A stretch of DNA of 64,000 bases, from NCBI RefSeq assembly GCF_002831585.1, contig NZ_CP025113.1, positions 7,331,001-7,395,000 of the forward strand, read 5' to 3'. The translations under genes were made by a program, and so were the position numbers. The stretch's first letter is position 1. Each line of letters starts with the position of its first letter. Source of the DNA: Bradyrhizobium sp. SK17 (GTDB lineage: Bacteria > Pseudomonadota > Alphaproteobacteria > Rhizobiales > Xanthobacteraceae). This document shows, in pieces, positions 1 to 64,000 of the stretch. The notes below the pieces were generated by a model. It had not been told where the DNA came from. It searched no databases and worked only from the letters and a program-made list of their open reading frames with translations.

Positions 1-543
1 CGGCATCGAGGCGCGGGCGCCCGAGCGGACCGAGACCAGCAGCGGGTTCCTGGCGTCGCCGAAGGTCTTGCCGGTCAGCTTGCCGACATAGTCGAGCGCC
101 TTCTCGACCTGCGCTTTCAATTCCTTCGGATAGGTCTTGTCGTGGTCGTAGAAGTAGGTGCAGACCGAGGTCGGAATCGTGAAGCCGGGAGGCACCGGCA
201 GGCCGAGATTGGCCATCTCGGCGAGATTGGCGCCCTTGCCGCCGAGCAGATCGCGCAGGGTCGCCTGCCCCTCGGCCTTGCCGTCGCCAAAAGTATAGAC
301 CCACTTGCCGGCCTTGATCGCAACCGGAGCCACCTTCTTCGCAACAGCCTTCGGCGGTGCCTTGGCAGCCGGCTTCGCGGCCGGTTTGGCTGCGGCCTTC
401 GGGGCCGCCTTCGGGGCGCTCTTCTTCAGCGCCTTGCGGACCGGAGCGGCCTTGCGGGCGGCGGCGGAGGGCTTTGATTTCGCTGCGGTTTTACCGGCAG
501 TTTTCGCAGCAGTTTTCTTGGACTTCGCGACGGCTTTGGCCAT
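1..543 (-). CDS. ppdK: Pyruvate phosphate dikinase, N-terminal part (runs off left edge)
   Basis: PPDK interconverts pyruvate, ATP and phosphate with phosphoenolpyruvate, AMP and pyrophosphate in the cytosol. The visible 181 codons start at the ATG at 543 and are open at the window edge. From about residue 82 the sequence is typical PPDK N-terminal nucleotide-binding domain: WVYTFGDG, then [12 protein letters not shown], then [18 protein letters not shown] and [13 protein letters not shown]. The first ~80 residues are an added low-complexity tail of Ala, Lys and Pro ([24 protein letters not shown]) resembling histone-H1 or AlgP-type tails rather than PPDK. Its place downstream of glyQ-glyS is familiar in Rhizobiales. 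I am sure of the family; the start could instead lie closer to residue 80 if the tail is untranslated, but no better start is seen. Confidence 0.95.
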
Positions 544-597
544 GTCAGACAACAATCCGGAAGGAGGGGTCGAAGATGCGCGCCTTACACCATTTTG

Positions 598-628
598 AGG
601 GGTTCCGCGCAAGCCGCGAAACCCCGCT
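598..628. terminator. GC-rich hairpin between DUF3096 gene and ppdK
   Basis: GGGGTTCCGCGC pairs with GCGCGGAACCCC-like sequence across a short loop. There is no long T-run on either strand, so it could be an intrinsic terminator of the DUF3096 gene, a processing site or only a palindrome. Confidence 0.35.
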
Positions 629-634
629 TTCCCG

Positions 635-790
635 CTACAGGTGCAGCCAGCGCAGCAGGCCCATCCCTACCAGCCCGACGAAGATCAGGTAGATCGCGAC
701 GATGTAGTTGAGGAGCCGCGGCATGATCAGGATCAGGACGCCTGCAATCAGAGCGACAATGTGCGGCAAATGCCCAGCGGTGATGACCAT
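635..790 (-). CDS. DUF3096 small membrane protein (51 aa)
   Basis: This 51-residue protein is almost entirely hydrophobic: it begins [17 protein letters not shown], continues [19 protein letters not shown], and ends [10 protein letters not shown]. This is the DUF3096 pattern (a LPHI...LIAG hairpin, [10 protein letters not shown], then a second helix ending LLRW), a widespread two-helix inner-membrane microprotein of unknown role. It lies 91 bp upstream of ppdK on the same strand. An inverted repeat (GGGGTTTCGCGGCTTGCGCG, then GAACCCC) lies at about 600-627 between the two genes. Confidence 0.85.
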
Positions 791-1023
791 TGAAGTTTCT
801 CCGGCAGTTTTTGGAAGAGCGAATCGAGCGGCAGTTTATCCGCTGGGGAGGTTCCCGCATCAAGACGTCTGTCGCCGCAACAAGTTCCCGCAGCTCACGA
901 AAATTGCTCCAAATTGCCGCGTATGTGGCGGCGGTTTTCCGGAACGTCATCACATCGGATGCATTGGCTCGCCATGCGCATCGGCGAAAGCCGGAGCGCT
1001 TGCGTGAAAGAATGGAGCCAGCC

Positions 1024-1383
1024 ATGCGAAACAGGTTACTTGCCGTTGCAGCGGTTGCTGCCGCGATCACGGTGCCGGCTGTTGCCGCACAGGCCCAGAC
1101 CGTCGGCATCGTCCGCGGTGGTCCTCCGGTCGCAGTCGAGGAGGATGGAGGGATTGCCGTCGATCAGCGTCCCGCCTTCCGCGAATACATCGTGCGCGAG
1201 CGCGTGCCGAACTACAGCGTTCCGGACCGTGTCGTGGTCGGCACCGTGCTGCCCGACGCCGGCGTGACCTATTACGACGTGCCGCAGCGGTTCGGCGCAA
1301 CGCCCTATCGCTACACCGTCGTGAACGGCGAGACCGTTCTGGTCGAGCCGCGTTCGCGACGGATCGTTCAGGTGGTCGACTAG
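1024..1383 (+). CDS. DUF1236 exported protein
   Basis: A 119-residue protein with a Sec signal peptide (MRNRLLAVAAVAAAITV, cleavage after AAQA at about residue 24) and a mature part ending in a DUF1236-like module: FREYIVRERVP, VVVGTVLPDAGVTYYDVP, then YRYTVVNGETVLVEPRSR. DUF1236 proteins are short periplasmic proteins common in Bradyrhizobiaceae and of unknown function. The start at 1024 has GGAG 8 bp upstream; an in-frame ATG at 1012 would add four residues (MEPA). It is monocistronic, and a terminator-like hairpin follows 80 bp downstream. Confidence 0.85.
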   Translation: MRNRLLAVAAVAAAITVPAVAAQAQTVGIVRGGPPVAVEEDGGIAVDQRPAFREYIVRERVPNYSVPDRVVVGTVLPDAGVTYYDVPQRFGATPYRYTVVNGETVLVEPRSRRIVQVVD

Positions 1384-1461
1384 ATCGACGTCAGCACGAT
1401 CGCCTGAACGAACAGTCCGGACGTCGCGCAAGCGGATGTGCGCGAACATCGACCGGACCAG

Positions 1462-1502
1462 AAAGCCCCGCCCGGCCTCCCCTCCGGGTGGGGCTTCTCT
1501 GT
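1462..1502 (+). terminator. Probable intrinsic terminator after DUF1236 gene
   Basis: GCCCCGCCCGG (from 1465) pairs with CCGGGTGGGGC (to 1494) and is followed by TTCTCT. The position suits the end of the DUF1236 transcript. Confidence 0.55.
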
Positions 1503-1565
1503 TGTGATGCGATGAACTCTGGCGTGTGATGACATTGAGTTGGGCTGGGTCGACAGCCGTGGTTT

Positions 1566-1687
1566 ACCTCTCCCTTGGGAGAGGTCGGCGCGTAGTGCCG
1601 GGTGAGGGGTTGCGGTCCCTCGTTGGAGTTGCGGCCCCTCACCCGATTTGCCGCGCAAATCGACCTCTCCCCGATGGGGAGAGGTGA
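1566..1687. repeat. Palindromic intergenic repeat, CCTCTCCC family
   Basis: Both ends carry short hairpins (CTCTCCCTTGGGAGAG on the left, CTCTCCCCGATGGGGAGAG on the right), and the interior has a second arm pair, CGGGTGAGGGG and CCCCTCACCCG. Together these form one long nested inverted repeat of ~120 bp. It occupies most of the gene-free stretch 1503-1743, in which I see no gene. Confidence 0.8.
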
Positions 1688-1743
1688 AGCAAGTGCGTTG
1701 ATCGAACCGGTTCAATCCAAGCTCATCTTCCTTTGGCGCCTGC

Positions 1744-2844
1744 TTACGATCTCAGGATCGAGAGCAGCGTCGAGGTCGATTTGTAGTTCTTGATCGCGGC
1801 GTCCTGGAAATCCTGGGTCCAGTTGGCCGCCTGGCGCTCTTCCGCGCTCATCGAGGAATATTGCTTGAGGATGCCGAGCGAGAACTGGCGGGGATCGCCG
1901 GCGGACTGGCTCTGCTTCAGCGCGTCGAGCACGGCAAGGCGGGTCCGCGTGTTGAGCTCCTGCTTGGCCGCGAAGATCTCTTCGCCGGAGAACTTCTTGT
2001 CCTGGTTCAGCGTGATCGCCGACAGCGAGCGATTGTCGAGCGACGACAGATCGGCGAGCTGTCCGGTCTTGCGACGGGAATCGTAAACCAGTTCCTTGCC
2101 GTTCTTCGCCGCGTCGCTCTTCTGCCGATCGAGGAAGGCACGCACGTCGGTCGCCACGCTGGAGAAGTCGCGCGTATGGCCCGTCGTCGGCGACGTGGTC
2201 CCGGCCAGCGCGGCCGCGATCGGATCACCCGTGATCCCGCTTGGCGCCTTGTTCGGATCCTGCTGCGTCGCCTGATAGCCCTTCAGCACCGCGGCGCGCT
2301 GGTTGGCCCAGGTCGCGGTGGCCTTCTCCTCGTCGCTGGCACCATCGAGATAATCGAGCGCCGCCTTGTAGCTGACGCTGTAGTCGCCGGTCAGCCGCGT
2401 GGTCGCGAGCGACGGCGCCAAGGCCTTGTCGAAGCGCTGCTTCAATTCGGTCGCGGCAACCGCCTGCTCGTCCGGCGTGAACTTGCCGCCATTGTTGGTC
2501 GAGATCGCAAACAGCGAGCGGCGGTCGAGGGTCGAGAGATCAATCGTGGTCTTGCCGTCGACGATCGGCTTCTTGACGCCCGCGACCGTGTAGAGCCGGT
2601 CGAGCGTCGTGCGCGCATCGCTGGTGACGGTCGCGAAATCCGGCAGCGGTGCCTTGGCGAGCTGCGCGCGGGCCGCGTCCGACAGCGTGAGGTTGGTTGC
2701 AGCGCCAGGGGTCGCGGACGCCGAGAGATCGCTGGCGGTGCCGTCGCCCGACAGGGTCGCCGCCAGCGAGGGCGTCGCGGCAGCACGCGCATAGGCCGAG
2801 CCATATTGGGCGTAGGGATTGGCGGTGGTGCCGATCGAGGTCAT
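1744..2844 (-). CDS. Protein of unknown function with two tandem homologous domains
   Basis: A 366-residue protein of no family I recognise. A flexible Ala/Ser/Thr-rich start (residues 1-60) is followed by two copies of the same ~125-residue module. Copy 1 is about residues 69-191 and copy 2 about 226-355. Shared signatures are DFxxVxxDxRxxLDR, then DLSxLDxRSLxAI, then KFxxxExxAAxxELxxR, and a closing SDEEKA..W or SAEERQAANW motif before a Lys-Tyr. No signal peptide or membrane helix is evident. The NPYAQYGSAY start resembles small flagellar or secreted substrates, but that is only an impression. It is 118 bp downstream of the methyltransferase gene on the same strand. Confidence 0.8.
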   Translation of the reverse strand: MTSIGTTANPYAQYGSAYARAAATPSLAATLSGDGTASDLSASATPGAATNLTLSDAARAQLAKAPLPDFATVTSDARTTLDRLYTVAGVKKPIVDGKTTIDLSTLDRRSLFAISTNNGGKFTPDEQAVAATELKQRFDKALAPSLATTRLTGDYSVSYKAALDYLDGASDEEKATATWANQRAAVLKGYQATQQDPNKAPSGITGDPIAAALAGTTSPTTGHTRDFSSVATDVRAFLDRQKSDAAKNGKELVYDSRRKTGQLADLSSLDNRSLSAITLNQDKKFSGEEIFAAKQELNTRTRLAVLDALKQSQSAGDPRQFSLGILKQYSSMSAEERQAANWTQDFQDAAIKNYKSTSTLLSILRS

Positions 2845-2962
2845 CGGGGAGGTCCCTGCATTGGCGCGAGGGGCGATTTCTTAAGAAATCGTTGATCCGC
2901 CAGGACCTTCGCAGGGCATGGTTAATAAATTGCAAATTGTGTCGAAATATTTCCAGACGTGG

Positions 2963-3556
2963 CTAGCTGCGCTTGCGGGCAACGATGCGGTGGATGACCT
3001 TGCCGGAGGATGCACTGACGACTTCCGCGTCGAGCAGCAGTTCGGCCGCCGCCAGTTCAGTCCGCACCAACGACGTATCGAAGGCGGCATAGAGCCGGCC
3101 ATGCGCATCGCGCGCATCGTCGCCTCGGGTGACGCGCCAGCTCAGATAGAAGACGCCGCCAGGTCGCACGAGTTCGAGCATGCGGCGCACCGACGGCGCG
3201 ATCAGCGCGGGATCGAGATGCATGATCACGGTCTCGCACAGCACATTGTCGAAGCTGTTGGCGGCGATGCCGGATAACTCGGGCAGTTCGGCCTGGGTGA
3301 AGCGCAGCTTCGGATAGCGGACACGAGCCTCGGCGAGCAGACCCTCCGAGGCATCAAATCCTTCGACCGGAAAGCCGCTGGCATTCAGCCAAGCCACCTC
3401 GCGGCCGCTGCCGCAGCCGATGTCGGCGGTCGCACCACCCTTGATGAAGAACTGCGCGACGATCTCCTGGAGATCGATCGGCGCCGGCTGGTCGTGCCAG
3501 TCCTGCGCAAACGCCGCCGCCTCCTTGTCATAAGCGGCGAGCGTCGCGCGGTCCAT
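2963..3556 (-). CDS. Class I SAM-dependent methyltransferase
   Basis: A 197-residue cytosolic methyltransferase. Motif I is ATADIGCGSGREVAWL, the acidic end of beta-2 is VEGFDAS, and the later VRPGGVFYLSWR matches the post-motif III strand; this is the Methyltransf_11/25 fold. The substrate is not readable. The gene starts 3 bp after the glyS stop codon and is very likely the third gene of a glyQ-glyS-methyltransferase operon. Confidence 0.85.
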   Translation of the reverse strand: MDRATLAAYDKEAAAFAQDWHDQPAPIDLQEIVAQFFIKGGATADIGCGSGREVAWLNASGFPVEGFDASEGLLAEARVRYPKLRFTQAELPELSGIAANSFDNVLCETVIMHLDPALIAPSVRRMLELVRPGGVFYLSWRVTRGDDARDAHGRLYAAFDTSLVRTELAAAELLLDAEVVSASSGKVIHRIVARKRS

Positions 3557-3559
3557 CGA

Positions 3560-5731
3560 TCAGCCCTCGATTTTGGAGAAGTCGGCAACCGCACGGGTGG
3601 CGGCACGGATTTCGTTGAGCAGCTTCAGGCGGTTTTCGCGCACCTTGGGATCGTCGTCGTTGACCTTGACCTTGTCGAAGAACGCATCGACCGCGGGGCG
3701 CAGCTTGGCCATCGCGCTCATCGCGGCGGCGAAGTCCTCCTTGGCGACGGACGCGGAGGCCTCGGTCTTCACCTGATCGATCGCCGCCGCCAGCGCCTTC
3801 TCTTCGTCGAGCTTGTAGAGTGCAGCGTCAGGCGCGCCGTCGAATGTGCGCTTGTCCTTCTTCTCCTCGATAGCGAGGATGTTGCTGGCGCGTTTTGTTC
3901 CTGCGAGCAGGTTCTTGCCGTCGTCGCTGTCGAGGAATTTTCCGAGCGCCTCCACGCGGCGAACGACGAGTAGGAGATCGTCCTGGCCGCCGAGCGAGAA
4001 CACGGCATCGACGAGATCGTGACGCGCGCCCTGTTCGCGGAGTTGGACCTTGAGTCGGTCGGAGATGAAGGTGTTGACGCCGCCCGCATTCCACGCATCA
4101 AATGCTGATTGAAGCGTTCCTCGAACCGTATCAGCCGGCTTGGCCCAGGCCTCTACCCCTGCGCGTACATGTGAGTTGCCCTGTTCCACGTAGCCGGCAA
4201 CCGCATGACCTAAGACCTCGGCTAGATGAACGCGACGCTCGCTGCCAATCAAGATTCGAATCACGCCCAAAGCTGCGCGGCGCAGCGCATAAGGATCCTT
4301 CGATCCCGTCGGCTTCTCATCGATCGCCCAGAATCCAACCAGCGTATCGAGCTTGTCCGCCAGCGCCACAGCAACGCTCACAGGATCGGTCGGCACGCGA
4401 TCGGTCGGCCCCTGCGGCTTCCAGTGTTCCTCGCTCGCGGCGGCAACGGAGGCATCCTCGCCCTGTGCCAGCGCGTAGTACTTGCCCATCAGGCCCTGCA
4501 ATTCGGGGAATTCGCCGACCACTTCGGTCAGCAAATCCGCCTTGGCGAGACGCGCGGCGCGTTTGGTCTTCTCGACGTCGGCGCCGACCAAGGGCGCGAT
4601 CTCGGCGGCAAGACGCTCGATGCGCTTGATCCGCGCAGCCTGGGTGCCGAGCTTCTCGTGGAACACGATCTGCTCGAACTTCGGCAGCCGGTCCTCGAGA
4701 CTGGTCTTCAGGTCGGTCTCGTAGAAGAATTTCGCGTCACTCAGCCGCGGGCGGATCACGCGCTCATTGCCGGCGACGATGGTCTTACCGCCATCGGGCG
4801 CCTCGATGTTGGCGGTCAGCACGAACTTGTTGGTCAATTTCCCCGTCTTGGGATCCCTGACCACGAAGCACTTCTGGTTGTTGCGGATGGTGGCGCGGAT
4901 CACTTCATCGGGGATCGACAGGAATTCCTTCTCGAACGATCCCATCATCACGACAGGCCATTCGACCAGGCCGGAGACCTCATCGACCAGCACCTGATCC
5001 TCGACCAGTTCGAGGCCCTGCGCGAACGCCAGCTCCTTGGCGTCCTCGACGATGATGTCCTTGCGGGCCTGCGGATCGAGGATGACCTTGGCGGCCTTCA
5101 GCTTGGCCTCGTAGTCCTCGAAGCGGCGCACCGGGATCGCGCCAGGCGCCATGAAGCGGTGGCCGTAGGTGGTCTGCCCGGCCTCGATGCCGTCGACCGA
5201 GAATTTCACGACATCGGGCTCCTCGGTCTCCAGACCGAAGGTCGCAATGATCGAATGCAGCGGCCGGACCCAGGTCAGGGAGCCCGACTTCGCCGAGCGC
5301 GCGCCCCAGCGCATCGATTTCGGCCACGGGAAGGTGCGGATGATGACCGGCAGGATTTCGGCGATGACGTCGATCGCGGGGCGGCCGGGCTTTTCAATCA
5401 GCGCGATGTAGAAGTCGCCCTTGGCATCCTTCTGGATCTTGGCTTCATCCAGCGACGTGAGACCGGTCGCTTTCAGAAAGCCCTGCACGGCAGCGTCCGG
5501 GGCGCCGATCTTCGGGCCGCGACGCTCGGACTTCAGGTCGGGCTGGCGCGCCGGGATGCCGTGCACGGTCAGCGCGAGGCGGCGCGGGGTCGCGAACGCT
5601 TTCGCGCCTTCATAGACGAGGCCTTCGGCCACGAGCTTGTCGGTCACCATGCGGCGCAGATCGTCCGCCGCCTTGGCCTGCATGCGCGCGGGGATTTCTT
5701 CGGAGAACAGTTCGAGGAGAAGATCGGGCAT
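3560..5731 (-). CDS. glyS: Glycine--tRNA ligase beta subunit
   Basis: The beta chain of the bacterial alpha2beta2 glycyl-tRNA synthetase, which binds tRNA-Gly and supports the GlyQ active site. The 723-residue product starts [17 protein letters not shown], the family hallmark. It continues with the [10 protein letters not shown] and RGPKIGAP segments, a central HD-like part ([15 protein letters not shown] sequence, here [15 protein letters not shown]), and a C-terminal anticodon-binding region ([22 protein letters not shown]). The start codon overlaps the glyQ stop by one base (TGATG), which sets the start at 5731; a longer reading frame extends upstream inside glyQ. Normal length. Confidence 0.97.
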
Positions 5732-6666
5732 CAGACCGCCCTGCCCGTTTCGGTGTGGATCCACGCCTCGCCGCAGGCCTTCGCCAGGTCGCGCACGCGC
5801 CCGATATAACTCTGCCGCTCGGTCACCGAGATGACGCCGCGGGCATCGAGCAGGTTGAACACGTGGCTCGCCTTGATGCACTGGTCGTAGGCCGGCAAGG
5901 CCATCAGATGTTCCTTCCGGTTGCCGCCGTCACGCCATCCGGCGGCGAGATATTTGCGGCAGGCCTCTTCCGCCATCTTGAATTGCTCGAACAGCATCGG
6001 GGTGTCGGCATATTCGAAATTGTGCCGCGAATATTCCTGCTCGGCTTGCAGGAAGACGTCGCCATAGGTCACCTTCTCGGCGCCCTCGCGGCCGTTGAAG
6101 TTGAGGTCGTAGACACGGTCGACGCCCTGCACATACATCGCGAGCCGCTCGAGCCCGTAGGTGAGCTCGCCCGCCACCGGCGCGCATTCGACGCCGGCGA
6201 CCTGCTGGAAATAGGTGAACTGGCTGACCTCCATGCCGTCGCACCAGCATTCCCAGCCGAGACCCCAGGCGCCCAAGGTCGGGCTCTCCCAATCGTCCTC
6301 GACGAAGCGGATGTCGTGGATGGCCGAATCGATGCCGATCGCGGCCAACGACTTCAGGTAGAGCTCCTGAAGGTTCGGCGGCGACGGCTTCATGATCACC
6401 TGGAACTGGTAGTAGTGCTGGAGACGGTTGGGATTTTCACCGTAGCGGCCGTCCTTGGGCCGCCGCGAGGGCTGCACATAGGCCGCATTCCAGGGCTTCG
6501 GACCCAGCGCGCGCAGCGTGGTCGCGGGATGGAAGGTGCCGGCGCCCATTTCCATGTCGTAGGGTTGCAGGATGACGCAACCCTGCTCGGCCCAGAACCG
6601 CTGGAGAGCCAGGATGAAGCCCTGGAACGAACGTTCCGGGCGCATGTGGTCAGGCAGGGCGTCCAT
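5731..6666 (-). CDS. glyQ: Glycine--tRNA ligase alpha subunit
   Basis: The catalytic class II chain of the heterotetrameric glycyl-tRNA synthetase. The 311-residue product has the expected signature segments: [53 protein letters not shown], then [19 protein letters not shown] and [11 protein letters not shown]. It is translationally coupled to glyS by a one-base stop/start overlap. Confidence 0.98.
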
Positions 6667-6739
6667 CGTTGGAATCGATCTCGCGAAGGGGTGTGAAAAC
6701 GCGCGGGACCGTATCGGCGGCAGCCAATGGAATCAAGGC

Positions 6740-6775
6740 GATGCCGGAAAATCCGGCACCGCCCTTTTGCGGTTT
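6740..6775. terminator. Small inverted repeats upstream of glyQ
   Basis: GCCGGAAAATCCGGC is followed by ACCGCCCTTTTGCGGTTTT. On the plus strand this resembles a weak stem plus T-run; on the minus strand it lies just after the stop of the 63-aa gene. Its role is uncertain. Confidence 0.3.
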
Positions 6776-6785
6776 TGAGCGCTGG

Positions 6786-6977
6786 TTAGCCCGGGCGATA
6801 GGCCCCGGTCACGGGGTCGCGGCGCAGGGTCTTGATTTCGCTCGCGTGCGCGGTCTCGGCGACGCGCGACAAGCGCGCCTCTTCCAGTTCCTGGTTGATC
6901 CGGACGGCCGTCTTGTAAGCCCAGCGGACCACGGCCAGGCCACCCAGGACGCCTGCGAATGCAATCAGCGGCGGCAT
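6786..6977 (-). CDS. Small predicted membrane-anchored protein (63 aa)
   Basis: The product starts MPPLIAFAGVLGGLAVVRWA, a single N-terminal membrane helix, followed by a charged tail with EIKTLRRDPVTGAYRP. This is a short conserved rhizobial hypothetical. The start at 6977 is chosen because the N-terminal helix begins there; the frame could extend upstream to 7082 but that stretch is not protein-like. It lies 115 bp downstream of the S49 peptidase gene on the same strand. Confidence 0.75.
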   Translation of the reverse strand: MPPLIAFAGVLGGLAVVRWAYKTAVRINQELEEARLSRVAETAHASEIKTLRRDPVTGAYRPG

Positions 6978-7092
6978 CGGTCGATCCTTGTCGTTCACGT
7001 CTGTCAGGCCCCCAATACCCCTATTCTCGCGCAACCCGGCCTGCGCCGCAATCGCACTTTTGGGGCTAAATGGCGCGCTCAAATCCCCGTGT

Positions 7093-8013
7093 TCAGAGCC
7101 CGAATCGGGCCCAAATCGCCCGTGTTTCCAATGCCGAGATCAGGTCGTCCGGCAGACCGGCAAGCCCGTCCAGCGCGAGCTGTCCCGCCCCCGGGGCCCG
7201 GCGACCGAGCAGGCCGGACAATAGGCCGGTCGCGGGCGCGATCACCGGGGTCAGCACCTTCTCGCCATAGCGGGCCCGCAAGGTGGAGCGGAGATCGCCG
7301 ATGCCATCGGCAAGCCCGAGGCCGATAGCGGTCTCGCCCGCCCAGTATTCGCCGGTGAACAGCACGTCATCGGCCGCCTTCAGCCGGCTGCCCCGGCTCT
7401 GCTTCACCAGGTTGATGAAGGTGGTGTGGATTTCGCGCTGGATCGTCTTGAGGCGGGCGACGTCATCAGGGTTTTCGGGCAGGAACGGATCGAGCATCGC
7501 CTTGTGGCTGCCGGCCGTGTAGAGCCGCCGCTCGACCCCGATCTTCTTGATCGCCTCCTGGAAGCCGAAGCTGCCGCCAACCACGCCGATCGAGCCCAGG
7601 ATCGAGGACGGGTCGCAATAGATCTCGTCGCCGGCGCAGGCAATCATGTAGCCGCCGGAGGCCGCGACATCCTCCGCGAACACCAGGACCGGCAGCTTCT
7701 TCTCGGCCGCCAGTTGCCGGATGCGCAGATAGATCTGCCGGGATTGCACCGGCGAGCCGCCCGGCGAATTGATCACCAGCGCCACCGCCTTGGCATTCCT
7801 GGTGCCAAAGGCGCGCTCCAGCATCTTGGCGACGCCCGAGAGCGTCATGCCCGGTCGCAGCGGCGTCACCGCGCCGATCACGCCTGACAGCCGCACCACC
7901 GGGACGACGGCCGTGCCGCGCCGGAAGCGCGCCGGAAGCATTCCCTGCACCCGTTCGAGCAGTCCCGAACGTCCCTGGGAAAGTCCTTGGCGATCACTTC
8001 TTTGTTCACTCAT
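7093..8013 (-). CDS. sppA: S49 family peptidase (SppA/SohB-like)
   Basis: A 306-residue serine protease of the signal-peptide-peptidase A family, which cleaves membrane-embedded or leftover signal peptides. The half-size length matches SohB or short SppA forms. Ser119 in AEDVAASGGYM is the expected nucleophile and Lys171 in YTAGSHKAMLDPF the general base, on the MEROPS S49 pattern. VINSPGGSPVQS forms the substrate-binding strand. A clear N-terminal membrane helix is not obvious; FRRGTAVVPVVRLSGVIG starts the core. A GAGG stretch precedes the ATG. The gene lies upstream of a small membrane protein and glyQ on the same strand. Confidence 0.9.
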   Translation of the reverse strand: MSEQRSDRQGLSQGRSGLLERVQGMLPARFRRGTAVVPVVRLSGVIGAVTPLRPGMTLSGVAKMLERAFGTRNAKAVALVINSPGGSPVQSRQIYLRIRQLAAEKKLPVLVFAEDVAASGGYMIACAGDEIYCDPSSILGSIGVVGGSFGFQEAIKKIGVERRLYTAGSHKAMLDPFLPENPDDVARLKTIQREIHTTFINLVKQSRGSRLKAADDVLFTGEYWAGETAIGLGLADGIGDLRSTLRARYGEKVLTPVIAPATGLLSGLLGRRAPGAGQLALDGLAGLPDDLISALETRAIWARFGL

Positions 8014-8120
8014 GCCGTTACCTCGAATTAACCACTTTTTATCACGCCACTGTCATTGGATTCCGTGGAACGCGTTTTGCATTTTGTCATTGGGGTTGCA
8101 ATTCGCGGCGGAGAGGGACC

Positions 8121-8219
8121 ATGAAGATCTATCTGCTGATTTTGCTGATCGGAACATTGCTGACGGCAATCCATTTCACGTCGGCGCCGGAGCGCCAGTC
8201 GGAAACGGCCTCGCAGTAA
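8121..8219 (+). CDS. 32-residue membrane-anchored microprotein
   Basis: An ORF below usual size limits. It reads MKIYLLILLIGTLLTAIHF followed by a polar tail TSAPERQSETASQ and a TAA stop. A strong GAGAGGG ribosome site lies 3-9 bp before the ATG. The single hydrophobic helix with a short periplasmic tail resembles membrane microproteins. It is flanked by a divergent gene (sppA) and a convergent one (methyltransferase). Confidence 0.6.
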   Translation: MKIYLLILLIGTLLTAIHFTSAPERQSETASQ

Positions 8220-8256
8220 CTAAGTGCCAATCACGGCTGGGCAGCGCTGCTGCCCA

Positions 8257-9084
8257 CTAACGCCGCGCCAGCGGCAATTCTCCTTTTCCCGCCAAAATCT
8301 CCTGCACCCATTTATTGGGCACGCCTGACCCTTCATTGAGCAACAGCGCGGCATGCAGCCGCGTCGGCGCCCGGCCCCCCTTGGTGGCCCGCACCAGGAT
8401 TCGGATCGCCGGCGAACTCGCCTCGCCGTGAACCGGCAGGATCTCGAGGCTGCCAAAGCCGCGATCCAGCGCGGCCAGCACCTCGGCGATCCCATCGGCC
8501 CGCCAGATCATCGCAAGCTGCCCGTTGGACCTGAGAATCCGCCGCGCGACGTGAACCCAGCCGGCCAGCGTGGTCGCGATCGCGACATGGGCACGCTCCC
8601 GAACGCCGTCCGGCGAGGCGCGGTGCCGCGCCGGATCGTTGAACGGCGGATTCATCAGCACGACGTCGGCACTGTCCGGCCCGAGGCCGGAATCAGCGAA
8701 GGCGGAGGCGCCGGCCTCGACGTCGAGCACGGTCACCTCGGCCTTGATCGCATTGGCGCCGGCGTTATTCCGCGCCAGCTCGGCCAATGCGGGATCGATT
8801 TCAACCAGGACGAGATCGATGCCTCCCACCCGCCGTGCCACCGCAAGCCCGGCGGCGCCGACGCCGGCGCCGAGATCGACGACGCGGTCGCCCGGTCGTG
8901 CCGGGGTCGCGGCCGCCAGCAGGATCGCGTCATGGCCGGCACGATGGCCGCTGCGGGGCTGCCGCAGCCGCAACTGTCCGCCGAGAAATCCGTCCTCGGT
9001 GATCTCGATGGCCGGCGACTCCTTCTTTGGCCCGCGTTCTTCACGCGAACCGGGGCCCACTTCGCTTGAAATCGCTCTAATCAT
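8257..9084 (-). CDS. TrmN6-like methyltransferase (COG4123 family)
   Basis: A 275-residue class I SAM methyltransferase. The order is EDGFLGGQLRLRQP at the N-terminus, motif I VVDLGAGVGAAGL, the acidic beta-2 end VLVEIDP, and motif IV MNPPFND, the N-P-P-(Y/F) signature of N6-adenine and Gln methyltransferases. E. coli TrmN6 (YfiC) modifies A37 of tRNA1(Val), so tRNA m6A is the best guess. The ATG at 9084 overlaps the stop codon of the upstream DUF2007 gene (ATGATTAG), which decides the start over the upstream ATG at 9114. Confidence 0.85.
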   Translation of the reverse strand: MIRAISSEVGPGSREERGPKKESPAIEITEDGFLGGQLRLRQPRSGHRAGHDAILLAAATPARPGDRVVDLGAGVGAAGLAVARRVGGIDLVLVEIDPALAELARNNAGANAIKAEVTVLDVEAGASAFADSGLGPDSADVVLMNPPFNDPARHRASPDGVRERAHVAIATTLAGWVHVARRILRSNGQLAMIWRADGIAEVLAALDRGFGSLEILPVHGEASSPAIRILVRATKGGRAPTRLHAALLLNEGSGVPNKWVQEILAGKGELPLARR

Positions 9085-9304
9085 CGGCGCGCAATTCGTG
9101 GCCCAGACCGGCATCGGTCAAAAGCTGGCGGGCCTCGAGGTTGTCGTCCTCATGCACCAGGATCCGCCGCGGCAACACGCCGAGCGAGCCCTCGATGATG
9201 CTCATGTTCTGGTCCAGCACCAGATGATGGATGTTAGCGCTGTCGAGCAACGCCCCGATGGCGGAGACCAGCACCACGTCATTGGTCCGTACCAATTCCC
9301 ACAA
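9077..9304 (-). CDS. DUF2007 family protein (signal-transducing PII-like fold)
   Basis: A 75-residue protein with the DUF2007 pattern: VRTNDVVLVSAIGALLDSAN, then a variable VLDQNMS, then LPRRILVHEDDNLEARQLL. The start is TTG at 9304; no upstream ATG fits, and an AGGAGAG ribosome site lies at the correct distance. It is coupled by overlap with the methyltransferase gene. The family is often annotated as a putative prokaryotic signal-transducing protein; its function is unknown. Confidence 0.85.
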   Translation of the reverse strand: MWELVRTNDVVLVSAIGALLDSANIHHLVLDQNMSIIEGSLGVLPRRILVHEDDNLEARQLLTDAGLGHELRADD

Positions 9305-9439
9305 AATACGCTCTCCTGTCGGCCCGGCTGTGCGGCCAATGCGTCACATGTCAACAACTTCGTGGCCTTGCCGCTGCCCCGCGCAGTTTCTATTGTTATA
9401 GCTGAGCATAGTGCGTATTCGGCAAAATTGGAGACCAGC

Positions 9440-10450
9440 GTGGCGGTTATTGTACCCTTCGAAAGCCCGTCAAATGCTTCGATCGACGGGCTGGTGGGAC
9501 TTGTCGCCGCCGACATGGAGCGCGTCAACGCGACGATCCTGTCGCGGACCGGCTCCGAAGTCACCATGATCCCCGAGGTCGCCAATCATCTGATCTCCTC
9601 GGGCGGCAAGCGGCTGCGCCCGATGCTGACCCTGGCGATGGCCCAGCTCTCGGAATACTCCGGCGACGGCCATATCAAGCTCGCCGCCGCGGTCGAGTTC
9701 ATGCACACCGCGACCCTGCTGCACGATGACGTGGTCGACGAGAGCGAGCTGCGCCGCGGCAAATTGTCCGCGCGGATGCTGTGGGGCAACGAGGCCAGCG
9801 TGCTGGTCGGCGACTTCCTGCTCGGCCAGGCGTTCCGGATGATGGTCGAGGTCGGCTCGCTGCGCGCGCTCGATATTCTCTCCGCGGCTGCCGCCACCAT
9901 CGCCGAGGGCGAGGTGATGCAGCTGGCTGCCGCCAAGAACACCGCGACCACCGAGGACGAATATCTCGCCGTGATCCGCGGCAAGACCGCCGAGCTGTTT
10001 GCCGCCGCCTGCGAGGTCGGCCCCGTCATCGCCAACCGGCCCAAGGCCGAGCAGACCGCCTGCCGCTCGGTCGGCATGAATCTCGGCATCGCCTTCCAGC
10101 TCGTCGACGACGTGCTCGACTATGGCGGCAAATCCGCAAAGCTCGGCAAGAACGTCGGCGACGATTTCCGCGAGGGCAAGATCACGCTTCCGGTGGTGCT
10201 CGCCTTCCGCCGCGGCAACGACACCGAGCGCAAGTTCTGGATCCGCGCGCTGGAGCGCGGCGAGATCGGATCGGACGACCTCGACCACGCGATCGGGCTG
10301 ATGACCAAGCACCGCGCCCTCGAGGACACGATCAGCCGCGCCCATCACTATGGCGCAATGGCCGTCGACGCACTGGCGCTGTTCCCGCCCTCGCCGATGA
10401 AGACCGCGCTGGAAGAAGTCGTCGCGTTCTGCCTCGCGCGCACGCACTGA
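9440..10450 (+). CDS. Long-chain polyprenyl diphosphate synthase
   Basis: A trans-isoprenyl diphosphate synthase of the IspB/DdsA type. It builds the isoprenoid side chain of ubiquinone (C50 expected in an alphaproteobacterium). Both Asp-rich motifs are present: LLHDDVVDESELRRG (FARM) and LVDDVLDYGGK (SARM), plus GGKRLRPML at the N-terminus. The start is GTG at 9440 with GGAG 7 bp upstream, giving 336 residues; the frame is open much further upstream without protein-like content. It is transcribed divergently from DUF2007. Confidence 0.93.
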   Translation: MAVIVPFESPSNASIDGLVGLVAADMERVNATILSRTGSEVTMIPEVANHLISSGGKRLRPMLTLAMAQLSEYSGDGHIKLAAAVEFMHTATLLHDDVVDESELRRGKLSARMLWGNEASVLVGDFLLGQAFRMMVEVGSLRALDILSAAAATIAEGEVMQLAAAKNTATTEDEYLAVIRGKTAELFAAACEVGPVIANRPKAEQTACRSVGMNLGIAFQLVDDVLDYGGKSAKLGKNVGDDFREGKITLPVVLAFRRGNDTERKFWIRALERGEIGSDDLDHAIGLMTKHRALEDTISRAHHYGAMAVDALALFPPSPMKTALEEVVAFCLARTH

Positions 10451-10484
10451 GCTAGCAAGGCAAGTTCACGACCGCACAAACGGT

Positions 10485-10606
10485 GTCGTCCCGGCGAAGG
10501 CCGGGACCCATACGCCGCGGCGGGAGTTGGAGACGGGACTCGTCGTCCCGACGTCGCATCACAAGCCGCATCGGTGGTTATGGGTCCCGGCCTTCGCCGG
10601 GACGAC
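10485..10606. repeat. Palindromic intergenic repeat, GTCGTCCCGGCGAAGGCCGG family
   Basis: GTCGTCCCGGCGAAGGCCGG with GACCCATA on the left is matched by TATGGGTC and CCGGCCTTCGCCGGGACGAC on the right. The arms are near-perfect inverted repeats of about 29 bp around a ~65-bp variable middle. This is a common Bradyrhizobiaceae intergenic element type and sits between two convergent genes. Confidence 0.9.
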
Positions 10607-10648
10607 ATCGAGCTTTGCGACAGAGCCTTCATACCATCGTTCGTCGCG

Positions 10649-11488
10649 CTACTCCCTCACCGGCACCCAGATCTCCAACCCGCCATTGCCGGTCGACGCA
10701 TCGAACCTCTCGTCGTAGCGCTCGAAGTTCGGCGCGTCGGCAACCTTCATGCCGGATTGCGGCAGCCAGCGATTCCAGATCGTGTTGTGGGTGCGTCGGA
10801 TAGTCGAGATGTGCTCTGAGTGGGTGAACACCACGTAGTTCTGCGCCGGGATCCGGACCCGCGCGAACTCGCGCGGCAGGTCGGAGAAATCGGCGACCTC
10901 GACGCCCGCGATGTAGTCGAAATTGCCGGCATCATCGCCGTTGCAGCACACGCCATAGGCACCATTGCCGACCTGGCGAGGAATATGCGCGCATTGCTGG
11001 TGGAAGCTACTCCACTGGTTCGGAATGCCGGCCGTGCTGTCATTGGTGTGGTTGTAGCGCTCGCCGATGCCGGCGACGAGGAACGCCTTGCCGGTCGCCA
11101 TCCGCGGCGGGTCGATGTGATCGAGGGCCGTCGAGATCATGGAGATCGGCTCCTGGAGCTTGAGCTTGGTCAGGCAGGTCGTCGCGCGCACCGTCTCCGG
11201 CGTGACGCCGAAATGGTCACGGAACGCGCGGGTGAACGCTTCGTGGGAGCCGTAGTCCGCGTCGAGCGCCAGCGTGAGGATGTCGGGCGCGCCGGCCGCG
11301 AGCTCGCGCGCGGCCTCGCTGAGCCGGCGCGCCCGCACGTAGCGCATCACCGAGAACCCGGTCGCCTCCGCGAACGCCCGCACCAGATGGAAGCGCGACA
11401 CCCCGGCGACGGCCGCGATGTCGTCGAGCGTCAGCGACCTGCCGAGATGGCCTTCGATGTACCAGAGTGCTTTCTGGGCTGGGTTCAT
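10649..11488 (-). CDS. AraC family regulator with GyrI-like effector domain
   Basis: A 279-residue regulator. Residues 1-110 are the AraC double helix-turn-helix (IEGHLGRSLTLDDIAAVAGV and VSRFHLVRAFAEATG, then DYGSHEAFTRAFRDHFGVTP). Residues ~117-279 are a GyrI-like/effector-binding domain (RVRIPAQNYVVFTHSEHIS, WLPQSGMKV, LEIWVPVRE), as in Rob and SbmC-type proteins that sense small toxic molecules. The N-terminal DNA-binding order is that of the Rob group. Targets are not evident from neighbours. Confidence 0.9.
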   Translation of the reverse strand: MNPAQKALWYIEGHLGRSLTLDDIAAVAGVSRFHLVRAFAEATGFSVMRYVRARRLSEAARELAAGAPDILTLALDADYGSHEAFTRAFRDHFGVTPETVRATTCLTKLKLQEPISMISTALDHIDPPRMATGKAFLVAGIGERYNHTNDSTAGIPNQWSSFHQQCAHIPRQVGNGAYGVCCNGDDAGNFDYIAGVEVADFSDLPREFARVRIPAQNYVVFTHSEHISTIRRTHNTIWNRWLPQSGMKVADAPNFERYDERFDASTGNGGLEIWVPVRE

Positions 11489-11729
11489 GGACGACGGCTT
11501 TCCTGCAAGTCTCGGGCATCATGCTCGGCCGCCGCGCGTGGCGTTTGACAATCCTTGCTGCGCAGCGGCGAAACCGTGATTTCGTTCCGCGGAAATTTAT
11601 CCCAAAGGCGTTGCTGGCAACACCGTTGCAATCGTGCATACTCGCTGACGCATCGATCCGACGGCTCATCAAGCTGCCCGAAAATCAAGACTGCACGAGC
11701 CGCCGGCCAGCATGTCAGGGAGGACAATG

Positions 11730-12968
11730 ATGCATCACCGACTGGTTAGCTATGCCAACTGTCTCAAGTCTGCGGCGCTCGCGGGGCTCTTGACCATCGC
11801 GGTCGCAAGCGCGGCCAACGCACAGAAGAAGTACGACCCGGGCGCGACCGACACCGAGATCAAGGTCGGCAACATCATGCCCTATTCGGGGCCGGCGTCA
11901 GCCTATGCCACGATCGGCAAGACCGAAGCGGCCTATTTCAACAAGCTCAACAGCGAAGGCGGCATCAACGGCCGCAAGGTCAACTTCATCTCCTACGATG
12001 ACGCCTACAGCCCGCCGAAGATGGTCGAGCAGGCCCGCAAGCTGGTCGAGAGCGACGAGGTGCTGCTGATCTTCAATCCGCTGGGCACGCCGGGCAATAC
12101 CGCGATCCAGAAATACATGAACGCCAAGAAGGTGCCGCAGCTGTTCGTCTCGACCGGCGCCGCCAAGTGGAACGACCCGAAGAACTTCCCGTGGACCATG
12201 GGCTGGCAGCCGAGCTACCAGGTCGAGGCCCGCATCTATGCCAAATACATTCTGCAGAATTATCCCGGCAAGACCATCGGCGTGCTCTATCAGAACGACG
12301 ATTTCGGCAAGGACTACCTGAACGGCCTGCATGACGGGCTTGGCGATCAGGCCAAGAAACTGATCATCGTCGAATCCTCCTACGAGACCTCGTCGCCGAC
12401 GGTGGATTCGCAGATCGTGCAGATCAAGGGCGCCAATCCCGACATCTTCGTCAACATCGCAACGCCGAAATTCGCGGCGCAGGCGATCAAGAAGGCCGCC
12501 GAGTTGGACTGGCACCCGGTGCAATTCCTCACCAACGTCTCGGTCTCGATCGGCGGCGTGATGAAGCCGGCCGGCTATGAGGCGAGCCAGGGCATCCTGT
12601 CGACCCAGTATCTGAAGGACCCCGCCGATCACGAGTGGAAGAACGATCCGGCCATGAACGAATGGCGCGCCTTCATGACCAAGTGGTATCCCGAGGGCGA
12701 CCAGAACGACGCCTCGACCGTGTTCGGTTACGGCGTCGCCAAGGGGCTGGAGCAGGTGTTGCGGCAATGCGGCGACAACCTCACCCGCGAGAACCTGATG
12801 AAGCAGGCGGCCAGCCTCAACTTCGAGATCGGCATCTATCTGCCCGGCACCAAGATCAGGACCGGGCCGGACGATTATGCACCGATCGAGCAGTTGCAGA
12901 TGATGCGCTTCAAGGGCGAGAGCTGGGAGCGGTTCGGCCCGATCATGAGCGGCGAGAAGAACAGCTAG
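11730..12968 (+). CDS. ABC transporter substrate-binding protein, LivK type (orphan)
   Basis: A periplasmic type I binding protein (Peripla_BP_6) of about 412 residues with a signal peptide (hydrophobic AALAGLLTIAVAS, cleavage near SAANAQ). Characteristic segments are IKVGNIMPYSGPASAYATIG, LNSEGGINGRKVNFISYDDAY, and KTIGVLYQNDDFGKDYLNG. The family binds branched-chain amino acids, aromatic acids, amides or ureas; the ligand cannot be read. GGGAGG lies ~7 bp before the ATG at 11730; ATGs at 11712 and 11727 are alternatives. No permease or ATPase gene is adjacent. It is clearly paralogous to the gene at 61089-62285. An enolase-superfamily gene follows. Confidence 0.92.
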   Translation: MHHRLVSYANCLKSAALAGLLTIAVASAANAQKKYDPGATDTEIKVGNIMPYSGPASAYATIGKTEAAYFNKLNSEGGINGRKVNFISYDDAYSPPKMVEQARKLVESDEVLLIFNPLGTPGNTAIQKYMNAKKVPQLFVSTGAAKWNDPKNFPWTMGWQPSYQVEARIYAKYILQNYPGKTIGVLYQNDDFGKDYLNGLHDGLGDQAKKLIIVESSYETSSPTVDSQIVQIKGANPDIFVNIATPKFAAQAIKKAAELDWHPVQFLTNVSVSIGGVMKPAGYEASQGILSTQYLKDPADHEWKNDPAMNEWRAFMTKWYPEGDQNDASTVFGYGVAKGLEQVLRQCGDNLTRENLMKQAASLNFEIGIYLPGTKIRTGPDDYAPIEQLQMMRFKGESWERFGPIMSGEKNS

Positions 12969-12990
12969 GGCGCAGCTCCACAACTCGAGG

Positions 12991-13028
12991 CTTCATGATG
13001 CCCGGCCTTGCGCCGGGCATCCACGTCT
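12991..13028. repeat. Half copy of the CGTCATGCCCGGG palindromic repeat
   Basis: TCATGATGCCCGGCC then GCGCCGGGCATCCACGTCTT matches the left half of the repeats at 31326 and 59114. The right half is missing, so this is a truncated copy. Confidence 0.65.
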
Positions 13029-13062
13029 TCGACACGATTCGCGCGCAAGCTATTCCACTGGC

Positions 13063-13102
13063 AAGACTTGGGACAGCAAGACTTGGGACAGCATGGGACA
13101 GC
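13063..13102. repeat. Short tandem repeat, 15-bp unit
   Basis: The unit AAGACTTGGGACAGC occurs twice head to tail (13063-13092), then a 10-bp partial unit ATGGGACAGC. It lies between the LivK-type gene and the enolase-superfamily gene. Confidence 0.8.
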
Positions 13103-13202
13103 ATGCCTTGCAGGAGCCCGGACGGAAGCGATGGCGGACCCAGGCTGAAGTGTCCGGCCAGCACGACTCCAGGCACATCCTGCGACTGGAAGGACAACAA
13201 CA

Positions 13203-14306
13203 ATGAAAATCACCGACGTCCGCGCCCACCACATCCGCATTCCCTACGACGCGGGACCAGCGAGCTTCCGCCAGGGCGCTTCCGCGATCTCCGCGCTCGA
13301 CATGGTGCTGGTCGAGGTGTCGACCGACGCCGGCCTGACCGGCTGGGGCGACGCCTTCGCCTATGTCTGCCCGAAGACCAGTTGCATGGCGGTCACCGAG
13401 ATGATCGCGCCGCAGGCACGCGGCCTCGAAGTGCCCGATGCCGCCCGGATTCCCGCCGTGATGGAGCAGATCCAGCGCAATCTGCACCTGTTCGGCCGCT
13501 ACGGCATCACGATGTTCGCGATCTCGGCGCTCGACATCGCGCTGTGGGATCTCGCCGGCAAGGTGAAGGGCGAGCCGCTGCATCAACTGATCGGCGGCGC
13601 CAGGCGCAGCACGATCCCGGCCTATGCGAGCCTGATGCGGATCGGCAATTCCGCGCATATCGCCGCCGAATGCAAGAAGGCGATCAAGCTTGGCTATGCC
13701 GCGATCAAGCTGCACGAGACCACCGTGCCCGCGGTATCAGCCGCGCGCGAGGCGATCGGCCCCAACGTGCCGCTGATGGTCGACATGAACTGCCCGCTGG
13801 ATGGGCCGGCGGCGATCCAGTTCGCCCGCGACTGCAAGCAGGCCGCGCCGATGTTCCTGGAGGAGCCGGTCTGGCCGCCGGAGGATTTCGCCACGCTCGC
13901 GGAGGTGCGACGAGAAGGCCGGCTCGATATCGCGGCCGGCGAGAACGCCTGCACCGTGCATCAATTCCGCCAGATGATGACCGCCGGCGCGGTCAGTCAC
14001 GCGCAGCCGTCGGTGATCAAGGTCGGCGGCGTCACCGAATTCCTGCGGGTGGCCGTGCTCGCCGACGAGTTCGGCGTCCAGGTGATTCCGCACTCGCCCT
14101 ATTTCGGGCCGGGCTTCCTCGCCACCCTGCATCTGATGGCGATCCGCGACGAGGGGCTGATCGAGGTGTTCTTCATGAAGCGCCCTGCCTGCCTGTGGGG
14201 CGATCGCATCGCTGTCGACGCCCATGGCCATGTCGCCGTGCCGCAAGGCCCCGGCCTCGGCTACGAGCCGGATCGCGACGTGATGGAGACGTACCGGGTG
14301 GCGTAG
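13203..14306 (+). CDS. Mandelate racemase/muconate lactonizing enzyme family protein
   Basis: A 367-residue enolase-superfamily enzyme that would abstract a proton alpha to a carboxylate. Candidate active-site residues are Lys169 in AAIKLHE (a K-x-H rather than K-x-K motif), metal ligands Asp194 (VDMN), Glu221 (LEEPVW) and Glu247 (AGENA), and Lys273 (QPSVIKVGG) on the opposite face. A base on each face, as in muconate-lactonizing and epimerase subgroups, fits better than the MR His-Asp dyad. The substrate is unknown. It lies 234 bp downstream of an orphan solute-binding protein that could supply the substrate. Confidence 0.88.
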   Translation: MKITDVRAHHIRIPYDAGPASFRQGASAISALDMVLVEVSTDAGLTGWGDAFAYVCPKTSCMAVTEMIAPQARGLEVPDAARIPAVMEQIQRNLHLFGRYGITMFAISALDIALWDLAGKVKGEPLHQLIGGARRSTIPAYASLMRIGNSAHIAAECKKAIKLGYAAIKLHETTVPAVSAAREAIGPNVPLMVDMNCPLDGPAAIQFARDCKQAAPMFLEEPVWPPEDFATLAEVRREGRLDIAAGENACTVHQFRQMMTAGAVSHAQPSVIKVGGVTEFLRVAVLADEFGVQVIPHSPYFGPGFLATLHLMAIRDEGLIEVFFMKRPACLWGDRIAVDAHGHVAVPQGPGLGYEPDRDVMETYRVA

Positions 14307-14312
14307 AACGAA

Positions 14313-14334
14313 TCCTTCGCTCCTCGCAATGACG
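14313..14334. repeat. Fragment of the GCGAGGAGCGAAGC repeat family
   Basis: CTTCGCTCCTCGCAATGACGG is identical in type to the right end of the repeats at 18276, 27072 and 34314. Only the right arm is present. Confidence 0.55.
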
Positions 14335-14339
14335 GTGCG

Positions 14340-14711
14340 CTACTTCGTCCCATCCTTCGCGGCAGGCGCGGCATCCTTTGCCGGCGCCGCGTCGGCTTTC
14401 TTCTTCAGGTCCTCGGTCAGCTTGACCTGCGCGGCCTGCAAGTCGGTGACGAGCTTCTGCAAGCCCGAGACCGAAATCTTCAAGCTCTCGATCTGCCGGT
14501 TGGCGGCGTCGAGCTTCTGCTGGTGATCTGTCGTCAGCTTGGTGATGGTCTTCTGCAAGAAATCGACATTGCTCTGCAAGCAACTCGTGCGCCGCTCCAT
14601 CGTCTTCTCGACGGTGCAGATCTCGATGCCGGGAACGTCCTGCGCATGCGCGGTTCCGACGGCGCCAAGCGCAAGCGGCATGAGCAAGACAAGTGCATAG
14701 CGAGCGATCAT
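14340..14711 (-). CDS. Exported coiled-coil protein of unknown function
   Basis: A 123-residue protein: signal peptide (MIARYALVLLMPLALGAVG, cleavage after AHAQ), then a heptad-rich region (SNVDFLQKTITKLTTDHQ, QIESLKISVSGLQKLVTDL) and an Ala/Lys/Asp-rich tail. Two cysteines (EICTVEK, TSCLQSN) near the mature N-terminus could form a disulfide. The start at 14711 is preferred because GGGG lies 6-7 bp upstream; ATG 14717 and TTG 14723 are possible. Confidence 0.75.
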   Translation of the reverse strand: MIARYALVLLMPLALGAVGTAHAQDVPGIEICTVEKTMERRTSCLQSNVDFLQKTITKLTTDHQQKLDAANRQIESLKISVSGLQKLVTDLQAAQVKLTEDLKKKADAAPAKDAAPAAKDGTK

Positions 14712-14907
14712 CGGCATCCCCAATCAAGCGCGTCATTCACAGATTTGTGCACGCGACGCAGAAAGCAAGGCACACATACCACACTGAAACCGCATTCGAG
14801 CGGTGTGCTTCATTTCATTACGGGGACTACTCGTGGGGACGGGGGCCTTCGGAACTTGTTTGGTTCGACCCCTTTTGGCTCGACCTTGGGCAGTGGAGAC
14901 AGATCGC

Positions 14908-15132
14908 ATGGCTACGCGCGAAAAACGGCTGGCGCAATTCGATGGCAATGGCGAACCTTCGCCGGAACAACGCGTGGAAGTGCTTTGCGAGGATCATAGC
15001 GGAACGTATCAGCTGCCGTTCGCGTGCCGCTTCGTCAACGGCCAGTGGCGGAATGACGCAACCGGCGGCACGCTGGAAGCCAATGTCATCGCGTGGCGCA
15101 TGCCGCGCGAGAAGCAGGCGGGCATCGCCTGA
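14908..15132 (+). CDS. Small conserved hypothetical protein (74 aa)
   Basis: The product begins MATREKRLAQFDGNGEPSPE and continues QRVEVLCEDHSGTYQLPFAC, VNGQWRNDATGGTLEANVIAWR. No motif is recognised; the composition and the R/N/W-rich end look like a genuine soluble protein. GTGGAGAC upstream offers a weak ribosome site. The ATG at 14908 is chosen as the last start before the conserved-looking sequence. Confidence 0.6.
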   Translation: MATREKRLAQFDGNGEPSPEQRVEVLCEDHSGTYQLPFACRFVNGQWRNDATGGTLEANVIAWRMPREKQAGIA

Positions 15133-15278
15133 GCCGGTTAGGCGCACTCAATACTCACGATCCTCGCACGAGCACGTCGCGTTCGTCGCGGGGATCACGG
15201 CGTGTGCTGTTTCAAAACGCGACGCGCACGCCGATCGTCTTAAGATTTGGAACGCGGATGGAACGAACCGCGTCCGAA

Positions 15279-15416
15279 TCACTGATCGAGCGCTGTACTC
15301 CGTTGTTCACGGCTAGATGTGGTCATCAGCCCGGCGCAGCGCACCACATACAGAAGCATGACGATCGGCCGCACCCAGCGGCCGACCACAAAGGTTAATT
15401 CCTCCGCGGACGACAT
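15279..15416 (-). CDS. Possible 45-residue membrane microprotein
   Basis: This short frame reads MSSAEELTFVVGRWVRPIVM then LLYVVRCAGLM and a polar tail. A good ribosome site (AGAGAGGGG, 7 bp spacing) precedes the ATG. Support is only the ribosome site and one hydrophobic stretch. It lies between convergent-strand neighbours in a 314-bp stretch with no other candidate. Confidence 0.3.
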   Translation of the reverse strand: MSSAEELTFVVGRWVRPIVMLLYVVRCAGLMTTSSREQRSTALDQ

Positions 15417-15446
15417 CGCGAGCCCCTCTCTGATTTTCAGTGGCGA

Positions 15447-15881
15447 TCATTCCCATGGGGTGACCGGCGGCACCGTCTCGGTCGCCGGCGGCACATCGAC
15501 GGTCTTGAAATCGGCGGGGCTGACGATCTCGAGATATTCCATGTCCTTCGAGTAATCGAACAGATAGTGGGTGATGCCGGGACGCTGATGGATGACGTCG
15601 CCGGCCTCGACCAGCGTCTCCTTGTCCTCGTACATGAAGCGGGCCCAGCCCTTGGTCATGATCACGATCTGAAAGTCGCACAGATGCTTGTGCCAACCGG
15701 TGCCGTGCTCGGGCGGCAGATCGGGATTGGCCTTGACCAGATGGCAGATCACCTGCCCGCTGGTGGCATCGGCAATGCCAAGATCGCGATACAGGAAGAA
15801 GTCGCGCAGACCTCCGCCCTTGAACTCGGTGTCACCGGGTTTGACGTGGGAGAATTTGCTGACGACGGCGTGCTGGTTCAT
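15447..15881 (-). CDS. Cupin domain protein
   Basis: A 144-residue single-domain cupin. Motif 1 is HGTGWHKHLCDFQIVIMTKG, with the two His and an acidic/Gln position for metal binding; motif 2 is GDVIHQRPGITHYLFDYS. Many such small cupins are metal-dependent dioxygenases or isomerases; the substrate cannot be inferred. It stands alone, without an obvious operon partner. Confidence 0.85.
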   Translation of the reverse strand: MNQHAVVSKFSHVKPGDTEFKGGGLRDFFLYRDLGIADATSGQVICHLVKANPDLPPEHGTGWHKHLCDFQIVIMTKGWARFMYEDKETLVEAGDVIHQRPGITHYLFDYSKDMEYLEIVSPADFKTVDVPPATETVPPVTPWE

Positions 15882-16201
15882 TTCAAGCCTCCACGGTTCT
15901 CGTGTTCGCGAGATCGCGGCGCGGCTCGGCGTCCAAATTTTCGGCAGCGTCGCATCGTCGCGGTCACAGCTCGAATCTTGCTATGCGAAATCCTTGCCAG
16001 CCCGCTCGCGCCGCGGCGATCGGTCTCGCCGCTCGCGGCCATCGCCGCGGAAGCATCTGGCATGAGGCACGAATTCGCGTTCGGCGCGTGCTGCGCTCGA
16101 TCGTCGCGCGGCGCCGATGCCTGGCGCCGGCGGCACGTCCGTTGAGCATTGCTTGCCCGCAGCTTGAGCCGCCGATGCGGGCTGCTCCTGGCATGCGCTG
16201 C
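15882..16201. other. Gene-free stretch between cupin and GST genes
   Basis: This 320-bp stretch presumably holds the promoter of the cupin gene. Reading frames here on both strands are Arg/Ala-rich shadows with no ribosome site or motif. No repeat or hairpin of note was seen. Confidence 0.5.
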
Positions 16202-16858
16202 CTAATATTCGACCTCGAGCTCCTCGACATCGGCAGGCTCGGCCTTCGCGGCCTCGATCCATTCCTGCATCTCGGGCATCGCCACGATGGTCCTGGCATA
16301 GGCCGCGAGGCCGGGGTCGAGCTTCACGTCATAGGTCATGAAGCGGGTCACGACCGGCGCATACATCGCGTCCGCCATGGTGCGGCGTTCGCCGAACAGG
16401 AACGGCCCGCCGGACTTGGCCAGGCAATCGCGCCAGATGGTGCAGACGCGGTCGATGTCGGCCTGCGCCCGCGACCAGATCTTGAAGCCGGGAAAATGCC
16501 CCTTCAGATTGACCGGCAGCGACGACCGCAGCGTGGTGAAGCCGGAATGGATCTCTCCCGAGATCGAGCGGCAATGCGCGCGCTGGATCCGGTCCTCCGG
16601 CAGCAGTCCGGCGTGCGGCATGATCTCGTTGAGATACTCGCCGATCGCCAGCGTATCCCAGACCGTCGCGCCCTCATGGCGCAGGCAAGGCACCAGGATC
16701 GATGACGACAGCAGCAGCAGTTCGGCCCGCGCCGAGGGATCATCAGGCGCGGTGACCACCTCCTCGAACTCCAGTCCGGCGAATTTCGCCAGCAGCCAGC
16801 CGCGCAGCGACCAGGACGAATAGTTCTTGCTGCTGATGGTGAGTGTTGCTTTCGCCAT
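16202..16858 (-). CDS. Glutathione S-transferase family protein
   Basis: A 218-residue cytosolic GST. The N-terminal thioredoxin-like domain begins LTISSKNYSSWSLRGWLLA, where the Ser in NYSSWS is the likely glutathione-activating residue, followed by VPCLRHEGATVWDTLAIGEYL, the conserved glutathione-site strand and turn. The C-terminal all-alpha domain follows (RAQADIDRVCTIWRDCL, FGERRTMADAMYAPVVTR). The substrate is unknown. It is divergent from the PHB depolymerase gene. Confidence 0.9.
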   Translation of the reverse strand: MAKATLTISSKNYSSWSLRGWLLAKFAGLEFEEVVTAPDDPSARAELLLLSSSILVPCLRHEGATVWDTLAIGEYLNEIMPHAGLLPEDRIQRAHCRSISGEIHSGFTTLRSSLPVNLKGHFPGFKIWSRAQADIDRVCTIWRDCLAKSGGPFLFGERRTMADAMYAPVVTRFMTYDVKLDPGLAAYARTIVAMPEMQEWIEAAKAEPADVEELEVEY

Positions 16859-17031
16859 GTCAGTCCCTCACGCCCGAAACCGTCTCGCTGCCGGACGCCG
16901 CCCGCCGGTCCAACCGCCGCGCACCCCGGAGCCGGTCATTTTCGCAGCAAGCCACGTGCCAATTTGCCGGGCAGTGAGCCGACCTCTGGCCTCGATATTG
17001 CTTGGCAGACCGGGCCACTGGGTGGATGCGT

Positions 17032-18255
17032 ATGATGTCGATGCTGTACCAGGCCTATCAGAACCATATGGACCTCACGGCGCCGTGGCGGACCGGCGCC
17101 GCGGCGGCATTGCGTTATCTCAACCTAGCGCCCCGGGGCGCGTCCGACCGGACGTTCGGCCGGCTCGCCGCCGCGCTCGAGCTGATCTCGCGCTCCACCT
17201 TGACCTACGCCCGACCCGATTACGGCATCGGCAGCGTCACCGTCGGCAACAGGGAATTGCAGGTCACCGAGGAGGTCGCCTATGCGACGCCGTTCGGCTC
17301 GCTGCTGCATTTCAGGAAGGTGGACGGACCGGAGCAGCCGCGGCTGCTGCTGGTGGCGCCGATGTCCGGACATTTCGCGACGTTGCTGCGCGGCACCGTG
17401 AAGACGCTGCTACAGGACCACGACGTCTACATCACCGACTGGCACAATCCACGCGACATCCCGCGCAGCGAGGGCCGCTTCGGGCTCGAGGATTACACCG
17501 ACCATCTGATCGATTTCCTCGGCCAGCTCGGCCCGCGGGCGCACATGGTGGCGATCTGCCAGCCTTCGGTGTCGGCGCTCGCCGCCGCCGCCGTCATGTC
17601 GGAAGACAATCATCCGGCGCGGCCGGCGTCGCTGACCCTGATGGCCGGCCCGATCGACACACGGATCCTGCCGACCAAGGTGAACCAGTTCGCCAAGAGC
17701 AAGCCGATCAAATGGTTCGAGGACAATCTGATCAACTACGTGCCGATGCAGTGCAAGGGCGCGTTGCGCCAGGTCTATCCCGGCTTCGTGCAGCTCACGG
17801 CCTTCGTGTCGATGAACCTGGAGCGTCACATCAAGCAGCACATCGATCTCGCCGACCATCTCGCCAAGGGCGAGACCGACAAGGCCGAGGTGATCAAGAC
17901 CTTCTACGATGAGTATTTCGCCGTGATGGATCTGCCGGCGGAATTCTACATCGAGACGGTGCGCGACGTGTTCCAGGAGCACCTGCTGCCGCAGGGCATG
18001 CTGATGCATCGCGGCCGCCCGGTGAACCCGGCGGCGATCCGGCGCATGGGCCTGATGACGGTGGAGGGCGAGAAGGACGACATCTGCTCGATCGGCCAGA
18101 CGCTCGCCGCCCAGGACCTCTGCACCGGCGTCCGCACCTATCGCAAGGTGCATCACATGCAGGCCGGCGTCGGCCATTACGGCGTGTTCTCCGGCAAGCG
18201 CTGGAACAACGAGATCTACCCGCTGCTGCGCGATTTCGTGCATGTGAATTCGTGA
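17032..18255 (+). CDS. phaZ: Intracellular polyhydroxyalkanoate depolymerase
   Basis: PhaZ mobilises stored polyhydroxybutyrate granules in the cytosol. The product of about 407 residues starts MMSMLYQAYQNHMDL, close to rhizobial and Ralstonia PhaZ1. The nucleophile position is Cys176 in MVAICQPSVSAL, the Cys-containing lipase-box-like motif of the intracellular family; the Asp is probably in EGEKDDI and the His in VGHYGVFSG. The start at 17032 has GGGTGG about 7 bp upstream; ATG 17026 and 17035 are alternatives. Confidence 0.93.
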   Translation: MMSMLYQAYQNHMDLTAPWRTGAAAALRYLNLAPRGASDRTFGRLAAALELISRSTLTYARPDYGIGSVTVGNRELQVTEEVAYATPFGSLLHFRKVDGPEQPRLLLVAPMSGHFATLLRGTVKTLLQDHDVYITDWHNPRDIPRSEGRFGLEDYTDHLIDFLGQLGPRAHMVAICQPSVSALAAAAVMSEDNHPARPASLTLMAGPIDTRILPTKVNQFAKSKPIKWFEDNLINYVPMQCKGALRQVYPGFVQLTAFVSMNLERHIKQHIDLADHLAKGETDKAEVIKTFYDEYFAVMDLPAEFYIETVRDVFQEHLLPQGMLMHRGRPVNPAAIRRMGLMTVEGEKDDICSIGQTLAAQDLCTGVRTYRKVHHMQAGVGHYGVFSGKRWNNEIYPLLRDFVHVNS

Positions 18256-18275
18256 GGGTGCGGACGCTCCCTCCC

Positions 18276-18361
18276 CGTCATTGCGAGAGTAGCGAAGCAA
18301 TCCATCGATCCATGCATGCGGAACGATGGATTGCTTCGTCGCTACGCTCCTCGCAATGACG
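18276..18361. repeat. Palindromic intergenic repeat, CGTCATTGCGAG family
   Basis: CGTCATTGCGAGAGTAGCGA with AGCAATCCAT on the left pairs with ATGGATTGCTTCGTCGCTACGCTCCTCGCAATGACG-type sequence on the right. The ~86-bp inverted repeat follows the PHB depolymerase gene. The same family occurs at 27072 and 34314. Confidence 0.9.
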
Positions 18362-18449
18362 AGTGGCGGCTAGTCACGCCTCTTCCCGAGCTATAGTCTC
18401 CCCGGCCACGACGACCCCGCTCTCGAAGAATCGTCCAGGGAGAAACTCC

Positions 18450-19244
18450 ATGCGCGTCCTCACCGGCCTCCGTGCCCTCACGCTCGCCTTGATCGGCGCC
18501 GTCGCCATCACATCAACGGCAAGCGCCGCCGAAGTCCATGTCATGATCTCGGGCGGGTTGACCGCGGCCTACAAGGCGCTGGTGCCGGAGTTCGAGCGCA
18601 AGACCGGGCACAAGGTGGTGACCGCGTTCGGCCCTTCGATGGGTACCACGGCCAACGCGATTCCGGTGCGGCTTGCACGCGGCGAGCCGGCTGACGTGTT
18701 GATCATGGTCGGCTACGCGCTCGGCGACCTGATCAAGCAGGGCAAGGTGGTGGCCGACAGCCGCGTCGACCTGGTGAAATCGCCGATCGGCATCGCGGTC
18801 AAGTCAGGCGCGCCGAAGCCCGACATCGGTTCGGCGGACGGCGTCAAGCAGGCGCTGCTGGCGGCGAAATCGGTCGCCTATTCCGACAGCGCCAGCGGCG
18901 TCTATGTCTCGACCGAGATGTTCGGCAAGCTCGGGATCGCCGACCAGATGAAGGACAAGGCGCGGATGATCCCGGCGACCCCGGTCGGCGAGATCGTCGC
19001 CAAGGGCGAGGCCGAGATCGGCTTGCAGCAGATTTCCGAGTTGAAGCCGGTCAGCGGCATCGACATCGTCGGTCCACTGCCGGAGCCGTTGCAAAAGATC
19101 ACGGTGTTCTCCGCCGGGATCGCGACCGTCTCGAAGCAGCCCGAGGCCGGCAAGGCGCTGATCAGCTTCCTCGCCTCGTCAGATGCCCGCGACGCGCTGG
19201 TGGAGAGCGGACTGGATCCGATTGCCTCGGGTGCCACGCATTAG
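18450..19244 (+). CDS. Molybdate-type (ModA-like) extracellular solute-binding protein
   Basis: A 264-residue periplasmic binding protein of the SBP_bac_11 group. A signal peptide (hydrophobic LTLALIGAVAITSTAS, cleavage after ASAA) is followed by VHVMISGGLTAAYKALVPEF and KTGHKVVTAFGPSMGTTANA, then RLARGEPADVLIMV. ModA proteins bind molybdate, but many relatives in rhizobia bind other ligands and lack permease genes, as here. AGGGAGA lies 6 bp before the ATG at 18450; the longer upstream frame is not needed. Confidence 0.85.
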   Translation: MRVLTGLRALTLALIGAVAITSTASAAEVHVMISGGLTAAYKALVPEFERKTGHKVVTAFGPSMGTTANAIPVRLARGEPADVLIMVGYALGDLIKQGKVVADSRVDLVKSPIGIAVKSGAPKPDIGSADGVKQALLAAKSVAYSDSASGVYVSTEMFGKLGIADQMKDKARMIPATPVGEIVAKGEAEIGLQQISELKPVSGIDIVGPLPEPLQKITVFSAGIATVSKQPEAGKALISFLASSDARDALVESGLDPIASGATH

Positions 19245-19264
19245 CGACGTCCATCCATCTCTCT

Positions 19265-19374
19265 CCCCGTCATCGTGAGGAGCGCGCAGCGCGTCTCGAA
19301 GAATGAATCGGCCGCCGGCGAGGCCATCGACCCTTCGAGACGCGCGCAAGTGCGCGCTCCTCAGGGTGACGGGG
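19265..19374. repeat. Palindromic intergenic repeat, CCCCGTCATCNTGAGGAGCGCGC family
   Basis: CCCCGTCATCGTGAGGAGCG on the left is matched by GCGCTCCTCAGGGTGACGGGG on the right, with internal arms CGTCTCGAAG and CTTCGAGACG. About 110 bp between convergent genes. A second copy is at 22375-22500. Confidence 0.9.
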
Positions 19375-19395
19375 AAAGGTCGACGACTCGGCTTC

Positions 19396-21132
19396 CTACC
19401 GCCAATGATGCGCGCCATAGGCCAGCAGCAGCAGCACGACGAGCGCCAGCAGCAGCGTGGTCGACTTCCAGAACAGCACCGGGTTGCGCTCGATCAGCGG
19501 GGTCGATGACGTCGCCAGATATCTTGCGTTGGGATTGCGCAGGTCGAACAGGAACTCGGAAAAGCTGTCGTAGCGCTTGAGCGGATTGACATGTACGGCA
19601 CGCTCCAGCGTGCCGTCGACCCAGCGGGGGATCTCGCGGCCGCCATGTGCGGCCGGACGATAGAGCAGCCGGTTGAACTCGGATCGGGTGCGGGCGCGCG
19701 CGATCTGCGCGCCATACGGCAAGCGGCCCGTCAGCATCTGATAGGTGACGACGCCAAGCGAGAACAGGTCGGAGCGCGCGGTGCCGCCCTCGCCCAGGAA
19801 ATACTCCGGCGCGGTGTATTGCTGGGTGCCCAGGATGTCGTCGACGCCCGCAGCCGCCGCCTCCGCGACCCCCGCGATCCGGGTCGAGCCGAAATCGATG
19901 ATCTTCACCGTACTTGTTTTGTCGATCATGACGTTGTCGGGCCTGACGTCCTGGTGCAGCATCTCCTTGCGGTGGAACGCGCGCAGCCCTTTCGCGATTT
20001 GCTCGGTGATGTCGCGCACCGTCTCCAGCGACGGCGCAGGGTTGTCGATCATCCACTGCGTCAGGGTCTGGCCGTCGATGTACTCCATCGTGACATAGAG
20101 GAAGTTGCGCCTGCGGGGCGGCAGAAACGGCTTCAGCACATGCGGACTGTCGATCCGCCGCGCGACCCACTCCTCCATCATGAAGCGCTTCAGATAGGCG
20201 CCATCGTCGCGCAGATCGATCGAGGGGATCTTGATCGTGACCGTGGTGCCGCTGTCCTCGTCGACCGCGAGATAGATGTGGCTGCGGTGCGACGCGTGCA
20301 GCTCGCGCACGATGCGGTAGCCGTCGAACAGCATCCTGGCTTCGAGCAGTGGCGGCAGCGGCAGCCCGGTGGGCTGACCGAACACCTCGCCAGCATCGCC
20401 GTCCGGCAATTCGTCGATCCGGATGATCTGCGCGGTGAGATTGTCCGGGCTGCCGTTCTCATACGCCTGTTCGACGATCGATTTCGCGGCGGCGTCGAGG
20501 TCGGCGGCGCCGTCCCGGATCGTCCGCGCCAGTTGCCGCGCCGGGACGTGCTCATAGACGCCGTCGGTCACCAGCAGGAACGTATCGCCGCGCTCGAGCG
20601 GAAGGTTCTGGTAGTCGATCTCGAGCTGCGGGTTCACCCCGAGCGCGCGGCCGAGATAGCTTTGCTGCGACGAGACCACGACGCGGTGGTCGTTGGTGAG
20701 TTGCTCGAGGCTGTTGCCGGCGACGCGGTAGATCCTGCTGTCGCCGACATGGAACAGATGTGCGGTGGTCGACCGGATCACCAGGGCGCTCAGCGTGCAG
20801 ACGTAGCCCTTGTCCTTGTCGTAGGGATTCTGGCTGCGCCGCGTCTGCGCATGCAGCCAGGAATTGGTCGCCTCCAGCACCCGCTGCGCCGAACTCTTCA
20901 CCGACCAGGATTCCGAGGTGCAGTAGTAGTCGGTCAGGAAGCTCTTCACCGCGGACTCCGCAGCGATACGGCTGACGCTGCTCGAGGAGATGCCGTCGGC
21001 GAGCACCACGGCGATGCCCTTCAGGCCGAGCAGCGGCTCGTCGGGGATCAGCACGCCGTGGAAATCCTGATTGGTGTCCTTGCGGCCCTGATCAGAGAAT
21101 TGCCCGACCGATATGTTCAGCGCACGCGGCAT
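19396..21132 (-). CDS. PP2C phosphatase-Ser/Thr kinase fusion protein with C-terminal membrane anchor
   Basis: A 578-residue signalling protein carrying opposed activities. Residues 1-240 are a PP2C phosphatase: KDTNQDFHG, VVLADGIS, HVGDSRIYR, LLVTDGVYEH and GSPDNLTAQI supply the metal-binding Asps (Asp46, Asp190, Asp230). Residues ~268-535 are a protein kinase: Lys301 (VTIKIP), catalytic His393-Gln394-Asp395 (HQD in place of HRD), Asn400, Asp413-Phe-Gly, and APEYF. The usual glycine-rich loop is degenerate (ELHASHRSH). A single helix at about 557-573 leaves a four-residue outer tail. The gene follows the formate/nitrite channel gene by 60 bp, so channel regulation by phosphorylation is plausible. 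Relatives with this architecture are known near nitrate-assimilation genes. Confidence 0.92.
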   Translation of the reverse strand: MPRALNISVGQFSDQGRKDTNQDFHGVLIPDEPLLGLKGIAVVLADGISSSSVSRIAAESAVKSFLTDYYCTSESWSVKSSAQRVLEATNSWLHAQTRRSQNPYDKDKGYVCTLSALVIRSTTAHLFHVGDSRIYRVAGNSLEQLTNDHRVVVSSQQSYLGRALGVNPQLEIDYQNLPLERGDTFLLVTDGVYEHVPARQLARTIRDGAADLDAAAKSIVEQAYENGSPDNLTAQIIRIDELPDGDAGEVFGQPTGLPLPPLLEARMLFDGYRIVRELHASHRSHIYLAVDEDSGTTVTIKIPSIDLRDDGAYLKRFMMEEWVARRIDSPHVLKPFLPPRRRNFLYVTMEYIDGQTLTQWMIDNPAPSLETVRDITEQIAKGLRAFHRKEMLHQDVRPDNVMIDKTSTVKIIDFGSTRIAGVAEAAAAGVDDILGTQQYTAPEYFLGEGGTARSDLFSLGVVTYQMLTGRLPYGAQIARARTRSEFNRLLYRPAAHGGREIPRWVDGTLERAVHVNPLKRYDSFSEFLFDLRNPNARYLATSSTPLIERNPVLFWKSTTLLLALVVLLLLAYGAHHWR

Positions 21133-21192
21133 CGCCTCATGCAGGCCCCATGGATCCCTCCCTGACAGGAGAGACCCATAAGCCGGCCAGGA

Positions 21193-22011
21193 TCAAGCGG
21201 CGAGGCGCTCGCGCTTCGGCGCGGTCTTCACATGCGTCGTGTAGAGCGTGAGCCCGGTGAAGGCGAGGCCGCCGGCGAGGTTGCCGAGCACGGTCGGAAT
21301 CTCGTTCCAGATGAAATAGTCCATGATCGAGAACTTGGCGTGCAGCATCAGCCCGGACGGGAACAGGAACATGTTCACGACCGAATGCTCGAACACCATG
21401 TAGAAGAACACCAGGATCGGCATCCACATCGCGATCACCTTGCCGGGCACCGTGGTGGAGATCATGGCGCCGACGACGCCGGTCGAGACCATCCAGTTGC
21501 AGAGCATGCCGCGGATGAACAGGGTGGCCATGCCCGCCGCGCCATGCGCCGCGTAGCCCAGCGTGCGGCCCTCGCCGATGTTGCCGATCGTCATGCCGAC
21601 CTTGTCGGGCTCCGTCGTGAAGCCGAACGTGGTCACGAACGCCATCATGAAGGCCACCGTGAGCGCGCCGGCGAAATTGCCGATGAAGACGAGGCCCCAA
21701 TTGCGCAGCACGCCGCCGAGCGTGACACCGGGGCGCTTGTCGAGCAGCGCCAGCGGCGAGAGCACGAACACGCCGGTCAAGAGGTCGAAGCCCAGCAGAT
21801 AGAGCATGCAGAAGCCGACCGGGAACAGCAGCGCGCCGATGATCGGCTGCCCGGTGTTGACGTTGATCGTCACGGCGAACCAGGCCGCCAGCGCGAGGAT
21901 CGCGCCGGCCATGTAGGCGCGGATCACGGTGTCGCGCGTCGACATGAAGATCTTGGATTCACCGGCGTCGACCATCTTGGTGACGAATTCGGACGGTGCG
22001 AGATAGGCCAT
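21193..22011 (-). CDS. Formate/nitrite transporter family channel
   Basis: A 272-residue FNT channel (FocA/NirC family), normal length, with six membrane helices. Landmarks are the N-terminal amphipathic MAYLAPSEFVTKMVDAGE, VGFCMLYLLGFDLLTGVF, and VFFYMVFEHSVVNMFLFP, which contains the conserved pore His and H-S-x-x-N-M motif. The family passes formate, nitrite or hydrosulfide anions. The start at 22011 has AAGGGGA upstream; the longer frame reaching 22353 is not membrane-like. It is first of a two-gene unit with the phosphatase-kinase. Confidence 0.93.
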   Translation of the reverse strand: MAYLAPSEFVTKMVDAGESKIFMSTRDTVIRAYMAGAILALAAWFAVTINVNTGQPIIGALLFPVGFCMLYLLGFDLLTGVFVLSPLALLDKRPGVTLGGVLRNWGLVFIGNFAGALTVAFMMAFVTTFGFTTEPDKVGMTIGNIGEGRTLGYAAHGAAGMATLFIRGMLCNWMVSTGVVGAMISTTVPGKVIAMWMPILVFFYMVFEHSVVNMFLFPSGLMLHAKFSIMDYFIWNEIPTVLGNLAGGLAFTGLTLYTTHVKTAPKRERLAA

Positions 22012-22374
22012 TCGTAAAATCCCCTTGCACAATTCGGCCGCGCCGGTTGCCTGCCGGAAGCGACGCGGGTTGATTGAAACGCTCATCCGTCCGGGGAGAT
22101 GGGAGATCAACGATTGCTCGAGGCGCCCGGGCAAGGCGCCTTGATCCCCTCGCCGCGGCCAGCACTGGCCTCGGCAAAATCCGGAGAACGGCAGTCGTCG
22201 TTGACTGGTGCAATCAAAAGCAATGGATGTGCCAACCGAAGACGCTGGCCGCCAGGACCAAAAATCGTTCCCGCACAATAGCTTATCGAGTCGGCACGGA
22301 AGCCGGCCGGCGCGATGGCGTCGATTTATGCAGCTTGCACAGATGTCGCCCAAGAGATCTGCGCCTATCCATCT
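22012..22374. other. Upstream region of the FNT-kinase unit
   Basis: This gene-free stretch should hold the promoter for the channel and phosphatase-kinase genes. I see no convincing FNR/FixK half-site pair (TTGAT-N4-ATCAA) or other operator by eye. Confidence 0.4.
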
Positions 22375-22500
22375 CCGTCATCCTGAGGAGCGCGCAGCGC
22401 GTCTCGAAGGATCGACGGCCCCGCCGGTGGCCGATTCATCCGTCGAGGCTCGCCCAGCGGCGCAATTGCGCCGCAAGGCTCGCACCCCAGGATGACGGGG
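22375..22500. repeat. Palindromic intergenic repeat, second copy of the family at 19265
   Basis: CCGTCATCCTGAGGAGCGCG then CAGCGCGTCTCGAAGGATCG on the left, and CGGATGAT-type CCAGGATGACGGGG on the right with an inner GGCGCAATTGCGCC palindrome. About 126 bp. The two copies bracket the channel/phosphatase-kinase genes. Confidence 0.88.
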
Positions 22501-22515
22501 AAAGGTCGATGCGCG

Positions 22516-23313
22516 CTACTTCACCTCGGTGCGAACCGGCGTGTCCTTCAGCCCATTGTTGTCATAGGCCTTGCGTAACGTGCCGTTGGCAATCGCTTGC
22601 GTCATGAACTTGGTGACGAAGGCGGCAGCCAGCGGATGGTCGAGCGGCACCGCGACCGCGGTGACGGTCTGCTTGAAGGTCTCGTCCAGCACCCGCGTGC
22701 CCGGAATCTTCCTGGCCATCGCGTTGAGCTGATCGCGCGACAGCGCGAACGCGTCGATCTCGCCGTTGTTCAGGAGATTGAAGATCTCGTCATAGGTCTG
22801 ATAGCCGGTGACCTTGGCGTGCTTGAGATGCGCGATCGCACCGCGCATCGTCGTTGTGGCATTGACGGCCGCGACCTTGACGCCGTCCTGGTCGAGCGCG
22901 GCGAAGTTCGTGATCGCGGAGCCCGGCTTGACGATATAGGTGGCGTCGGCGACCTCGTAAATCGGACCGAAGCTCATCTTGGTCTCGCGCTCGGCATCCT
23001 TGGGCAGGAAGGTGACGTCCCAGGTCTGCTTCGCCGCCGTGTCGGTGATCTGGCCGGAGTTCTGGTGCACGACATATTCGACGGGGACGCCGAGTTGCGC
23101 CGCCATCTCCCTGCCGAGATCGACGGGAACGCCGGCATAGCCGCTCGCGGTCCTGGTCGACCAGAACGCGCCACCGGCCGGACTGATCGCGATCGCGACC
23201 CGGAGCTTGCAGGTCGGCGCGATCTGATCGGTCAAGGCGTCGGCATTGGCTGCTGTGGCCATCATAGTCACTCCCAGAACGAGGCCAGCCAGACGCAGCG
23301 TGCGAAACGACAT
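22516..23313 (-). CDS. Amino-acid-type ABC substrate-binding protein (family 3)
   Basis: A 265-residue periplasmic binding protein (SBP_bac_3). The signal peptide is MSFRTLRLAGLVLGVTMM with cleavage after ANA. The mature part has CKLRVAIAISPAGG, GYAGVPVDLGREMAAQLGV and WDVTFLPKDAERETKMSFGP, then TTTMRGAIAHLK. Family members bind polar amino acids or opines; the ligand is not readable. GGAGGAC precedes the ATG at 23313. No permease gene is adjacent. Confidence 0.88.
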   Translation of the reverse strand: MSFRTLRLAGLVLGVTMMATAANADALTDQIAPTCKLRVAIAISPAGGAFWSTRTASGYAGVPVDLGREMAAQLGVPVEYVVHQNSGQITDTAAKQTWDVTFLPKDAERETKMSFGPIYEVADATYIVKPGSAITNFAALDQDGVKVAAVNATTTMRGAIAHLKHAKVTGYQTYDEIFNLLNNGEIDAFALSRDQLNAMARKIPGTRVLDETFKQTVTAVAVPLDHPLAAAFVTKFMTQAIANGTLRKAYDNNGLKDTPVRTEVK

Positions 23314-23446
23314 CGGACGTCCTCCACGCCGGGTCGCGCGCCCGGCCGGTTGTTGGTCCGGCGACTTGTAGCCCAGCCCTGCGACAGCGGCCAGCCGCCA
23401 GCCCCGCGCTGGCGGAGGGCCGCTCAGTGGAGCGACGAATAGCTCG

Positions 23447-24649
23447 TCAGCCGGCCTGCGAGGCCGGGGTGCGGATCTCGCGCGGCAGGATGATCGCGGC
23501 GGCGATCGCCAGCAGGCAAAGCGCTGCGAACGCACGCAACATCATCGCGAAGCCGCCCTGGTCGTACAGCCAGGCCACCAGGCCGACCGAGGCGCCGGCC
23601 GCGGTGAAGCCGACGAAATAGCGCACCGCATAGGCCCGCGAGCGCCATTCCTCCGTGGTGTACTTGCCGACCATCGCGTCATTCACCGTCACCTGGCCGA
23701 ACGCACCCATCACGATGCCGATCGAGACCAGGATCAGCGGCAGATTGGACAGGCTCGCCGCCAGATAGAGGAACGGCGCCAGCAGGAACGACAGCGGCAG
23801 CGCCACCGTCTTCAGCGAATGCTTATCGAGCAGCTTGCCGATCGTGTACTGCGTCATCGCGCCGAATACATAGACCCCGGCCGCGATCACGCCGAGCAGC
23901 GCCGGACTCTTGGTCAGGTCGGCGAGCCGTTCAGCAAACAGTTTTGGCAGCGCCACCGTCACCGCGTTGAACGTGGTCGAGATCGCGATCACCACGATCA
24001 GCAGCGACAGCACCACCCGCCACATGTCTTCCTTGGCGACGCGCACCTGGGCGGCGGCCTGTTTCGAGCCCTTGCGGTCCTCATGCACCACCGTCATCGC
24101 GAACGCGATGCCGATCAGCACGGTGACGATTCCGGGGATGAAGAAGGCCCAGCGCCAGCCGAGATACTGGCCAACGATGCCGGTGACCAGCGCCGACGAG
24201 GCGACGCCGAGATTGCCCCAGACGCCGTTGATCCCCATCTGCGCGCCGAGCTTCTCGGCATAGGACACGATCATCGCGGTGCCGACCGGATGGTAGATCG
24301 AGGCAAAGATGCCGATCGCAAGCAACGCAGCGCCGAGTTGCAGCGGCGTCTGCACGAAGCCGACCGAGATCATCGACAGGCCGATGCCGACGAAGAAGAT
24401 CACCATCATGTGGCGGCGGCTCCAGCGGTCGCCGAGCCAGCCGGTGATCAGCGAGCCGGCGCCGAAGGCGATGAAGCCCGGCGTCGCGTAGGGCAACAGC
24501 TCCGAATAGGCCATGCCGAGCGCCGGGCCCATGATGATGACGGCGGCGGCGAAGATCAGCATCGAATAGTGATCGATGAAATGGGCGGCGTTGACGAAGC
24601 AGATCACCCGGCTGGGACTGTTGGTCTGGCTATTCGCTGGACTGTTCAT
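23447..24649 (-). CDS. Major facilitator superfamily transporter
   Basis: A 400-residue inner-membrane transporter with about 12 hydrophobic helices. The loop 2-3 signature GWLGDRWSRRHMM and the repeat YTIGKLLDKHS in the second half mark the MFS fold. VICFVNAAHFIDHYSMLIFA resembles fosmidomycin/cyanate-type exporters. The start at 24649 begins the natural polar N-terminus. The gene is divergent from an AraC regulator 76-85 bp away, a common arrangement for a regulator-controlled efflux or uptake gene. Confidence 0.9.
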   Translation of the reverse strand: MNSPANSQTNSPSRVICFVNAAHFIDHYSMLIFAAAVIIMGPALGMAYSELLPYATPGFIAFGAGSLITGWLGDRWSRRHMMVIFFVGIGLSMISVGFVQTPLQLGAALLAIGIFASIYHPVGTAMIVSYAEKLGAQMGINGVWGNLGVASSALVTGIVGQYLGWRWAFFIPGIVTVLIGIAFAMTVVHEDRKGSKQAAAQVRVAKEDMWRVVLSLLIVVIAISTTFNAVTVALPKLFAERLADLTKSPALLGVIAAGVYVFGAMTQYTIGKLLDKHSLKTVALPLSFLLAPFLYLAASLSNLPLILVSIGIVMGAFGQVTVNDAMVGKYTTEEWRSRAYAVRYFVGFTAAGASVGLVAWLYDQGGFAMMLRAFAALCLLAIAAAIILPREIRTPASQAG

Positions 24650-24734
24650 GGGCAGATCTTTCACTGGTCTCTCACGCGATTCTTCAATTGCTTGGAAATA
24701 GGTTATAGGTGCTTGTCCTGACGGGATGTCGCCA

Positions 24735-25535
24735 ATGAATATCGCTAAACCGCCAATCAGAGCCCTCCACCAGGACCGGCGCGTCACCGGCGATGGCGTG
24801 CACATGGTCGCGCGCAGTTACCAGAAGGGCATCCGTCTCGAGGCACACATGCACCGCGAGGCCCAGCTGGTCTATGCCGTCAGCGGCACCATGCAGGTGA
24901 CCACGCCGAAGGGGCGCTGGCTGGTGCCGCCGGACCGCGCGGTCTGGGTCCCCGCCCTGCTCGCGCACGCGATCGACGTGCTCGCCGACATCGAGATGCG
25001 CACGCTCTACTTCGACCAGACCTGGCTCGCGCGCGAGACGCGCAGCACAAGCCTCGACCACGAGTTCGTGGTGCGGGTCTCGCCGCTGGTGCATCAGGCG
25101 ATCCTTGCGCTGTTCGACACCCCATGCGGGCGCGAGCGCACCGATCTGCTGATCAGGCTGGTGATGCTGGAACTGCACCAGGCCGAGGATTCCGCGACCT
25201 TCATCCCGCTGCCGCAGGAGCCGCGCTGCCGCCGCGCCGCCGACATCGTGCTGGCCGACCCGACCAAGGACCATGAGATCGATGCGCTGGCGCGCACGGT
25301 CGGCACTTCGGCGCGGACGCTGTCGCGGCTGTTCACGGCGGAGACGCAACTCTCGTTCAAGAGCTGGTGCCAGCGCGCCCGCATCGCGGCTGCGATCGAG
25401 CGGCTGTCGACCAACGCGAACGCGTCGATCAAGCAGGTCGCCTCCGACCTCGGTTATGCCAGCGTACCGGCATTTTCCCATGCGTTCCGCCAGGTGACAG
25501 GCAAGACACCGACCGCGTTCGCGGAGAAAACGTGA
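24735..25535 (+). CDS. AraC family transcriptional regulator
   Basis: A regulator of about 266 residues. The N-terminal cupin-like effector domain contains HMHREAQLVYAVSGTMQV and WLVPPDRAVWVPA (an H-x-H-x5-Q ligand-pocket pattern). The C-terminal AraC helix-turn-helix pair is TVGTSARTLSRLFTAETQLS and VASDLGYASVPAFSHAFRQV, then TGKTPTAFAEK. Starts at 24735 and 24726 are both possible. It probably controls the divergent MFS gene; the shared 24650-24734 region would hold the operator. Confidence 0.92.
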   Translation: MNIAKPPIRALHQDRRVTGDGVHMVARSYQKGIRLEAHMHREAQLVYAVSGTMQVTTPKGRWLVPPDRAVWVPALLAHAIDVLADIEMRTLYFDQTWLARETRSTSLDHEFVVRVSPLVHQAILALFDTPCGRERTDLLIRLVMLELHQAEDSATFIPLPQEPRCRRAADIVLADPTKDHEIDALARTVGTSARTLSRLFTAETQLSFKSWCQRARIAAAIERLSTNANASIKQVASDLGYASVPAFSHAFRQVTGKTPTAFAEKT

Positions 25536-25705
25536 ACGCGGTTTGTCACCGGGCGCAGCCAAGACGAATGATAAGGCGAATTATACCGTTGTCGCGCTGC
25601 GACATATTTCCGTACGATCCATGCGCTTGATTGCAGTCCTCCCGACCTTAAATCCCGTGTAAGGTCCGGCTTCACTGAATGCGACCCGCTGGATACGACC
25701 TGCTC

Positions 25706-27052
25706 ATGGCCAACGCCTTCTTCTCCGATCTGCTCTCGACGATTTCCGAACGCGGCCGCGTCCTGCTCGGCCGCGCCAGTCCCGCCGACGACAAGCAGGA
25801 TGCTTCCGAACTGCTGGAATTGTGCGAGGCGCTGCTGTCCGGACGCGGCGAGGCCTCCGGGACGGCGATGGCGCGCGAGGTGCTCGATCGCTACCACCAC
25901 CTCGACGCCGCCGGCCGGCTGTCGTTCTTCCAGACGCTGGCGCGCGATTTCGGCCCCGATCACGCCAGGCTGGCGCAGGCGATCGAAAGCTGGCGCGCCA
26001 ATGGCAAGGACGCCAGCGACCTGCATTTCGCCTCCGAGCCGCGCCGCCAGGAATTGATCCGCCGGCTCAATCGGGCGCCGGGCGGCACCGGCGAGCTGGT
26101 GTCGATGCGGTCGGATCTGCTTTCATTGATGAAGGGCAACAAGGACCTCGCCGCGTTCGATCGCGACGTGGTGCATCTGCTCTCATCCTGGTTCAACAGG
26201 GGATTCCTCGTGCTGCGCAGGATAGACTGGTCGTCGCCGGCCAATATTCTGGAGAAGATCATCCGCTACGAGGCCGTGCACGAGATCCGCGACTGGGACG
26301 ATCTGCGCCGCCGCATCGATCCGGTGGATCGGCGCTGCTACGCCTTCTTCCACCCGGCGCTGGCCGACGAGCCCTTGATCTTCGTCGAGGTCGCACTGAC
26401 CGAAGCCATTCCGGGCGCGATCGCGCCGCTGCTTGCCGAAGAGCGCGAGCCGGTGCCGGTCGAGAAGGCGCGCACCGCGGTGTTCTATTCGATCTCCAAC
26501 ACCCAGCGCGGCCTTGGCGGCATCTCCTTTGGCAGCTTCCTGATCAAGCAGGTGGTCGAGGAACTGCGCCGCGAATTGCCCAAGCTCGACACTTTCGTGA
26601 CGCTGTCACCGGTGCCGGGCTTCATGCAGTGGGTCAAGCAGGCCGACGACGTGCCGCTGTCAGATGAAGACCGGCAACTGCTGGAAAGCCTCGGCAAGCC
26701 CGACTGGTCCGAGAACGCCGAACTCGCGACGCAACTGCGCGCCGTACTGGAGCCGCTTGCCGCCTACTACTTCCTGAAGGCGCGCACGCCGAAGGGACGC
26801 TTGATCGATTCGGTGGCGCGGTTCCATCTCGGCAATGGCGCGCGGCTGGAGCGGATCAACTGGCTCGGCGACCTCTCGCCCAAGGGGCTGCGCGAATCCG
26901 CCGGCGTCATGGTCAACTATCTCTATCGCCTCGACGACATCGAGAAGAACCACGAGGCCTACGCCAACAATGGCGATGTGATCGCCTCCAGCGCGGTGAA
27001 GAAGCTGCTGAAGGGCGAAGGCCGGCGGCTGCTGGATATGAGGTTGTCGTAA
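25706..27052 (+). CDS. Malonyl-CoA decarboxylase
   Basis: MCD converts malonyl-CoA to acetyl-CoA and CO2, in malonate use or in preventing malonyl-CoA build-up. The product of about 448 residues has the all-helical N-terminal domain (residues ~1-150) and the GNAT-like catalytic domain: FYSISNTQRGLGGISFGSF, VTLSPVPGFMQW with the candidate catalytic Ser, and ARFHLGNGARLERINWLGDL with the candidate His. This length and order match rhizobial MatA/human MCD. The ATG at 25706 is the usual start; 25679 adds nine residues. No mat operon partners (MatB synthetase, MatC carrier) are adjacent. Confidence 0.92.
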   Translation: MANAFFSDLLSTISERGRVLLGRASPADDKQDASELLELCEALLSGRGEASGTAMAREVLDRYHHLDAAGRLSFFQTLARDFGPDHARLAQAIESWRANGKDASDLHFASEPRRQELIRRLNRAPGGTGELVSMRSDLLSLMKGNKDLAAFDRDVVHLLSSWFNRGFLVLRRIDWSSPANILEKIIRYEAVHEIRDWDDLRRRIDPVDRRCYAFFHPALADEPLIFVEVALTEAIPGAIAPLLAEEREPVPVEKARTAVFYSISNTQRGLGGISFGSFLIKQVVEELRRELPKLDTFVTLSPVPGFMQWVKQADDVPLSDEDRQLLESLGKPDWSENAELATQLRAVLEPLAAYYFLKARTPKGRLIDSVARFHLGNGARLERINWLGDLSPKGLRESAGVMVNYLYRLDDIEKNHEAYANNGDVIASSAVKKLLKGEGRRLLDMRLS

Positions 27053-27071
27053 GCAGCAGCCGCACTTTCCA

Positions 27072-27189
27072 CGTCATTGCGTGCCAACGGGTCGCGCGCA
27101 CGCGCGCCCGATCACAGGCTCCGCGAAGCAATCCATAGTTCCGCACCGGCAGCATAAATTGCTTCGTCGCTTTGCTCCTCGCAATGACG
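27072..27189. repeat. Palindromic intergenic repeat, CGTCATTGCGAG family
   Basis: The left arm CGTCATTGC plus GCGAAGCAATCCATAG is matched by AATTGCTTCGTCGC and GCTCCTCGCAATGACG on the right. About 118 bp. Its middle is expanded by a GCGCGCACGCGCGC block compared with the copy at 18276. Confidence 0.85.
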
Positions 27190-27216
27190 ACATAGCTTCT
27201 CGAGCCAGCACTTCCG

Positions 27217-28269
27217 TCACGCCACTGCGGACCGCGGCCGCAGCGTCGCCGGCACATGTGTGTCGATCCAGGCTGAGATCGCACGCTGGTTGCGATGGTA
27301 GAGCAGTCCGGCGGCGATCACGGCAATGCCGATCAGCGACAGCGAGAACGGAAACCACAGCGAATCCTTGAACACGACGTCGGCGAGATGCCCGAGATAG
27401 AGGCAGATGCCGAACGCGCCGAACACCGCATAGGCGCGCCGCATCAGGATCACGGCGAGCGCGACAAGGCCGACATTGAACAGGCAGTACAGCGCCCTGC
27501 CGAGTTCGGTCGCGCTGCTCGACGCGGTAATCCCGCCCCAGAACGCCATCAGGCCGAACAGATGCAGCCAGAACGCAAAGTCACCGCTGCGGCTGCGATA
27601 GTCGACGATCCAGGCCACCGCGAGCACCGCCAATCCGAACCAGACCGACACCCGGCGCCGGGTCTCGAAATCGGCATAGGCAGTGCCGCTGAACCACGGC
27701 GCCAGGTCCATCGACATGAACCACAACGCGACCGCGATGATCGCGACGATGAAGGCGAAGCGGAAGTAGCGCAGCGCGACGACGCCGGCGACGACCGTCG
27801 CGACCTCCATGAAGATCCAGCTGCCCTTCACCCAGACGTAGAAGTCCTGCACGGTGCCCGGCTTGCCGAATTTGCCCCACCAGCCCAGCTCGTCCTGGAT
27901 GCCGTAGACCGCCAGCGGCGCCATCGAGACCGCGAACGCGATCAGCAGGCCGCCGGGAACCCGTAGATTCTTGTCGTGCCAGAGATAATGCCCGGCCACG
28001 GTAAAACCGACCGCGTAGGCAATCGCACAGGCCGTGAGCGCCCGGCCGCCCATCTGGGTGAAGGCCAGGGTCGAAAACAGACCCATGGCGCCGATCACGA
28101 TCAGCGCACCGGCGTACCAGAGCACGTGCGCGGCATCGAATTTGGCGGGCGCGCTTGCGTCACCGACGGCACCACCATTCGCCAGGAAGGCCAGCAAACG
28201 TTCCAGGTCGGCAGGGCTGATCACCCCAGCCTCGGCGGCTTGGCGGAGATCCTTCGCTGAATACGACAT
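27217..28269 (-). CDS. Multi-pass membrane protein, DUF2157-like
   Basis: A 350-residue protein with a soluble N-terminal helix pair (MSYSAKDLRQAAEAGVISPA, DLERLLAFLANG) followed by roughly ten hydrophobic helices, for example VLWYAGALIVIGAMGLFSTL and LGRALYCLFNVGLVALAVIL. The N-terminal ...AGVIS...LERLL pattern and helix-rich remainder resemble DUF2157; the assignment is tentative. The start at 28269 follows GGAAAGCCC. Upstream lies a pair of identical-type palindromes (28348-28382) well placed for a repressor. Confidence 0.75.
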   Translation of the reverse strand: MSYSAKDLRQAAEAGVISPADLERLLAFLANGGAVGDASAPAKFDAAHVLWYAGALIVIGAMGLFSTLAFTQMGGRALTACAIAYAVGFTVAGHYLWHDKNLRVPGGLLIAFAVSMAPLAVYGIQDELGWWGKFGKPGTVQDFYVWVKGSWIFMEVATVVAGVVALRYFRFAFIVAIIAVALWFMSMDLAPWFSGTAYADFETRRRVSVWFGLAVLAVAWIVDYRSRSGDFAFWLHLFGLMAFWGGITASSSATELGRALYCLFNVGLVALAVILMRRAYAVFGAFGICLYLGHLADVVFKDSLWFPFSLSLIGIAVIAAGLLYHRNQRAISAWIDTHVPATLRPRSAVA

Positions 28270-28347
28270 GGGCTTTCCCTTACGGCCGGTTCCCGCGCCT
28301 TCGCGACAAACCGACGGCGTGCTTCTCCACATCAGTATACTCAAACA

Positions 28348-28382
28348 TGAGCAACGTTCAATAACTATTTGAGCGACGCTCA
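28348..28382. promoter_or_regulatory. Tandem 13-bp palindromic operator pair
   Basis: TGAGCAACGTTCA (28348-28360) and TGAGCGACGCTCA (28370-28382) share the dyad TGAGC-N-ACG-N-TCA/TGAGCGNCGCTCA. Their centres are 22 bp apart, two helical turns. They sit 79-113 bp upstream of the membrane protein start at 28269. The form suits a TetR-type dimer pair, but no regulator gene is adjacent. Confidence 0.6.
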
Positions 28383-28939
28383 AGAATTGTGATCCCGGAT
28401 CGGCCAATTTACCTCGAACCGGCCGTTTGGGCATGGGGTCTGCGGAGACCGACGCCCCGGCCAACCGTCGTATCGGGTGGCGCCGCTGCCCGATACGACG
28501 CCTCTATCGCGTGACGATATTGCGAGAGACACAAGACGATCGCGCCAACGGGCGGCGACATGATCGTCGCGCAGACAGTGAACGAGTAGCTCGAGAGCGA
28601 TGGCGGACGATCGTTCGGCAGGCCACCAGGGCAAATCCGAACGCGCGCCTCCGTCGTCTCGCATGTCCGAAGCTTGTCTCGAACATTGCGCTTTGCTGCT
28701 GACGATAGCGATCCGATGAATTGAGCTCGACGCGGCAGACAATGTCGACAGAGTTCACCACGGGAATTGCCGGCGTCGCCGTCGAATCCTGACACCGTCC
28801 TGACGACACGAACACGCGCGTCGCGACACAGTTTTACAATCCGACATTCATCGAGCTTGCGACAATTTCACGATACATCGGCAGCGTTTTCCCTATGCTC
28901 GCTGGCGGGGTTGGTCATGAAACCGCATGGGGACTCATC
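28383..28939. other. Gene-poor stretch upstream of outer-membrane barrel gene
   Basis: About 560 bp with several overlapping Arg/Ser-rich frames but no ribosome site or recognisable domain. It may contain a decayed gene; the last ~100 bp should hold the promoter of the barrel gene. Confidence 0.4.
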
Positions 28940-29707
28940 ATGAAACGAATTCTGCTCAGCGTTGCCAGCCTCGCTGCAATCGGTACACCGGCTTTCGCCG
29001 CCGATCTCGCGCCACGCAGCTACATGCCGACCAAGGCACCGCCGCTGGTCTCGCCCGCATACGATTGGAGCGGCTTCTATGTCGGCATCAACGGCGGCGG
29101 CGGATGGGACAGGGACTGCTGGAATAACACCGCGCTGTTTGGCGTGCCCGTGAGCCCAAGCGCCGGCGAGGGGTGTGCCAGCAATTCAGGCGGCACGGTC
29201 GGCGGTCAGATCGGCTATCGCTGGCAGTCCGCATCGTGGGTGTTCGGCGTCGAAGCGCAAGGCAACTGGGCCGACATCTCCGGATCCAGCCAGAGCCTGG
29301 TTTTTCCCAACATCACGAACCAGAGCAAGATGGACGCGTTCGGACTGTTCACCGGCCAGATCGGCTACGCCTGGAACAACGTCCTGCTCTACGTGAAAGG
29401 CGGCGCTGCCGTCACCGACAATCAATATTCCGGCTGGTCGAACGCTACGGGCATCCAGCTGAGCTCGGCCAACGACACGCGTTGGGGCGGCACCGTCGGC
29501 GTCGGCCTCGAATATGGCTTCGCACCGAACTGGTCGCTGGCGGTCGAATACGACCATCTGTTCATGGGGACCAACAACGTCGCCTTCACAGGCATCGCGC
29601 CGGCCAATCTCGGCGTCAACACGCGCAACGAAGACATCAGCCAGGACGTCGATCTCGTCACTGCGCGCATCAACTACCGCTTCGGCTATGCCGCCAGCCG
29701 GTACTGA
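28940..29707 (+). CDS. Outer-membrane beta-barrel protein, Omp25/RopB-like
   Basis: A 255-residue barrel porin-like protein. The signal peptide is MKRILLSVASLAAIGTPAFA with cleavage before ADLAPRSY. The conserved YDWSGFYVGINGGGGW opens the first strands, FTGQIGYAWNNVLLYVKGGA and VGVGLEYGFAPNWSLAVEYD form middle strands, and the chain ends on an aromatic (INYRFGYAASRY), as outer-membrane barrels do. Rhizobial relatives are major surface proteins. The start at 28940 is supported by the signal peptide. Confidence 0.92.
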   Translation: MKRILLSVASLAAIGTPAFAADLAPRSYMPTKAPPLVSPAYDWSGFYVGINGGGGWDRDCWNNTALFGVPVSPSAGEGCASNSGGTVGGQIGYRWQSASWVFGVEAQGNWADISGSSQSLVFPNITNQSKMDAFGLFTGQIGYAWNNVLLYVKGGAAVTDNQYSGWSNATGIQLSSANDTRWGGTVGVGLEYGFAPNWSLAVEYDHLFMGTNNVAFTGIAPANLGVNTRNEDISQDVDLVTARINYRFGYAASRY

Positions 29708-29719
29708 GGGAGATTGAAT

Positions 29720-30043
29720 GTGACAATAGTGCGCCAGGCGATCATCATCCTGTCCGCTGCGATCTCGATCGGGATCCTTGCGCCGGACGCCGTCTGGGCG
29801 CGTGGTGGCGGTCACGGCGGCGGCGGATTCCACGGCGGTGGCGGCTTCCATGGCGGCTTCGGCCGCGGTGGGTTTTATCGCGGATATGGCTGGGGTTTCG
29901 GACCGGGCTTCTACTACGGGCCGGGCTACTACTACGGCTACCCTTACTACGGATATCCCTACGAGGGCGGCTGCTATCTGGTTCGACGGCGCGTCCACAC
30001 CTCGCGCGGCTGGCGTATCCGCACCGTGCGGATTTGCGACTGA
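29720..30043 (+). CDS. Gly/Tyr/His-rich exported protein
   Basis: A 107-residue protein: hydrophobic signal (IIILSAAISIGILAPDAVWA), then low-complexity RGGGHGGGGFHGGGGF and a Tyr-rich run of the YYYGYPYYGYPYE type, then a basic end with two Cys (GGCYLVRRR, RTVRICD). GTG at 29720 has GGGAG 7 bp upstream; an ATG at 29718 is out of frame. It starts 12 bp after the barrel gene, so the two are probably cotranscribed. Function unknown; the His/Gly repeats could bind metal. Confidence 0.8.
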   Translation: MTIVRQAIIILSAAISIGILAPDAVWARGGGHGGGGFHGGGGFHGGFGRGGFYRGYGWGFGPGFYYGPGYYYGYPYYGYPYEGGCYLVRRRVHTSRGWRIRTVRICD

Positions 30044-30118
30044 TCGAGAGGTCACGGGGAAAGGTCGCAGGATCTTTCCCCGGCATGGCCGGGAGTGCAG
30101 CGACGACGGGCGCGTGCC

Positions 30119-31288
30119 CTACTCCGCGAGCGCCTTCATCTCTGCGTAGAGGTCCGACTTGCCCTCGAAGCCGATGCCGGGAAGATCGGGCATCACGATG
30201 TGGCCGTTCTCGACACGCACGCCGTCGGGGAAGCCACCATAGGGCTGGAATAGATCCGGATAGCTCTCATTGCCGCCGAGCCCGAGCCCGGCTGCGATGT
30301 TGAGCGACATCTGGTGGCCGCCATGCGGGATACAGCGGCTCGGCGACCAGCCATGGGTCTTCAGCACCGCGAGCGTGCGCTGATATTCGCACAGCCCGTA
30401 AGACAGCGCGCAGTCGAATTGCAGCCAGTCGCGGTCCGGTCGCATGCCGCCGTAGCGGATCAGGTTGCGCGCATCCTGGTGGCTGAACAGGTTCTCGCCG
30501 GTCGCCATCGGGCCCGGATAGAACTCGGCCAGCGTGGCCTGCAACGCATAGTCGAGCGGATCGCCGGCCTCCTCGTACCAGAACAGCGGATACTCCCGCA
30601 GCATCTTGGCGTAGGCGATCGCGGTCTCCAGATCGAAGCGGCCATTGGCGTCGACCGCGAGCTGCGCGTCGCGGCCGATCTCCTTGAGCACCGCCTCGAT
30701 GCGCTCGCGATCCTCGGCGAGATCAGCGCCGCCGATCTTCATCTTCACGACGTTGTAGCCGCGATCGAGATAGCCGCGCATCTCCTTGCGCAGCGCACCG
30801 AGGTCCTTGCCCGGATAGTAGTAGCCGCCGGCGGCGTAGACGAAGACCCGCGGATTGGCGCTCAAGCCGTGACGCTCGGCGAGCAGCCGGAACAGCGGCT
30901 TGCCGGCGATCTTGGCCACCGCGTCCCACACCGCCATGTCGATGGTGCCGACCGCGACCGAGCGCTCGCCATGACCGCCCGGCTTCTCGTTCGACATCAG
31001 CGTCGACCACACCTTGTCCGGATCGAGATTGTCGCCGGTAGCATCGAGCAGCGATTTCGGATCGGCTTCCGTGAGGCGCGGCGCGAAGCGCTCTCGGATC
31101 AGCCCGCCCTGCCCGTAGCGGCCGTTGGAATTGAAGCCATAGCCGACCACCCGCTTGCCGTCGCGCACCACATCGGTGACCACCGCGACCAGGCTCGAGG
31201 TCATCTTGGTGAAGTCGATATAGGCGTTGCGGATCGGCGAGGAGATCGGTTTTGTGACTTCGCGGACGTCGACGATACGGACGGACAT
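30119..31288 (-). CDS. tarD: D(-)-tartrate dehydratase
   Basis: An enolase-superfamily enzyme that dehydrates D-tartrate to oxaloacetate. The 389-residue protein agrees from end to end with the biochemically characterised Bradyrhizobium japonicum TarD as I recall it. All functional residues sit at the published type of positions: Lys182-x-Lys184 (VVKMKIGG), metal ligands Asp213 (AVDANG), Glu239 (WYEEAGD) and Glu265 (ATGENLF), and His322 (CIPHGGHQ). It stands alone on the minus strand with no transporter beside it. Confidence 0.95.
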   Translation of the reverse strand: MSVRIVDVREVTKPISSPIRNAYIDFTKMTSSLVAVVTDVVRDGKRVVGYGFNSNGRYGQGGLIRERFAPRLTEADPKSLLDATGDNLDPDKVWSTLMSNEKPGGHGERSVAVGTIDMAVWDAVAKIAGKPLFRLLAERHGLSANPRVFVYAAGGYYYPGKDLGALRKEMRGYLDRGYNVVKMKIGGADLAEDRERIEAVLKEIGRDAQLAVDANGRFDLETAIAYAKMLREYPLFWYEEAGDPLDYALQATLAEFYPGPMATGENLFSHQDARNLIRYGGMRPDRDWLQFDCALSYGLCEYQRTLAVLKTHGWSPSRCIPHGGHQMSLNIAAGLGLGGNESYPDLFQPYGGFPDGVRVENGHIVMPDLPGIGFEGKSDLYAEMKALAE

Positions 31289-31325
31289 GATGTTCGATCC
31301 TTTGACGCGTGAGTGCTCAACTTCC

Positions 31326-31413
31326 CGTCATGCCCGGGCTTGTCCCGGGCATCCACGTCTTTCTTTCGTGGCGCCCCAAGACGTGGATGGCCGGGACAAG
31401 CCCGGCCATGACG
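31326..31413. repeat. Palindromic intergenic repeat, CGTCATGCCCGGGCTTGTCC family
   Basis: CGTCATGCCCGGGCTTGTCC on the left and GGGACAAGCCCGGCCATGACG on the right, with inner arms CATCCACGTCTT and AAGACGTGGATG. About 88 bp. A full second copy lies at 59114 and a half copy at 12991. The translated left arm gives the familiar spurious peptide MPGLVPGIH. Confidence 0.92.
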
Positions 31414-31446
31414 GCCTCCATGACGCAGTTCGCGCGTCGCACGTGA

Positions 31447-31713
31447 TCAGGACTTCGCCTTATCCCGAAAATACGGCTCGACCGGCCCGTGCACCTTGAT
31501 GGTCAGCGGATTGCCGTAGCGGTCCTTGGCGTTGCCGGCGGTGACCCGCACCCAGCCCTCGCTGATGCAGTACTCCTCGACATTGGTCTTCTCGGCGCCC
31601 TTGAAGCGGATGCCGACGTCGCGCGCCAGGATCTCCGCGTTGTAGTACGGGCTGTTCGGATCGACCGAGAGGCGGTCGGGGAATTGGTCGTTGGTGTCGT
31701 TGGTCTCGCTCAT
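31447..31713 (-). CDS. DUF3297 family protein
   Basis: An 88-residue protein matching DUF3297: FPDRLSVDPNSPYYNAEIL, then VGIRFKGAEKTNVEEYCISE and GWVRVTAGNAKDRYGNPLTI. Function unknown; the family is small, soluble and widespread in Proteobacteria, often cotranscribed with other small genes. Its ATG overlaps the stop codon of the glutathione peroxidase gene (ATGA), which fixes the start and implies coupled translation. Confidence 0.9.
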   Translation of the reverse strand: MSETNDTNDQFPDRLSVDPNSPYYNAEILARDVGIRFKGAEKTNVEEYCISEGWVRVTAGNAKDRYGNPLTIKVHGPVEPYFRDKAKS

Positions 31714-32186
31714 AGCAACGCCTCGATATCCTTCTTCAATCCTTCGGGCCGGGCGGTCGGCGCATGCCGCGCTACGACCTTGCCGGCGCGATCGACCAGG
31801 AACTTGGTGAAGTTCCATTTGATCGCGGGCCCGAGCAGGCCCGACTTCTCACGTTTCAGGTGTTCGTACAATGGATGCGCGCCGCTGCCATTGACGTCGA
31901 TCTTGGCGAACATCGGGAACGTCACGGCGTAGTTGGTTTCGCAGAATGTGGCGATCTGCCTGGCATCGCCGGGCTCCTGCGCGCCGAACTGGTTGCAGGG
32001 GAAGCCGAGCACGGCAAAGCCGCGCGGCGACAATCCGGCGTGCAGCTCCTGGAGGCCCTTGTATTGCGGCGTGAACCCGCAGGCGCTCGCCGTGTTGACG
32101 ATCAGCAGCACCTGCCCCTCGAACTGCCGCAACGGCATGTCCTCGCCGGCGAGCGACTTGGCGGTGAAGTCGTAGACCGTTGCCAT
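31710..32186 (-). CDS. Glutathione peroxidase family protein (Cys type)
   Basis: A thiol peroxidase that reduces hydroperoxides, of 158 residues. The peroxidatic Cys36 is in NTASACGFTPQYKGL, Gln66 in GFPCNQFGAQEPG and the Trp in KWNFTKFLVD complete the catalytic set. Bacterial Cys-GPx proteins usually use thioredoxin; the second Cys (FPCNQF) could be resolving. An AGGAGGGG ribosome site precedes ATGATG at 32189/32186; the second ATG has better spacing. It overlaps DUF3297. Confidence 0.93.
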   Translation of the reverse strand: MATVYDFTAKSLAGEDMPLRQFEGQVLLIVNTASACGFTPQYKGLQELHAGLSPRGFAVLGFPCNQFGAQEPGDARQIATFCETNYAVTFPMFAKIDVNGSGAHPLYEHLKREKSGLLGPAIKWNFTKFLVDRAGKVVARHAPTARPEGLKKDIEALL

Positions 32187-32259
32187 CATCCCCTCCTATC
32201 TGCGTACAATCTCCGCGCAAACGCGTGCCGCGTTTGTCGCGAGGGAAAACCGGGACCCA

Positions 32260-33651
32260 CTAGGTCACCGGATCAATCGGTGACGACGGCGTCCCGCCGG
32301 CCTCGATCGCCTCGCCCGCGGCAAGACAGAGGTCCTCGCGATAACGCGCGGCCACAAGCTGCACGCCGACCGGAATCCGCCCGACGAGGCCGGTGGAGAC
32401 GACGAGCCCCGGAAGCCCCATGAACGGGATCGCGATCTGCGCCAGTTGCGCGTGCCACACCCGCGCGAACGACGCCTCGTCCTTGCGGTCGAGATGATCC
32501 GGGAACGGCAACTCACCGGACACCGGCATCAGCAGCACCGGATATTTGTCGAGGAAGGCGAACCATTCGCGGGTCAAGGTCGCGCGGCGGGTCAGCGCCT
32601 GCGACAGATCGAACGGATGCACCCTGGCGCCGACGCCGCGCAGGCAGGCCAGCGCACCGGGATCGCCCTCGCGCTCGGCAAAGGCGAGCTGCGCCTCGTA
32701 GCCGTCGCCGAGCCAGAGCCGGGTCTGGATCTCGGCCGCCTCGCGCAGCGACGGCGTATCGGCGACCTCCTCGACGATCCAGCCGGCATCTCGCAGACGT
32801 TTGCCGGCATCGGCGACCGCAGCGACCACTTCCCGTGCCGGGTTGAGTCCATCGGGATTGAGGCACATCGCAACCCGCTTCTCGCGCGGTGGCCCCTCGA
32901 GCGGCACCGGCGCGTACCAGGGATCGCGATAGTCCGGCGCCGACATCGCCGCGAGCGAAATGCGCAGATCATTCACCGTGCGCGCCAGCGGGCCGGAAAC
33001 CGCGCTGATCTGCGGGCCGATCGGACGCTCCGGCAATGCCGCGTTGAAGGCCGGGATGCGGCCCAGGCTCGGCCGCAGGCCGTGCACGCCGCAGGCATAG
33101 GCCGGATAGCGGATCGAGCCGGCGATGTCGGTGCCGTGGGCGATGTGGCCGATGCCGGCCGCGACCGCCGAGCCCGCGCCGCCCGACGAGCCGCCCGGGG
33201 TGATGCCGGGATCGCGCGGGTTCTTGGTGTCGCCGTGGATGAGGTTGGTGGTGAACCAGCGATACGACACCGCCGGACAATTGGTGCGGCCGAGCAGCAC
33301 CGCGCCGGCCTTGCGCAGATTGGCGACCACCGGGTTGTCGACCTTGGCGATCAGGTCGCGCTGCGCCTTCAGGCCATTGGTGGTGGCGTAGCCCTCCTGG
33401 TCGACATTGACCTTGATCGTGACCGGCACGCCGGCGAGCGGCCCCATTGCGTCACCGCGCGCAATTGCCGCATCGATCGCGGCCGCCTGCGCCAGCACGT
33501 CGTCCGGCCGGTGATCGACCACCGCGTTGATGTCAGGGTTGACCGCATCGAGCCGGGCGAGCCCGGCCTCCGCCGCCTCCTTCGCCGACACCTTCTTCGA
33601 TTTGATGAGGCCGGCGAGCTCGGTTGCCGACAGACGCCAAAGATCCTGCAT
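32260..33651 (-). CDS. Amidase signature family protein
   Basis: A 463-residue amidase hydrolysing a carboxamide. The Ser-cisSer-Lys triad is visible: Lys80 (VPVTIKVNV), the cis-Ser in TPGGSSGGAGSAVAAG (155/156) and the nucleophile Ser179 in GTDIAGSIRYPA. The usual GSDTGGS strand is slightly altered (GTDIAGS). The specific amide is unknown; the length and N-terminal LSATELAGLIKSKKVSAKE are standard for the family, which also includes GatA. Confidence 0.9.
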   Translation of the reverse strand: MQDLWRLSATELAGLIKSKKVSAKEAAEAGLARLDAVNPDINAVVDHRPDDVLAQAAAIDAAIARGDAMGPLAGVPVTIKVNVDQEGYATTNGLKAQRDLIAKVDNPVVANLRKAGAVLLGRTNCPAVSYRWFTTNLIHGDTKNPRDPGITPGGSSGGAGSAVAAGIGHIAHGTDIAGSIRYPAYACGVHGLRPSLGRIPAFNAALPERPIGPQISAVSGPLARTVNDLRISLAAMSAPDYRDPWYAPVPLEGPPREKRVAMCLNPDGLNPAREVVAAVADAGKRLRDAGWIVEEVADTPSLREAAEIQTRLWLGDGYEAQLAFAEREGDPGALACLRGVGARVHPFDLSQALTRRATLTREWFAFLDKYPVLLMPVSGELPFPDHLDRKDEASFARVWHAQLAQIAIPFMGLPGLVVSTGLVGRIPVGVQLVAARYREDLCLAAGEAIEAGGTPSSPIDPVT

Positions 33652-33723
33652 GTGCTACTCCGTGTGACGGAGGCGTTTTAGCGCCGCATGCAGGCCAAGG
33701 CCAGCGGATCGCTGCCTAACCGA

Positions 33724-34293
33724 TCAGCGGACATGCGCGATGTAGTAGGCAAGGTCGCCGATCTGCTCCTTGGTGACCGTCTGCATCACGTCGGCCATGG
33801 TGGCGTCGTAGCCGTGGCGGCTGTTGTCCTTGTATTCAGCCAGCGTCTTGGCGAGGTAATCCTCGCGCTGGTTGGCGATGCGCGGCACGTTCTCCTTGCC
33901 GGAGAAATCGGTGTTGTGACAGGTGTTGCAGCGGTTCTGCTGCGCCAACGCCTGGCCGCGCGCCATCCGCACGGGGTCGCCGGCATCGGCCGGCGGCGCA
34001 GGCTTTGGCAGCGTGGCGATGAAATCCGAGAAGCTGCGCAAATCGTCGTCGGTCATCGATTTCGCCATCTCGTTCATCGGGTCGAACACCCTGAGCTTCT
34101 CGCGAAACATGAACAGCTGGATCAGCGCGTAGGGCGCCTGCTGGCCTCCAAGCGAAGGTGTGTTCTCGGTCTCCGAGGTGCCGTGCTCGCCGTGACAGGC
34201 AAAGCACGCGACGCTGCGCTCCTGGATGGTCTCGGCGTTTGCGGAGAAGGCAATGGAGGCGAGTGCCAGGACTGCGATGATTGCTCTTTGCAT
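33724..34293 (-). CDS. Periplasmic diheme cytochrome c
   Basis: A 189-residue exported protein with signal peptide [20 protein letters not shown] and two class I heme sites, CFACH (residues ~31-35) and CNTCH (~121-125), the c4-type layout of two fused domains. [16 protein letters not shown] and [16 protein letters not shown] are the matching proximal segments of the two domains. It probably carries electrons from a periplasmic dehydrogenase to an oxidase. The PQQ-type dehydrogenase gene lies upstream on the same strand, separated by a palindromic repeat. Confidence 0.92.
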
Positions 34294-34313
34294 TGGCCGC
34301 TCCCGGCATGTTC

Positions 34314-34433
34314 CGTCATTGCGAGGAGCGAAGCGACAAAGCAATCCATGGTGCCGCAAGTGGCGCAATGGATTGCTTCGCGGAGCTTGTCATCCGGCGG
34401 CGCTTCGCGCCGACCGGGTGGCTCGCAATGACG
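34314..34433. repeat. Palindromic intergenic repeat, CGTCATTGCGAG family
   Basis: CGTCATTGCGAGGAGCGAAG then AAGCAATCCATGG on the left pairs with CAATGGATTGCTTCGCGGAG and CTCGCAATGACG on the right. About 120 bp, lying between the dehydrogenase and cytochrome genes. Confidence 0.9.
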
Positions 34434-34450
34434 ATGACTAGACTTTCAAC

Positions 34451-35725
34451 TTACTGGTTCGCCACCTTCGGCTTGCCATAACTGATGCGATAGACCGCGC
34501 CGTTCCAGTCGTCGGAGACCAGCAGCGAGCCGTCCTTCAGCAGCATCACGTCGACCGGACGGCCGACATACTTGTTGTCCTCGAGGAAGCCGGTCAGGAA
34601 CGGCTCGACCGATTTCACGGTGCCGTCCTTGTTCAGCTTGACCACGACGACGTCGCCGCCCTGCTTCTGCGACTTGTTCCAGGAGCCGTGGCGCGCGACG
34701 AAGATCGCGTTCTTGTAGGTCTTCGGGAACATGCTGCCAGTGTAGAAGCGCATGCCGAGCGAGGCGGTATGCGGACCCATCAGGCCGACCGGTGGCGTGT
34801 AGTCCTTGCAGGACTTACCCCAGCCGAGTTCCTGGTCGATGATGTTGCCCTGGTAGCAGAACGGCGCGCCGAAATCCTCGCCCGCCTTGGTGACGCGGTT
34901 GAGCTCGTCTTCCGGCACCGTCTCCGACAGCCAGTCGCGGCCGTTGTCGGTGAAGTACATCTGCTTGGTCTCGGGATTCCAGTCGAAGCCGACCGAGTTG
35001 CGGACGCCGAGCGCATAGACCTCGGCGCCGGAGCCGTCGAGATTGATGCGGCGGATCTGGCCGTGGTCGGCGTCGTGCAGCACGTTGTTGCCGGGCTGGC
35101 CGACCGGGACATAGAGCTTGTTGTCGGGACCGATGGCGATGAACTTCCAGCCATGCGCCTCGTCCTTCGGCAGCTTGTCGTAGATCACGACAGGCTTCGG
35201 CGGGTTGTCCAGATTGTCCTCGATCTTGTCGATCTTGGAGATCTTCGAGAGCTCGGCGATGTAGAGCGTGCCGTCCTTGAAGGCAACGCCGTTCGGGCGG
35301 TAGAGGCCGGAGGCGATCACCTTGACCGAGCGCTTGCCGTCCTTGTTGACGATTGCATAGACCTTGTCGACCAGCCGGCTGCCGACGAACACGGTGCCCT
35401 TGTCGCCGAGCGCCAGCGAGCGCGCATTGGCCATGCCGGCAGCGTAGACCTCGACATTGAAGCCGGCAGGGACCTTGAGCTTGGCGAGCGGCAGCTTGTC
35501 GGGCGCGGCCGGGATCGGCGGCCCCACGACCGGCGCAAGCTTGGCGGCGGCTTCATTGTCGGGACGCCCGATCAAGGGTGAGCCCGGCGGCAGCGGCTGG
35601 ACGGCCGGCGCGGCACCTGCGGCGGGCGCCGCTGCCGGTTGCTGCGCCGCAGCAGAGAGCGTGAACGCCCCCAGCATGGCGCCTGCGAGCAGCAGGCTGC
35701 GCGGTGCGAACGAGTGTTTTTTCAT
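34451..35725 (-). CDS. Sorbosone dehydrogenase-like PQQ-dependent oxidoreductase
   Basis: A 424-residue periplasmic six-bladed beta-propeller of the glucose/sorbosone dehydrogenase family, expected to oxidise an aldose or aldehyde using PQQ. A signal peptide (LLLAGAMLGAFTLSAAA) and an Ala/Pro-rich linker lead into the propeller: FNVEVYAAGMANARSLALG, KDGTLYIAELSKISKI, then HGWKFIAIGPDNKLYVPVG and NSVGFDWNPETKQMYFTDNG, and VGLMGPHTASLGMRFYTGS. The substrate is not readable. It lies next to a diheme cytochrome c and the pqq operon, which supports PQQ dependence by context. Confidence 0.9.
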   Translation of the reverse strand: MKKHSFAPRSLLLAGAMLGAFTLSAAAQQPAAAPAAGAAPAVQPLPPGSPLIGRPDNEAAAKLAPVVGPPIPAAPDKLPLAKLKVPAGFNVEVYAAGMANARSLALGDKGTVFVGSRLVDKVYAIVNKDGKRSVKVIASGLYRPNGVAFKDGTLYIAELSKISKIDKIEDNLDNPPKPVVIYDKLPKDEAHGWKFIAIGPDNKLYVPVGQPGNNVLHDADHGQIRRINLDGSGAEVYALGVRNSVGFDWNPETKQMYFTDNGRDWLSETVPEDELNRVTKAGEDFGAPFCYQGNIIDQELGWGKSCKDYTPPVGLMGPHTASLGMRFYTGSMFPKTYKNAIFVARHGSWNKSQKQGGDVVVVKLNKDGTVKSVEPFLTGFLEDNKYVGRPVDVMLLKDGSLLVSDDWNGAVYRISYGKPKVANQ

Positions 35726-35892
35726 GATTGATCTCCCCTGGGTGGAAGCCGTTGTTCATTGCGCCATTGACGTCGGCCGGCGCCGTCAGGCTTTCCGTTC
35801 CTAGTCTTGCGAATTTGTCCGGACAATTGCAATCGGAAACATCCCGCCATCGGCCAACGCATGGTTGTGACCGCGGCCTTGGTTGGCGTCCG

Positions 35893-36150
35893 TCAGTGCC
35901 TTGTCATCGAATGGTCCGGGCGATCGAGGACCGCCTCGGTGAACGGAAACTCCAGCACGATCTCGCCCTCGTCGTCGGTCACCTCGATGACCGCGCTGAG
36001 CAGCGCGCCATCGGCGCCCTCGGTCTTGAGCAGTTCGCGAATCATCGCCCGCGCCATTTCCCAGGCCCGATCCGGGTCGCGCAGGATTTCGCCGTCGGGA
36101 TCGGAGATCAGCTCGTCGCCGATACGGGTATTGAAGAAGTAGCGTGGCAT
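35893..36150 (-). CDS. DUF6894 family protein
   Basis: An 85-residue cytosolic protein with the short rhizobial DUF6894 pattern: MPRYFFNTRIGDELISDPDG, ILRDPDRAWEMARAMIREL, then VIEVTDDEGEIVLEFPFTEA. Paralogues are numerous in Bradyrhizobium; function unknown. It is divergent from pqqA. Confidence 0.85.
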   Translation of the reverse strand: MPRYFFNTRIGDELISDPDGEILRDPDRAWEMARAMIRELLKTEGADGALLSAVIEVTDDEGEIVLEFPFTEAVLDRPDHSMTRH

Positions 36151-36473
36151 CGGCTGAACTCGGCTTGGTTAGTCGCTCCCGTTGCGGAGAGCACAGAATC
36201 GTCACCAGGACCTTCGGAGGACCGTCTGGCCCCTGCTTGTTATTCCAACATCACCATTCACCGTGTGGCGAACAACAGGAAAAAGGTCTGATGCCACCGG
36301 GTTTTGACGGGAAATGCGCGCACAAATTTGTGACTTGGCCGGGTTCGCCTGCCGCAGTGCAGCATGCACCGGTGCAGAGCGTCTTGCAAAAAATTTAACT
36401 GGCGAACTTTTCCAGCCGCAGTAGTTTAACTTGCAGGGCGGAAAGTTCGTCCGGTTGCAACAAGGAGAGCCTA
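36151..36473. promoter_or_regulatory. pqqA upstream region with palindromes and a leader stem-loop
   Basis: The region contains a perfect 12-bp palindrome TGCACCGGTGCA (36365-36376), a 10-bp palindrome ACAAATTTGT (36322-36331), and an inverted repeat GGCGAACTTTTCC (36401-36413) with GGAAAGTTCGTCC (36440-36452) just before the AAGGAG ribosome site of pqqA. The last would form a stem-loop in the mRNA leader. A TTGACG hexamer at 36304 could be a -35 element but no clear -10 follows. Confidence 0.5.
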
Positions 36474-36554
36474 ATGGCCTGGAAAGCACCGAAGATCGTC
36501 GAAGTGTCGGTCGGCATGGAAATCAACATGTATATGTGCGCGACCCGCAAGTAA
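36474..36554 (+). CDS. pqqA: PQQ precursor peptide PqqA
   Basis: The ribosomally made 26-residue peptide that is cut and crosslinked to make pyrroloquinoline quinone. Residues read MAWKAPKIVEVSVGMEINMY then MCATRK. Glu16 and Tyr20, the two residues joined by PqqE and forming the PQQ skeleton, are spaced E-x3-Y as required. A strong AAGGAG ribosome site lies 7 bp upstream. It is too short for ordinary gene callers. A stem-loop lies on each side (leader and pqqA-pqqB gap). Confidence 0.97.
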   Translation: MAWKAPKIVEVSVGMEINMYMCATRK

Positions 36555-36590
36555 GCGGCAGCGCCCTATACACGTTTAGCGTTTTAGCGC

Positions 36591-36655
36591 AGGTGGACAT
36601 CCGGGCGTAACATGTTCCCGTGCACGGGGGCGTGTTTCAAATCCGGAGTCCACCT
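36591..36655 (+). promoter_or_regulatory. Stem-loop in the pqqA-pqqB gap
   Basis: AGGTGGACATCCGG (36591-36604) pairs with CCGGAGTCCACCT (36643-36655), with one bulged base. Inside, the perfect palindrome CCCGTGCACGGG (36617-36628) and flanking AACATG/CGTGTT extend the structure. No T-run follows, so a processing or partial-attenuation role that keeps pqqA mRNA in excess is more likely than full termination. Confidence 0.65.
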
Positions 36656-36730
36656 CGTAACGTTTCTGGGCCTCGTTAGTTTTTGGGCCTCGGTTTTGTG
36701 TCCGCGTTCAACGTCTCCAGGGGACGGATC

Positions 36731-37660
36731 ATGCTGCGTGTCGTCGTCCTGGGTGCCGCGGCGGGTGGCGGCGTTCCGCAGTGGAATTGCGGCTGTGCCG
36801 TGTGCAGGACGGCGCGAAGCGACCATCCCGAATTGCAGAGCACGCAAGCTTCGATCGCCGTCAGCGGCGATGGCGCGCATTGGTTCCTGGTCAACGCCTC
36901 GCCCGATCTCCGCCAGCAATTGATCGCGACGCCGCAGCTGCATCCGAAGCCTGGCGCGCTGCGCCATAGCCCGATCGCGGGCGTCATCCTCACCAATGGC
37001 GAGATCGATGCGGTCGCAGGCCTGCTGTCGATGCGCGAGGGCTCGCCGTTTGCGATCTACGCCCATCAGCGGGTGCTGGCGATCCTGCGCTCCAACAGCA
37101 TCTTCAACGTGCTGAGCGAGAAGAACGTCGCCCGCCTGCCGATCGCGGTCGACCGGGCCTTCGAGCCCACCCTGCCCGATGGATCGCCGTCGGGGCTCGA
37201 GGTGCTGCCGTTCGAGGTTCCCGGCAAGGGTGCATGGTATCTCGAGGGCAAGGCCCACCCGGCAGGCGCCGACGGCGTCGGCGACACGCTCGGCCTGCGT
37301 ATTGCGGACAAGCGCAGCGGCAAATATTTCTACTTCCTGGCCGCCTGCGCCCGGGTGACCGACGATCTCAAGGCGCGGCTCAAGGACGCGCCGCTGGTGT
37401 TCTTCGACGGCACCGTATGGCGCGACGACGAGCTGATCGCGGCGGGGCTTGGCAACAAGACCGGCCAGGGCATGGGACATATCGCGATGTCGGGCGATCA
37501 GGGTGCGATCGCCAGCCTCGCCGGTCTCGACATCGGACGAAAAGTGTTTTTGCATATCAACAACTCCAACCCGGCGCTGCTTGGGACCTCGGCCGAGCGC
37601 AAGACGGCCGAACAGGCGGGCTGGCAGATTCCTTCAGACGGAACGGAGATCGTGCTGTGA
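36731..37660 (+). CDS. pqqB: PqqB, metallo-beta-lactamase-fold hydroxylase of PQQ synthesis
   Basis: A 309-residue protein with the PqqB start MLRVVVLGAAAGGGVPQWNC and the Cys pair CGCAVC that binds structural metal. The fold is metallo-beta-lactamase-like, with ILTNGEIDAVAGLLSMREG where classical members carry H-x-H-x-D-H; PqqB is known to lack or vary that motif. It is thought to hydroxylate the Glu-Tyr intermediate before PqqC. GGGGACGG precedes the ATG at 36731. Its TGA overlaps the pqqC start. Confidence 0.96.
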   Translation: MLRVVVLGAAAGGGVPQWNCGCAVCRTARSDHPELQSTQASIAVSGDGAHWFLVNASPDLRQQLIATPQLHPKPGALRHSPIAGVILTNGEIDAVAGLLSMREGSPFAIYAHQRVLAILRSNSIFNVLSEKNVARLPIAVDRAFEPTLPDGSPSGLEVLPFEVPGKGAWYLEGKAHPAGADGVGDTLGLRIADKRSGKYFYFLAACARVTDDLKARLKDAPLVFFDGTVWRDDELIAAGLGNKTGQGMGHIAMSGDQGAIASLAGLDIGRKVFLHINNSNPALLGTSAERKTAEQAGWQIPSDGTEIVL

Positions 37661-38436
37661 ATGTCGTGCCCACAAGCGGAATGACCGCGCTCTCGATCGG
37701 CAAGGGCATCACGCTCGACAGCGCCGAGGCGATGGAGGCTGTGCTGCGCCAGATCGGCGCGACGCGCTACCACAGCCTGCACCCGTTCCACCGCCTGCTG
37801 CACGGCGGCAAGCTCAACAAGGGCCAGGTCCAGGCCTGGGCACTGAACCGCTACTACTACCAGAGCACGATCCCGCTGAAGGACGCGATGGTGATCTCGC
37901 GCTTCCGCGACCGCAACACGCGGATCGAGTGGCGCCATCGCATCGAGGATCACGATGGCGATCTCGGCACTGAAGGCGGCATCGAGCGCTGGCTCAAGCT
38001 CACCGAAGGCCTCGGCCTCGACACGGCCTACGTCGAGTCCACCGAAGGCATCCTGCCGGCGACGCGCTTCGCCGTGGAGGCCTATGTGCATTTCTGCCGC
38101 GACCGCACGCCGCTGGAGGCGATCGCCTCGTCGTTGACGGAATTGTTCGCGCCGAACCTGCACGAGGAGCGCATCTCGGGGATGCTGAAGCATTACGACT
38201 TCGTCAACCCCGACATCATGAGCTATTTCAGCCGCCGCCTGACCCAGGCGCCGCGCGACGCCGGCTTCGCGCTCGACTACGTCAGGCAGCATGCGAAGAC
38301 GCCGGCCGAGCGCGAGGCTGTGTGCAACGCGCTGATCTTCAAGACCAACGTGCTCTGGGTGCAGCTCGACGCGCTGTATCACGCCTATGTCGACGGCCAG
38401 ATTCCGCCCGGCGCCTTCGTGCCGAAGGCGAGTTAG
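37657..38436 (+). CDS. pqqC: PqqC, pyrroloquinoline-quinone synthase
   Basis: The cofactorless oxidase that performs the final ring closure and eight-electron oxidation. All-helical TenA/HO-like fold: QIGATRYHSLHPFHRLLHGG, LNKGQVQAWALNRYYYQSTI, then RIEWRHRIEDHDGDLGTEGG and VEAYVHFCRDR with the oxygen-pocket His, Tyr and Arg residues. The GTG at 37657 overlaps the pqqB stop (GTGA) and has GGAGAT upstream, giving 259 residues; the ATG at 37681 would give the classical 251. Confidence 0.96.
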   Translation: MNVVPTSGMTALSIGKGITLDSAEAMEAVLRQIGATRYHSLHPFHRLLHGGKLNKGQVQAWALNRYYYQSTIPLKDAMVISRFRDRNTRIEWRHRIEDHDGDLGTEGGIERWLKLTEGLGLDTAYVESTEGILPATRFAVEAYVHFCRDRTPLEAIASSLTELFAPNLHEERISGMLKHYDFVNPDIMSYFSRRLTQAPRDAGFALDYVRQHAKTPAEREAVCNALIFKTNVLWVQLDALYHAYVDGQIPPGAFVPKAS

Positions 38437-38446
38437 GGATACGATC

Positions 38447-38755
38447 ATGGCGAGCCGCAACATCAGCGTCAGCGAGACCAGCCGGCCGAAATTGCCGCGC
38501 CATGCCAAGCTGAAATTCGACGAGACGCGGCAGGTCTGGGTGATCCTGGCGCCGGAGCGCGTGCTGGCACCGGATGAAATCGCGGTCGAGGTGCTGCATC
38601 TCTGCGACGGCGTCCGCAGCGTCGCCGAGATGGTCGACCAGCTCGCGGAAAAATACGCCGCGCCGCGCGAGGCGATCGCAACCGACGTGATCGCGATGCT
38701 GCAAGACCTGGCCGACAAGGGCTTCCTCACCGAAGCGCGCGAGAGCACGGCATGA
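38447..38755 (+). CDS. pqqD: PqqD, PqqA-binding chaperone
   Basis: A 102-residue RiPP-recognition-element protein that binds PqqA and presents it to PqqE. Typical segments are RPKLPRHAKLKFDETRQVWV, LAPERVLAPDEIAVEVLHLC and IAMLQDLADKGFL. The start at 38447 follows AGGGA. Its TGA overlaps the pqqE ATG. Confidence 0.95.
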   Translation: MASRNISVSETSRPKLPRHAKLKFDETRQVWVILAPERVLAPDEIAVEVLHLCDGVRSVAEMVDQLAEKYAAPREAIATDVIAMLQDLADKGFLTEARESTA

Positions 38756-39972
38756 CTGACACGCTCGCCGACAACAAGACAATGACAGCAGGCCCGACCG
38801 ACGGGCTCGCGGTGCTGGAGCAAACGCGCTCCGCGGCCGAGACCTACGGCATCCCGCTCGCGGTGCTGCTCGAGGTCACCCATCGTTGCCCGCTGCAATG
38901 CCCGTATTGCTCCAATCCGGTCGAGCTCGACCGCGGTTCGACCGAGCTCACTACGGACGAGTGGAAGAAGGTGCTGAGCGAGCTCGCCGAGCTCGGCGTG
39001 CTGCAAGTCCATTTCTCCGGCGGCGAGCCGACCGCGCGCAAGGACATCGTCGAGCTGGTGCAGCATGCGAGCGATGTCGGGCTGTATTCCAACCTGATCA
39101 CCTCGGCCGTGCTGCTGACCAGGGACAAGCTGTCGGCGCTGGCCGATGCCGGGCTCAGCCATGTCCAGATCAGCTTCCAGGGCAACGAGCCCGAGGTCGC
39201 CGATCGCGTCGCCGGCCTGAAGGACGCGCACAGCAAGAAGCTCGAGGTCGCGAAATGGACCCGCGAGCTGGAATTGCCGCTCACGGTGAACGCCGTGATG
39301 CACCGGCAGAACCTGCATCAGTTGCCCGACATCATCCGGATGGCGGTCGACCTCGACGCCGACCGGCTCGAAGTCGCCAACGTGCAGTATTACGGCTGGG
39401 CGCTGAAGAACCGCGCCGCGCTGATGCCGACGATCGAGCAGATCGAGGAGACCAGCCGGATCGTCGAGGAGGCGCAGGCGCGCCTGAAGGGCACGCTGGC
39501 GATCGACTATGTGGTGCCGGACTATTACGCGCTGCGGCCGAAGAAATGCATGGGCGGCTGGGGCCGCCAGTTCTTCAACATCTCGCCGGCCGGCAAGGTG
39601 CTGCCGTGCCATGCGGCCGAGAGCATCACCGGGCTCGAATTCGAATCCGTGCGCTCGAACCATTCGATCGCCTGGATCTGGCAGAATTCGGAAGCCTTCA
39701 ACCGTTATCGCGGCACCGGCTGGATGCCGGAGCCGTGCAAATCCTGCGAATTCCGCGAGGTCGATTTCGGCGGCTGCCGCTGCCAGGCCTTTGCGCTGAC
39801 CGGAAATGCCGGCAACACCGATCCGGCCTGCGCGCTGTCGCCGCGGCACGAGGAGATTTTCAAGCAGGCCGAGCGGGAAGCCGCCGGCACGCAGAACCGT
39901 TTCCTGTATCGCAACTTCGCCGGCGGCACGCTGGAGACGGACCAACACCAGGACAATCGCAATGGCGCCTGA
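38752..39972 (+). CDS. pqqE: PqqE, radical SAM enzyme of PQQ synthesis
   Basis: PqqE makes the carbon-carbon bond between Glu16 and Tyr20 of PqqA. The 406-residue protein has Cys46-x3-Cys50-x2-Cys53 (RCPLQCPYCSNP) for the radical SAM cluster, VHFSGGEPTARKDI for SAM binding, and a Cys-rich C-terminal SPASM region (KKCMGGWGRQFF, LPCHAAE, PCKSCEFREVDFGGCRCQ) for the auxiliary clusters. It overlaps pqqD by 4 bp and the next gene by 11 bp. Confidence 0.97.
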   Translation: MTDTLADNKTMTAGPTDGLAVLEQTRSAAETYGIPLAVLLEVTHRCPLQCPYCSNPVELDRGSTELTTDEWKKVLSELAELGVLQVHFSGGEPTARKDIVELVQHASDVGLYSNLITSAVLLTRDKLSALADAGLSHVQISFQGNEPEVADRVAGLKDAHSKKLEVAKWTRELELPLTVNAVMHRQNLHQLPDIIRMAVDLDADRLEVANVQYYGWALKNRAALMPTIEQIEETSRIVEEAQARLKGTLAIDYVVPDYYALRPKKCMGGWGRQFFNISPAGKVLPCHAAESITGLEFESVRSNHSIAWIWQNSEAFNRYRGTGWMPEPCKSCEFREVDFGGCRCQAFALTGNAGNTDPACALSPRHEEIFKQAEREAAGTQNRFLYRNFAGGTLETDQHQDNRNGA

Positions 39973-40936
39973 CGCCGACGCCGGCAAGGCCGCCCGACGC
40001 GCCGATCCCTTTGCTCCCCTGACGTCGGAATGGCTCGATGTCGGCGACGGCCACAACCTGCACGTCGAGAGCGTCGGGCGCGAGGGCGGCATCCCCGCGG
40101 TCTATCTGCATGGCGGCCCAGGCAGCGGCTGCCAGCCCGATCATCGCCGCCTGTTCGATCCCGAGCGCTTCCATGCGGTGCTGTTCGACCAGCGCGGCTG
40201 CGGCCGCAGCCGGCCGAAGGGCAGCCGCGACCACAACACGACGCAGCATCTGATCGCCGACATGGAGAAGATCCGCGAGCGGTTCGGCTTCGCGCGCTGG
40301 GTGGTGGTCGGCGGTTCCTGGGGCGCGACCTTGGCGCTGGCCTATGCGCAGGCCCACCCCGAGCGCGTCAGTGGCTTGGTGCTGCGCGCGACGTTTCTCG
40401 GCACGGCCGAGGAGCTGGAGGACGTCTTCCTGCGCGCCTTGCCGCGCTTCTATCCCAGGCTTTACGAGGACTTCCTGAACTTCCTGCCGGCCGACGAGCG
40501 CGCATCGCCGCTGGCCGCCTATTATCGCCGCATCCTTTCCCCCGACGCAGCCGTGCATGTGCCGGCCGCGCGCGCCTGGCACGACACCGAACGCACGCTG
40601 TCGGAGCATACGCCGAAGCAGACCCGGCTCGACCCGGCGAACACGACCGGCGCCCTGCCCTCGACACCGTTCATGGAGGCGCATTACTTCGCCAACAATT
40701 GCTTCATGCGGCCGCACCAACTGATGGAGGACGCCGGCAAGCTCGTCGGCATTCCCGGCATCATCGTGCAGGGCCGTTACGACCTGCTGTGCCCGCCCGC
40801 GACCTCACATGCGCTCGCCGCGCGCTGGCCGGGCAGCGAGGTCCGCATCATCGATGGCGCCGGCCACATCCTCTACGACCCCGGCATCCGCAACGCTGTG
40901 ATGAAGGCGATCGCCGATCTGGCGGCCAGGCAATGA
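39962..40936 (+). CDS. pip: Alpha/beta hydrolase, proline iminopeptidase (S33) type
   Basis: A 324-residue cytosolic S33 peptidase-like enzyme, which would remove N-terminal proline or other small residues from peptides. The triad is Ser119 (VVGGSWGATLAL), Asp274 (GRYDLLCP) and His302 (DGAGHILYD), with HGGPGSGC forming the oxyanion hole. It overlaps the end of pqqE by 11 bp and so is cotranscribed with the pqq genes. No PqqF-type zinc protease gene is visible here, making a role in processing PqqA-derived peptide worth testing. A decayed copy of part of it lies at 41932. Confidence 0.92.
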   Translation: MAPDADAGKAARRADPFAPLTSEWLDVGDGHNLHVESVGREGGIPAVYLHGGPGSGCQPDHRRLFDPERFHAVLFDQRGCGRSRPKGSRDHNTTQHLIADMEKIRERFGFARWVVVGGSWGATLALAYAQAHPERVSGLVLRATFLGTAEELEDVFLRALPRFYPRLYEDFLNFLPADERASPLAAYYRRILSPDAAVHVPAARAWHDTERTLSEHTPKQTRLDPANTTGALPSTPFMEAHYFANNCFMRPHQLMEDAGKLVGIPGIIVQGRYDLLCPPATSHALAARWPGSEVRIIDGAGHILYDPGIRNAVMKAIADLAARQ

Positions 40937-40967
40937 CCAGGGCGCCCGGACCGACGGCCGACGCCGC

Positions 40968-41675
40968 CTATGCCGGCAGCACGATCACCTTGGTCTTGAC
41001 GGGCGTCCGCGCATAGAGGTCGAGCATGTCCTGGCTGAGGAGGCCGGTACAGCCACTCGTAATGCCGTTCCCGATCGTTTCGGGGTCGCTGGTGCTATAG
41101 ATCGTGTAGAGCGTGTACACCCCGTTTTGATAGAGGTAGAGCACGCGGGCACCGAGTGGATTGTCGAGACCTCCCGGCATGCCACGCGCATATTTGCCCG
41201 CCTCCGGCTGGCGCGCGATCATCTCCTTGGGCGGCGTCCAGGTCGGCCATTCGGCCTTGCGCCCGACATAGGCATCGCCGCTCCACCTGAAACCATCGCG
41301 GCCGACATTGGCGCCATAGCGGGTCGCGTTTCCATCGCCTTCGATGCGGTAGACATAGTATTTGCCGGGATCGACGATGATCGTACCGGGCGCCTCAGCG
41401 CTGTCGTACTTCACTGTCTTGCGGAAATATTTCGGATCGACCTTGCTGACATCGACCGCAGGGATCGGGAATTTCTCGTCGGGCACGGGCCCGTAGATTT
41501 TCTGCGCCTCGGCCAGGCTCATGTAGTCGGATGCGCAACCGGAGAGGCCCAGCGCGGCGAGACCGGCAGCGGAGCCGAACAGAAACGCCCGGCGGTTGAC
41601 AGGCCGCGAGCGATGACCAGGCAGAGCCCCTTCCCCCATCGCGCCGGCGTCGGCAATTCCACGGTCCATCAACAT
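40968..41675 (-). CDS. L,D-transpeptidase (YkuD)-family lipoprotein with altered active site
   Basis: An exported YkuD-fold protein of about 235 residues. A twin-arginine motif (NRRAFLFGS) with hydrophobic AAGLAALG and lipobox LSGC suggest a Tat-exported lipoprotein. The domain is recognisable by PGTIIVDPGKYYVYRI, YARGMPGGLDNPLGARVLYL and the closing VLPA strand. The Cys of TSGCTG is kept, but the usual IHG is IYS and the Arg after the Cys (SGCIR) is Gly. The start is uncertain: ATG 41675, 41669 or 41639. Probably a diverged, possibly inactive, peptidoglycan crosslinking paralogue. Confidence 0.82.
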   Translation of the reverse strand: MLMDRGIADAGAMGEGALPGHRSRPVNRRAFLFGSAAGLAALGLSGCASDYMSLAEAQKIYGPVPDEKFPIPAVDVSKVDPKYFRKTVKYDSAEAPGTIIVDPGKYYVYRIEGDGNATRYGANVGRDGFRWSGDAYVGRKAEWPTWTPPKEMIARQPEAGKYARGMPGGLDNPLGARVLYLYQNGVYTLYTIYSTSDPETIGNGITSGCTGLLSQDMLDLYARTPVKTKVIVLPA

Positions 41676-41931
41676 GATGTCGGATTTCCCCTTGTCCCCG
41701 TTGTATGCCCGGACGAGACTTTGCCATACCGCAGGAAGGTGGAGAAAACGTTCTTCGTCAGTTGCGGTTGAAATCTCCTTGACCAATAGACGGCTCTGTG
41801 AAACTCGCCCGAGAACAATATAAGAACGCGCTTCTTGCGATACGGCGGACCTGACTGCGCCAATACGTTTGATGGTGCCGGCGGCGACGATCTGATCGCC
41901 AATCCGAACCTGCTACCCGCGCATTGGCTCT

Positions 41932-42000
41932 GGCACGCACGACTTCGCCAGCAATCGCTTCATGCGACCTCACCAATTGATGGACGAAACCGGCAGCAGG
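41932..42000 (+). pseudogene. Fragment of a duplicated proline iminopeptidase gene
   Basis: Translated from 41932 the frame reads GTHDFASNRFMRPHQLMDET then GSR. It matches residues ~240-259 of the iminopeptidase 1.3 kb upstream (HYFANNCFMRPHQLMEDAGK); about four fifths of the bases agree over 60 positions. The homology ends at the palindromic element starting at 41995. Upstream, the sequence loses similarity within a few codons, so this is a decayed remnant. Confidence 0.75.
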
Positions 42001-42092
42001 TAGCCCGCATGAGCGAAGCGATATGCGGGACTTGCCTTGCGAGTTGCGCGTCGATCCCGGATGTCGCTTCGCTCATCCGGGCTACGCTTGCT
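41995..42092. repeat. 95-bp palindromic element, copy 1
   Basis: The element begins AGCA(A)GTAGCCCGCATGAG, contains CGAAGCGATATGCGGGA and GGATGTCGCTTCGCTCATCC, and ends GGGCTACGCTTGCT. The ends form imperfect terminal inverted repeats (AGCAAG-TAGCCCG with CGGGCTACGCTTGCT). It abuts the iminopeptidase remnant. Confidence 0.92.
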
Positions 42093-42316
42093 GAAGTCCG
42101 GCCTGTCCGTCGGCATGTCGGCGAGTTGGGTTTGATTGGAGTTCCCGAACACAAGGCTTCCTGGTGCGACGAGGTCATCGATGGCTCGAACCTCGATACG
42201 ACCGCCCGACCCAGGGATTCGTTGCAACCCTCAGTAGCGAGCTTCGGAATTTTCGGTTAGGTATTAAGATGTGGTACACATTGGGACGGCCCGTCCGTCC
42301 TTGGAAGGACATGGTC

Positions 42317-42880
42317 ATGAGAATGTCGTCACGTGTTGTCGCGCCCTCAGCCGTCGCTTTCTTCTCGGTCGCCGCGTTGCTTTGCAGCCCGGCATCGTCG
42401 CAAACCGCACCAAGCACCGCCCCGCTTCCGAGCATCTCGGTCGAAGCCCCGAAGCACGTGGCAAGGCCAAGCCGACCCGAGCGGGTGGCACACGCGGTGG
42501 TGTCTCGCCGCAGCTCGTCGGTCCGTCAGACGCCATCGGTCGACGACGGCACGCCCACGGGTGGATCAGGCCCACCATTGGCCAGAATTGCCGCGCTGGA
42601 GAAGGTCGCCAGCAATTGCAACGGTGGTTGCGAGTCAAGCCTCCCCCACGGCGGCATGCCTTGGGTCGGGTGTAGCGAGTCGGCTGGAGGGTCACATGGA
42701 ATTGGAGCCTTCTCGATAACGTGCAGAGACAACCTCACCTACAAATCCTACGTGGACTGCGTCGAGACCAAAGTGTTCCTGGGCGAGTATCCAAATAAAG
42801 CCCGCTGGACTTGCAGCAGCCTGCAAATTGCCGGGAAGTTCAGAGTCGCCGAACTCAGGCGACCAAAGCGTCCGCACTAG
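42317..42880 (+). CDS. Exported Cys-rich protein of unknown function
   Basis: A 187-residue protein: signal peptide (SAVAFFSVAALLCSPASS, cleavage near SSQ), a disordered Pro/Arg/Ser-rich spacer, and a compact C-terminal part with six cysteines (SNCNGGCESSLPHGGM, WVGCSES, ITCRDN, YVDCVE, WTCSSL), likely disulfide-bonded in the periplasm. No family is recognised beyond similarity to rhizobial hypotheticals. The ATG at 42317 has GGAAGGA about 8 bp upstream; 42311 is an alternative. Confidence 0.75.
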   Translation: MRMSSRVVAPSAVAFFSVAALLCSPASSQTAPSTAPLPSISVEAPKHVARPSRPERVAHAVVSRRSSSVRQTPSVDDGTPTGGSGPPLARIAALEKVASNCNGGCESSLPHGGMPWVGCSESAGGSHGIGAFSITCRDNLTYKSYVDCVETKVFLGEYPNKARWTCSSLQIAGKFRVAELRRPKRPH

Positions 42881-42928
42881 CTAGAGCGGGACGAGTTCTG
42901 GCTGAAGCGGTTCGCTTGCTGCCTCGGT

Positions 42929-42959
42929 CCACCACCTCTCTCGAAGGGAGAGATGGTGG
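42929..42959. terminator. Hairpin after the Cys-rich protein gene
   Basis: CCACCACCTCTCTCGAAGGG then AGAGATGGTGG forms a 12-bp stem with a short loop, 48 bp past the stop codon. There is no T-run; it could be a terminator or a small repeat. Confidence 0.45.
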
Positions 42960-43117
42960 ACGCGCATGGTGCGTTTCATTTTCGGGGGTATTTTTGTTCC
43001 GGGGTACACTACTCAGAACGCCCGGCATATTCCCGCGTGTCGCCTGACGGTCAACCGATCCCTATCGCGCATCGGCAAGATCGACGCAATTGCCCCCCAG
43101 GGGCCATTCTCGACCGC

Positions 43118-43699
43118 ATGCTATTGAGAGAGAGACCGAAATCCTACGGCGAGAAAATCGTGGTGGAATCCCTTGAATTGTTGACCGAGCGGTTGCGGTT
43201 GAGGACGCCTCAAATCGATGATGCGGACGCAATCCAATCGATGGTGGCCGATCCACGTGTTGCACTCACCACCGCCTCGATCCCACATCCCTATCCAGAA
43301 GGCGGAGCTAAAGGCTTCATCCTGCATGTCCGAAAGTTGGCGAGCCGCGATAGACGCAATCTGGTGATCGTTCTTCGTGAGGGTAACGAGTTGATCGGAA
43401 TGGTGGGATATCAGACCAAGGACCTGGAGTCGGAGCTCGCTTACATGGTGTCTCCAATCCATTGGGGATTAGGATATGCCAGCGAAGCCTGTCGCGAGAT
43501 CATCGCCCACATCTTCAACGCTACGGAAGCCAAGGCAGTCGTTGCTCGGGCGATGGCTGACAACAAGGCTTCTGAAGCTGTACTGCGCAAGGCAGGCTTG
43601 CGATGGCAGCGCGAAATGCCCGTAGAGCTTCCAATACGATCCGGTACTTTCATAAGTTCATTTTGGCGCCTCTCTCGCGAGGAATTCCAAAACCATTGA
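43118..43699 (+). CDS. GNAT family N-acetyltransferase (RimJ/RimL type)
   Basis: An acetyltransferase of about 193 residues. LELLTERLRLRTPQIDDADA is the typical RimJ/RimL opening, ELIGMVGYQTKDLESELAYM forms beta-4, and GLGYASEACREIIAHIFNA is the acetyl-CoA pyrophosphate loop (motif A), followed by NKASEAVLRKAGL. The substrate is unknown; protein N-termini or an antibiotic are common in the family. The start is uncertain: ATG at 43118 or GTG at 43159/43162 just before VESLELL. It lies in the repeat-rich accessory patch. Confidence 0.85.
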   Translation: MLLRERPKSYGEKIVVESLELLTERLRLRTPQIDDADAIQSMVADPRVALTTASIPHPYPEGGAKGFILHVRKLASRDRRNLVIVLREGNELIGMVGYQTKDLESELAYMVSPIHWGLGYASEACREIIAHIFNATEAKAVVARAMADNKASEAVLRKAGLRWQREMPVELPIRSGTFISSFWRLSREEFQNH

Positions 43700-43719
43700 T
43701 GCGTATTGGTGCTTCCATC

Positions 43720-43816
43720 GCAAGTAGCCCGCATCAGCGAAGCGATATGCGGGAACTTCTCTGCGAGTTGCTCGTGGACCCCGGATATCGCTTCGCTCAT
43801 CCGGGCTACGCTTGCT
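43720..43816. repeat. 95-bp palindromic element, copy 2
   Basis: GCAAGTAGCCCGCATCAGCG to GGGCTACGCTTGCT, colinear with copy 1 and in the same orientation. It starts 20 bp after the acetyltransferase stop. Confidence 0.92.
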
Positions 43817-43906
43817 TACGATCCATTGCAGACCTCGCCTTGCGTTGGCCCGCGGGTCGCGTTCTACGAGACGATGGAACACCCGCTTTGTCGATGTGGA
43901 GATTAA

Positions 43907-44179
43907 ATGTCGCAAGAAACCATTGCAGCGGCTGGCAATACCGCGGTCCCGGCGTATCTCCTGCTCAGAGCACTTGGATACTCGGTCGATCGCATTGATC
44001 ATGACGGTGAGGAGCGCTGGATAGCGAAGCGAGGATCGCTTCAGCTTTTGGCCGATGACCCGCTTGAACTCTTGGGTCTTTGTTCGTTGCGGAGCGAGCG
44101 AGGTCTGTATTGGCAGGCAAGTGATAACGAAATCGACGAGTTTATGGCGCGGTTCTATCCGCCCGCCGCGGTGACATGA
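43907..44179 (+). CDS. Orphan hypothetical protein (90 aa)
   Basis: The product begins MSQETIAAAGNTAVPAYLLL and continues ALGYSVDRIDHDGEERWIAK, then DPLELLGLCSLRSERGLYW and DNEIDEFMARFYPP. The composition is that of a soluble protein; no family is recognised. A similar layout (a short acidic protein with a C-terminal E-I-x-x-F-M) is seen in some immunity-like proteins, but that is weak. The reading direction suits its neighbours. Confidence 0.6.
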   Translation: MSQETIAAAGNTAVPAYLLLRALGYSVDRIDHDGEERWIAKRGSLQLLADDPLELLGLCSLRSERGLYWQASDNEIDEFMARFYPPAAVT

Positions 44180-44349
44180 TCATGCACATACACAATGGTT
44201 GCATGTGGCCCATAGCTGACGATCTGCGTAATAATCGGAAAGGTCGCCTTTTCGAGGTGAACGGGAAATCTCGCGGCTCGCCCGCCATGATCGGCTCTTG
44301 ACCCGAAGCGGAAATCGAACGGACGCTTGATCTCCACAACGATCTGTAA

Positions 44350-44844
44350 ATGCCCACATTTTGTGATTGGATGACTGTCCGAACCAGGGCACTACGCATG
44401 ATTTTTCGAAACGGCAAAATTTTTCTGCGAACACTCGTGCGATACTTGTGGAATGAAATTTTCGAGGCCCTGTCGCGGAGATCGTCGTATCTCAGCACCT
44501 TCCAGAAAATCGATCTGACGCACGGGGTATACTTCCTTGTGTCCGCCCGAGAAGCGGAGGCCAGGTTGATGTCGGTAGGCCCCGATTTCGAGATGTCGGT
44601 CGCGCTGTCAATCGATGAAGCCAAGCGGATATTCCGATCAATCGAGCGCGCGTATGATGATCGAGAACTGGTAGAGATTAAGCTCGGCGATTTGTCATGG
44701 AAGACGGACTGTCGGGTCCGATCAAATCCCGACAAGGTCACGGTCTCTTTCAAACGTGGTTGGGAGAGAACGCGCGTGGACGCCAGGCGACAAGACTTAG
44801 CAACGGCAATAGCCATGTCTAACAGGTTACTCCCCACCGAATAG
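44350..44844 (+). CDS. Hypothetical protein in AT-rich patch
   Basis: A 164-residue frame with a basic, aromatic N-terminus (IFRNGKIFLRTLVRYLWNEI) and a more regular C-terminal half (GVYFLVSAREAEARLMSVGP, FEMSVALSIDEAKRIFRSIE, then LVEIKLGDLSWKT) that looks like an alpha/beta domain. No family recognised. The true start may be the ATG at 44398. One 60-base line (44401-44460) has only 22 G/C, far below the surroundings, suggesting foreign origin. It ends 14 bp before repeat copy 3. Confidence 0.5.
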   Translation: MPTFCDWMTVRTRALRMIFRNGKIFLRTLVRYLWNEIFEALSRRSSYLSTFQKIDLTHGVYFLVSAREAEARLMSVGPDFEMSVALSIDEAKRIFRSIERAYDDRELVEIKLGDLSWKTDCRVRSNPDKVTVSFKRGWERTRVDARRQDLATAIAMSNRLLPTE

Positions 44845-45483
44845 ATACGGGCGGGTCAGCAAGTAGCCCGCATGAGCGAAGCGATATGCGGGAATTTCTC
44901 TGCGAGTTGCTCGTCGATCCCGGATGTCGCTTCGCTCATTCGCATCCTTTAGTCTGTCATAACCGCTCGCGATGACCGAGCCATACGAGCCGAAGGCTTC
45001 GGCGAGCGACCGCGCTTTCTCAAACGTCCGATTCACGATCACAAGCTCTGCCGGCCTAGCTTCCAAAAGGGGTAGCAAGGCGCCGCGCGCTGCACCACCT
45101 GACCCCAATAGTAAAACGCGCTTGCCTTGCAGGGGAATGCCTTGGTTGTATTCGATATCACGCAACAGGCCGACGCCGTCAAAGTTGTCAGCCTCGACGA
45201 CATCGCCAACGAAGGACATCGCATTGGCGGCCCCCGCAAGACGTGCGCGATCGCGCAGCTTGGTCGCATAGGAAAAGGCATCGAGCTTGAACGGTGCGGT
45301 GATGTTCAAGCCGCGTGCGCCCTTGCGGCGGAAGGAATCTACCGCTGCCGCGAAGCCCCCTTCGGGAGCCTCGATCGCCATATATTCGAGCTCTTGGCCG
45401 GTCTGCCGTGCGAATGCACGATGGATCATAGGCGACTTGGAGTGGCCGATGGGATTGCCGATGACGGCGTATCGATCAGTCAT
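44827..45483 (-). pseudogene. aroE: Shikimate dehydrogenase gene truncated at its 3' end by a palindromic element
   Basis: AroE reduces dehydroshikimate with NADPH. Residues 1-180 match well: MTDRYAVIGNPIGHSKSPMI with the SKS substrate motif, LNITAPFKLDAF with catalytic Lys66, ADNFDGVGLL with Asp102, the nucleotide loop LLGSGGAARGAL and VNRTFEKA. After codon ~180 the frame enters repeat copy 3 and reads ANERSDIRDRRATRREIPAY, ending at 44827, so the last ~90 residues of the usual 270-285, including the NADPH/substrate closing segments, are gone. The sequence resembles beta/gammaproteobacterial AroE as I recall it more than the rhizobial one. It is probably non-functional. Confidence 0.85.
44858..44939. 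repeat. 95-bp palindromic element, copy 3 (right end missing)
   Basis: AGCAAGTAGCCCGCATGAGC through GGATGTCGCTTCGCTCAT; the last ~14 bp (CCGGGCTACGCTTGCT in the others) are absent and the sequence passes directly into the aroE remnant. Confidence 0.92.
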
Positions 45484-45505
45484 GGTCAATTTGCCTTTCT
45501 GCCAA

Positions 45506-45603
45506 AGCAAGTAGCCCGCATAAGCGAAGCGATATGCGGGACTTACCTTGCGAGTTGCGTGTCGACCCCGGATGTCGCTTCGCTCATCCGGGCTACGCTT
45601 GCT
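45506..45603. repeat. 95-bp palindromic element, copy 4
   Basis: AGCAAGTAGCCCGCATAAGC to GGGCTACGCTTGCT. It lies 22 bp upstream of the aroE start and its right end supplies the last codons and the stop of the next minus-strand gene. Confidence 0.92.
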
Positions 45604-46771
45604 GCATAGACTCACTGCCGCGGCGAGCCTGAGCCTGATGGGCGGCAATTTCGTCTTTGGCGACGGCGAGAAGCCGGACGTCAGCGGCGTCGAGCAAGAC
45701 TGCACCATCGAATGCGGTGCGGACGATCAGATTGTGTGAGCCTACGCGCGCGATGAAAGTTGCGCTATCGCCTTCAATCTTCCAGGCCGTAAGAGCCGGG
45801 TGCCCGACCTTGGTCGTCACGTAGCCGGCTCGCAGCATCACGAGGTCAATCGCAACGGCGGCATTGTTGCGATCCGAAGCGTCGACAAAGCTCTGCACCA
45901 TTTGCGCGCTGACGCTCGCGAGCTGTCTGCCGGCAGTGCGAACTCGGCTCTTTGAAGCCGCATCCTGCACTGTCTCGCGTAGTATTCCGCCGCTGTCGTG
46001 CACGATAGCGTAGCGTAAGCCCTTGTCAGTGGTCACCCCCCACTCAACCACCGCCTGCCCCTCGAATTTGATGTAACGTCCTGCATTGATTCTGATCTTG
46101 ATGTCAGGCTCGACCTCTACCGCCCCACAGGCCACAGCCACGGTGGCCTGTAGCTTGTCGGTGAGATTGAATGAGTTCTGCGCGGTAGCACGCCAGATGC
46201 GGCGAATTTCGAAGTTGGGGTTTTGAGCCGCCAGTGCTTTCAGCCGCTCCCCATAGCGTTCGCCGTCAACGATTTCGAGCTTCGACCAGTTCGCAATCCA
46301 GCGAGCGGCCAAGTCAGTGATCGACGCGTGCTGCTCGGCTTCGTAAAAACGCGTGTCAAGGGCATCGAGGTCCCCGGCTCTGCTGCTGAAGCCGTCCTGT
46401 GCGGTTGCTGCCTCGGGATTTGCGATGATCCAGTCGTTCAGCTCCGCGAGCGTGTGATATTGTTCTTCGGCGCCTATCGCTTTGAGGCCCGGCAGCGCGT
46501 ACTGGATGTTTGTACTGAGGCTCTGACCAGAATTGTGAACGAACTGGCTATGCCCGCCATTGTTGACCTGCGCCAAATAGTAGTCGGCGCAGTAGATACC
46601 CAGAATTTCGGGCGGAAGCTCGTGATCAGCGTACTGGCAGGCAGTCCGAATGTGGTTTGTAAACTCCACAATCGCCCGAGGTGCGTCGTAGCTCTCTCCG
46701 CCCAAGGACGACTTGGGCACCATTGCGCCCGTGAGCCGGCCGCCAATGAACTTTACTTCTTGACCAGCCAT
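45593..46771 (-). CDS. DMP19/DUF4375-type protein with long C-terminal extension
   Basis: A 392-residue cytosolic protein. Residues ~30-170 resemble the DUF4375/DMP19 family (PPEILGIYCADYYLAQVNNG, GHSQFVHNSGQ, then YHTLAELNDWI and LDALDTRFYEAE); Neisseria DMP19 is a DNA-mimic protein that sequesters a repressor. The rest (~180-392) is a separate region without a recognised family, containing ATVAVACGAVEVEPDIKIRI and AVVEWGVTTDKGLRYAIVHD. The stop codon and the last two residues lie within palindromic element copy 4, so the original C-terminus has probably been altered. Confidence 0.75.
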   Translation of the reverse strand: MAGQEVKFIGGRLTGAMVPKSSLGGESYDAPRAIVEFTNHIRTACQYADHELPPEILGIYCADYYLAQVNNGGHSQFVHNSGQSLSTNIQYALPGLKAIGAEEQYHTLAELNDWIIANPEAATAQDGFSSRAGDLDALDTRFYEAEQHASITDLAARWIANWSKLEIVDGERYGERLKALAAQNPNFEIRRIWRATAQNSFNLTDKLQATVAVACGAVEVEPDIKIRINAGRYIKFEGQAVVEWGVTTDKGLRYAIVHDSGGILRETVQDAASKSRVRTAGRQLASVSAQMVQSFVDASDRNNAAVAIDLVMLRAGYVTTKVGHPALTAWKIEGDSATFIARVGSHNLIVRTAFDGAVLLDAADVRLLAVAKDEIAAHQAQARRGSESMQQA

Positions 46772-46942
46772 TTAATTGATGCCCCCGCTGCTCGCCCCGA
46801 CCCTAACGATAAGCGACCATTCGGTAAACCTTGGATTGACCAGAAGCATGCGTCAGCAATTGGCCCTTAGCCGACATCAACTGCGGTGCGCCTGACCTAT
46901 CGCCGCTATCCCCGTTGAGCGCATCCGCTTATGATCGGGCGC

Positions 46943-47851
46943 ATGGACATAACAGGCTTCGACCTCAACCTGATGAAGGCCTTTGATGCGCTGTACGCGG
47001 AGCGTCACGTGACGCGCGCCGGATCGCGGATCGGCCTCAGCCAGTCGGCGATGAGCGGAGCACTCACACGCTTGCGCGAGCTGCTCGGAGACGAGCTCTT
47101 CGTGCGAACGCCGTCAGGCATGCAGCCGACGCCCCGCGCCCATGACCTTGCGGGTCCCGTCTCGGATGCGCTCCGGCTGCTCCGGGGCGCGCTACAGGCC
47201 GACAGCTTCGACCCGGCGACGGCCGACAACACCGTCACGCTGGCGATGAGCGACTATGCGGCGTTCGTCTTGTTGCCGCCGCTGATGGCCCGGCTCAGCA
47301 GCGATGCCCCCCACATCAACGTGCGGGTCTGCGGGATATTCGGACGCGACGAAGCCATCACGCTGCTCGACAGCGGCGAGGCGAACCTCGCGATCGGTTT
47401 CCCCGTCGAGACGTCGGCGCGCATCATCAGCAGCCCGCTGTTCTTCGAGAGCTTCGCCTGCGTCGTGCGCGAGGGACACCCGGCGTTCGCAGGTGGTCCA
47501 AGCCTCACGGCCTTCGCAGCGGCGCCGCATCTTCTGGTCTCTCCGGAAGGCGACCGCTCCGGGATCGTCGACCTGAGGCTTGCCGATCTCGGCCTCGAAC
47601 GGCGCGTGGTGCTGAGCCTGCCGCAATTCCTGGCCGCCCCCTTCGTGATCGCCGGAACCGACCTCGTCGCGACGCTGGCCTCCCGGATCGCACGAAGGTT
47701 CGTTGATACCGGAGTTGGTATCGCGATGTACGATCCGCCGCTCGAACTGCCCACCTGGCCGCTCCATCTGATGTGGCACCGGCGGGCGGATACCCATCGG
47801 GCGATCGCCTGGCTGCGCGACATCATCACCAAAGTCGCCGCCTCGGCCTGA
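46943..47851 (+). CDS. LysR family transcriptional regulator
   Basis: A regulator of about 302 residues. The N-terminal winged helix is FDLNLMKAFDALYAERHVTR, AGSRIGLSQSAMSGALTRLR, then ELLGDELFVRTPSGMQPT; the rest is the two-lobed effector domain (VTLAMSDYAAFVLLPPLMAR, LLDSGEANLAIGFP, PHLLVSPEGDRSGIVD). It resembles the NodD/PcaQ-type group by the N-terminal FDLNLM. The start at 46943 or 46931. It reads into an epimerase and a DoxX gene on the same strand, its likely targets. Confidence 0.92.
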   Translation: MDITGFDLNLMKAFDALYAERHVTRAGSRIGLSQSAMSGALTRLRELLGDELFVRTPSGMQPTPRAHDLAGPVSDALRLLRGALQADSFDPATADNTVTLAMSDYAAFVLLPPLMARLSSDAPHINVRVCGIFGRDEAITLLDSGEANLAIGFPVETSARIISSPLFFESFACVVREGHPAFAGGPSLTAFAAAPHLLVSPEGDRSGIVDLRLADLGLERRVVLSLPQFLAAPFVIAGTDLVATLASRIARRFVDTGVGIAMYDPPLELPTWPLHLMWHRRADTHRAIAWLRDIITKVAASA

Positions 47852-47952
47852 CGCCATCGGCGCGATCGATAGCGCCACATCAGGACTCGCGATTTCCATC
47901 CGCATCGCCGTTCCGCTTTGTTGGCTTCACCTGATTTGAAGAGGTGATCGAC

Positions 47953-48843
47953 ATGCGGGTTTTGGTAACGGGCGCGACGGGCTTGATCGGCGGTGCGGTC
48001 GCGCATCGATTGAAGGAGCGAGGTCATGACATCGTGGGTCTCGCTCGCTCGGAAGCGAGCGCGGCCAAGCTGCGCGACCGCGGCTTCGTGGCGGAGATGG
48101 GTGAACTCGCCGACCCGGCGGGCCTGGCCGCGGCGGTGCGGGGCGTGGACGCCGTCGTCCATGCCGCTTCGCCCAACGACCAGAACGCGGCGTCGCTCGA
48201 CGAGATTGCGACGCGTGCAATCCTTGAAGCCCAGCGCGGAACGGGTCAGCGCTTCATCTATACCAGTGGCAGCCTGGTCTACGGCTCCACGGGCGACACG
48301 CCGGCGACCGAGGACACCCCACTGAACCCGGTCGAAATGGTCCGCTGGCGCGAGGGGCTGGAACGCGAGATCCTCGCGGCCACAGCCGAAGGCGTCCATC
48401 CGGTCGTCGTCCGCCCGGCCTGGGTCTATGGCAACTGGGGTGGCGCCGCGATGATGATGGTCGCAGCGGCCAAGGAACATGGCGCGGCACTTCATGTCGG
48501 CGACGGTCAAAATCGCTGGTCGACCGTGCATGCCGAGGACCTCGCCGATCTCTATGCGCTTGCGCTCGAACGCGCACCGGCGGGATCCGTCTTTAACGGC
48601 GCGCACGGTTCGGCGCCGCGGCTCGTCGAGATCGCACACGCGGCGAGCGAGCTGGGCGGTGCCGGCGGCCGCGTAGCGGCGTGGCCGCTCGACGAGGCGC
48701 GCAAGCTGCTCTGGGGCTTCGCCGACGCGATCGCCTCCGATCAGGTCATCTCGGGCGAGAAGGCGAAGCGCGAACTCGGCTGGAAGCCCTCGCGGGCATC
48801 GATCATCGACGAGTTGCACGCCTATGCGTTGGCGGTCGCCTGA
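47953..48843 (+). CDS. NAD-dependent epimerase/dehydratase (extended SDR)
   Basis: A 296-residue extended short-chain dehydrogenase. The Rossmann motif is VLVTGATGLIGGAVAHRL; the catalytic region holds YTSGSLVYGST, where Ser and Tyr occur but the usual Y-x3-K is altered to VYGSTG, and PAWVYGNWGG is the later substrate loop. Atypical members act as reductases or as non-catalytic sensors. AAGAGG precedes the ATG at 47953. It lies between a LysR regulator and a DoxX gene. Confidence 0.9.
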   Translation: MRVLVTGATGLIGGAVAHRLKERGHDIVGLARSEASAAKLRDRGFVAEMGELADPAGLAAAVRGVDAVVHAASPNDQNAASLDEIATRAILEAQRGTGQRFIYTSGSLVYGSTGDTPATEDTPLNPVEMVRWREGLEREILAATAEGVHPVVVRPAWVYGNWGGAAMMMVAAAKEHGAALHVGDGQNRWSTVHAEDLADLYALALERAPAGSVFNGAHGSAPRLVEIAHAASELGGAGGRVAAWPLDEARKLLWGFADAIASDQVISGEKAKRELGWKPSRASIIDELHAYALAVA

Positions 48844-48846
48844 GCC

Positions 48847-49164
48847 ATGCAGATGATATTCATCAGGCTGCTCGCCGCCGCCTTCGCCAGTGCCGGTCTG
48901 TTCAATGCGATCGCGACATCGACGAATCGGAGCAACTTCGTCCGATGGGGGTATCCCGCGTGGTGGTGCCGGGTCACCGGCGGATTGGAAGTATCAGCCG
49001 CGATCCTGGTCGTGATACCGGCAACCCGTACGGCAGGCCTGGTCCTCTGCGCCGTCATTCTCGCGGCGGCAACCTTGACCGTCCTGCGACATCGGGACTT
49101 CTCCCATCTCGCACCGATCGGTTGCTTTGCGGCCTTGCTCGTGATGGCGAGCTGGATGTCGTGA
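48847..49164 (+). CDS. DoxX family membrane protein
   Basis: A 105-residue inner-membrane protein with four helices. NFVRWGYPAWWCRVTGGLEV is the DoxX signature, followed by SAAILVVIPATRTAGLVLCA. Its ATG is 3 bp after the epimerase stop, so it is cotranscribed. DoxX-like proteins are quinone- or thiol-related membrane components of uncertain function. Confidence 0.85.
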   Translation: MQMIFIRLLAAAFASAGLFNAIATSTNRSNFVRWGYPAWWCRVTGGLEVSAAILVVIPATRTAGLVLCAVILAAATLTVLRHRDFSHLAPIGCFAALLVMASWMS

Positions 49165-49343
49165 CAGATCGGCGGCTTCCGCGCGCTTGGGGAAGCCGCC
49201 GATCCATGCGACCACCATTTCAAGATTTCTGTAAAATGGAAGAATGCCGCTGATTTGCCCGACATGTCAAGCCGCCGTGTCGCACACCGGCGGCCGGCGG
49301 CTGCTTTGCATGGGGTTGTTTTCGATATTTTGCCAGCGCCGGT

Positions 49344-50537
49344 TCAGACCAGGCTCAGATCCTTCGGCTTGATGCCGGTGAAGATGCGCTCGAGGCTCGC
49401 CTGTTGCAGGCCGTAGACGTGCTGGATCAGGCCGGAGAAGAACGCCCGGTAATCGGTCAACACCGGAAAGTCGCGGTTCTGGAACAGCGTCGCCTGGCTG
49501 ACCTGGACCTGCTCGCCGGCCATGCGCCCGCCATTGATGCCGCCGCCCATCACCCAATAGACGCTGCCATGGCCGTGATCGGTGCCGCGGTCGCCGTTCT
49601 CGCGGAAGGTGCGGCCGAACTCGGAGATCACGACCACGACGGTGTCGCGCCACATCTGGGGCCCGATCTCTTCCGAGAAGCCGGCGAGGCCCCGGCCCAG
49701 TTCGCCGAGGCGGTCGGCGAGATAGCCGGTCGCCGCGCCCTGGTTGACATGGGTGTCCCAGCCGCCGACATCGACGAAGCCGAGGTTGAACTGCTCGCGC
49801 ATCAGGCGGCCGATCCGCCGCGCCGACAGCTCGAAGCCGCGCGGCGACACCGCGCCGCGATTGGCCGCCATCATCTCCTCGGAGACCGATTTGTAGACAT
49901 CGTCGCGAACGCGAAAGCCCTCCGACACCGAATTGGCGAGATCGCCCTTGCCGTACATCTCCCTGATCAGCCGCGCCTGGCGGTCGTCGACGCCCGGCTT
50001 GCTGACGCTGGCGATGCCGGTGTTCGGGATCTGGTTCTGGCCGCGGAAGATCAGCGGCAGCTGGTCGGTGAAGGAGATCGGCTTCACCCGCGTCAGCTCG
50101 CTCGCCAGCCGGCTCATGAAGCCGGAGCGGTAGTCGCGGCTGCCGCCGACCGCCTGCCCGAGCTCGATCGTGTCCTGGGTTTCGAAATGGCTGCGCGACA
50201 GGTCGTCGCTGGTGCCGGCAAACGGCACGAAGGCGATCTCGCGCTTGGCCCACAGCGGATAGATCGAATCGCGCAAGCTTGGATGCAGCCCCCATCCGGC
50301 GTCGAGCGAAAGCGCCGCATTCGGGTTGCCGACATCGGGCCGCGCCACCGCCAGCGTCGGGCGCGAGGCGTAGTAGAACTCGCTGCCGACGGGCACGATC
50401 ACGTTGGCGGCGTCGTAGGCGCCGCGCAGGAACACGACGAGCAGGCGCGCGTCGGTCGCCGGTGCCGCCCAGACCCGGCCGGCGACGGTGAGCGAAGCGG
50501 AAGCAGCGAAGGCCTTGATCAGTTCGCGGCGGTTCAT
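49344..50537 (-). CDS. DUF1501 exported protein
   Basis: A 397-residue protein of the DUF1501 family (alkaline phosphatase/sulfatase-like fold, enzymatic role unknown). A Tat signal peptide (MNRRELIKAFAASASLTVAG, cleavage after VWA) is followed by LLVVFLRGAYDAANVIVPVG, IAFVPFAGTSDDLSRSHFET and VVISEFGRTFRENGDRGTDH, the most conserved segments with candidate metal ligands (D/H/E). The start at 50537 is set by the twin-arginine sequence. It begins 14 bp after the DUF1800 stop. Confidence 0.92.
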   Translation of the reverse strand: MNRRELIKAFAASASLTVAGRVWAAPATDARLLVVFLRGAYDAANVIVPVGSEFYYASRPTLAVARPDVGNPNAALSLDAGWGLHPSLRDSIYPLWAKREIAFVPFAGTSDDLSRSHFETQDTIELGQAVGGSRDYRSGFMSRLASELTRVKPISFTDQLPLIFRGQNQIPNTGIASVSKPGVDDRQARLIREMYGKGDLANSVSEGFRVRDDVYKSVSEEMMAANRGAVSPRGFELSARRIGRLMREQFNLGFVDVGGWDTHVNQGAATGYLADRLGELGRGLAGFSEEIGPQMWRDTVVVVISEFGRTFRENGDRGTDHGHGSVYWVMGGGINGGRMAGEQVQVSQATLFQNRDFPVLTDYRAFFSGLIQHVYGLQQASLERIFTGIKPKDLSLV

Positions 50538-50551
50538 GGCGAACCTCCCTT

Positions 50552-52096
50552 TCAGTGCATGAATTCCGGTGACGACAGAAACAGCGTATTCCAATCCTGC
50601 GGCGAGACGGCCTGATCGAGCGCAGCGAGCGTGGTCGGACTCAGCGACTGCCTGATGTTGCTGAAGTAGAGCCCGTTCATCACCAGCGGGAACGCCGGCT
50701 GGTCGACCGCATTGGGCTCGTTTGGCTTGAACAGCCCGGCCGATCCGGAGCCGATCGCGCGCGCGATCTCGAAACGCAGCATCATCTGCCCGGGACCGTT
50801 CCAGGCCGCCGACAGCATCGAATAGCCGTCGGGCGTCTCGTGATTGAACAGGCCCTCGGACAGGCGGTTGAGCCAGCCCTGGATCGGCAGCGTGTTGAGG
50901 ATCACCTTGTTGTCATAGGCGAGCCGCACCGACGACATCACGTAGAGCATCGGGTCCTTGAACTTGCCGGCGCCCTTCAGGCTCGCGGCGAATTCCGGCG
51001 CGTGAACCAGCGTCGACATCACGGCCGCGATATCGCCGTCGGTCTTCTGGAAGGTCTGCGCCATGTGCTGCACCAGCGCGTCGGGCGGATTGTCCGACAC
51101 GAAATAGGTCGCGAGCTGCTTCGATATGTGCGTGGCGGTCGCCGGGTGGCGGCAGAGGATGTCGAGAGCCTCGTCGACCTCGGCAATGCCGCGGCCCTTG
51201 ATCTGATGACCGAGGAAGGTCTTGTCGCCGTAGTCGTGGCGTGCCGGATTGAATTCGAACGCGCCCTCGCGGACCAGCTGGGATTGCAGCTCGGGCTTCA
51301 GCTTCGGATCCTCCGGCTTGAAGTCGATGCCGACGCCAGTGAGGATGCGCGCCAACGCCTCGACATCGGCCTGGGTATAGCCGGAGCCGACGCCCATGGT
51401 GTGCAGCTCCATGATCTCGCGGGCGTAGTTCTCGTTGAGATGACCGGCGGCATTATCGGCGTTGTCGAGGTAACGCAGCATCACCGGGTGATGCAACGTC
51501 GCCGAAAGCAGGTCGCGGAACTTGCCGAGCGCGTTGGCGCGGATCGCGCGATCTTCGTAGTCGCCGACCAGCACGCGGATGTTGGCCTTGTACTGGTGGA
51601 CGTTGAAGTGGTTGAACCAGAACCAGGTCAGGCGTTCACGCAATTGATCCGGCGCATACAGCGCGTGCAGGATGCTGCGCGCTGCGGCCTGCCTGGCGCG
51701 GTCGTTCATGGCCTGCTGATAGACCTGCTGGGCCGCCTTCTTCTGCTCGGGATCGGCGACCTGATTGGCGGACTTTCCCTGCTGATCGAACGACACCGCG
51801 ATATCGAACGGGAAGCGATGCACGTCCGGCATCGCCTCGATCTGGGTATGGACGGCGGCCGGCAACGCGGTGTTGGCCGGATGCAGTTGCTCCTGCAACC
51901 AGCGCTCGACGCCGACCTCGTGCAGATGCGCCGCGCTCGAAGCGTTGACGCCCCAGGTCAGGCGATCGAGCAGCGCGATGTCCTGCGCGGCAAGCTCGGC
52001 CGCCCGCGCCGGCTGGTGCAACGCCACCAGCCCCGCGATCGTGCCGATCACCAGCTTCGCGACTGTCCGCGGTCCGAGTCTGGCCGTGATGCTCAT
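50552..52096 (-). CDS. DUF1800 exported protein
   Basis: A 514-residue secreted protein of DUF1800: signal peptide (VAKLVIGTIAGLVALHQPAR, cleavage after ARA), then ALLDRLTWGVNASSAAHLHE, LTWFWFNHFNVHQYKANIRV and NYAREIMELHTMGVGSGYTQ, then HDYGDKTFLGHQIKGRGIAE and ATHISKQLATYFVSDNPP. The family is largely helical, of unknown function, and nearly always lies beside a DUF1501 gene, as here. It starts 35 bp after the caspase-like gene on the same strand. Confidence 0.93.
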   Translation of the reverse strand: MSITARLGPRTVAKLVIGTIAGLVALHQPARAAELAAQDIALLDRLTWGVNASSAAHLHEVGVERWLQEQLHPANTALPAAVHTQIEAMPDVHRFPFDIAVSFDQQGKSANQVADPEQKKAAQQVYQQAMNDRARQAAARSILHALYAPDQLRERLTWFWFNHFNVHQYKANIRVLVGDYEDRAIRANALGKFRDLLSATLHHPVMLRYLDNADNAAGHLNENYAREIMELHTMGVGSGYTQADVEALARILTGVGIDFKPEDPKLKPELQSQLVREGAFEFNPARHDYGDKTFLGHQIKGRGIAEVDEALDILCRHPATATHISKQLATYFVSDNPPDALVQHMAQTFQKTDGDIAAVMSTLVHAPEFAASLKGAGKFKDPMLYVMSSVRLAYDNKVILNTLPIQGWLNRLSEGLFNHETPDGYSMLSAAWNGPGQMMLRFEIARAIGSGSAGLFKPNEPNAVDQPAFPLVMNGLYFSNIRQSLSPTTLAALDQAVSPQDWNTLFLSSPEFMH

Positions 52097-52131
52097 GAAG
52101 GCTGACCTGCTCGGCTCATGGTGTCACGTCC

Positions 52132-54366
52132 TCAATGTTTGCATTTGCCGGGAGGACATGCCGGCGCGGCACGTGGTGCCGGCCTTGGCGGCGCCGCCAT
52201 CCGCGGCGGTGGCGCCGCGCGTTGCGCCTGCACCACCGGCCGCGGAGGTGGCGCGGCGCGCGGAGCCGGCGCGGGTGCCGGACGCGGCTGCACGGCGGCG
52301 GCGCGAGGCGGCGGGGCTGCGGCACGCGGCGGTGCGGCACGCGAGACCGGCGCCGGCGATACCGCAGCATGCGCGGGTGCCGCGCGCGCGGCCGGTGCCG
52401 GCCGTGCTGCCGTCGCGCGATTCACCGGGGCCATCGCAGGCTTCACGTTGGCGGTCGGTGCGGTCGCGGCATGCGTGAGTGGTTGCCGCCCGGGCTTGCC
52501 GGCGATCGTGGGCGCGTTTGGCGCCGCGGCCGCGCCAGGCTTGGTCGGGGCGGCTGGTTGCGCATTGGCGGGCGCCATCGCCGTCGCCGGCCTGGCGGGG
52601 GCGAGCGCATTCGGCCGCGCGCCGGGTTGCACGCTGCCGGGCGGTGTGGTGCCCGGCTGCACGGCGCCATGCTGCTGAATGGCATTGGCCGGCGCGGTCG
52701 CCGACTGCGGCAGCGGCGGTCCATTCTTGGCACCCGGCAGGGTGTGCGCGCCCATCGCGTTCGGCGCGACTGCGTTCGGTGCAACTCCCGGCGCTCCCAT
52801 GGCCGCGCCTTGTGCCGGCGTCACGCCCGGTTGCGTGAGGTTGGCACGCTGCATCGCCGCGGCCGGCAGTTGCGGAGCGGCCGTGACCGGCGCGCCGCCC
52901 ATGGCCGCCGTCACACCGGCCGCATGGAGCTGCGCCGGCGTCGGGTTGGGATTGTTGATCACCGTGTTGATCACCGTGGTGTTGTGGATGTTGTTGAACA
53001 CGATGTTGTTCGGCGGCGGCACGACATAGGCCGGTGCGGCGACATAGGCCGGCATCGCCACGAAGAACGGCGTCGGCAGCACGAACAGCCCGATCGGCGG
53101 CGGCGGCGGCGGCAGCACGACGAAGTCCGGCGGCGGCGGCGGCAGGAAGAACACCGGCGGCGGCGGCGGCGGCGCGAAGGCGAACACCGGATCGCTGTAG
53201 TAGAGCACCGGGCGGTCGACATAGACCACCTCGTCGGGCGGCGGCGGCGGCACGTCGTAGTCAATCGCAGCGAACTGCGGCGGCGGCTCCAGCGCGGCCG
53301 ACAGATAGGCGAGCCGGCGCCGCGCGTCGTAGGCGTGCGGCCCGCGCGGATAGCGCCTCAGGTAAGACCAATAAGCATCAGGCGTGTCGGCATTGTAGGT
53401 GCGCCGCCACGTGATGGACTCGCGCCGCGCCGCCACGATCGCGCGCACGCGCTTGGCAAGCGGATCGGTCGGGTAGGCCTGCAGATAGTCCTCGTAGCCT
53501 TGCAGGGTGTCGCGCTCCAGCGCGGCCGCATAGGCATCCTGCGCCGGGAAATCGCGGATCGGTTTGGTGCGCAGTCCGGCATCGACCTGCTGCGGCGGTG
53601 CGTCCGGCTTACGCTCGAAGAACATGAAGGGCGCGTCGACCTTCTGCGCATTCCACGGGATCTCGGCACCCTTGGTCATCTCGTTGACCCGCAGGCGGAC
53701 GCGGTCGAACACGTCGGGCAAGGTCAGGCCGCCGGCACGGATCATTTCCGCCAGCGCTTGGGCGTAAGGCCCGTAAGGCGGCGCGCCGTCAGGAGCGACG
53801 GTGCCCGGCGCGGAGTTGAAGGCGATCAGCATCTTGGGCTCGGGATCGACCAGCGCAAGCCCGCCGGCCAGCGGCTGGCTGTCCTTGGCGAACGGATTGC
53901 TGCGTGCCGCATCGAGCACGATCACCCCGGCCTTGATCGGCAGTGCCGACAATTGATGAGTGTAGTCGGAGATGCGGATCGCCTCGACCGGCACGTCGGT
54001 GTCGCGGGCGATCTTGGCGTCGACGGGCACGAAGTAATTCTCGCCGGTGAGTTGCACGCCGTAGCCGGCGAGGTAGACGAAGGCGACCGCATTGGGGCCT
54101 GCGTCCTGCACCTTCTGGATGAAATCGCGGAACGACTTGCGCAGCGTCTCGCCGTCGAGGTCGCGGGCCCCGATCACATCGAAGCCGGCAGCCTGCAAGG
54201 TCTGCGCGATCAGCCCGGCGTCGTTGGCGGCGGTCTGCAACGCGCCGGCCTGGTAGGCGCCGTTGCCGATCACGAGCGCGAGGCGCTTTTCCTGATTCTG
54301 GGCGTGCACGGGAAGCGACGCGAACGACACCAGACCGACGATCAAAGCCCAGAGAATGCGCGCCAT
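52132..54366 (-). CDS. Exported caspase-fold protein lacking catalytic residues, with Pro/Ala-rich tail
   Basis: A 744-residue protein. Residues 1-22 are a Sec signal. Residues ~26-252 are a peptidase C14 (caspase-like) fold: KRLALVIGNGAYQAGALQTA, NDAGLIAQTLQAAGFDV and PNAVAFVYLAGYGVQL. The catalytic His of the usual AGHG is Tyr102 and the Cys of LDACR is Ala154 (VLDAARSNPF), so it should be a pseudo-protease. Residues ~275-355 carry two short YLxxYP helical repeats (GYEDYLQAYP, AYWSYLRRYPRGPHA). From ~373 on come polyproline runs, an Asn-rich patch and a long Ala/Pro/Thr tail ending CPPGKCKH. It heads a cluster with DUF1800 and DUF1501. Confidence 0.9.
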   Translation of the reverse strand: MARILWALIVGLVSFASLPVHAQNQEKRLALVIGNGAYQAGALQTAANDAGLIAQTLQAAGFDVIGARDLDGETLRKSFRDFIQKVQDAGPNAVAFVYLAGYGVQLTGENYFVPVDAKIARDTDVPVEAIRISDYTHQLSALPIKAGVIVLDAARSNPFAKDSQPLAGGLALVDPEPKMLIAFNSAPGTVAPDGAPPYGPYAQALAEMIRAGGLTLPDVFDRVRLRVNEMTKGAEIPWNAQKVDAPFMFFERKPDAPPQQVDAGLRTKPIRDFPAQDAYAAALERDTLQGYEDYLQAYPTDPLAKRVRAIVAARRESITWRRTYNADTPDAYWSYLRRYPRGPHAYDARRRLAYLSAALEPPPQFAAIDYDVPPPPPDEVVYVDRPVLYYSDPVFAFAPPPPPPVFFLPPPPPDFVVLPPPPPPIGLFVLPTPFFVAMPAYVAAPAYVVPPPNNIVFNNIHNTTVINTVINNPNPTPAQLHAAGVTAAMGGAPVTAAPQLPAAAMQRANLTQPGVTPAQGAAMGAPGVAPNAVAPNAMGAHTLPGAKNGPPLPQSATAPANAIQQHGAVQPGTTPPGSVQPGARPNALAPARPATAMAPANAQPAAPTKPGAAAAPNAPTIAGKPGRQPLTHAATAPTANVKPAMAPVNRATAARPAPAARAAPAHAAVSPAPVSRAAPPRAAAPPPRAAAVQPRPAPAPAPRAAPPPRPVVQAQRAAPPPRMAAPPRPAPRAAPACPPGKCKH

Positions 54367-54560
54367 GGTGGTCGTCCCTTTTTCTTCTCGAGAGTTGGCG
54401 TATCGGATGGAAATGCTACTTCCGTGAATGCGCGCTGAACAGGATTGCGGCAATTGTGGCAATCCTTGGTCTGCATGGCTTCGGGCATCGGGAACTGGCT
54501 TCCCGGGCTCGCGCCGTTCGGCGATATTGCGCAGATAAAACAGGCAAAAAGGAGCACGCG

Positions 54561-55232
54561 ATGCCAATCGCCGGACAAGGCATGCTGCTGACATCGATGG
54601 ATGTCGACAGCTTACACGAAACTGAATTCAACCGCTGGTACGATCGCGAACATCTTGAAGAACGAGTCGCTATCGACGGATTCCTGGAAGCCCGCCGCTA
54701 CGTCGCGCATGACGGCAAGCCGAAATATCTGAGCCTCTATTCGACTGCGACCTTCGACGTGCTCGAGAGCCCGGCCTATCGCAAGGCGCTCGCCAACCAG
54801 ACCGACTGGTCGAAGGCCAATATCGCGCGCTTCCGGAACATGATCCGCGGGGTGGCGCGCATCACGATCAGCCGCGGCGTCGGCAGAGGCTCCGCCCTCG
54901 GGATCATCCGCCTGCGCCCGCCCGCCGAGGGAGCCGACAAACTGCGCGCTGCGTTGCGGGAGCAACTCGATCCGGCTTCGCGCGATGGCATCATCTCGAT
55001 GCACCTGTTGGAGAACGATCCTGAACTGTCGAAGCCGCTCACGGCGGATGCCGGGAAGGCCGATCCCGGCGCCGGCGACTGGTTCGTGCTGATCGACGCC
55101 ACCGATGTCGGCGTGGTCGCGGCAGCCGCGGCAAGCATCACCGGCAACGCAGCCCTGAAGCCACTGGTGGTCAGCAGCGGCATCTATCGATTGCTGTGGG
55201 ACATCGCGAAGAGCGATCTGCCGCGCGGTTAG
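54561..55232 (+). CDS. DUF4286/EthD-like dimeric alpha-beta barrel protein
   Basis: A 223-residue cytosolic protein. FNRWYDREHLEERVAIDGFL and EARRYVAHDGKPKYLSLYST are typical of the EthD/DUF4286 ferredoxin-like fold, often acting on small acids or in degradation clusters. The second half (SALGIIRLRPPAEGADKLRA, then AGDWFVLIDATDVGVVAAAA) looks like another copy of that fold. The start at 54561 has AAAGGAG upstream. It is divergent from the caspase-like gene. Confidence 0.7.
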   Translation: MPIAGQGMLLTSMDVDSLHETEFNRWYDREHLEERVAIDGFLEARRYVAHDGKPKYLSLYSTATFDVLESPAYRKALANQTDWSKANIARFRNMIRGVARITISRGVGRGSALGIIRLRPPAEGADKLRAALREQLDPASRDGIISMHLLENDPELSKPLTADAGKADPGAGDWFVLIDATDVGVVAAAAASITGNAALKPLVVSSGIYRLLWDIAKSDLPRG

Positions 55233-55243
55233 CTGCGCAGATT

Positions 55244-55269
55244 GGCGGTGCAGGACATGCTGCACCGCC
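55244..55269 (+). terminator. Perfect 10-bp stem hairpin
   Basis: GGCGGTGCAG pairs with CTGCACCGCC around a 6-base loop, 12 bp after the DUF4286-like stop codon. There is no T-run, but the position suits termination or mRNA end stabilisation. Confidence 0.55.
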
Positions 55270-55475
55270 GCATAACGCAATCGAGATTAACGCTACACGC
55301 GCATCAGCCGCGCGAAAGCGGATGATCGGACAATTTAGCCTTTGCCTTCTCTGGAACGGCTCTAATAAGATAAGCCTATGATCCAATTCAAAAACCAGAA
55401 CAACGCCACGTGAGCGTTCGTCGACAACGATAAGGCCGCGCGGCCAGGCATTATTCGCGCGGGTCAAAGGTAGGA

Positions 55476-57275
55476 ATGAAACCGACTGATATCTCGGCGC
55501 CGGATTACTTTCATAAAGTAGTCGATTGCCAATGGGCCTGTCCCGCACACACCCCTGTTCCTGAGTACATCCGGTTGATTGCTGAGGGGCGTTACAGCGA
55601 CGCCTACATGATCAATTGGAAGTCCAACGTGTTCCCCGGCATCCTGGGACGCACGTGTGACCGTCCCTGCGAGCCGGCCTGCCGCCGCGGCCGCGTCGAG
55701 GACAATCCGGTTGCGATCTGCCGCCTGAAGCGCGTCGCCGCGGACTTCAAGGACGATATCCAGCATCGCCTGCCGAAGCCGGGACCGAAGAACGGCAAGC
55801 GCGTCGCGCTGGTCGGCGGCGGTCCCGCCTCGCTCGCCGTGGCCCGCGATCTCGCGCCGCTCGGCTATCACTGCACCGTGTTCGACGGCGACCCCAAGGC
55901 CGGCGGCATGATGCGCAGCCAGATTCCGAAATTCCGCCTGCCCGACAGCGTGATCGACGAGGAGACCGGCTACATCCTGGGCCTCGGCGTCGAGTTCAAG
56001 GGCGGCCATCGCGTCGACAGCCTGAAGCAGCTTTTGGCAGAGAACTATGACGCGATCTTCGTCGGCAGCGGCGCGCCGCGCGGCCGCGAGCTCGACATTC
56101 CCGGCCGCAAGGAGGCCGCCGCCAACATCCATATCGGCATCGAGTGGCTGTCCAACGTGTCGTTCGGCCATGTCGACAAGATCGGCCGCCGCGTCATCGT
56201 GCTGGGCGGCGGCAACACCGCGATGGATTGCTGCCGCACCGCGCGCCGCCTCGGCGGCGAGAGCGTCAAGGTGATCGTCCGCTCCGGCTTCGAGGAGATG
56301 AAGGCCTCGCCGTGGGAGAAGGAAGACGCCCTGCACGAGGACATCCCGATCCTCAACTACATGGTGCCGGTCGCATTCGTTCACGACAACGGCAAGCTGA
56401 CCGGCGTCACCTTCCAGAAGGTGAAAGCGGAGTACGACGCCAAGGGCCGCCGCAACCTGGTGCCGTCGGGTGAGCCCGACGAGACCGTGGCCTGCGACGA
56501 TGTGCTCGTTGCGGTCGGCCAGGAGAATGCGTTCCCCTGGATCGAAGCCGATTGCGGCATCGAATTCGACAAGTGGCACATGCCGAAGGTCGACCCCAAG
56601 ACGTTCGTCTCGACCAATCCGAAGGTGTTCTTCGGCGGCGACGCGGCGTTCGGGCCGAAGAACATCATCTGGGCAGTGGCGCACGGCCATGACGCCGCGC
56701 TGTCGATCCACAAAATGCTGTCCGGCGAGGACATCAACGAGCGCCCGCTGCCCGAGGTGCACGTCTCCTCGCAGAAGATGGGCATCCACGAGTGGAGCTA
56801 CGACAACGACATCTCCACTGACAAGCGCTTCAAGGTGCCGCATCGCGACAAGATCATCGCGCTGAAGGACATCCGCGCCGAGGTCGAGCTCGGCTACGAC
56901 GTCAAGCTCGCGCTCGGCGAGGCGGAGCGCTGCCTGAACTGCGACGTGCAGACGGTGTTCTCCGCGCCGCTCTGCATCGAATGCGACGCCTGCGTCGACA
57001 TCTGTCCGATGGACTGCATCACCTTCACCCAGAACGGTGAAGAGGACGACCTGCGGCAGCGGCTGAAAGCGCCCTCGCCGAATCACGACCAAGCGCTCTA
57101 CGTCTCGGGCGACCTGAAGACCGGTCGCGTCATGGTGAAGGACGAAGACGTCTGCCTGCATTGCGGGCTGTGTGCCGAGCGCTGCCCGACCGGCGCCTGG
57201 GACATGCAGAAGTACCTCATCGATATGGTTCAAGCGGGATCAACATGTCAGTCCAAAGCCCGATCAGCAGCGTAA
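55476..57275 (+). CDS. GltD-like FAD/4Fe-4S oxidoreductase subunit (KorC-type)
   Basis: A 599-residue protein that moves electrons between NAD(P)H and iron-sulfur clusters. Residues ~1-100 hold the GltD-type Fe-S helical domain (WACPAHTPVPEYIRLIAEGR, TCDRPCEPACRRG). FAD and NAD(P) Rossmann motifs follow (VALVGGGPASLAVARDL, VIVLGGGNTAMDCCRTARRL). The C-terminus has two 4Fe-4S ferredoxin motifs (CIECDACVDICP and CLHCGLCAERCP). It overlaps the alpha-subunit gene by 31 bp. By analogy with the Azoarcus/Thauera 2-oxoglutarate:NADP+ oxidoreductase it would couple the Kor enzyme to NADP; that is inference. Confidence 0.9.
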   Translation: MKPTDISAPDYFHKVVDCQWACPAHTPVPEYIRLIAEGRYSDAYMINWKSNVFPGILGRTCDRPCEPACRRGRVEDNPVAICRLKRVAADFKDDIQHRLPKPGPKNGKRVALVGGGPASLAVARDLAPLGYHCTVFDGDPKAGGMMRSQIPKFRLPDSVIDEETGYILGLGVEFKGGHRVDSLKQLLAENYDAIFVGSGAPRGRELDIPGRKEAAANIHIGIEWLSNVSFGHVDKIGRRVIVLGGGNTAMDCCRTARRLGGESVKVIVRSGFEEMKASPWEKEDALHEDIPILNYMVPVAFVHDNGKLTGVTFQKVKAEYDAKGRRNLVPSGEPDETVACDDVLVAVGQENAFPWIEADCGIEFDKWHMPKVDPKTFVSTNPKVFFGGDAAFGPKNIIWAVAHGHDAALSIHKMLSGEDINERPLPEVHVSSQKMGIHEWSYDNDISTDKRFKVPHRDKIIALKDIRAEVELGYDVKLALGEAERCLNCDVQTVFSAPLCIECDACVDICPMDCITFTQNGEEDDLRQRLKAPSPNHDQALYVSGDLKTGRVMVKDEDVCLHCGLCAERCPTGAWDMQKYLIDMVQAGSTCQSKARSAA

Positions 57276-59092
57276 ACGACTTCGTCGTCCGCTTCGCCAA
57301 CGTCAACGGTTCGGGCTCGGCATCCGCGAACGAACTGTTCGCGCGTTCGATCCTGCGTCATGGCGTGCCGGTCAGCCCACGCAACATCTTCCCCTCCAAC
57401 ATCCAGGGCCTGCCGACCTGGTACGAGGTGCGCGTCACCGAGGACGGCCATCTCGGCGCCCGCGGCGGCGTCGACATGATGGTGGCGATGAACCCGCAGA
57501 CCTGGGACAAGGACGTCGCCTCGATCGAGCCCGGCGGCTACCTGTTCTACGATTCGACCAAGCCGATGCCGTCGTCGAAGTTCCGCGAGGACATCACCGT
57601 CATCGGGGTGCCGCTGACCGCGATCACCAACTCGACCTACACCGATCCCAGGCAGCGCCAGCTGTTCAAGAACATTATCTATCTCGGCGCGCTGTGCGCC
57701 CTGCTCGACCTCGATCCCAAGCTGGTCGAGCAGCTCATCGGCGAACAATACAAGGGCAAGGAGAAGCTGCTCTCCTCCAACGTCCATGCCCTGCATCTCG
57801 GCCGCGACTGGGCGTTGCAGAACCTGAAATGCCCGATCGGGCTCCGGGTGAAGAAATCCGACAAGGTCGGCGACCGCATCTTCATCGAGGGCAACAGCGC
57901 CGCCGCGCTCGGTGCCGTCTATGGCGGCGCCACGGTTTGCGCCTGGTATCCGATCACGCCGTCATCGTCGGTCGCGGAAGCCTTCACCAGCCACTGCAAG
58001 AAGTACCGCCACGACCCGGAGACCGGCAAGGCGAAGTACGCCATCGTGCAGGGCGAGGACGAACTCGCCTCGATCGGCATCGTGATCGGCGCCTCCTGGA
58101 ACGGCGCGCGGGCTTTCACCGCGACATCGGGACCCGGCATCTCGCTGATGACCGAGTTCATCGGCCTATCGTACTTCGCCGAGATTCCGGCCGTGATCAT
58201 GAATATCCAGCGCGCCGGCCCCTCGACCGGCATGCCGACCCGCACCCAGCAATGCGACGTGATCGCCTGCGCCTACGCCTCGCACGGCGACACCAAGCAC
58301 GTGCTGCTATTCCCGGAGGATCCGGCGGAAGCGTTCGAGTTCGCCGCCGCGGCGTTCGATCTCGCCGAACGGCTCCAGACCACGATCTTCCTGATGCTCG
58401 ATCTCGACATCGGCATGAACCACCGGCTGTGCCGCCCGCTGAAGTGGGACGATTCCAAGCAATACGACCGCGGCAAGGTGATGACCGCCGAGATGCTCGA
58501 GGAAGGCCGTGACTTCGGCCGCTATCTCGACGTCGACGGCGACGGCATCCCCTATCGCACCTATCCCGGCACGCATCCGACCAAGGGCTCCTACTTCACC
58601 CGCGGCACCTCGCGCGACCGCTACGCGCGCTATTCCGAGGAAGGCGCGGTCTACGCCGACAACATGCAGCGGCTGGTGCGCAAGTTCGAGACCGCGCAAG
58701 ACATGGTGCCGCGGCCGTTGCAGGCCAACGCGGCGAAGCCGACCAAATACGGCGTGCTGTATTTCGGCTCAACCTCGCCCGCGATGGACGAGGCGATCGG
58801 GATTCTGGAGGCCCGCGGTCATCAGCTCGACCGCATGCGCATCCGGGCCTTCCCGTTCCACTCCAGCGTCGCGAGCTTCATCGCCGACCACGACTTCGTC
58901 TACGTGGTCGAGCAGAACCGCGATGCCCAGCTGCGCCAGCTGATCGTCAACGAGAACGGCATCGACCCCGTCAGGCTGGTGCCGATCCTGCACTATGACG
59001 GCACGCCGATCACCGCGCGCTTCATCGCCAACGCGATCGGCGACCACCAGGACCACCTCAAGGTGACCCCTCTCCGCAAGGCCGTGACATGA
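57245..59092 (+). CDS. korA: 2-oxoacid:acceptor oxidoreductase, fused gamma/alpha subunit
   Basis: A 615-residue subunit. Residues ~15-200 are the gamma domain (FVVRFANVNGSGSASANELF, LPTWYEVRVTEDGHLGARGG) and the rest the alpha domain with EGNSAAALGAVYGGATVCAW, YPITPSSSVAE, then ATSGPGISLMTEFIGLSYFA, the pyrimidine-binding half of the thiamine diphosphate site. This gammaalpha fusion is the 2-oxoglutarate ferredoxin oxidoreductase (KorA) layout. The start at 57245 lies inside the previous gene's end. The substrate assignment (2-oxoglutarate rather than an indolepyruvate-type acid) is by family layout only. Confidence 0.92.
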   Translation: MSVQSPISSVNDFVVRFANVNGSGSASANELFARSILRHGVPVSPRNIFPSNIQGLPTWYEVRVTEDGHLGARGGVDMMVAMNPQTWDKDVASIEPGGYLFYDSTKPMPSSKFREDITVIGVPLTAITNSTYTDPRQRQLFKNIIYLGALCALLDLDPKLVEQLIGEQYKGKEKLLSSNVHALHLGRDWALQNLKCPIGLRVKKSDKVGDRIFIEGNSAAALGAVYGGATVCAWYPITPSSSVAEAFTSHCKKYRHDPETGKAKYAIVQGEDELASIGIVIGASWNGARAFTATSGPGISLMTEFIGLSYFAEIPAVIMNIQRAGPSTGMPTRTQQCDVIACAYASHGDTKHVLLFPEDPAEAFEFAAAAFDLAERLQTTIFLMLDLDIGMNHRLCRPLKWDDSKQYDRGKVMTAEMLEEGRDFGRYLDVDGDGIPYRTYPGTHPTKGSYFTRGTSRDRYARYSEEGAVYADNMQRLVRKFETAQDMVPRPLQANAAKPTKYGVLYFGSTSPAMDEAIGILEARGHQLDRMRIRAFPFHSSVASFIADHDFVYVVEQNRDAQLRQLIVNENGIDPVRLVPILHYDGTPITARFIANAIGDHQDHLKVTPLRKAVT

Positions 59093-59113
59093 TCGATCGT
59101 CCGATCTCTCCGG

Positions 59114-59199
59114 CGTCATGCCCGGGCTCGTCCCGGGCATCCACGACTTTCTTTCTCCTGGCCAAGACGTGGATGGCCGGGACAAGCCCGGCCATGACG
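59114..59199. repeat. Palindromic repeat within the kor operon
   Basis: CGTCATGCCCGGGCTCGTCC on the left and GGGACAAGCCCGGCCATGACG on the right, with CATCCACGACTT and AAGACGTGGATG inside. Same family as 31326. It fills the 130-bp gap between korA and korB. Confidence 0.93.
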
Positions 59200-59222
59200 T
59201 GGCGGGGAGCGCAGGTGTTGTC

Positions 59223-60278
59223 ATGACCTACATTGCAAAGCCCAAGTTTCATCACCCCGGCCTGAAGAAGAACGAGCTGGGCTATACCCATCGCGACTAC
59301 GAGGGCAAGATCTCGACCCTGTGCGCCGGCTGCGGCCATGATTCGATCACCGCCTCGATCATCGAGGCCTGCTACGAGCTCTCGATCGAGCCGCACCGGG
59401 TGGCGAAGATTTCCGGAATCGGTTGCTCGTCGAAGACGCCGGACTACTTCCTCGGCAATTCGCACGGCTTCAACTCGGTGCATGGCCGGATGCCGTCGGT
59501 CCTGACCGGCGCCAACCTCGCCAACCGCGACCTGATCTATCTCGGCGTCTCCGGCGACGGCGACTCAGCCTCGATCGGCTTCGGCCAGTTCGCGCACTCG
59601 ATCCGCCGCGCCGTCAACATGACCTACATCGTCGAGAATAACGGCGTGTACGGCCTGACCAAGGGCCAGTTCTCGGCCACCGCCGACCGCGGCTCGAAGT
59701 CCAAGAAGGGCGTCACCAACACCGACAACGCGATCGACCTGGTCGCGATCGCGCTGCAACTCGGTGCTACCTTCGTGGCGCGCTCCTTCTCCGGCGACAA
59801 GACGCAGCTGGTGCCGCTGATCGCGGCTGCGATCCGCCACAAGGGCGCATCCTTCATCGACGTGATCAGCCCCTGCATCGCTTTCAACAACCACGCTGGC
59901 TCGACCAAGAGCTTCGACTATGTCCGCGAACACAATGACGCGGTGAACCGGCTCGATGTGCTGGTCGGCCGCGAGCCGATCAGCGTCGACTATGCGCCCG
60001 GCACCGTGCAGGTGGTCGAGCAGCATGACGGCTCGAGGCTCGCGCTGCGCAAGCTCGATGCCGACTACGATCCGCACGATCGCTTGGGCGCCCAGACCTT
60101 CCTGCAAAAGCATGCGGCCAAAGGCCAGATCGTCACCGGGCTCCTTTACGTCGATCCGGATGCCGAGGATCTGCACACCCATCTCGACACCGTCGAGACG
60201 CCGCTCAACACCATGGACGAGCAGGCGCTCTGCCCCGGCTCGGCCGTGCTGGACAAGATCAACGCCAGCTTACGCTGA
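59223..60278 (+). CDS. korB: 2-oxoacid:ferredoxin oxidoreductase beta subunit
   Basis: A 351-residue subunit with the thiamine diphosphate and proximal 4Fe-4S sites. LCAGCGHDSI and GIGCSSKT provide the cluster cysteines, and GVSGDGDSASIGFGQFAHSI then NMTYIVENNGVYGLTKGQFS hold the GDG...NN thiamine-binding motif. The ATG at 59223 is chosen; a longer frame from 59118 reads through the repeat (MPGLVPGIHDF) and is rejected. Its end overlaps the convergent next gene by 9 bp. Confidence 0.93.
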   Translation: MTYIAKPKFHHPGLKKNELGYTHRDYEGKISTLCAGCGHDSITASIIEACYELSIEPHRVAKISGIGCSSKTPDYFLGNSHGFNSVHGRMPSVLTGANLANRDLIYLGVSGDGDSASIGFGQFAHSIRRAVNMTYIVENNGVYGLTKGQFSATADRGSKSKKGVTNTDNAIDLVAIALQLGATFVARSFSGDKTQLVPLIAAAIRHKGASFIDVISPCIAFNNHAGSTKSFDYVREHNDAVNRLDVLVGREPISVDYAPGTVQVVEQHDGSRLALRKLDADYDPHDRLGAQTFLQKHAAKGQIVTGLLYVDPDAEDLHTHLDTVETPLNTMDEQALCPGSAVLDKINASLR

Positions 60279-60833
60279 CGGAAACACGGCCGGTCTCGTC
60301 TTCCGCGCGCGGGCGGCGGCGAGATAGGTGTTGCAGGTCGCGAGCAACTCGTCGGCATTGACCGCCAGCGTGCCGGTGCTGATCGGGATGCCCTCCAACC
60401 CGACCATCTTGTTGAGGGCCGTCAGCGTGCGCCCGGTGATAGTCACAGCAGATTGACCCATTGCGGCCGGACTGATCTTCAGCACCAAGAATTTTTCGCG
60501 ACGAACCTGCCAAGTGGAGATCGCCTCCACCGACTGCCAGGGCAGAAACTTCCATGACGACCGCGTATCGCGGATACCATCGCGGGTGATGAGGAGCACT
60601 GGCGCCTTTGGCGACAAAAGCCGCCAGGCAGCTACGCATACTCCGAGCCCAAAGAAGACAAGGCCGAGATAGCCGGCCACGACGGTTCCGGTCTCCGGCG
60701 CTTTCCCGGGAAACCAGCCGAACACAATGGCCGCGCATGTCAGCGTAAGCACGACGCCGCCGAACAACAGGATGAGCATTCGCCAAAAGGAAATGGCGAT
60801 CTCGACGTCAGGAAGATCTTGACCAGGTCGCAT
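60270..60833 (-). CDS. Two-helix membrane protein with PH-like domain (STM3941-type)
   Basis: A 187-residue protein: two N-terminal membrane helices (ILLFGGVVLTLTCAAIVFGW, GTVVAGYLGLVFFGLGVCVA), then a cytosolic PH-like beta domain (VLLITRDGIRDTRSSWKFLP, WQSVEAISTWQVRREKFLVL) and a C-terminal helix with ISTGTLAVNADELLATCNTY. This resembles the STM3941 group of unknown function. It converges on korB. Confidence 0.75.
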   Translation of the reverse strand: MRPGQDLPDVEIAISFWRMLILLFGGVVLTLTCAAIVFGWFPGKAPETGTVVAGYLGLVFFGLGVCVAAWRLLSPKAPVLLITRDGIRDTRSSWKFLPWQSVEAISTWQVRREKFLVLKISPAAMGQSAVTITGRTLTALNKMVGLEGIPISTGTLAVNADELLATCNTYLAAARARKTRPAVFPSA

Positions 60834-60981
60834 AGCTCGGACCGCGCTCTCGACAACCGGGAGTTCTGGATACCGACACTTGCGCGGTACACGTTAAGAT
60901 CGCATTTCGGCAATCGTTCGAAATGCGCCCCAATCCGAATGCCTGGTCTCAGGCCGGGCCTTCCGCCATGCCACCGGAAGG

Positions 60982-61072
60982 CCGTAGGGTGGGCAAAGGA
61001 GCGCAGCGACGTGCCCACCATCAAGTGACGTGCGCGCGATGGTGGGCACGCTGCGCTTTGCCCACCCTACGG
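60982..61072. repeat. Palindromic intergenic repeat, CCGTAGGGTGGGCAAAG family
   Basis: CCGTAGGGTGGGCAAAG and GTGCCCACCA on the left pair with TGGTGGGCAC and CTTTGCCCACCCTACGG on the right. About 91 bp, immediately downstream of the LivK-type gene on its strand. Confidence 0.93.
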
Positions 61073-61088
61073 TTTTGCATTTCGGCGG

Positions 61089-62285
61089 CTACTTGTCGCT
61101 CAGCACGTCGCCGAACAACGCCCACGACTTGCCGTCGAACCGCGCCATCTGGATTTGGCGGATCGGCGTGACGTTGTCGGGCTCGGTCTGCACCTTGATG
61201 CCCGGCAGCAGCATCGGCAGTTCGAGCGGCTTCAGATTGGTCGCCTGCTTGATGATGTTGTCGCGGCTGTAGTCGCCGTTGCAGTTCTTCAGCACCGCCG
61301 TCATGACCTGCGCGACCGTGTAGCCCTGCACGTTGAACAGATCGCCCGGGCTCGCATTGGGCTGGTACTTCTTCATCCAGGCCGCGAATTCCTTCTGCCC
61401 GGCATCGTCGGCCCAGCGCGGATCGGTCGGGTCCTTCAGATAGAGGCCGGTCACGACACCGATGACGTTCTCGAGCCCGGCCGGCTCGAGCACCGCGGAG
61501 ACCGAGTTGGAAACGGTCGGCAGGATGGTGAGCGGCTTCCAGCCCATGCTCGCCGCCTTGCGCAGCGCTTGCGCCGCGAATTTCGGCGTCGCCTCGGCGA
61601 AGAACACATCCGCGCCGGATTCCCGCATCGTCACCATCTGGGAATCGATGGTCGGGTCCGACGTCAGATAGGTGGTCTCCGCGACGATCTGGCCGACATG
61701 CTCGCCGAGTCCGTCCTTGAAGCCCTTGAGATAGTCCTTGCCGGCGTCCTCGTTCGGCGTGATGACCGCGATCTTGGCGTCCGGCTTGGTCTTCAGGATG
61801 TACTTTGCGTAGAGCCGGCCTTCGAGCTCGTAGGTCGGATTGAAGCCGACCGTCCACGGGAACTGCTTCGGATCGTTCCAGCGCGTCGCGCCTGACGACA
61901 CGAACAGCTGCGGCACCTTCTTGATGTTCAGATACTTCTGCACGGCGATGTTGGGCGCGGTGCCGACCGCGCTGAAGATCGCAAGCACCTCGTCCTGTTC
62001 CACCAGCTTGCGGGTCTGCTCGACCGTCTTCGATGGCGAGTAGGCGTCGTCGAGACTCTCGAAGTCGATCTTGCGGCCGTCGATGCCGCCCTGATCGTTG
62101 AGCATCTGGAAGTACGCCTCCTCGGCACGCGCGATGGTGCCGTAGGCCGATGCCGGGCCGCTGTAGGGCGCGGTGTTGCCGATCTTGATCGTGCTCTCGG
62201 CTGCAATGGATGGCGCGAACGATGAGGCCGTGAGCACGATGAAGGCGAAAAGGCCCGCTAGGCGAAAGCGAGTTGACAAGGGCAT
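61089..62285 (-). CDS. ABC transporter substrate-binding protein, LivK type (orphan)
   Basis: A 398-residue periplasmic type I binding protein. The signal peptide is LAGLFAFIVLTASSFAPSIA. STIKIGNTAPYSGPASAYGT, MLNDQGGIDGRKIDFESLDD and KIAVITPNEDAGKDYLKGFK track the protein at 11730-12968 closely, so the two are paralogues that diverged in ligand. No transporter genes adjoin it. It may feed a shared LIV-type permease encoded elsewhere, or sense a ligand. Confidence 0.92.
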   Translation of the reverse strand: MPLSTRFRLAGLFAFIVLTASSFAPSIAAESTIKIGNTAPYSGPASAYGTIARAEEAYFQMLNDQGGIDGRKIDFESLDDAYSPSKTVEQTRKLVEQDEVLAIFSAVGTAPNIAVQKYLNIKKVPQLFVSSGATRWNDPKQFPWTVGFNPTYELEGRLYAKYILKTKPDAKIAVITPNEDAGKDYLKGFKDGLGEHVGQIVAETTYLTSDPTIDSQMVTMRESGADVFFAEATPKFAAQALRKAASMGWKPLTILPTVSNSVSAVLEPAGLENVIGVVTGLYLKDPTDPRWADDAGQKEFAAWMKKYQPNASPGDLFNVQGYTVAQVMTAVLKNCNGDYSRDNIIKQATNLKPLELPMLLPGIKVQTEPDNVTPIRQIQMARFDGKSWALFGDVLSDK

Positions 62286-62493
62286 ATCCTGTTCTTGGTT
62301 TTCTTGACGCGGCGCACATTATCAATCGCGCCCGCGCAGGCAATCACCAAGAAGCTTGCGCATGCCTGCATCACGCTCGTGCGGAACGTGATGCAGCTTC
62401 AAAACTCGCAGATGTGCCGAGAAGTTCGCTGAGCGAGACCGGCATTCCGCGCGGCGGTCCAGCGCCGCGCTCGCTATTACGAATGCGTCGTCC

Positions 62494-64000
62494 TCAAGCC
62501 GCGACCGCTGCCGCGCGCGGGCTGACGACGTATTCCTTCAGCACCTTGTCGGTGCCGTCGACCTCGGTCAGCGCCACGTCGTAGGTCCAGAGATCGGCGA
62601 GGTGTTGCAGCACGCGGCGCGTATCGGTCTCGTTGAGCTGTGCGCCCTTCACGGTGGTGTGACGCAGCATCAGGCGTCGATCGCCGTCGAGATCGACGTC
62701 CACGACCTCAATATTGGCATCGACGAATCCGACGTCGTATTGCCGCGCCAGTTCGCGGCGCACCCGGCGGTAGCCGCGCTCGTCATGGATCGCATCGACC
62801 TTGATTCCCTGGCTTTCGGCGGGGTCGTCGTGCAGGTGGAACATGCGGAAGCGACGGATCAGCGCCGGGCTGAGGAACTGGTTGATGAAGCTCTCGTCGC
62901 GATAGTTGCTCCAGATCTCGCGCAGCACGCCCTCGACGTCGCCCTTGCCGGCGATGTCGGGGAACCATTGACGATCCTCGTCCTCCGGCGTCTTCACGAT
63001 CCGCTCGATGTCCTGCATCATCGCGAAGCCGAGCGCATAGGGATTGAAACCGGAATAGCGGCGGTCGTCGAACTCGGGCTGGAACACCACATTGGTGTGC
63101 GATTGCAGGAATTCGAGGAAATTACCGTCGGTGATCCGGCCCTGCTGATGCAGCCGGCTCATGATGCGGTAATGCACGTAGGTCGCCGTACCCTCGTTCA
63201 TCACCTTGGTCTGCCCTTGCGGATAGAAATACTGCGCGATGTGACGCACGATGCGAATGAGCTCGCGCTGCCATGGCGCAAGGCGCGGCGCGGTCTTCTC
63301 GAGGAAATAGAGGATGTTCTCCTGCGGCAGGCCGAGCAGCGCACGGCGCCGCTCCGCAGTGAGCGCGGCCTTGGTCTTGGCCTTGGTGTTCGGCACCGTC
63401 CGCCACAGATCGTTGAACACGGCCTCCTCGTGCTGGCGGCGCTCGCCGGCGCGCTTCTCCTCGGCGCGCAGGTCGAGCGTCTTCTTGCCGGGATAGCGGT
63501 CGACACCATGCGACATCAGCGCATGCGCGGCATCCAGCGTCCGCTCCACGGTCTCGCGGCCGTGGCGGTCCTCGCAGGCCGCGATATAGCCCTTGGCGAA
63601 TTCGAGATAGTCGAGGATGCCGTCGGCATCGGTCCACTGCTTGAACAGATAGTTGTTCTTGAAGAAGTGATTGTGCCCGAACGCGGCGTGCGCGATCACC
63701 AGCGTCTGCATCGTCGCGGTGTTCTCCTCCATCAGGTAGGAGATGCACGGCGAGGAATTGATCACGATCTCATAGGCGAGCCCCATCAGGCCCTTGCGAT
63801 AGGATGCTTCCTGGAAGGCGAACTGCTTGCCGAACGACCAGTGCTTGTAGAACAGCGGCATGCCGACCGAGGAATAGGCGTCGAGCATCTGCTCGGCGGT
63901 GATCACCTCGATCTGATTGGGATAGACGTCGAGCCCGAGCTCCTTGCGCGCGATCTGCTCGCAGGCATCGTGGATCCGCTGCAACGTCTGGAAATCCCAG
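62494..64000 (-). CDS. SpoVR family protein (N-terminus beyond right edge)
   Basis: At least 502 residues are visible; the frame is open across the window end (WDFQTLQRIHDAC), so the start is outside. The SpoVR hallmark segments are present: LGLDVYPNQIEVITAEQMLD, MPLFYKHWSFGKQFAFQEAS, INSSPCISYLMEENTATMQT and HAAFGHNHFFKNNYLFKQWT, with the conserved His residues. In non-sporulating Proteobacteria SpoVR is encoded with PrkA kinase and a YeaH/DUF444 protein; those would lie past the edge, upstream. Function is unknown, linked to stress or nitrogen starvation. Confidence 0.95.
   Translation of the reverse strand, partial: WDFQTLQRIHDACEQIARKELGLDVYPNQIEVITAEQMLDAYSSVGMPLFYKHWSFGKQFAFQEASYRKGLMGLAYEIVINSSPCISYLMEENTATMQTLVIAHAAFGHNHFFKNNYLFKQWTDADGILDYLEFAKGYIAACEDRHGRETVERTLDAAHALMSHGVDRYPGKKTLDLRAEEKRAGERRQHEEAVFNDLWRTVPNTKAKTKAALTAERRRALLGLPQENILYFLEKTAPRLAPWQRELIRIVRHIAQYFYPQGQTKVMNEGTATYVHYRIMSRLHQQGRITDGNFLEFLQSHTNVVFQPEFDDRRYSGFNPYALGFAMMQDIERIVKTPEDEDRQWFPDIAGKGDVEGVLREIWSNYRDESFINQFLSPALIRRFRMFHLHDDPAESQGIKVDAIHDERGYRRVRRELARQYDVGFVDANIEVVDVDLDGDRRLMLRHTTVKGAQLNETDTRRVLQHLADLWTYDVALTEVDGTDKVLKEYVVSPRAAAVAA

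Follow-up and report, generated by a model that had tools for sequence, protein, structure and literature searches.

Caspase homologues of Rhizobiales that carry Tyr and Ala in place of the catalytic His-Cys dyad, the YA pseudo-orthocaspases, have already been described, with long C-termini free of known domains (PMC6426788). The same paper reports conservation of two acidic pocket residues in pseudo-orthocaspases and proposes a role in photosynthesis for the Rhizobiales YA class. In the cyanobacterium Synechocystis, a knock-out of SyOC was found to improve tolerance to oxidative stress (PMC7889975). The acids D365 and D462 of MALT1 and D95 and D211 of TbMCA2 have a role in the P1 pocket (PMC4357240). 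As for the DUF1800 and DUF1501 families, the view that they form a known pair of unknown function agrees with their appearance in print as a predicted operon (PMC5122149); neither family is mentioned in the main text of an analysis of caspase operons (PMC3501461). In the open-licence literature we found no description of a caspase-DUF1800-DUF1501 triad, no tested function or partner for Rhizobiales pseudo-orthocaspases and no paper testing the function of DUF1800.

Here we describe such a triad in Bradyrhizobium sp. SK17. The window, i.e. the whole stretch of DNA that was analysed, comprises 64,000 nt (NZ_CP025113.1, positions 7,331,001-7,395,000; GCF_002831585.1).

Gene layout and protein features

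The original prediction placed three genes on the minus strand, with gaps of 35 bp (caspase/DUF1800) and 14 bp (DUF1800/DUF1501), and identified their products as a caspase-fold protein, DUF1800 and DUF1501. The ORF coordinates (Table 1) and the Pfam matches bear this out. Peptidase_C14 matched residues 27-244 of the caspase-like protein (E 7.9e-35); PF08811 (DUF1800; 448 bits versus a cut-off of 26.1, E 5.3e-134) and PF07394 (DUF1501; 143.4 bits versus a cut-off of 27, E 1.4e-41) both passed the gathering score. No NCBIfam model matched any of the three proteins at E 0.001.

Table 1. Coordinates of the genes and protein features in the window, with the evidence for each
Feature	Position	Strand	Evidence
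Caspase-like gene (YA pseudo-orthocaspase)	52132..54366	-	ORF, 744 aa; Pfam Peptidase_C14; MALT1 match; probably exported
DUF1800 gene	50552..52096	-	ORF, 514 aa; Pfam E 5.3e-134; signal peptide judged visually; model largely helical
DUF1501 gene	49344..50537	-	ORF, 397 aa; Pfam; twin-arginine-like start; weak model with alkaline-phosphatase-superfamily fold
Probable Sec-type signal peptide of caspase, about residues 1-22	54301..54366	-	By eye
D49 (NDA motif), P1-pocket acid by alignment	54220..54222	-	Putative MALT1 D365 / TbMCA2 D95 equivalent; 32/32 rows
Y102, catalytic His position	54061..54063	-	Y in LAGYGVQL; MALT1 profile alignment
D152 (LDAAR), second P1-pocket acid by alignment	53911..53913	-	Putative MALT1 D462 / TbMCA2 D211 equivalent; 32/32 rows
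A154, catalytic Cys position	53905..53907	-	A in IVLDAARSNP; MALT1 profile alignment; Cys in 0/78 family rows
YLxxYP repeat region (YLQAYP 294-299, YLRRYP 335-340)	53347..53487	-	Sequence
Ala/Pro-rich tail, residues 421-744	52135..53106	-	Sequence; dN/dS 0.13-0.20
C-terminal Cys pair, CPPGKCKH	52135..52158	-	Only two cysteines after domain start
Oxidoreductase gene (pyridine-nucleotide and 4Fe-4S domains), adjoining the caspase gene	55476-57275		Pfam

Export of all three proteins had been proposed, and putative export signals can be seen by eye in each of them, the DUF1501 start (MNRRELIK) being twin-arginine-like. Hydrophobic starts like that of the caspase were seen by eye in most of the family members displayed, and the YLxxYP motif recurs in most of them. 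Like the YLxxYP repeats, the runs of proline and the terminal CPPGKCKH noted earlier are present in the caspase sequence. A terminal C-x(2-8)-C was observed in 58 of the 72 full-length homologues (a count that omits ORFs touching a contig end), and in 49 of the 72 the terminal pair contains the only two cysteines past the domain start. Three relatives (L317-L319) also have a His-rich end, e.g. CHGKHGCH. We read the terminal Cys pair as a possible disulfide clasp or metal site.

The predicted structure of the DUF1800 protein is mostly helical (mean pLDDT 78.2). For DUF1501 only a weak model was obtained (mean pLDDT 58.8); it has the core fold of the alkaline phosphatase superfamily, and DUF1501 may be an enzyme of this superfamily. 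Six of its residues (D42, S116, D261, H263, D320 and H321) are conserved in 49/49 sequences; they may correspond to the two-metal site and the nucleophile of that superfamily.

A conserved family without the catalytic dyad

MALT1 paracaspase provides the closest solved structures to the profile of the caspase family (sequence profile, E 9.4e-10). Because this profile aligns Y102 and A154 with AGHG and LDMC of MALT1, the two residues are assigned to the catalytic His and Cys positions, as had been proposed from the sequence. The Pfam and MALT1 matches together support a predicted caspase p20 fold. Pfam found a single C14 match and nothing past residue 244 of 744; the C-terminus is prolonged and without a known domain, as in the YA class. 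The His-Cys dyad expected of an active caspase or metacaspase protease is absent. Two aspartates, D49 and D152 (positions 27 and 130 of a diverse 32-row alignment), are invariant in that alignment, and both align with Asp residues of MALT1, which we take to be D365 and D462.

In the 78 family rows, a few of which represent one gene fetched twice, the dyad positions read YA (62), YG (4), QA (3), HA (2), YS (2), LA (2), EA (2) and HG (1); only A, G or S stand at the Cys position, and the His position drifts. As homologues at other loci were found to have no Cys at this position (78/78 rows), we rejected the reading of the window copy as a lone mutant. When the His and Cys positions were tabulated for caspases next to DUF1800, all 15 distinct domains had YA, the gene of the window itself accounting for two of the 16 rows. 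Among the 120 homologues listed of 3921, the motif pattern gave YA for 103 and YG for one, and failed on one side for 16. Caspase-family genes number 15 in the window genome; of the 14 aligned to the profile, the window copy is YA, two are YS (L010 and L011) and eleven have His-Cys.

Comparison with eight orthologues gave dN/dS values of 0.05-0.06 for the domain, 0.05-0.14 for the middle part and 0.13-0.20 for the tail; the caspase domain is under purifying selection. Family members were present in 129 of 146 Bradyrhizobium genomes (best E <=1e-80; incomplete assemblies are among the other 17). With a threshold of 216 bits, the order sample of 397 genomes yielded 44 with a family member; the next matches listed below this threshold have 190 bits and 43% identity. 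The window gene thus encodes a fixed pseudoenzyme of a conserved non-catalytic family, a real and known class. Because such a family, under purifying selection, keeps both P1-pocket acids, binding without cutting would be the natural reading, in support of what the original prediction had suggested (Cys in 0/78 rows, low dN/dS, acids kept). The invariance of the acids may serve the fold instead of binding.

Genomic site and linkage with the DUF1800-DUF1501 pair

At 27 loci grouped as other Bradyrhizobium (a group including second copies, contig-end loci and one window-clade locus, L251) dnaE was found beside the caspase gene in 19 cases and tsf in 18, together with pyrH, frr and dxr; pyrH was named by place, Pfam reading it as amino acid kinase. 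About 1.4 kb separates dnaE from tsf in the window genome, and this site showed no caspase gene. The oxidoreductase gene that adjoins the window caspase is a neighbour common to all 11 window-clade loci and occurs, some kilobases off, at two of the three loci of the next group. The window-clade caspase gene therefore sits elsewhere than the usual dnaE-tsf site. On a Rhizobium plasmid the caspase gene is followed by a MipA/OmpV gene.

We considered the best 80 of 290 DUF-pair loci (these named loci and the G-numbered genomes partly overlap). The caspase lies directly upstream of the pair at all 19 window-clade loci among them, as seen by domain in 11 and by tail in 8 (the CPPGKCKH end or last residues, at a contig edge), and at all three Phyllobacterium loci (L142 and L147 by domain, L139 by tail). 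No caspase domain was found at the other 58 of these 80 loci, an absence that is weaker for 11 of them because the sequence upstream of DUF1800 is short (<0.6 kb at six loci, 1.5-2.9 kb at five). Among 55 DUF1800 loci fetched from relatives, only L050 (genome G004, window clade) has a caspase.

Approached from the caspase side, an intact pair stands beside the caspase in 8 of the 11 readable genomes of the window clade; in the other three the caspase persists but the intact pair does not (G010 and G003 show none beside it, G133 a broken DUF1800 remnant). The pair was absent from the fetched flanks, which reached at most about 8 kb, of 26 Bradyrhizobium loci outside the window clade and the group nearest to it (3 of these are truncated on the caspase side), of that nearest group's 3 loci and of 33 order-sample loci (30 from other genera, 3 from Bradyrhizobium; 2 truncated on the caspase side). 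Adjacency was observed only in the window's Bradyrhizobium clade and in Phyllobacterium. The expectation that the three genes would be neighbours in related genomes largely failed, holding only within these two groups among the loci fetched, and the conserved three-gene envelope system that the original prediction had proposed is not supported by these counts.

Each module also exists by itself. The window-type pair was found in nine genomes, G015 and G032 among them without a close caspase; in a related genus, four of six genomes carry the caspase, and none of the six gave a DUF1800 match at E 1e-60, an empty result that carries little weight without a positive control. Only the Phyllobacterium plasmid appears both among the 11 plasmid records with a caspase and among the 9 with DUF1800. 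Within Hyphomicrobiales the caspase family exists in its own right.

It is quite conceivable, if somewhat short of an even chance, that the genes are chance neighbours: independent modules adjoined by rearrangement, without shared function. Such an origin would fit the flanks lacking the pair outside the window clade and Phyllobacterium, the pairs without caspase and the three clade genomes that keep a caspase without an intact pair; it fits less well with a caspase upstream of every one of the 19 window-clade pairs, or with the identical gene order and strand of two groups set apart by the trees of both modules. We infer that such a repetition would be unlikely by chance.

Origin of the cluster

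The caspase tree comprised 85 rows (78 of the family and 7 other own-genome caspases; matches <150 bits omitted), and the family clade had an SH-aLRT support of 99. Phyllobacterium grouped with rows from other families, apart from the window clade; in the DUF-pair tree it fell among Hyphomicrobium and Rhodoplanes rows. For topology tests, 18 of 85 caspase rows (long or short rows and five of the seven outgroup rows) and 18 of 88 DUF-pair rows were dropped. A single clade uniting the window clade with Phyllobacterium was rejected for both modules (p-AU 5.7e-62 for the caspase, 1.6e-5 for the DUF pair). Either the cluster formed twice or it arose early and disappeared on many occasions. As both trees reject a shared clade, and double formation needs fewer steps, the cluster is a lineage-limited arrangement probably made twice, which provides a modest argument for functional coupling. 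A facultative link between caspase and pair may exist, since two lineages kept apart by the trees show the arrangement.

A tendency of both modules to share genomes was also observed. In the order sample DUF1800 was found in 125 of 397 genomes: 36 of the 44 with a caspase match of at least 216 bits versus 89 of the 353 without; outside Bradyrhizobium the counts were 22/30 versus 88/352 (p 1.7e-7, uncorrected for descent or genome size). This sharing, and the gene order kept in two distant groups, might be expected of a three-part non-catalytic envelope complex that dates back to early Rhizobiales and has since come apart in the majority of genomes. We consider such a history improbable, as it would require many separate losses (no pair at the 26 Bradyrhizobium loci, 23 of them uncut, the 3 nearest-group loci and the 33 order loci, 31 uncut), and genomes with just one module exist.

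Proposed function

The best and likeliest reading, on which we are evenly divided, is that the head gene encodes an exported adaptor that binds without cutting and is facultatively coupled to an independent DUF1800-DUF1501 module. The p20 domain keeps the acidic pocket with which relatives grip a basic (Arg/Lys) residue, and the catalytic dyad is gone; the YLxxYP region, the long Pro/Ala tail and the terminal Cys pair would suit a periplasmic or surface adaptor. In the window clade, where the caspase gene is missing from the dnaE-tsf site and heads a cluster with the separate, putatively exported DUF1501 and DUF1800 module, the genes may be co-transcribed, and the co-expressed adaptor could bring a basic protein or a wall-linked target to joint action with that module. 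Counted against this explanation are the three of 11 clade genomes without an intact pair, genomes G015 and G032, the related genus and the weak DUF1501 model.

A more specific version, to us a long shot, is that on two occasions a dead protease came to serve an exported alkaline-phosphatase-superfamily enzyme (DUF1501 with DUF1800) as its target-finding subunit: a basic protein segment would sit in the vacant caspase pocket, and the substrate of DUF1501 would be a phospho- or sulfo-ester in the envelope. That the substituted site acquired new chemistry or a new ligand, e.g. a small molecule gripped by Tyr102 together with the acidic pocket, making the protein a sensor and not a peptide adaptor, is doubtful: the His position is most often Tyr, but Q, L, E and H also occur there, so that no fixed replacement chemistry is needed.

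For the facultative adaptor, linked strains beside close unlinked relatives make a natural test set for a caspase partner, and the alkaline-phosphatase-superfamily fold predicted for DUF1501 would make its activity testable.

Comparison with known systems

The window protein shares with the YA/YS pseudo-orthocaspases (PMC6426788) the p20 fold, the Tyr-Ala dyad, the prolonged domainless C-terminus, the acidic pair and the occurrence in Rhizobiales; DUF1800/DUF1501 neighbours and a terminal Cys pair go unmentioned in the text of that paper that was searched, where 'operon' and 'neighbor' occur 0 times. SyOC of Synechocystis (PMC7889975) is likewise a caspase homologue without the catalytic dyad; it is also without p10, and it is cyanobacterial, whereas the window protein is from Bradyrhizobium. 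Both pocket acids align with those of MALT1, which is an Arg-specific protease (PMC4357240), while the window protein has lost the catalytic His and Cys. The chitin synthase operons (PMC5122149) contain the same DUF pair in a predicted operon, with a twin-arginine motif on DUF1501; there the pair adjoins a chitin synthase and a sugar epimerase, and in the window a pseudo-orthocaspase.

Conserved residues of DUF1800 and further gene pairs

For the DUF1800 protein of the cluster (50552-52096), a comparison of 52 copies shows conservation of 95% or more at residues H163, D211, E222, R226, E227, E230, H232 and H287, which could constitute a metal or catalytic site. In Bradyrhizobium sp. ARR65 DUF1800, with its end altered, and DUF1501 lie within a single 943-aa open frame, which may be a fusion, a frameshift or an error. 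The SK17 genome (G000) has a second, distant DUF1800-DUF1501 pair (∼35% identical), of a type carried by many genomes of the genus.

Integrity and diversity of the caspase genes

The caspase frame is interrupted at three loci, which may represent sequencing errors or pseudogenes; at one of these, on the Phyllobacterium plasmid, the annotation has no CDS. Contigs of eight draft assemblies break inside the Pro/Ala-rich caspase tail, just upstream of DUF1800; because of these breaks, the caspase gene may be under-reported in drafts.

Two more pseudo-caspases, with a Tyr-Ser dyad, were observed in G000. The pseudo-orthocaspase occurs in two or three divergent copies per genome in some members of the genus, namely G067, G025 and G031 (loci L233-L239). 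On a plasmid of Rhizobium sp. Pop5, a MipA/OmpV family gene lies downstream of a caspase of the same kind, in the same orientation. Members of the caspase family at loci L317, L318 and L319 end in His/Cys-rich motifs, e.g. CHGKHGCH, which look like metal-binding motifs.

Loci with locus-internal coordinates (genome coordinates for G000)
Feature	Genome	Locus	Coordinates
Interrupted caspase frame	Bradyrhizobium tropiciagri SEMIA 6148	L107	7481-9978
Interrupted caspase frame	Phyllobacterium sp. 628 plasmid p_1	L147	7571-8950 and beyond
Interrupted caspase frame	G101	L251	8570-9807
Contig break in caspase tail		L102, L104, L108, L109, L111, L114, L115, L117	
Tyr-Ser pseudo-caspase	G000	L010	C1:1636323-1636970
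Tyr-Ser pseudo-caspase	G000	L011	C1:1658137-1658793
Second DUF1800-DUF1501 pair	G000	L017, L068	C1:2669280-2670521
Single 943-aa frame	Bradyrhizobium sp. ARR65	L136	9929-12757
Caspase, then MipA/OmpV	Rhizobium sp. Pop5 plasmid	L322	5881-9253
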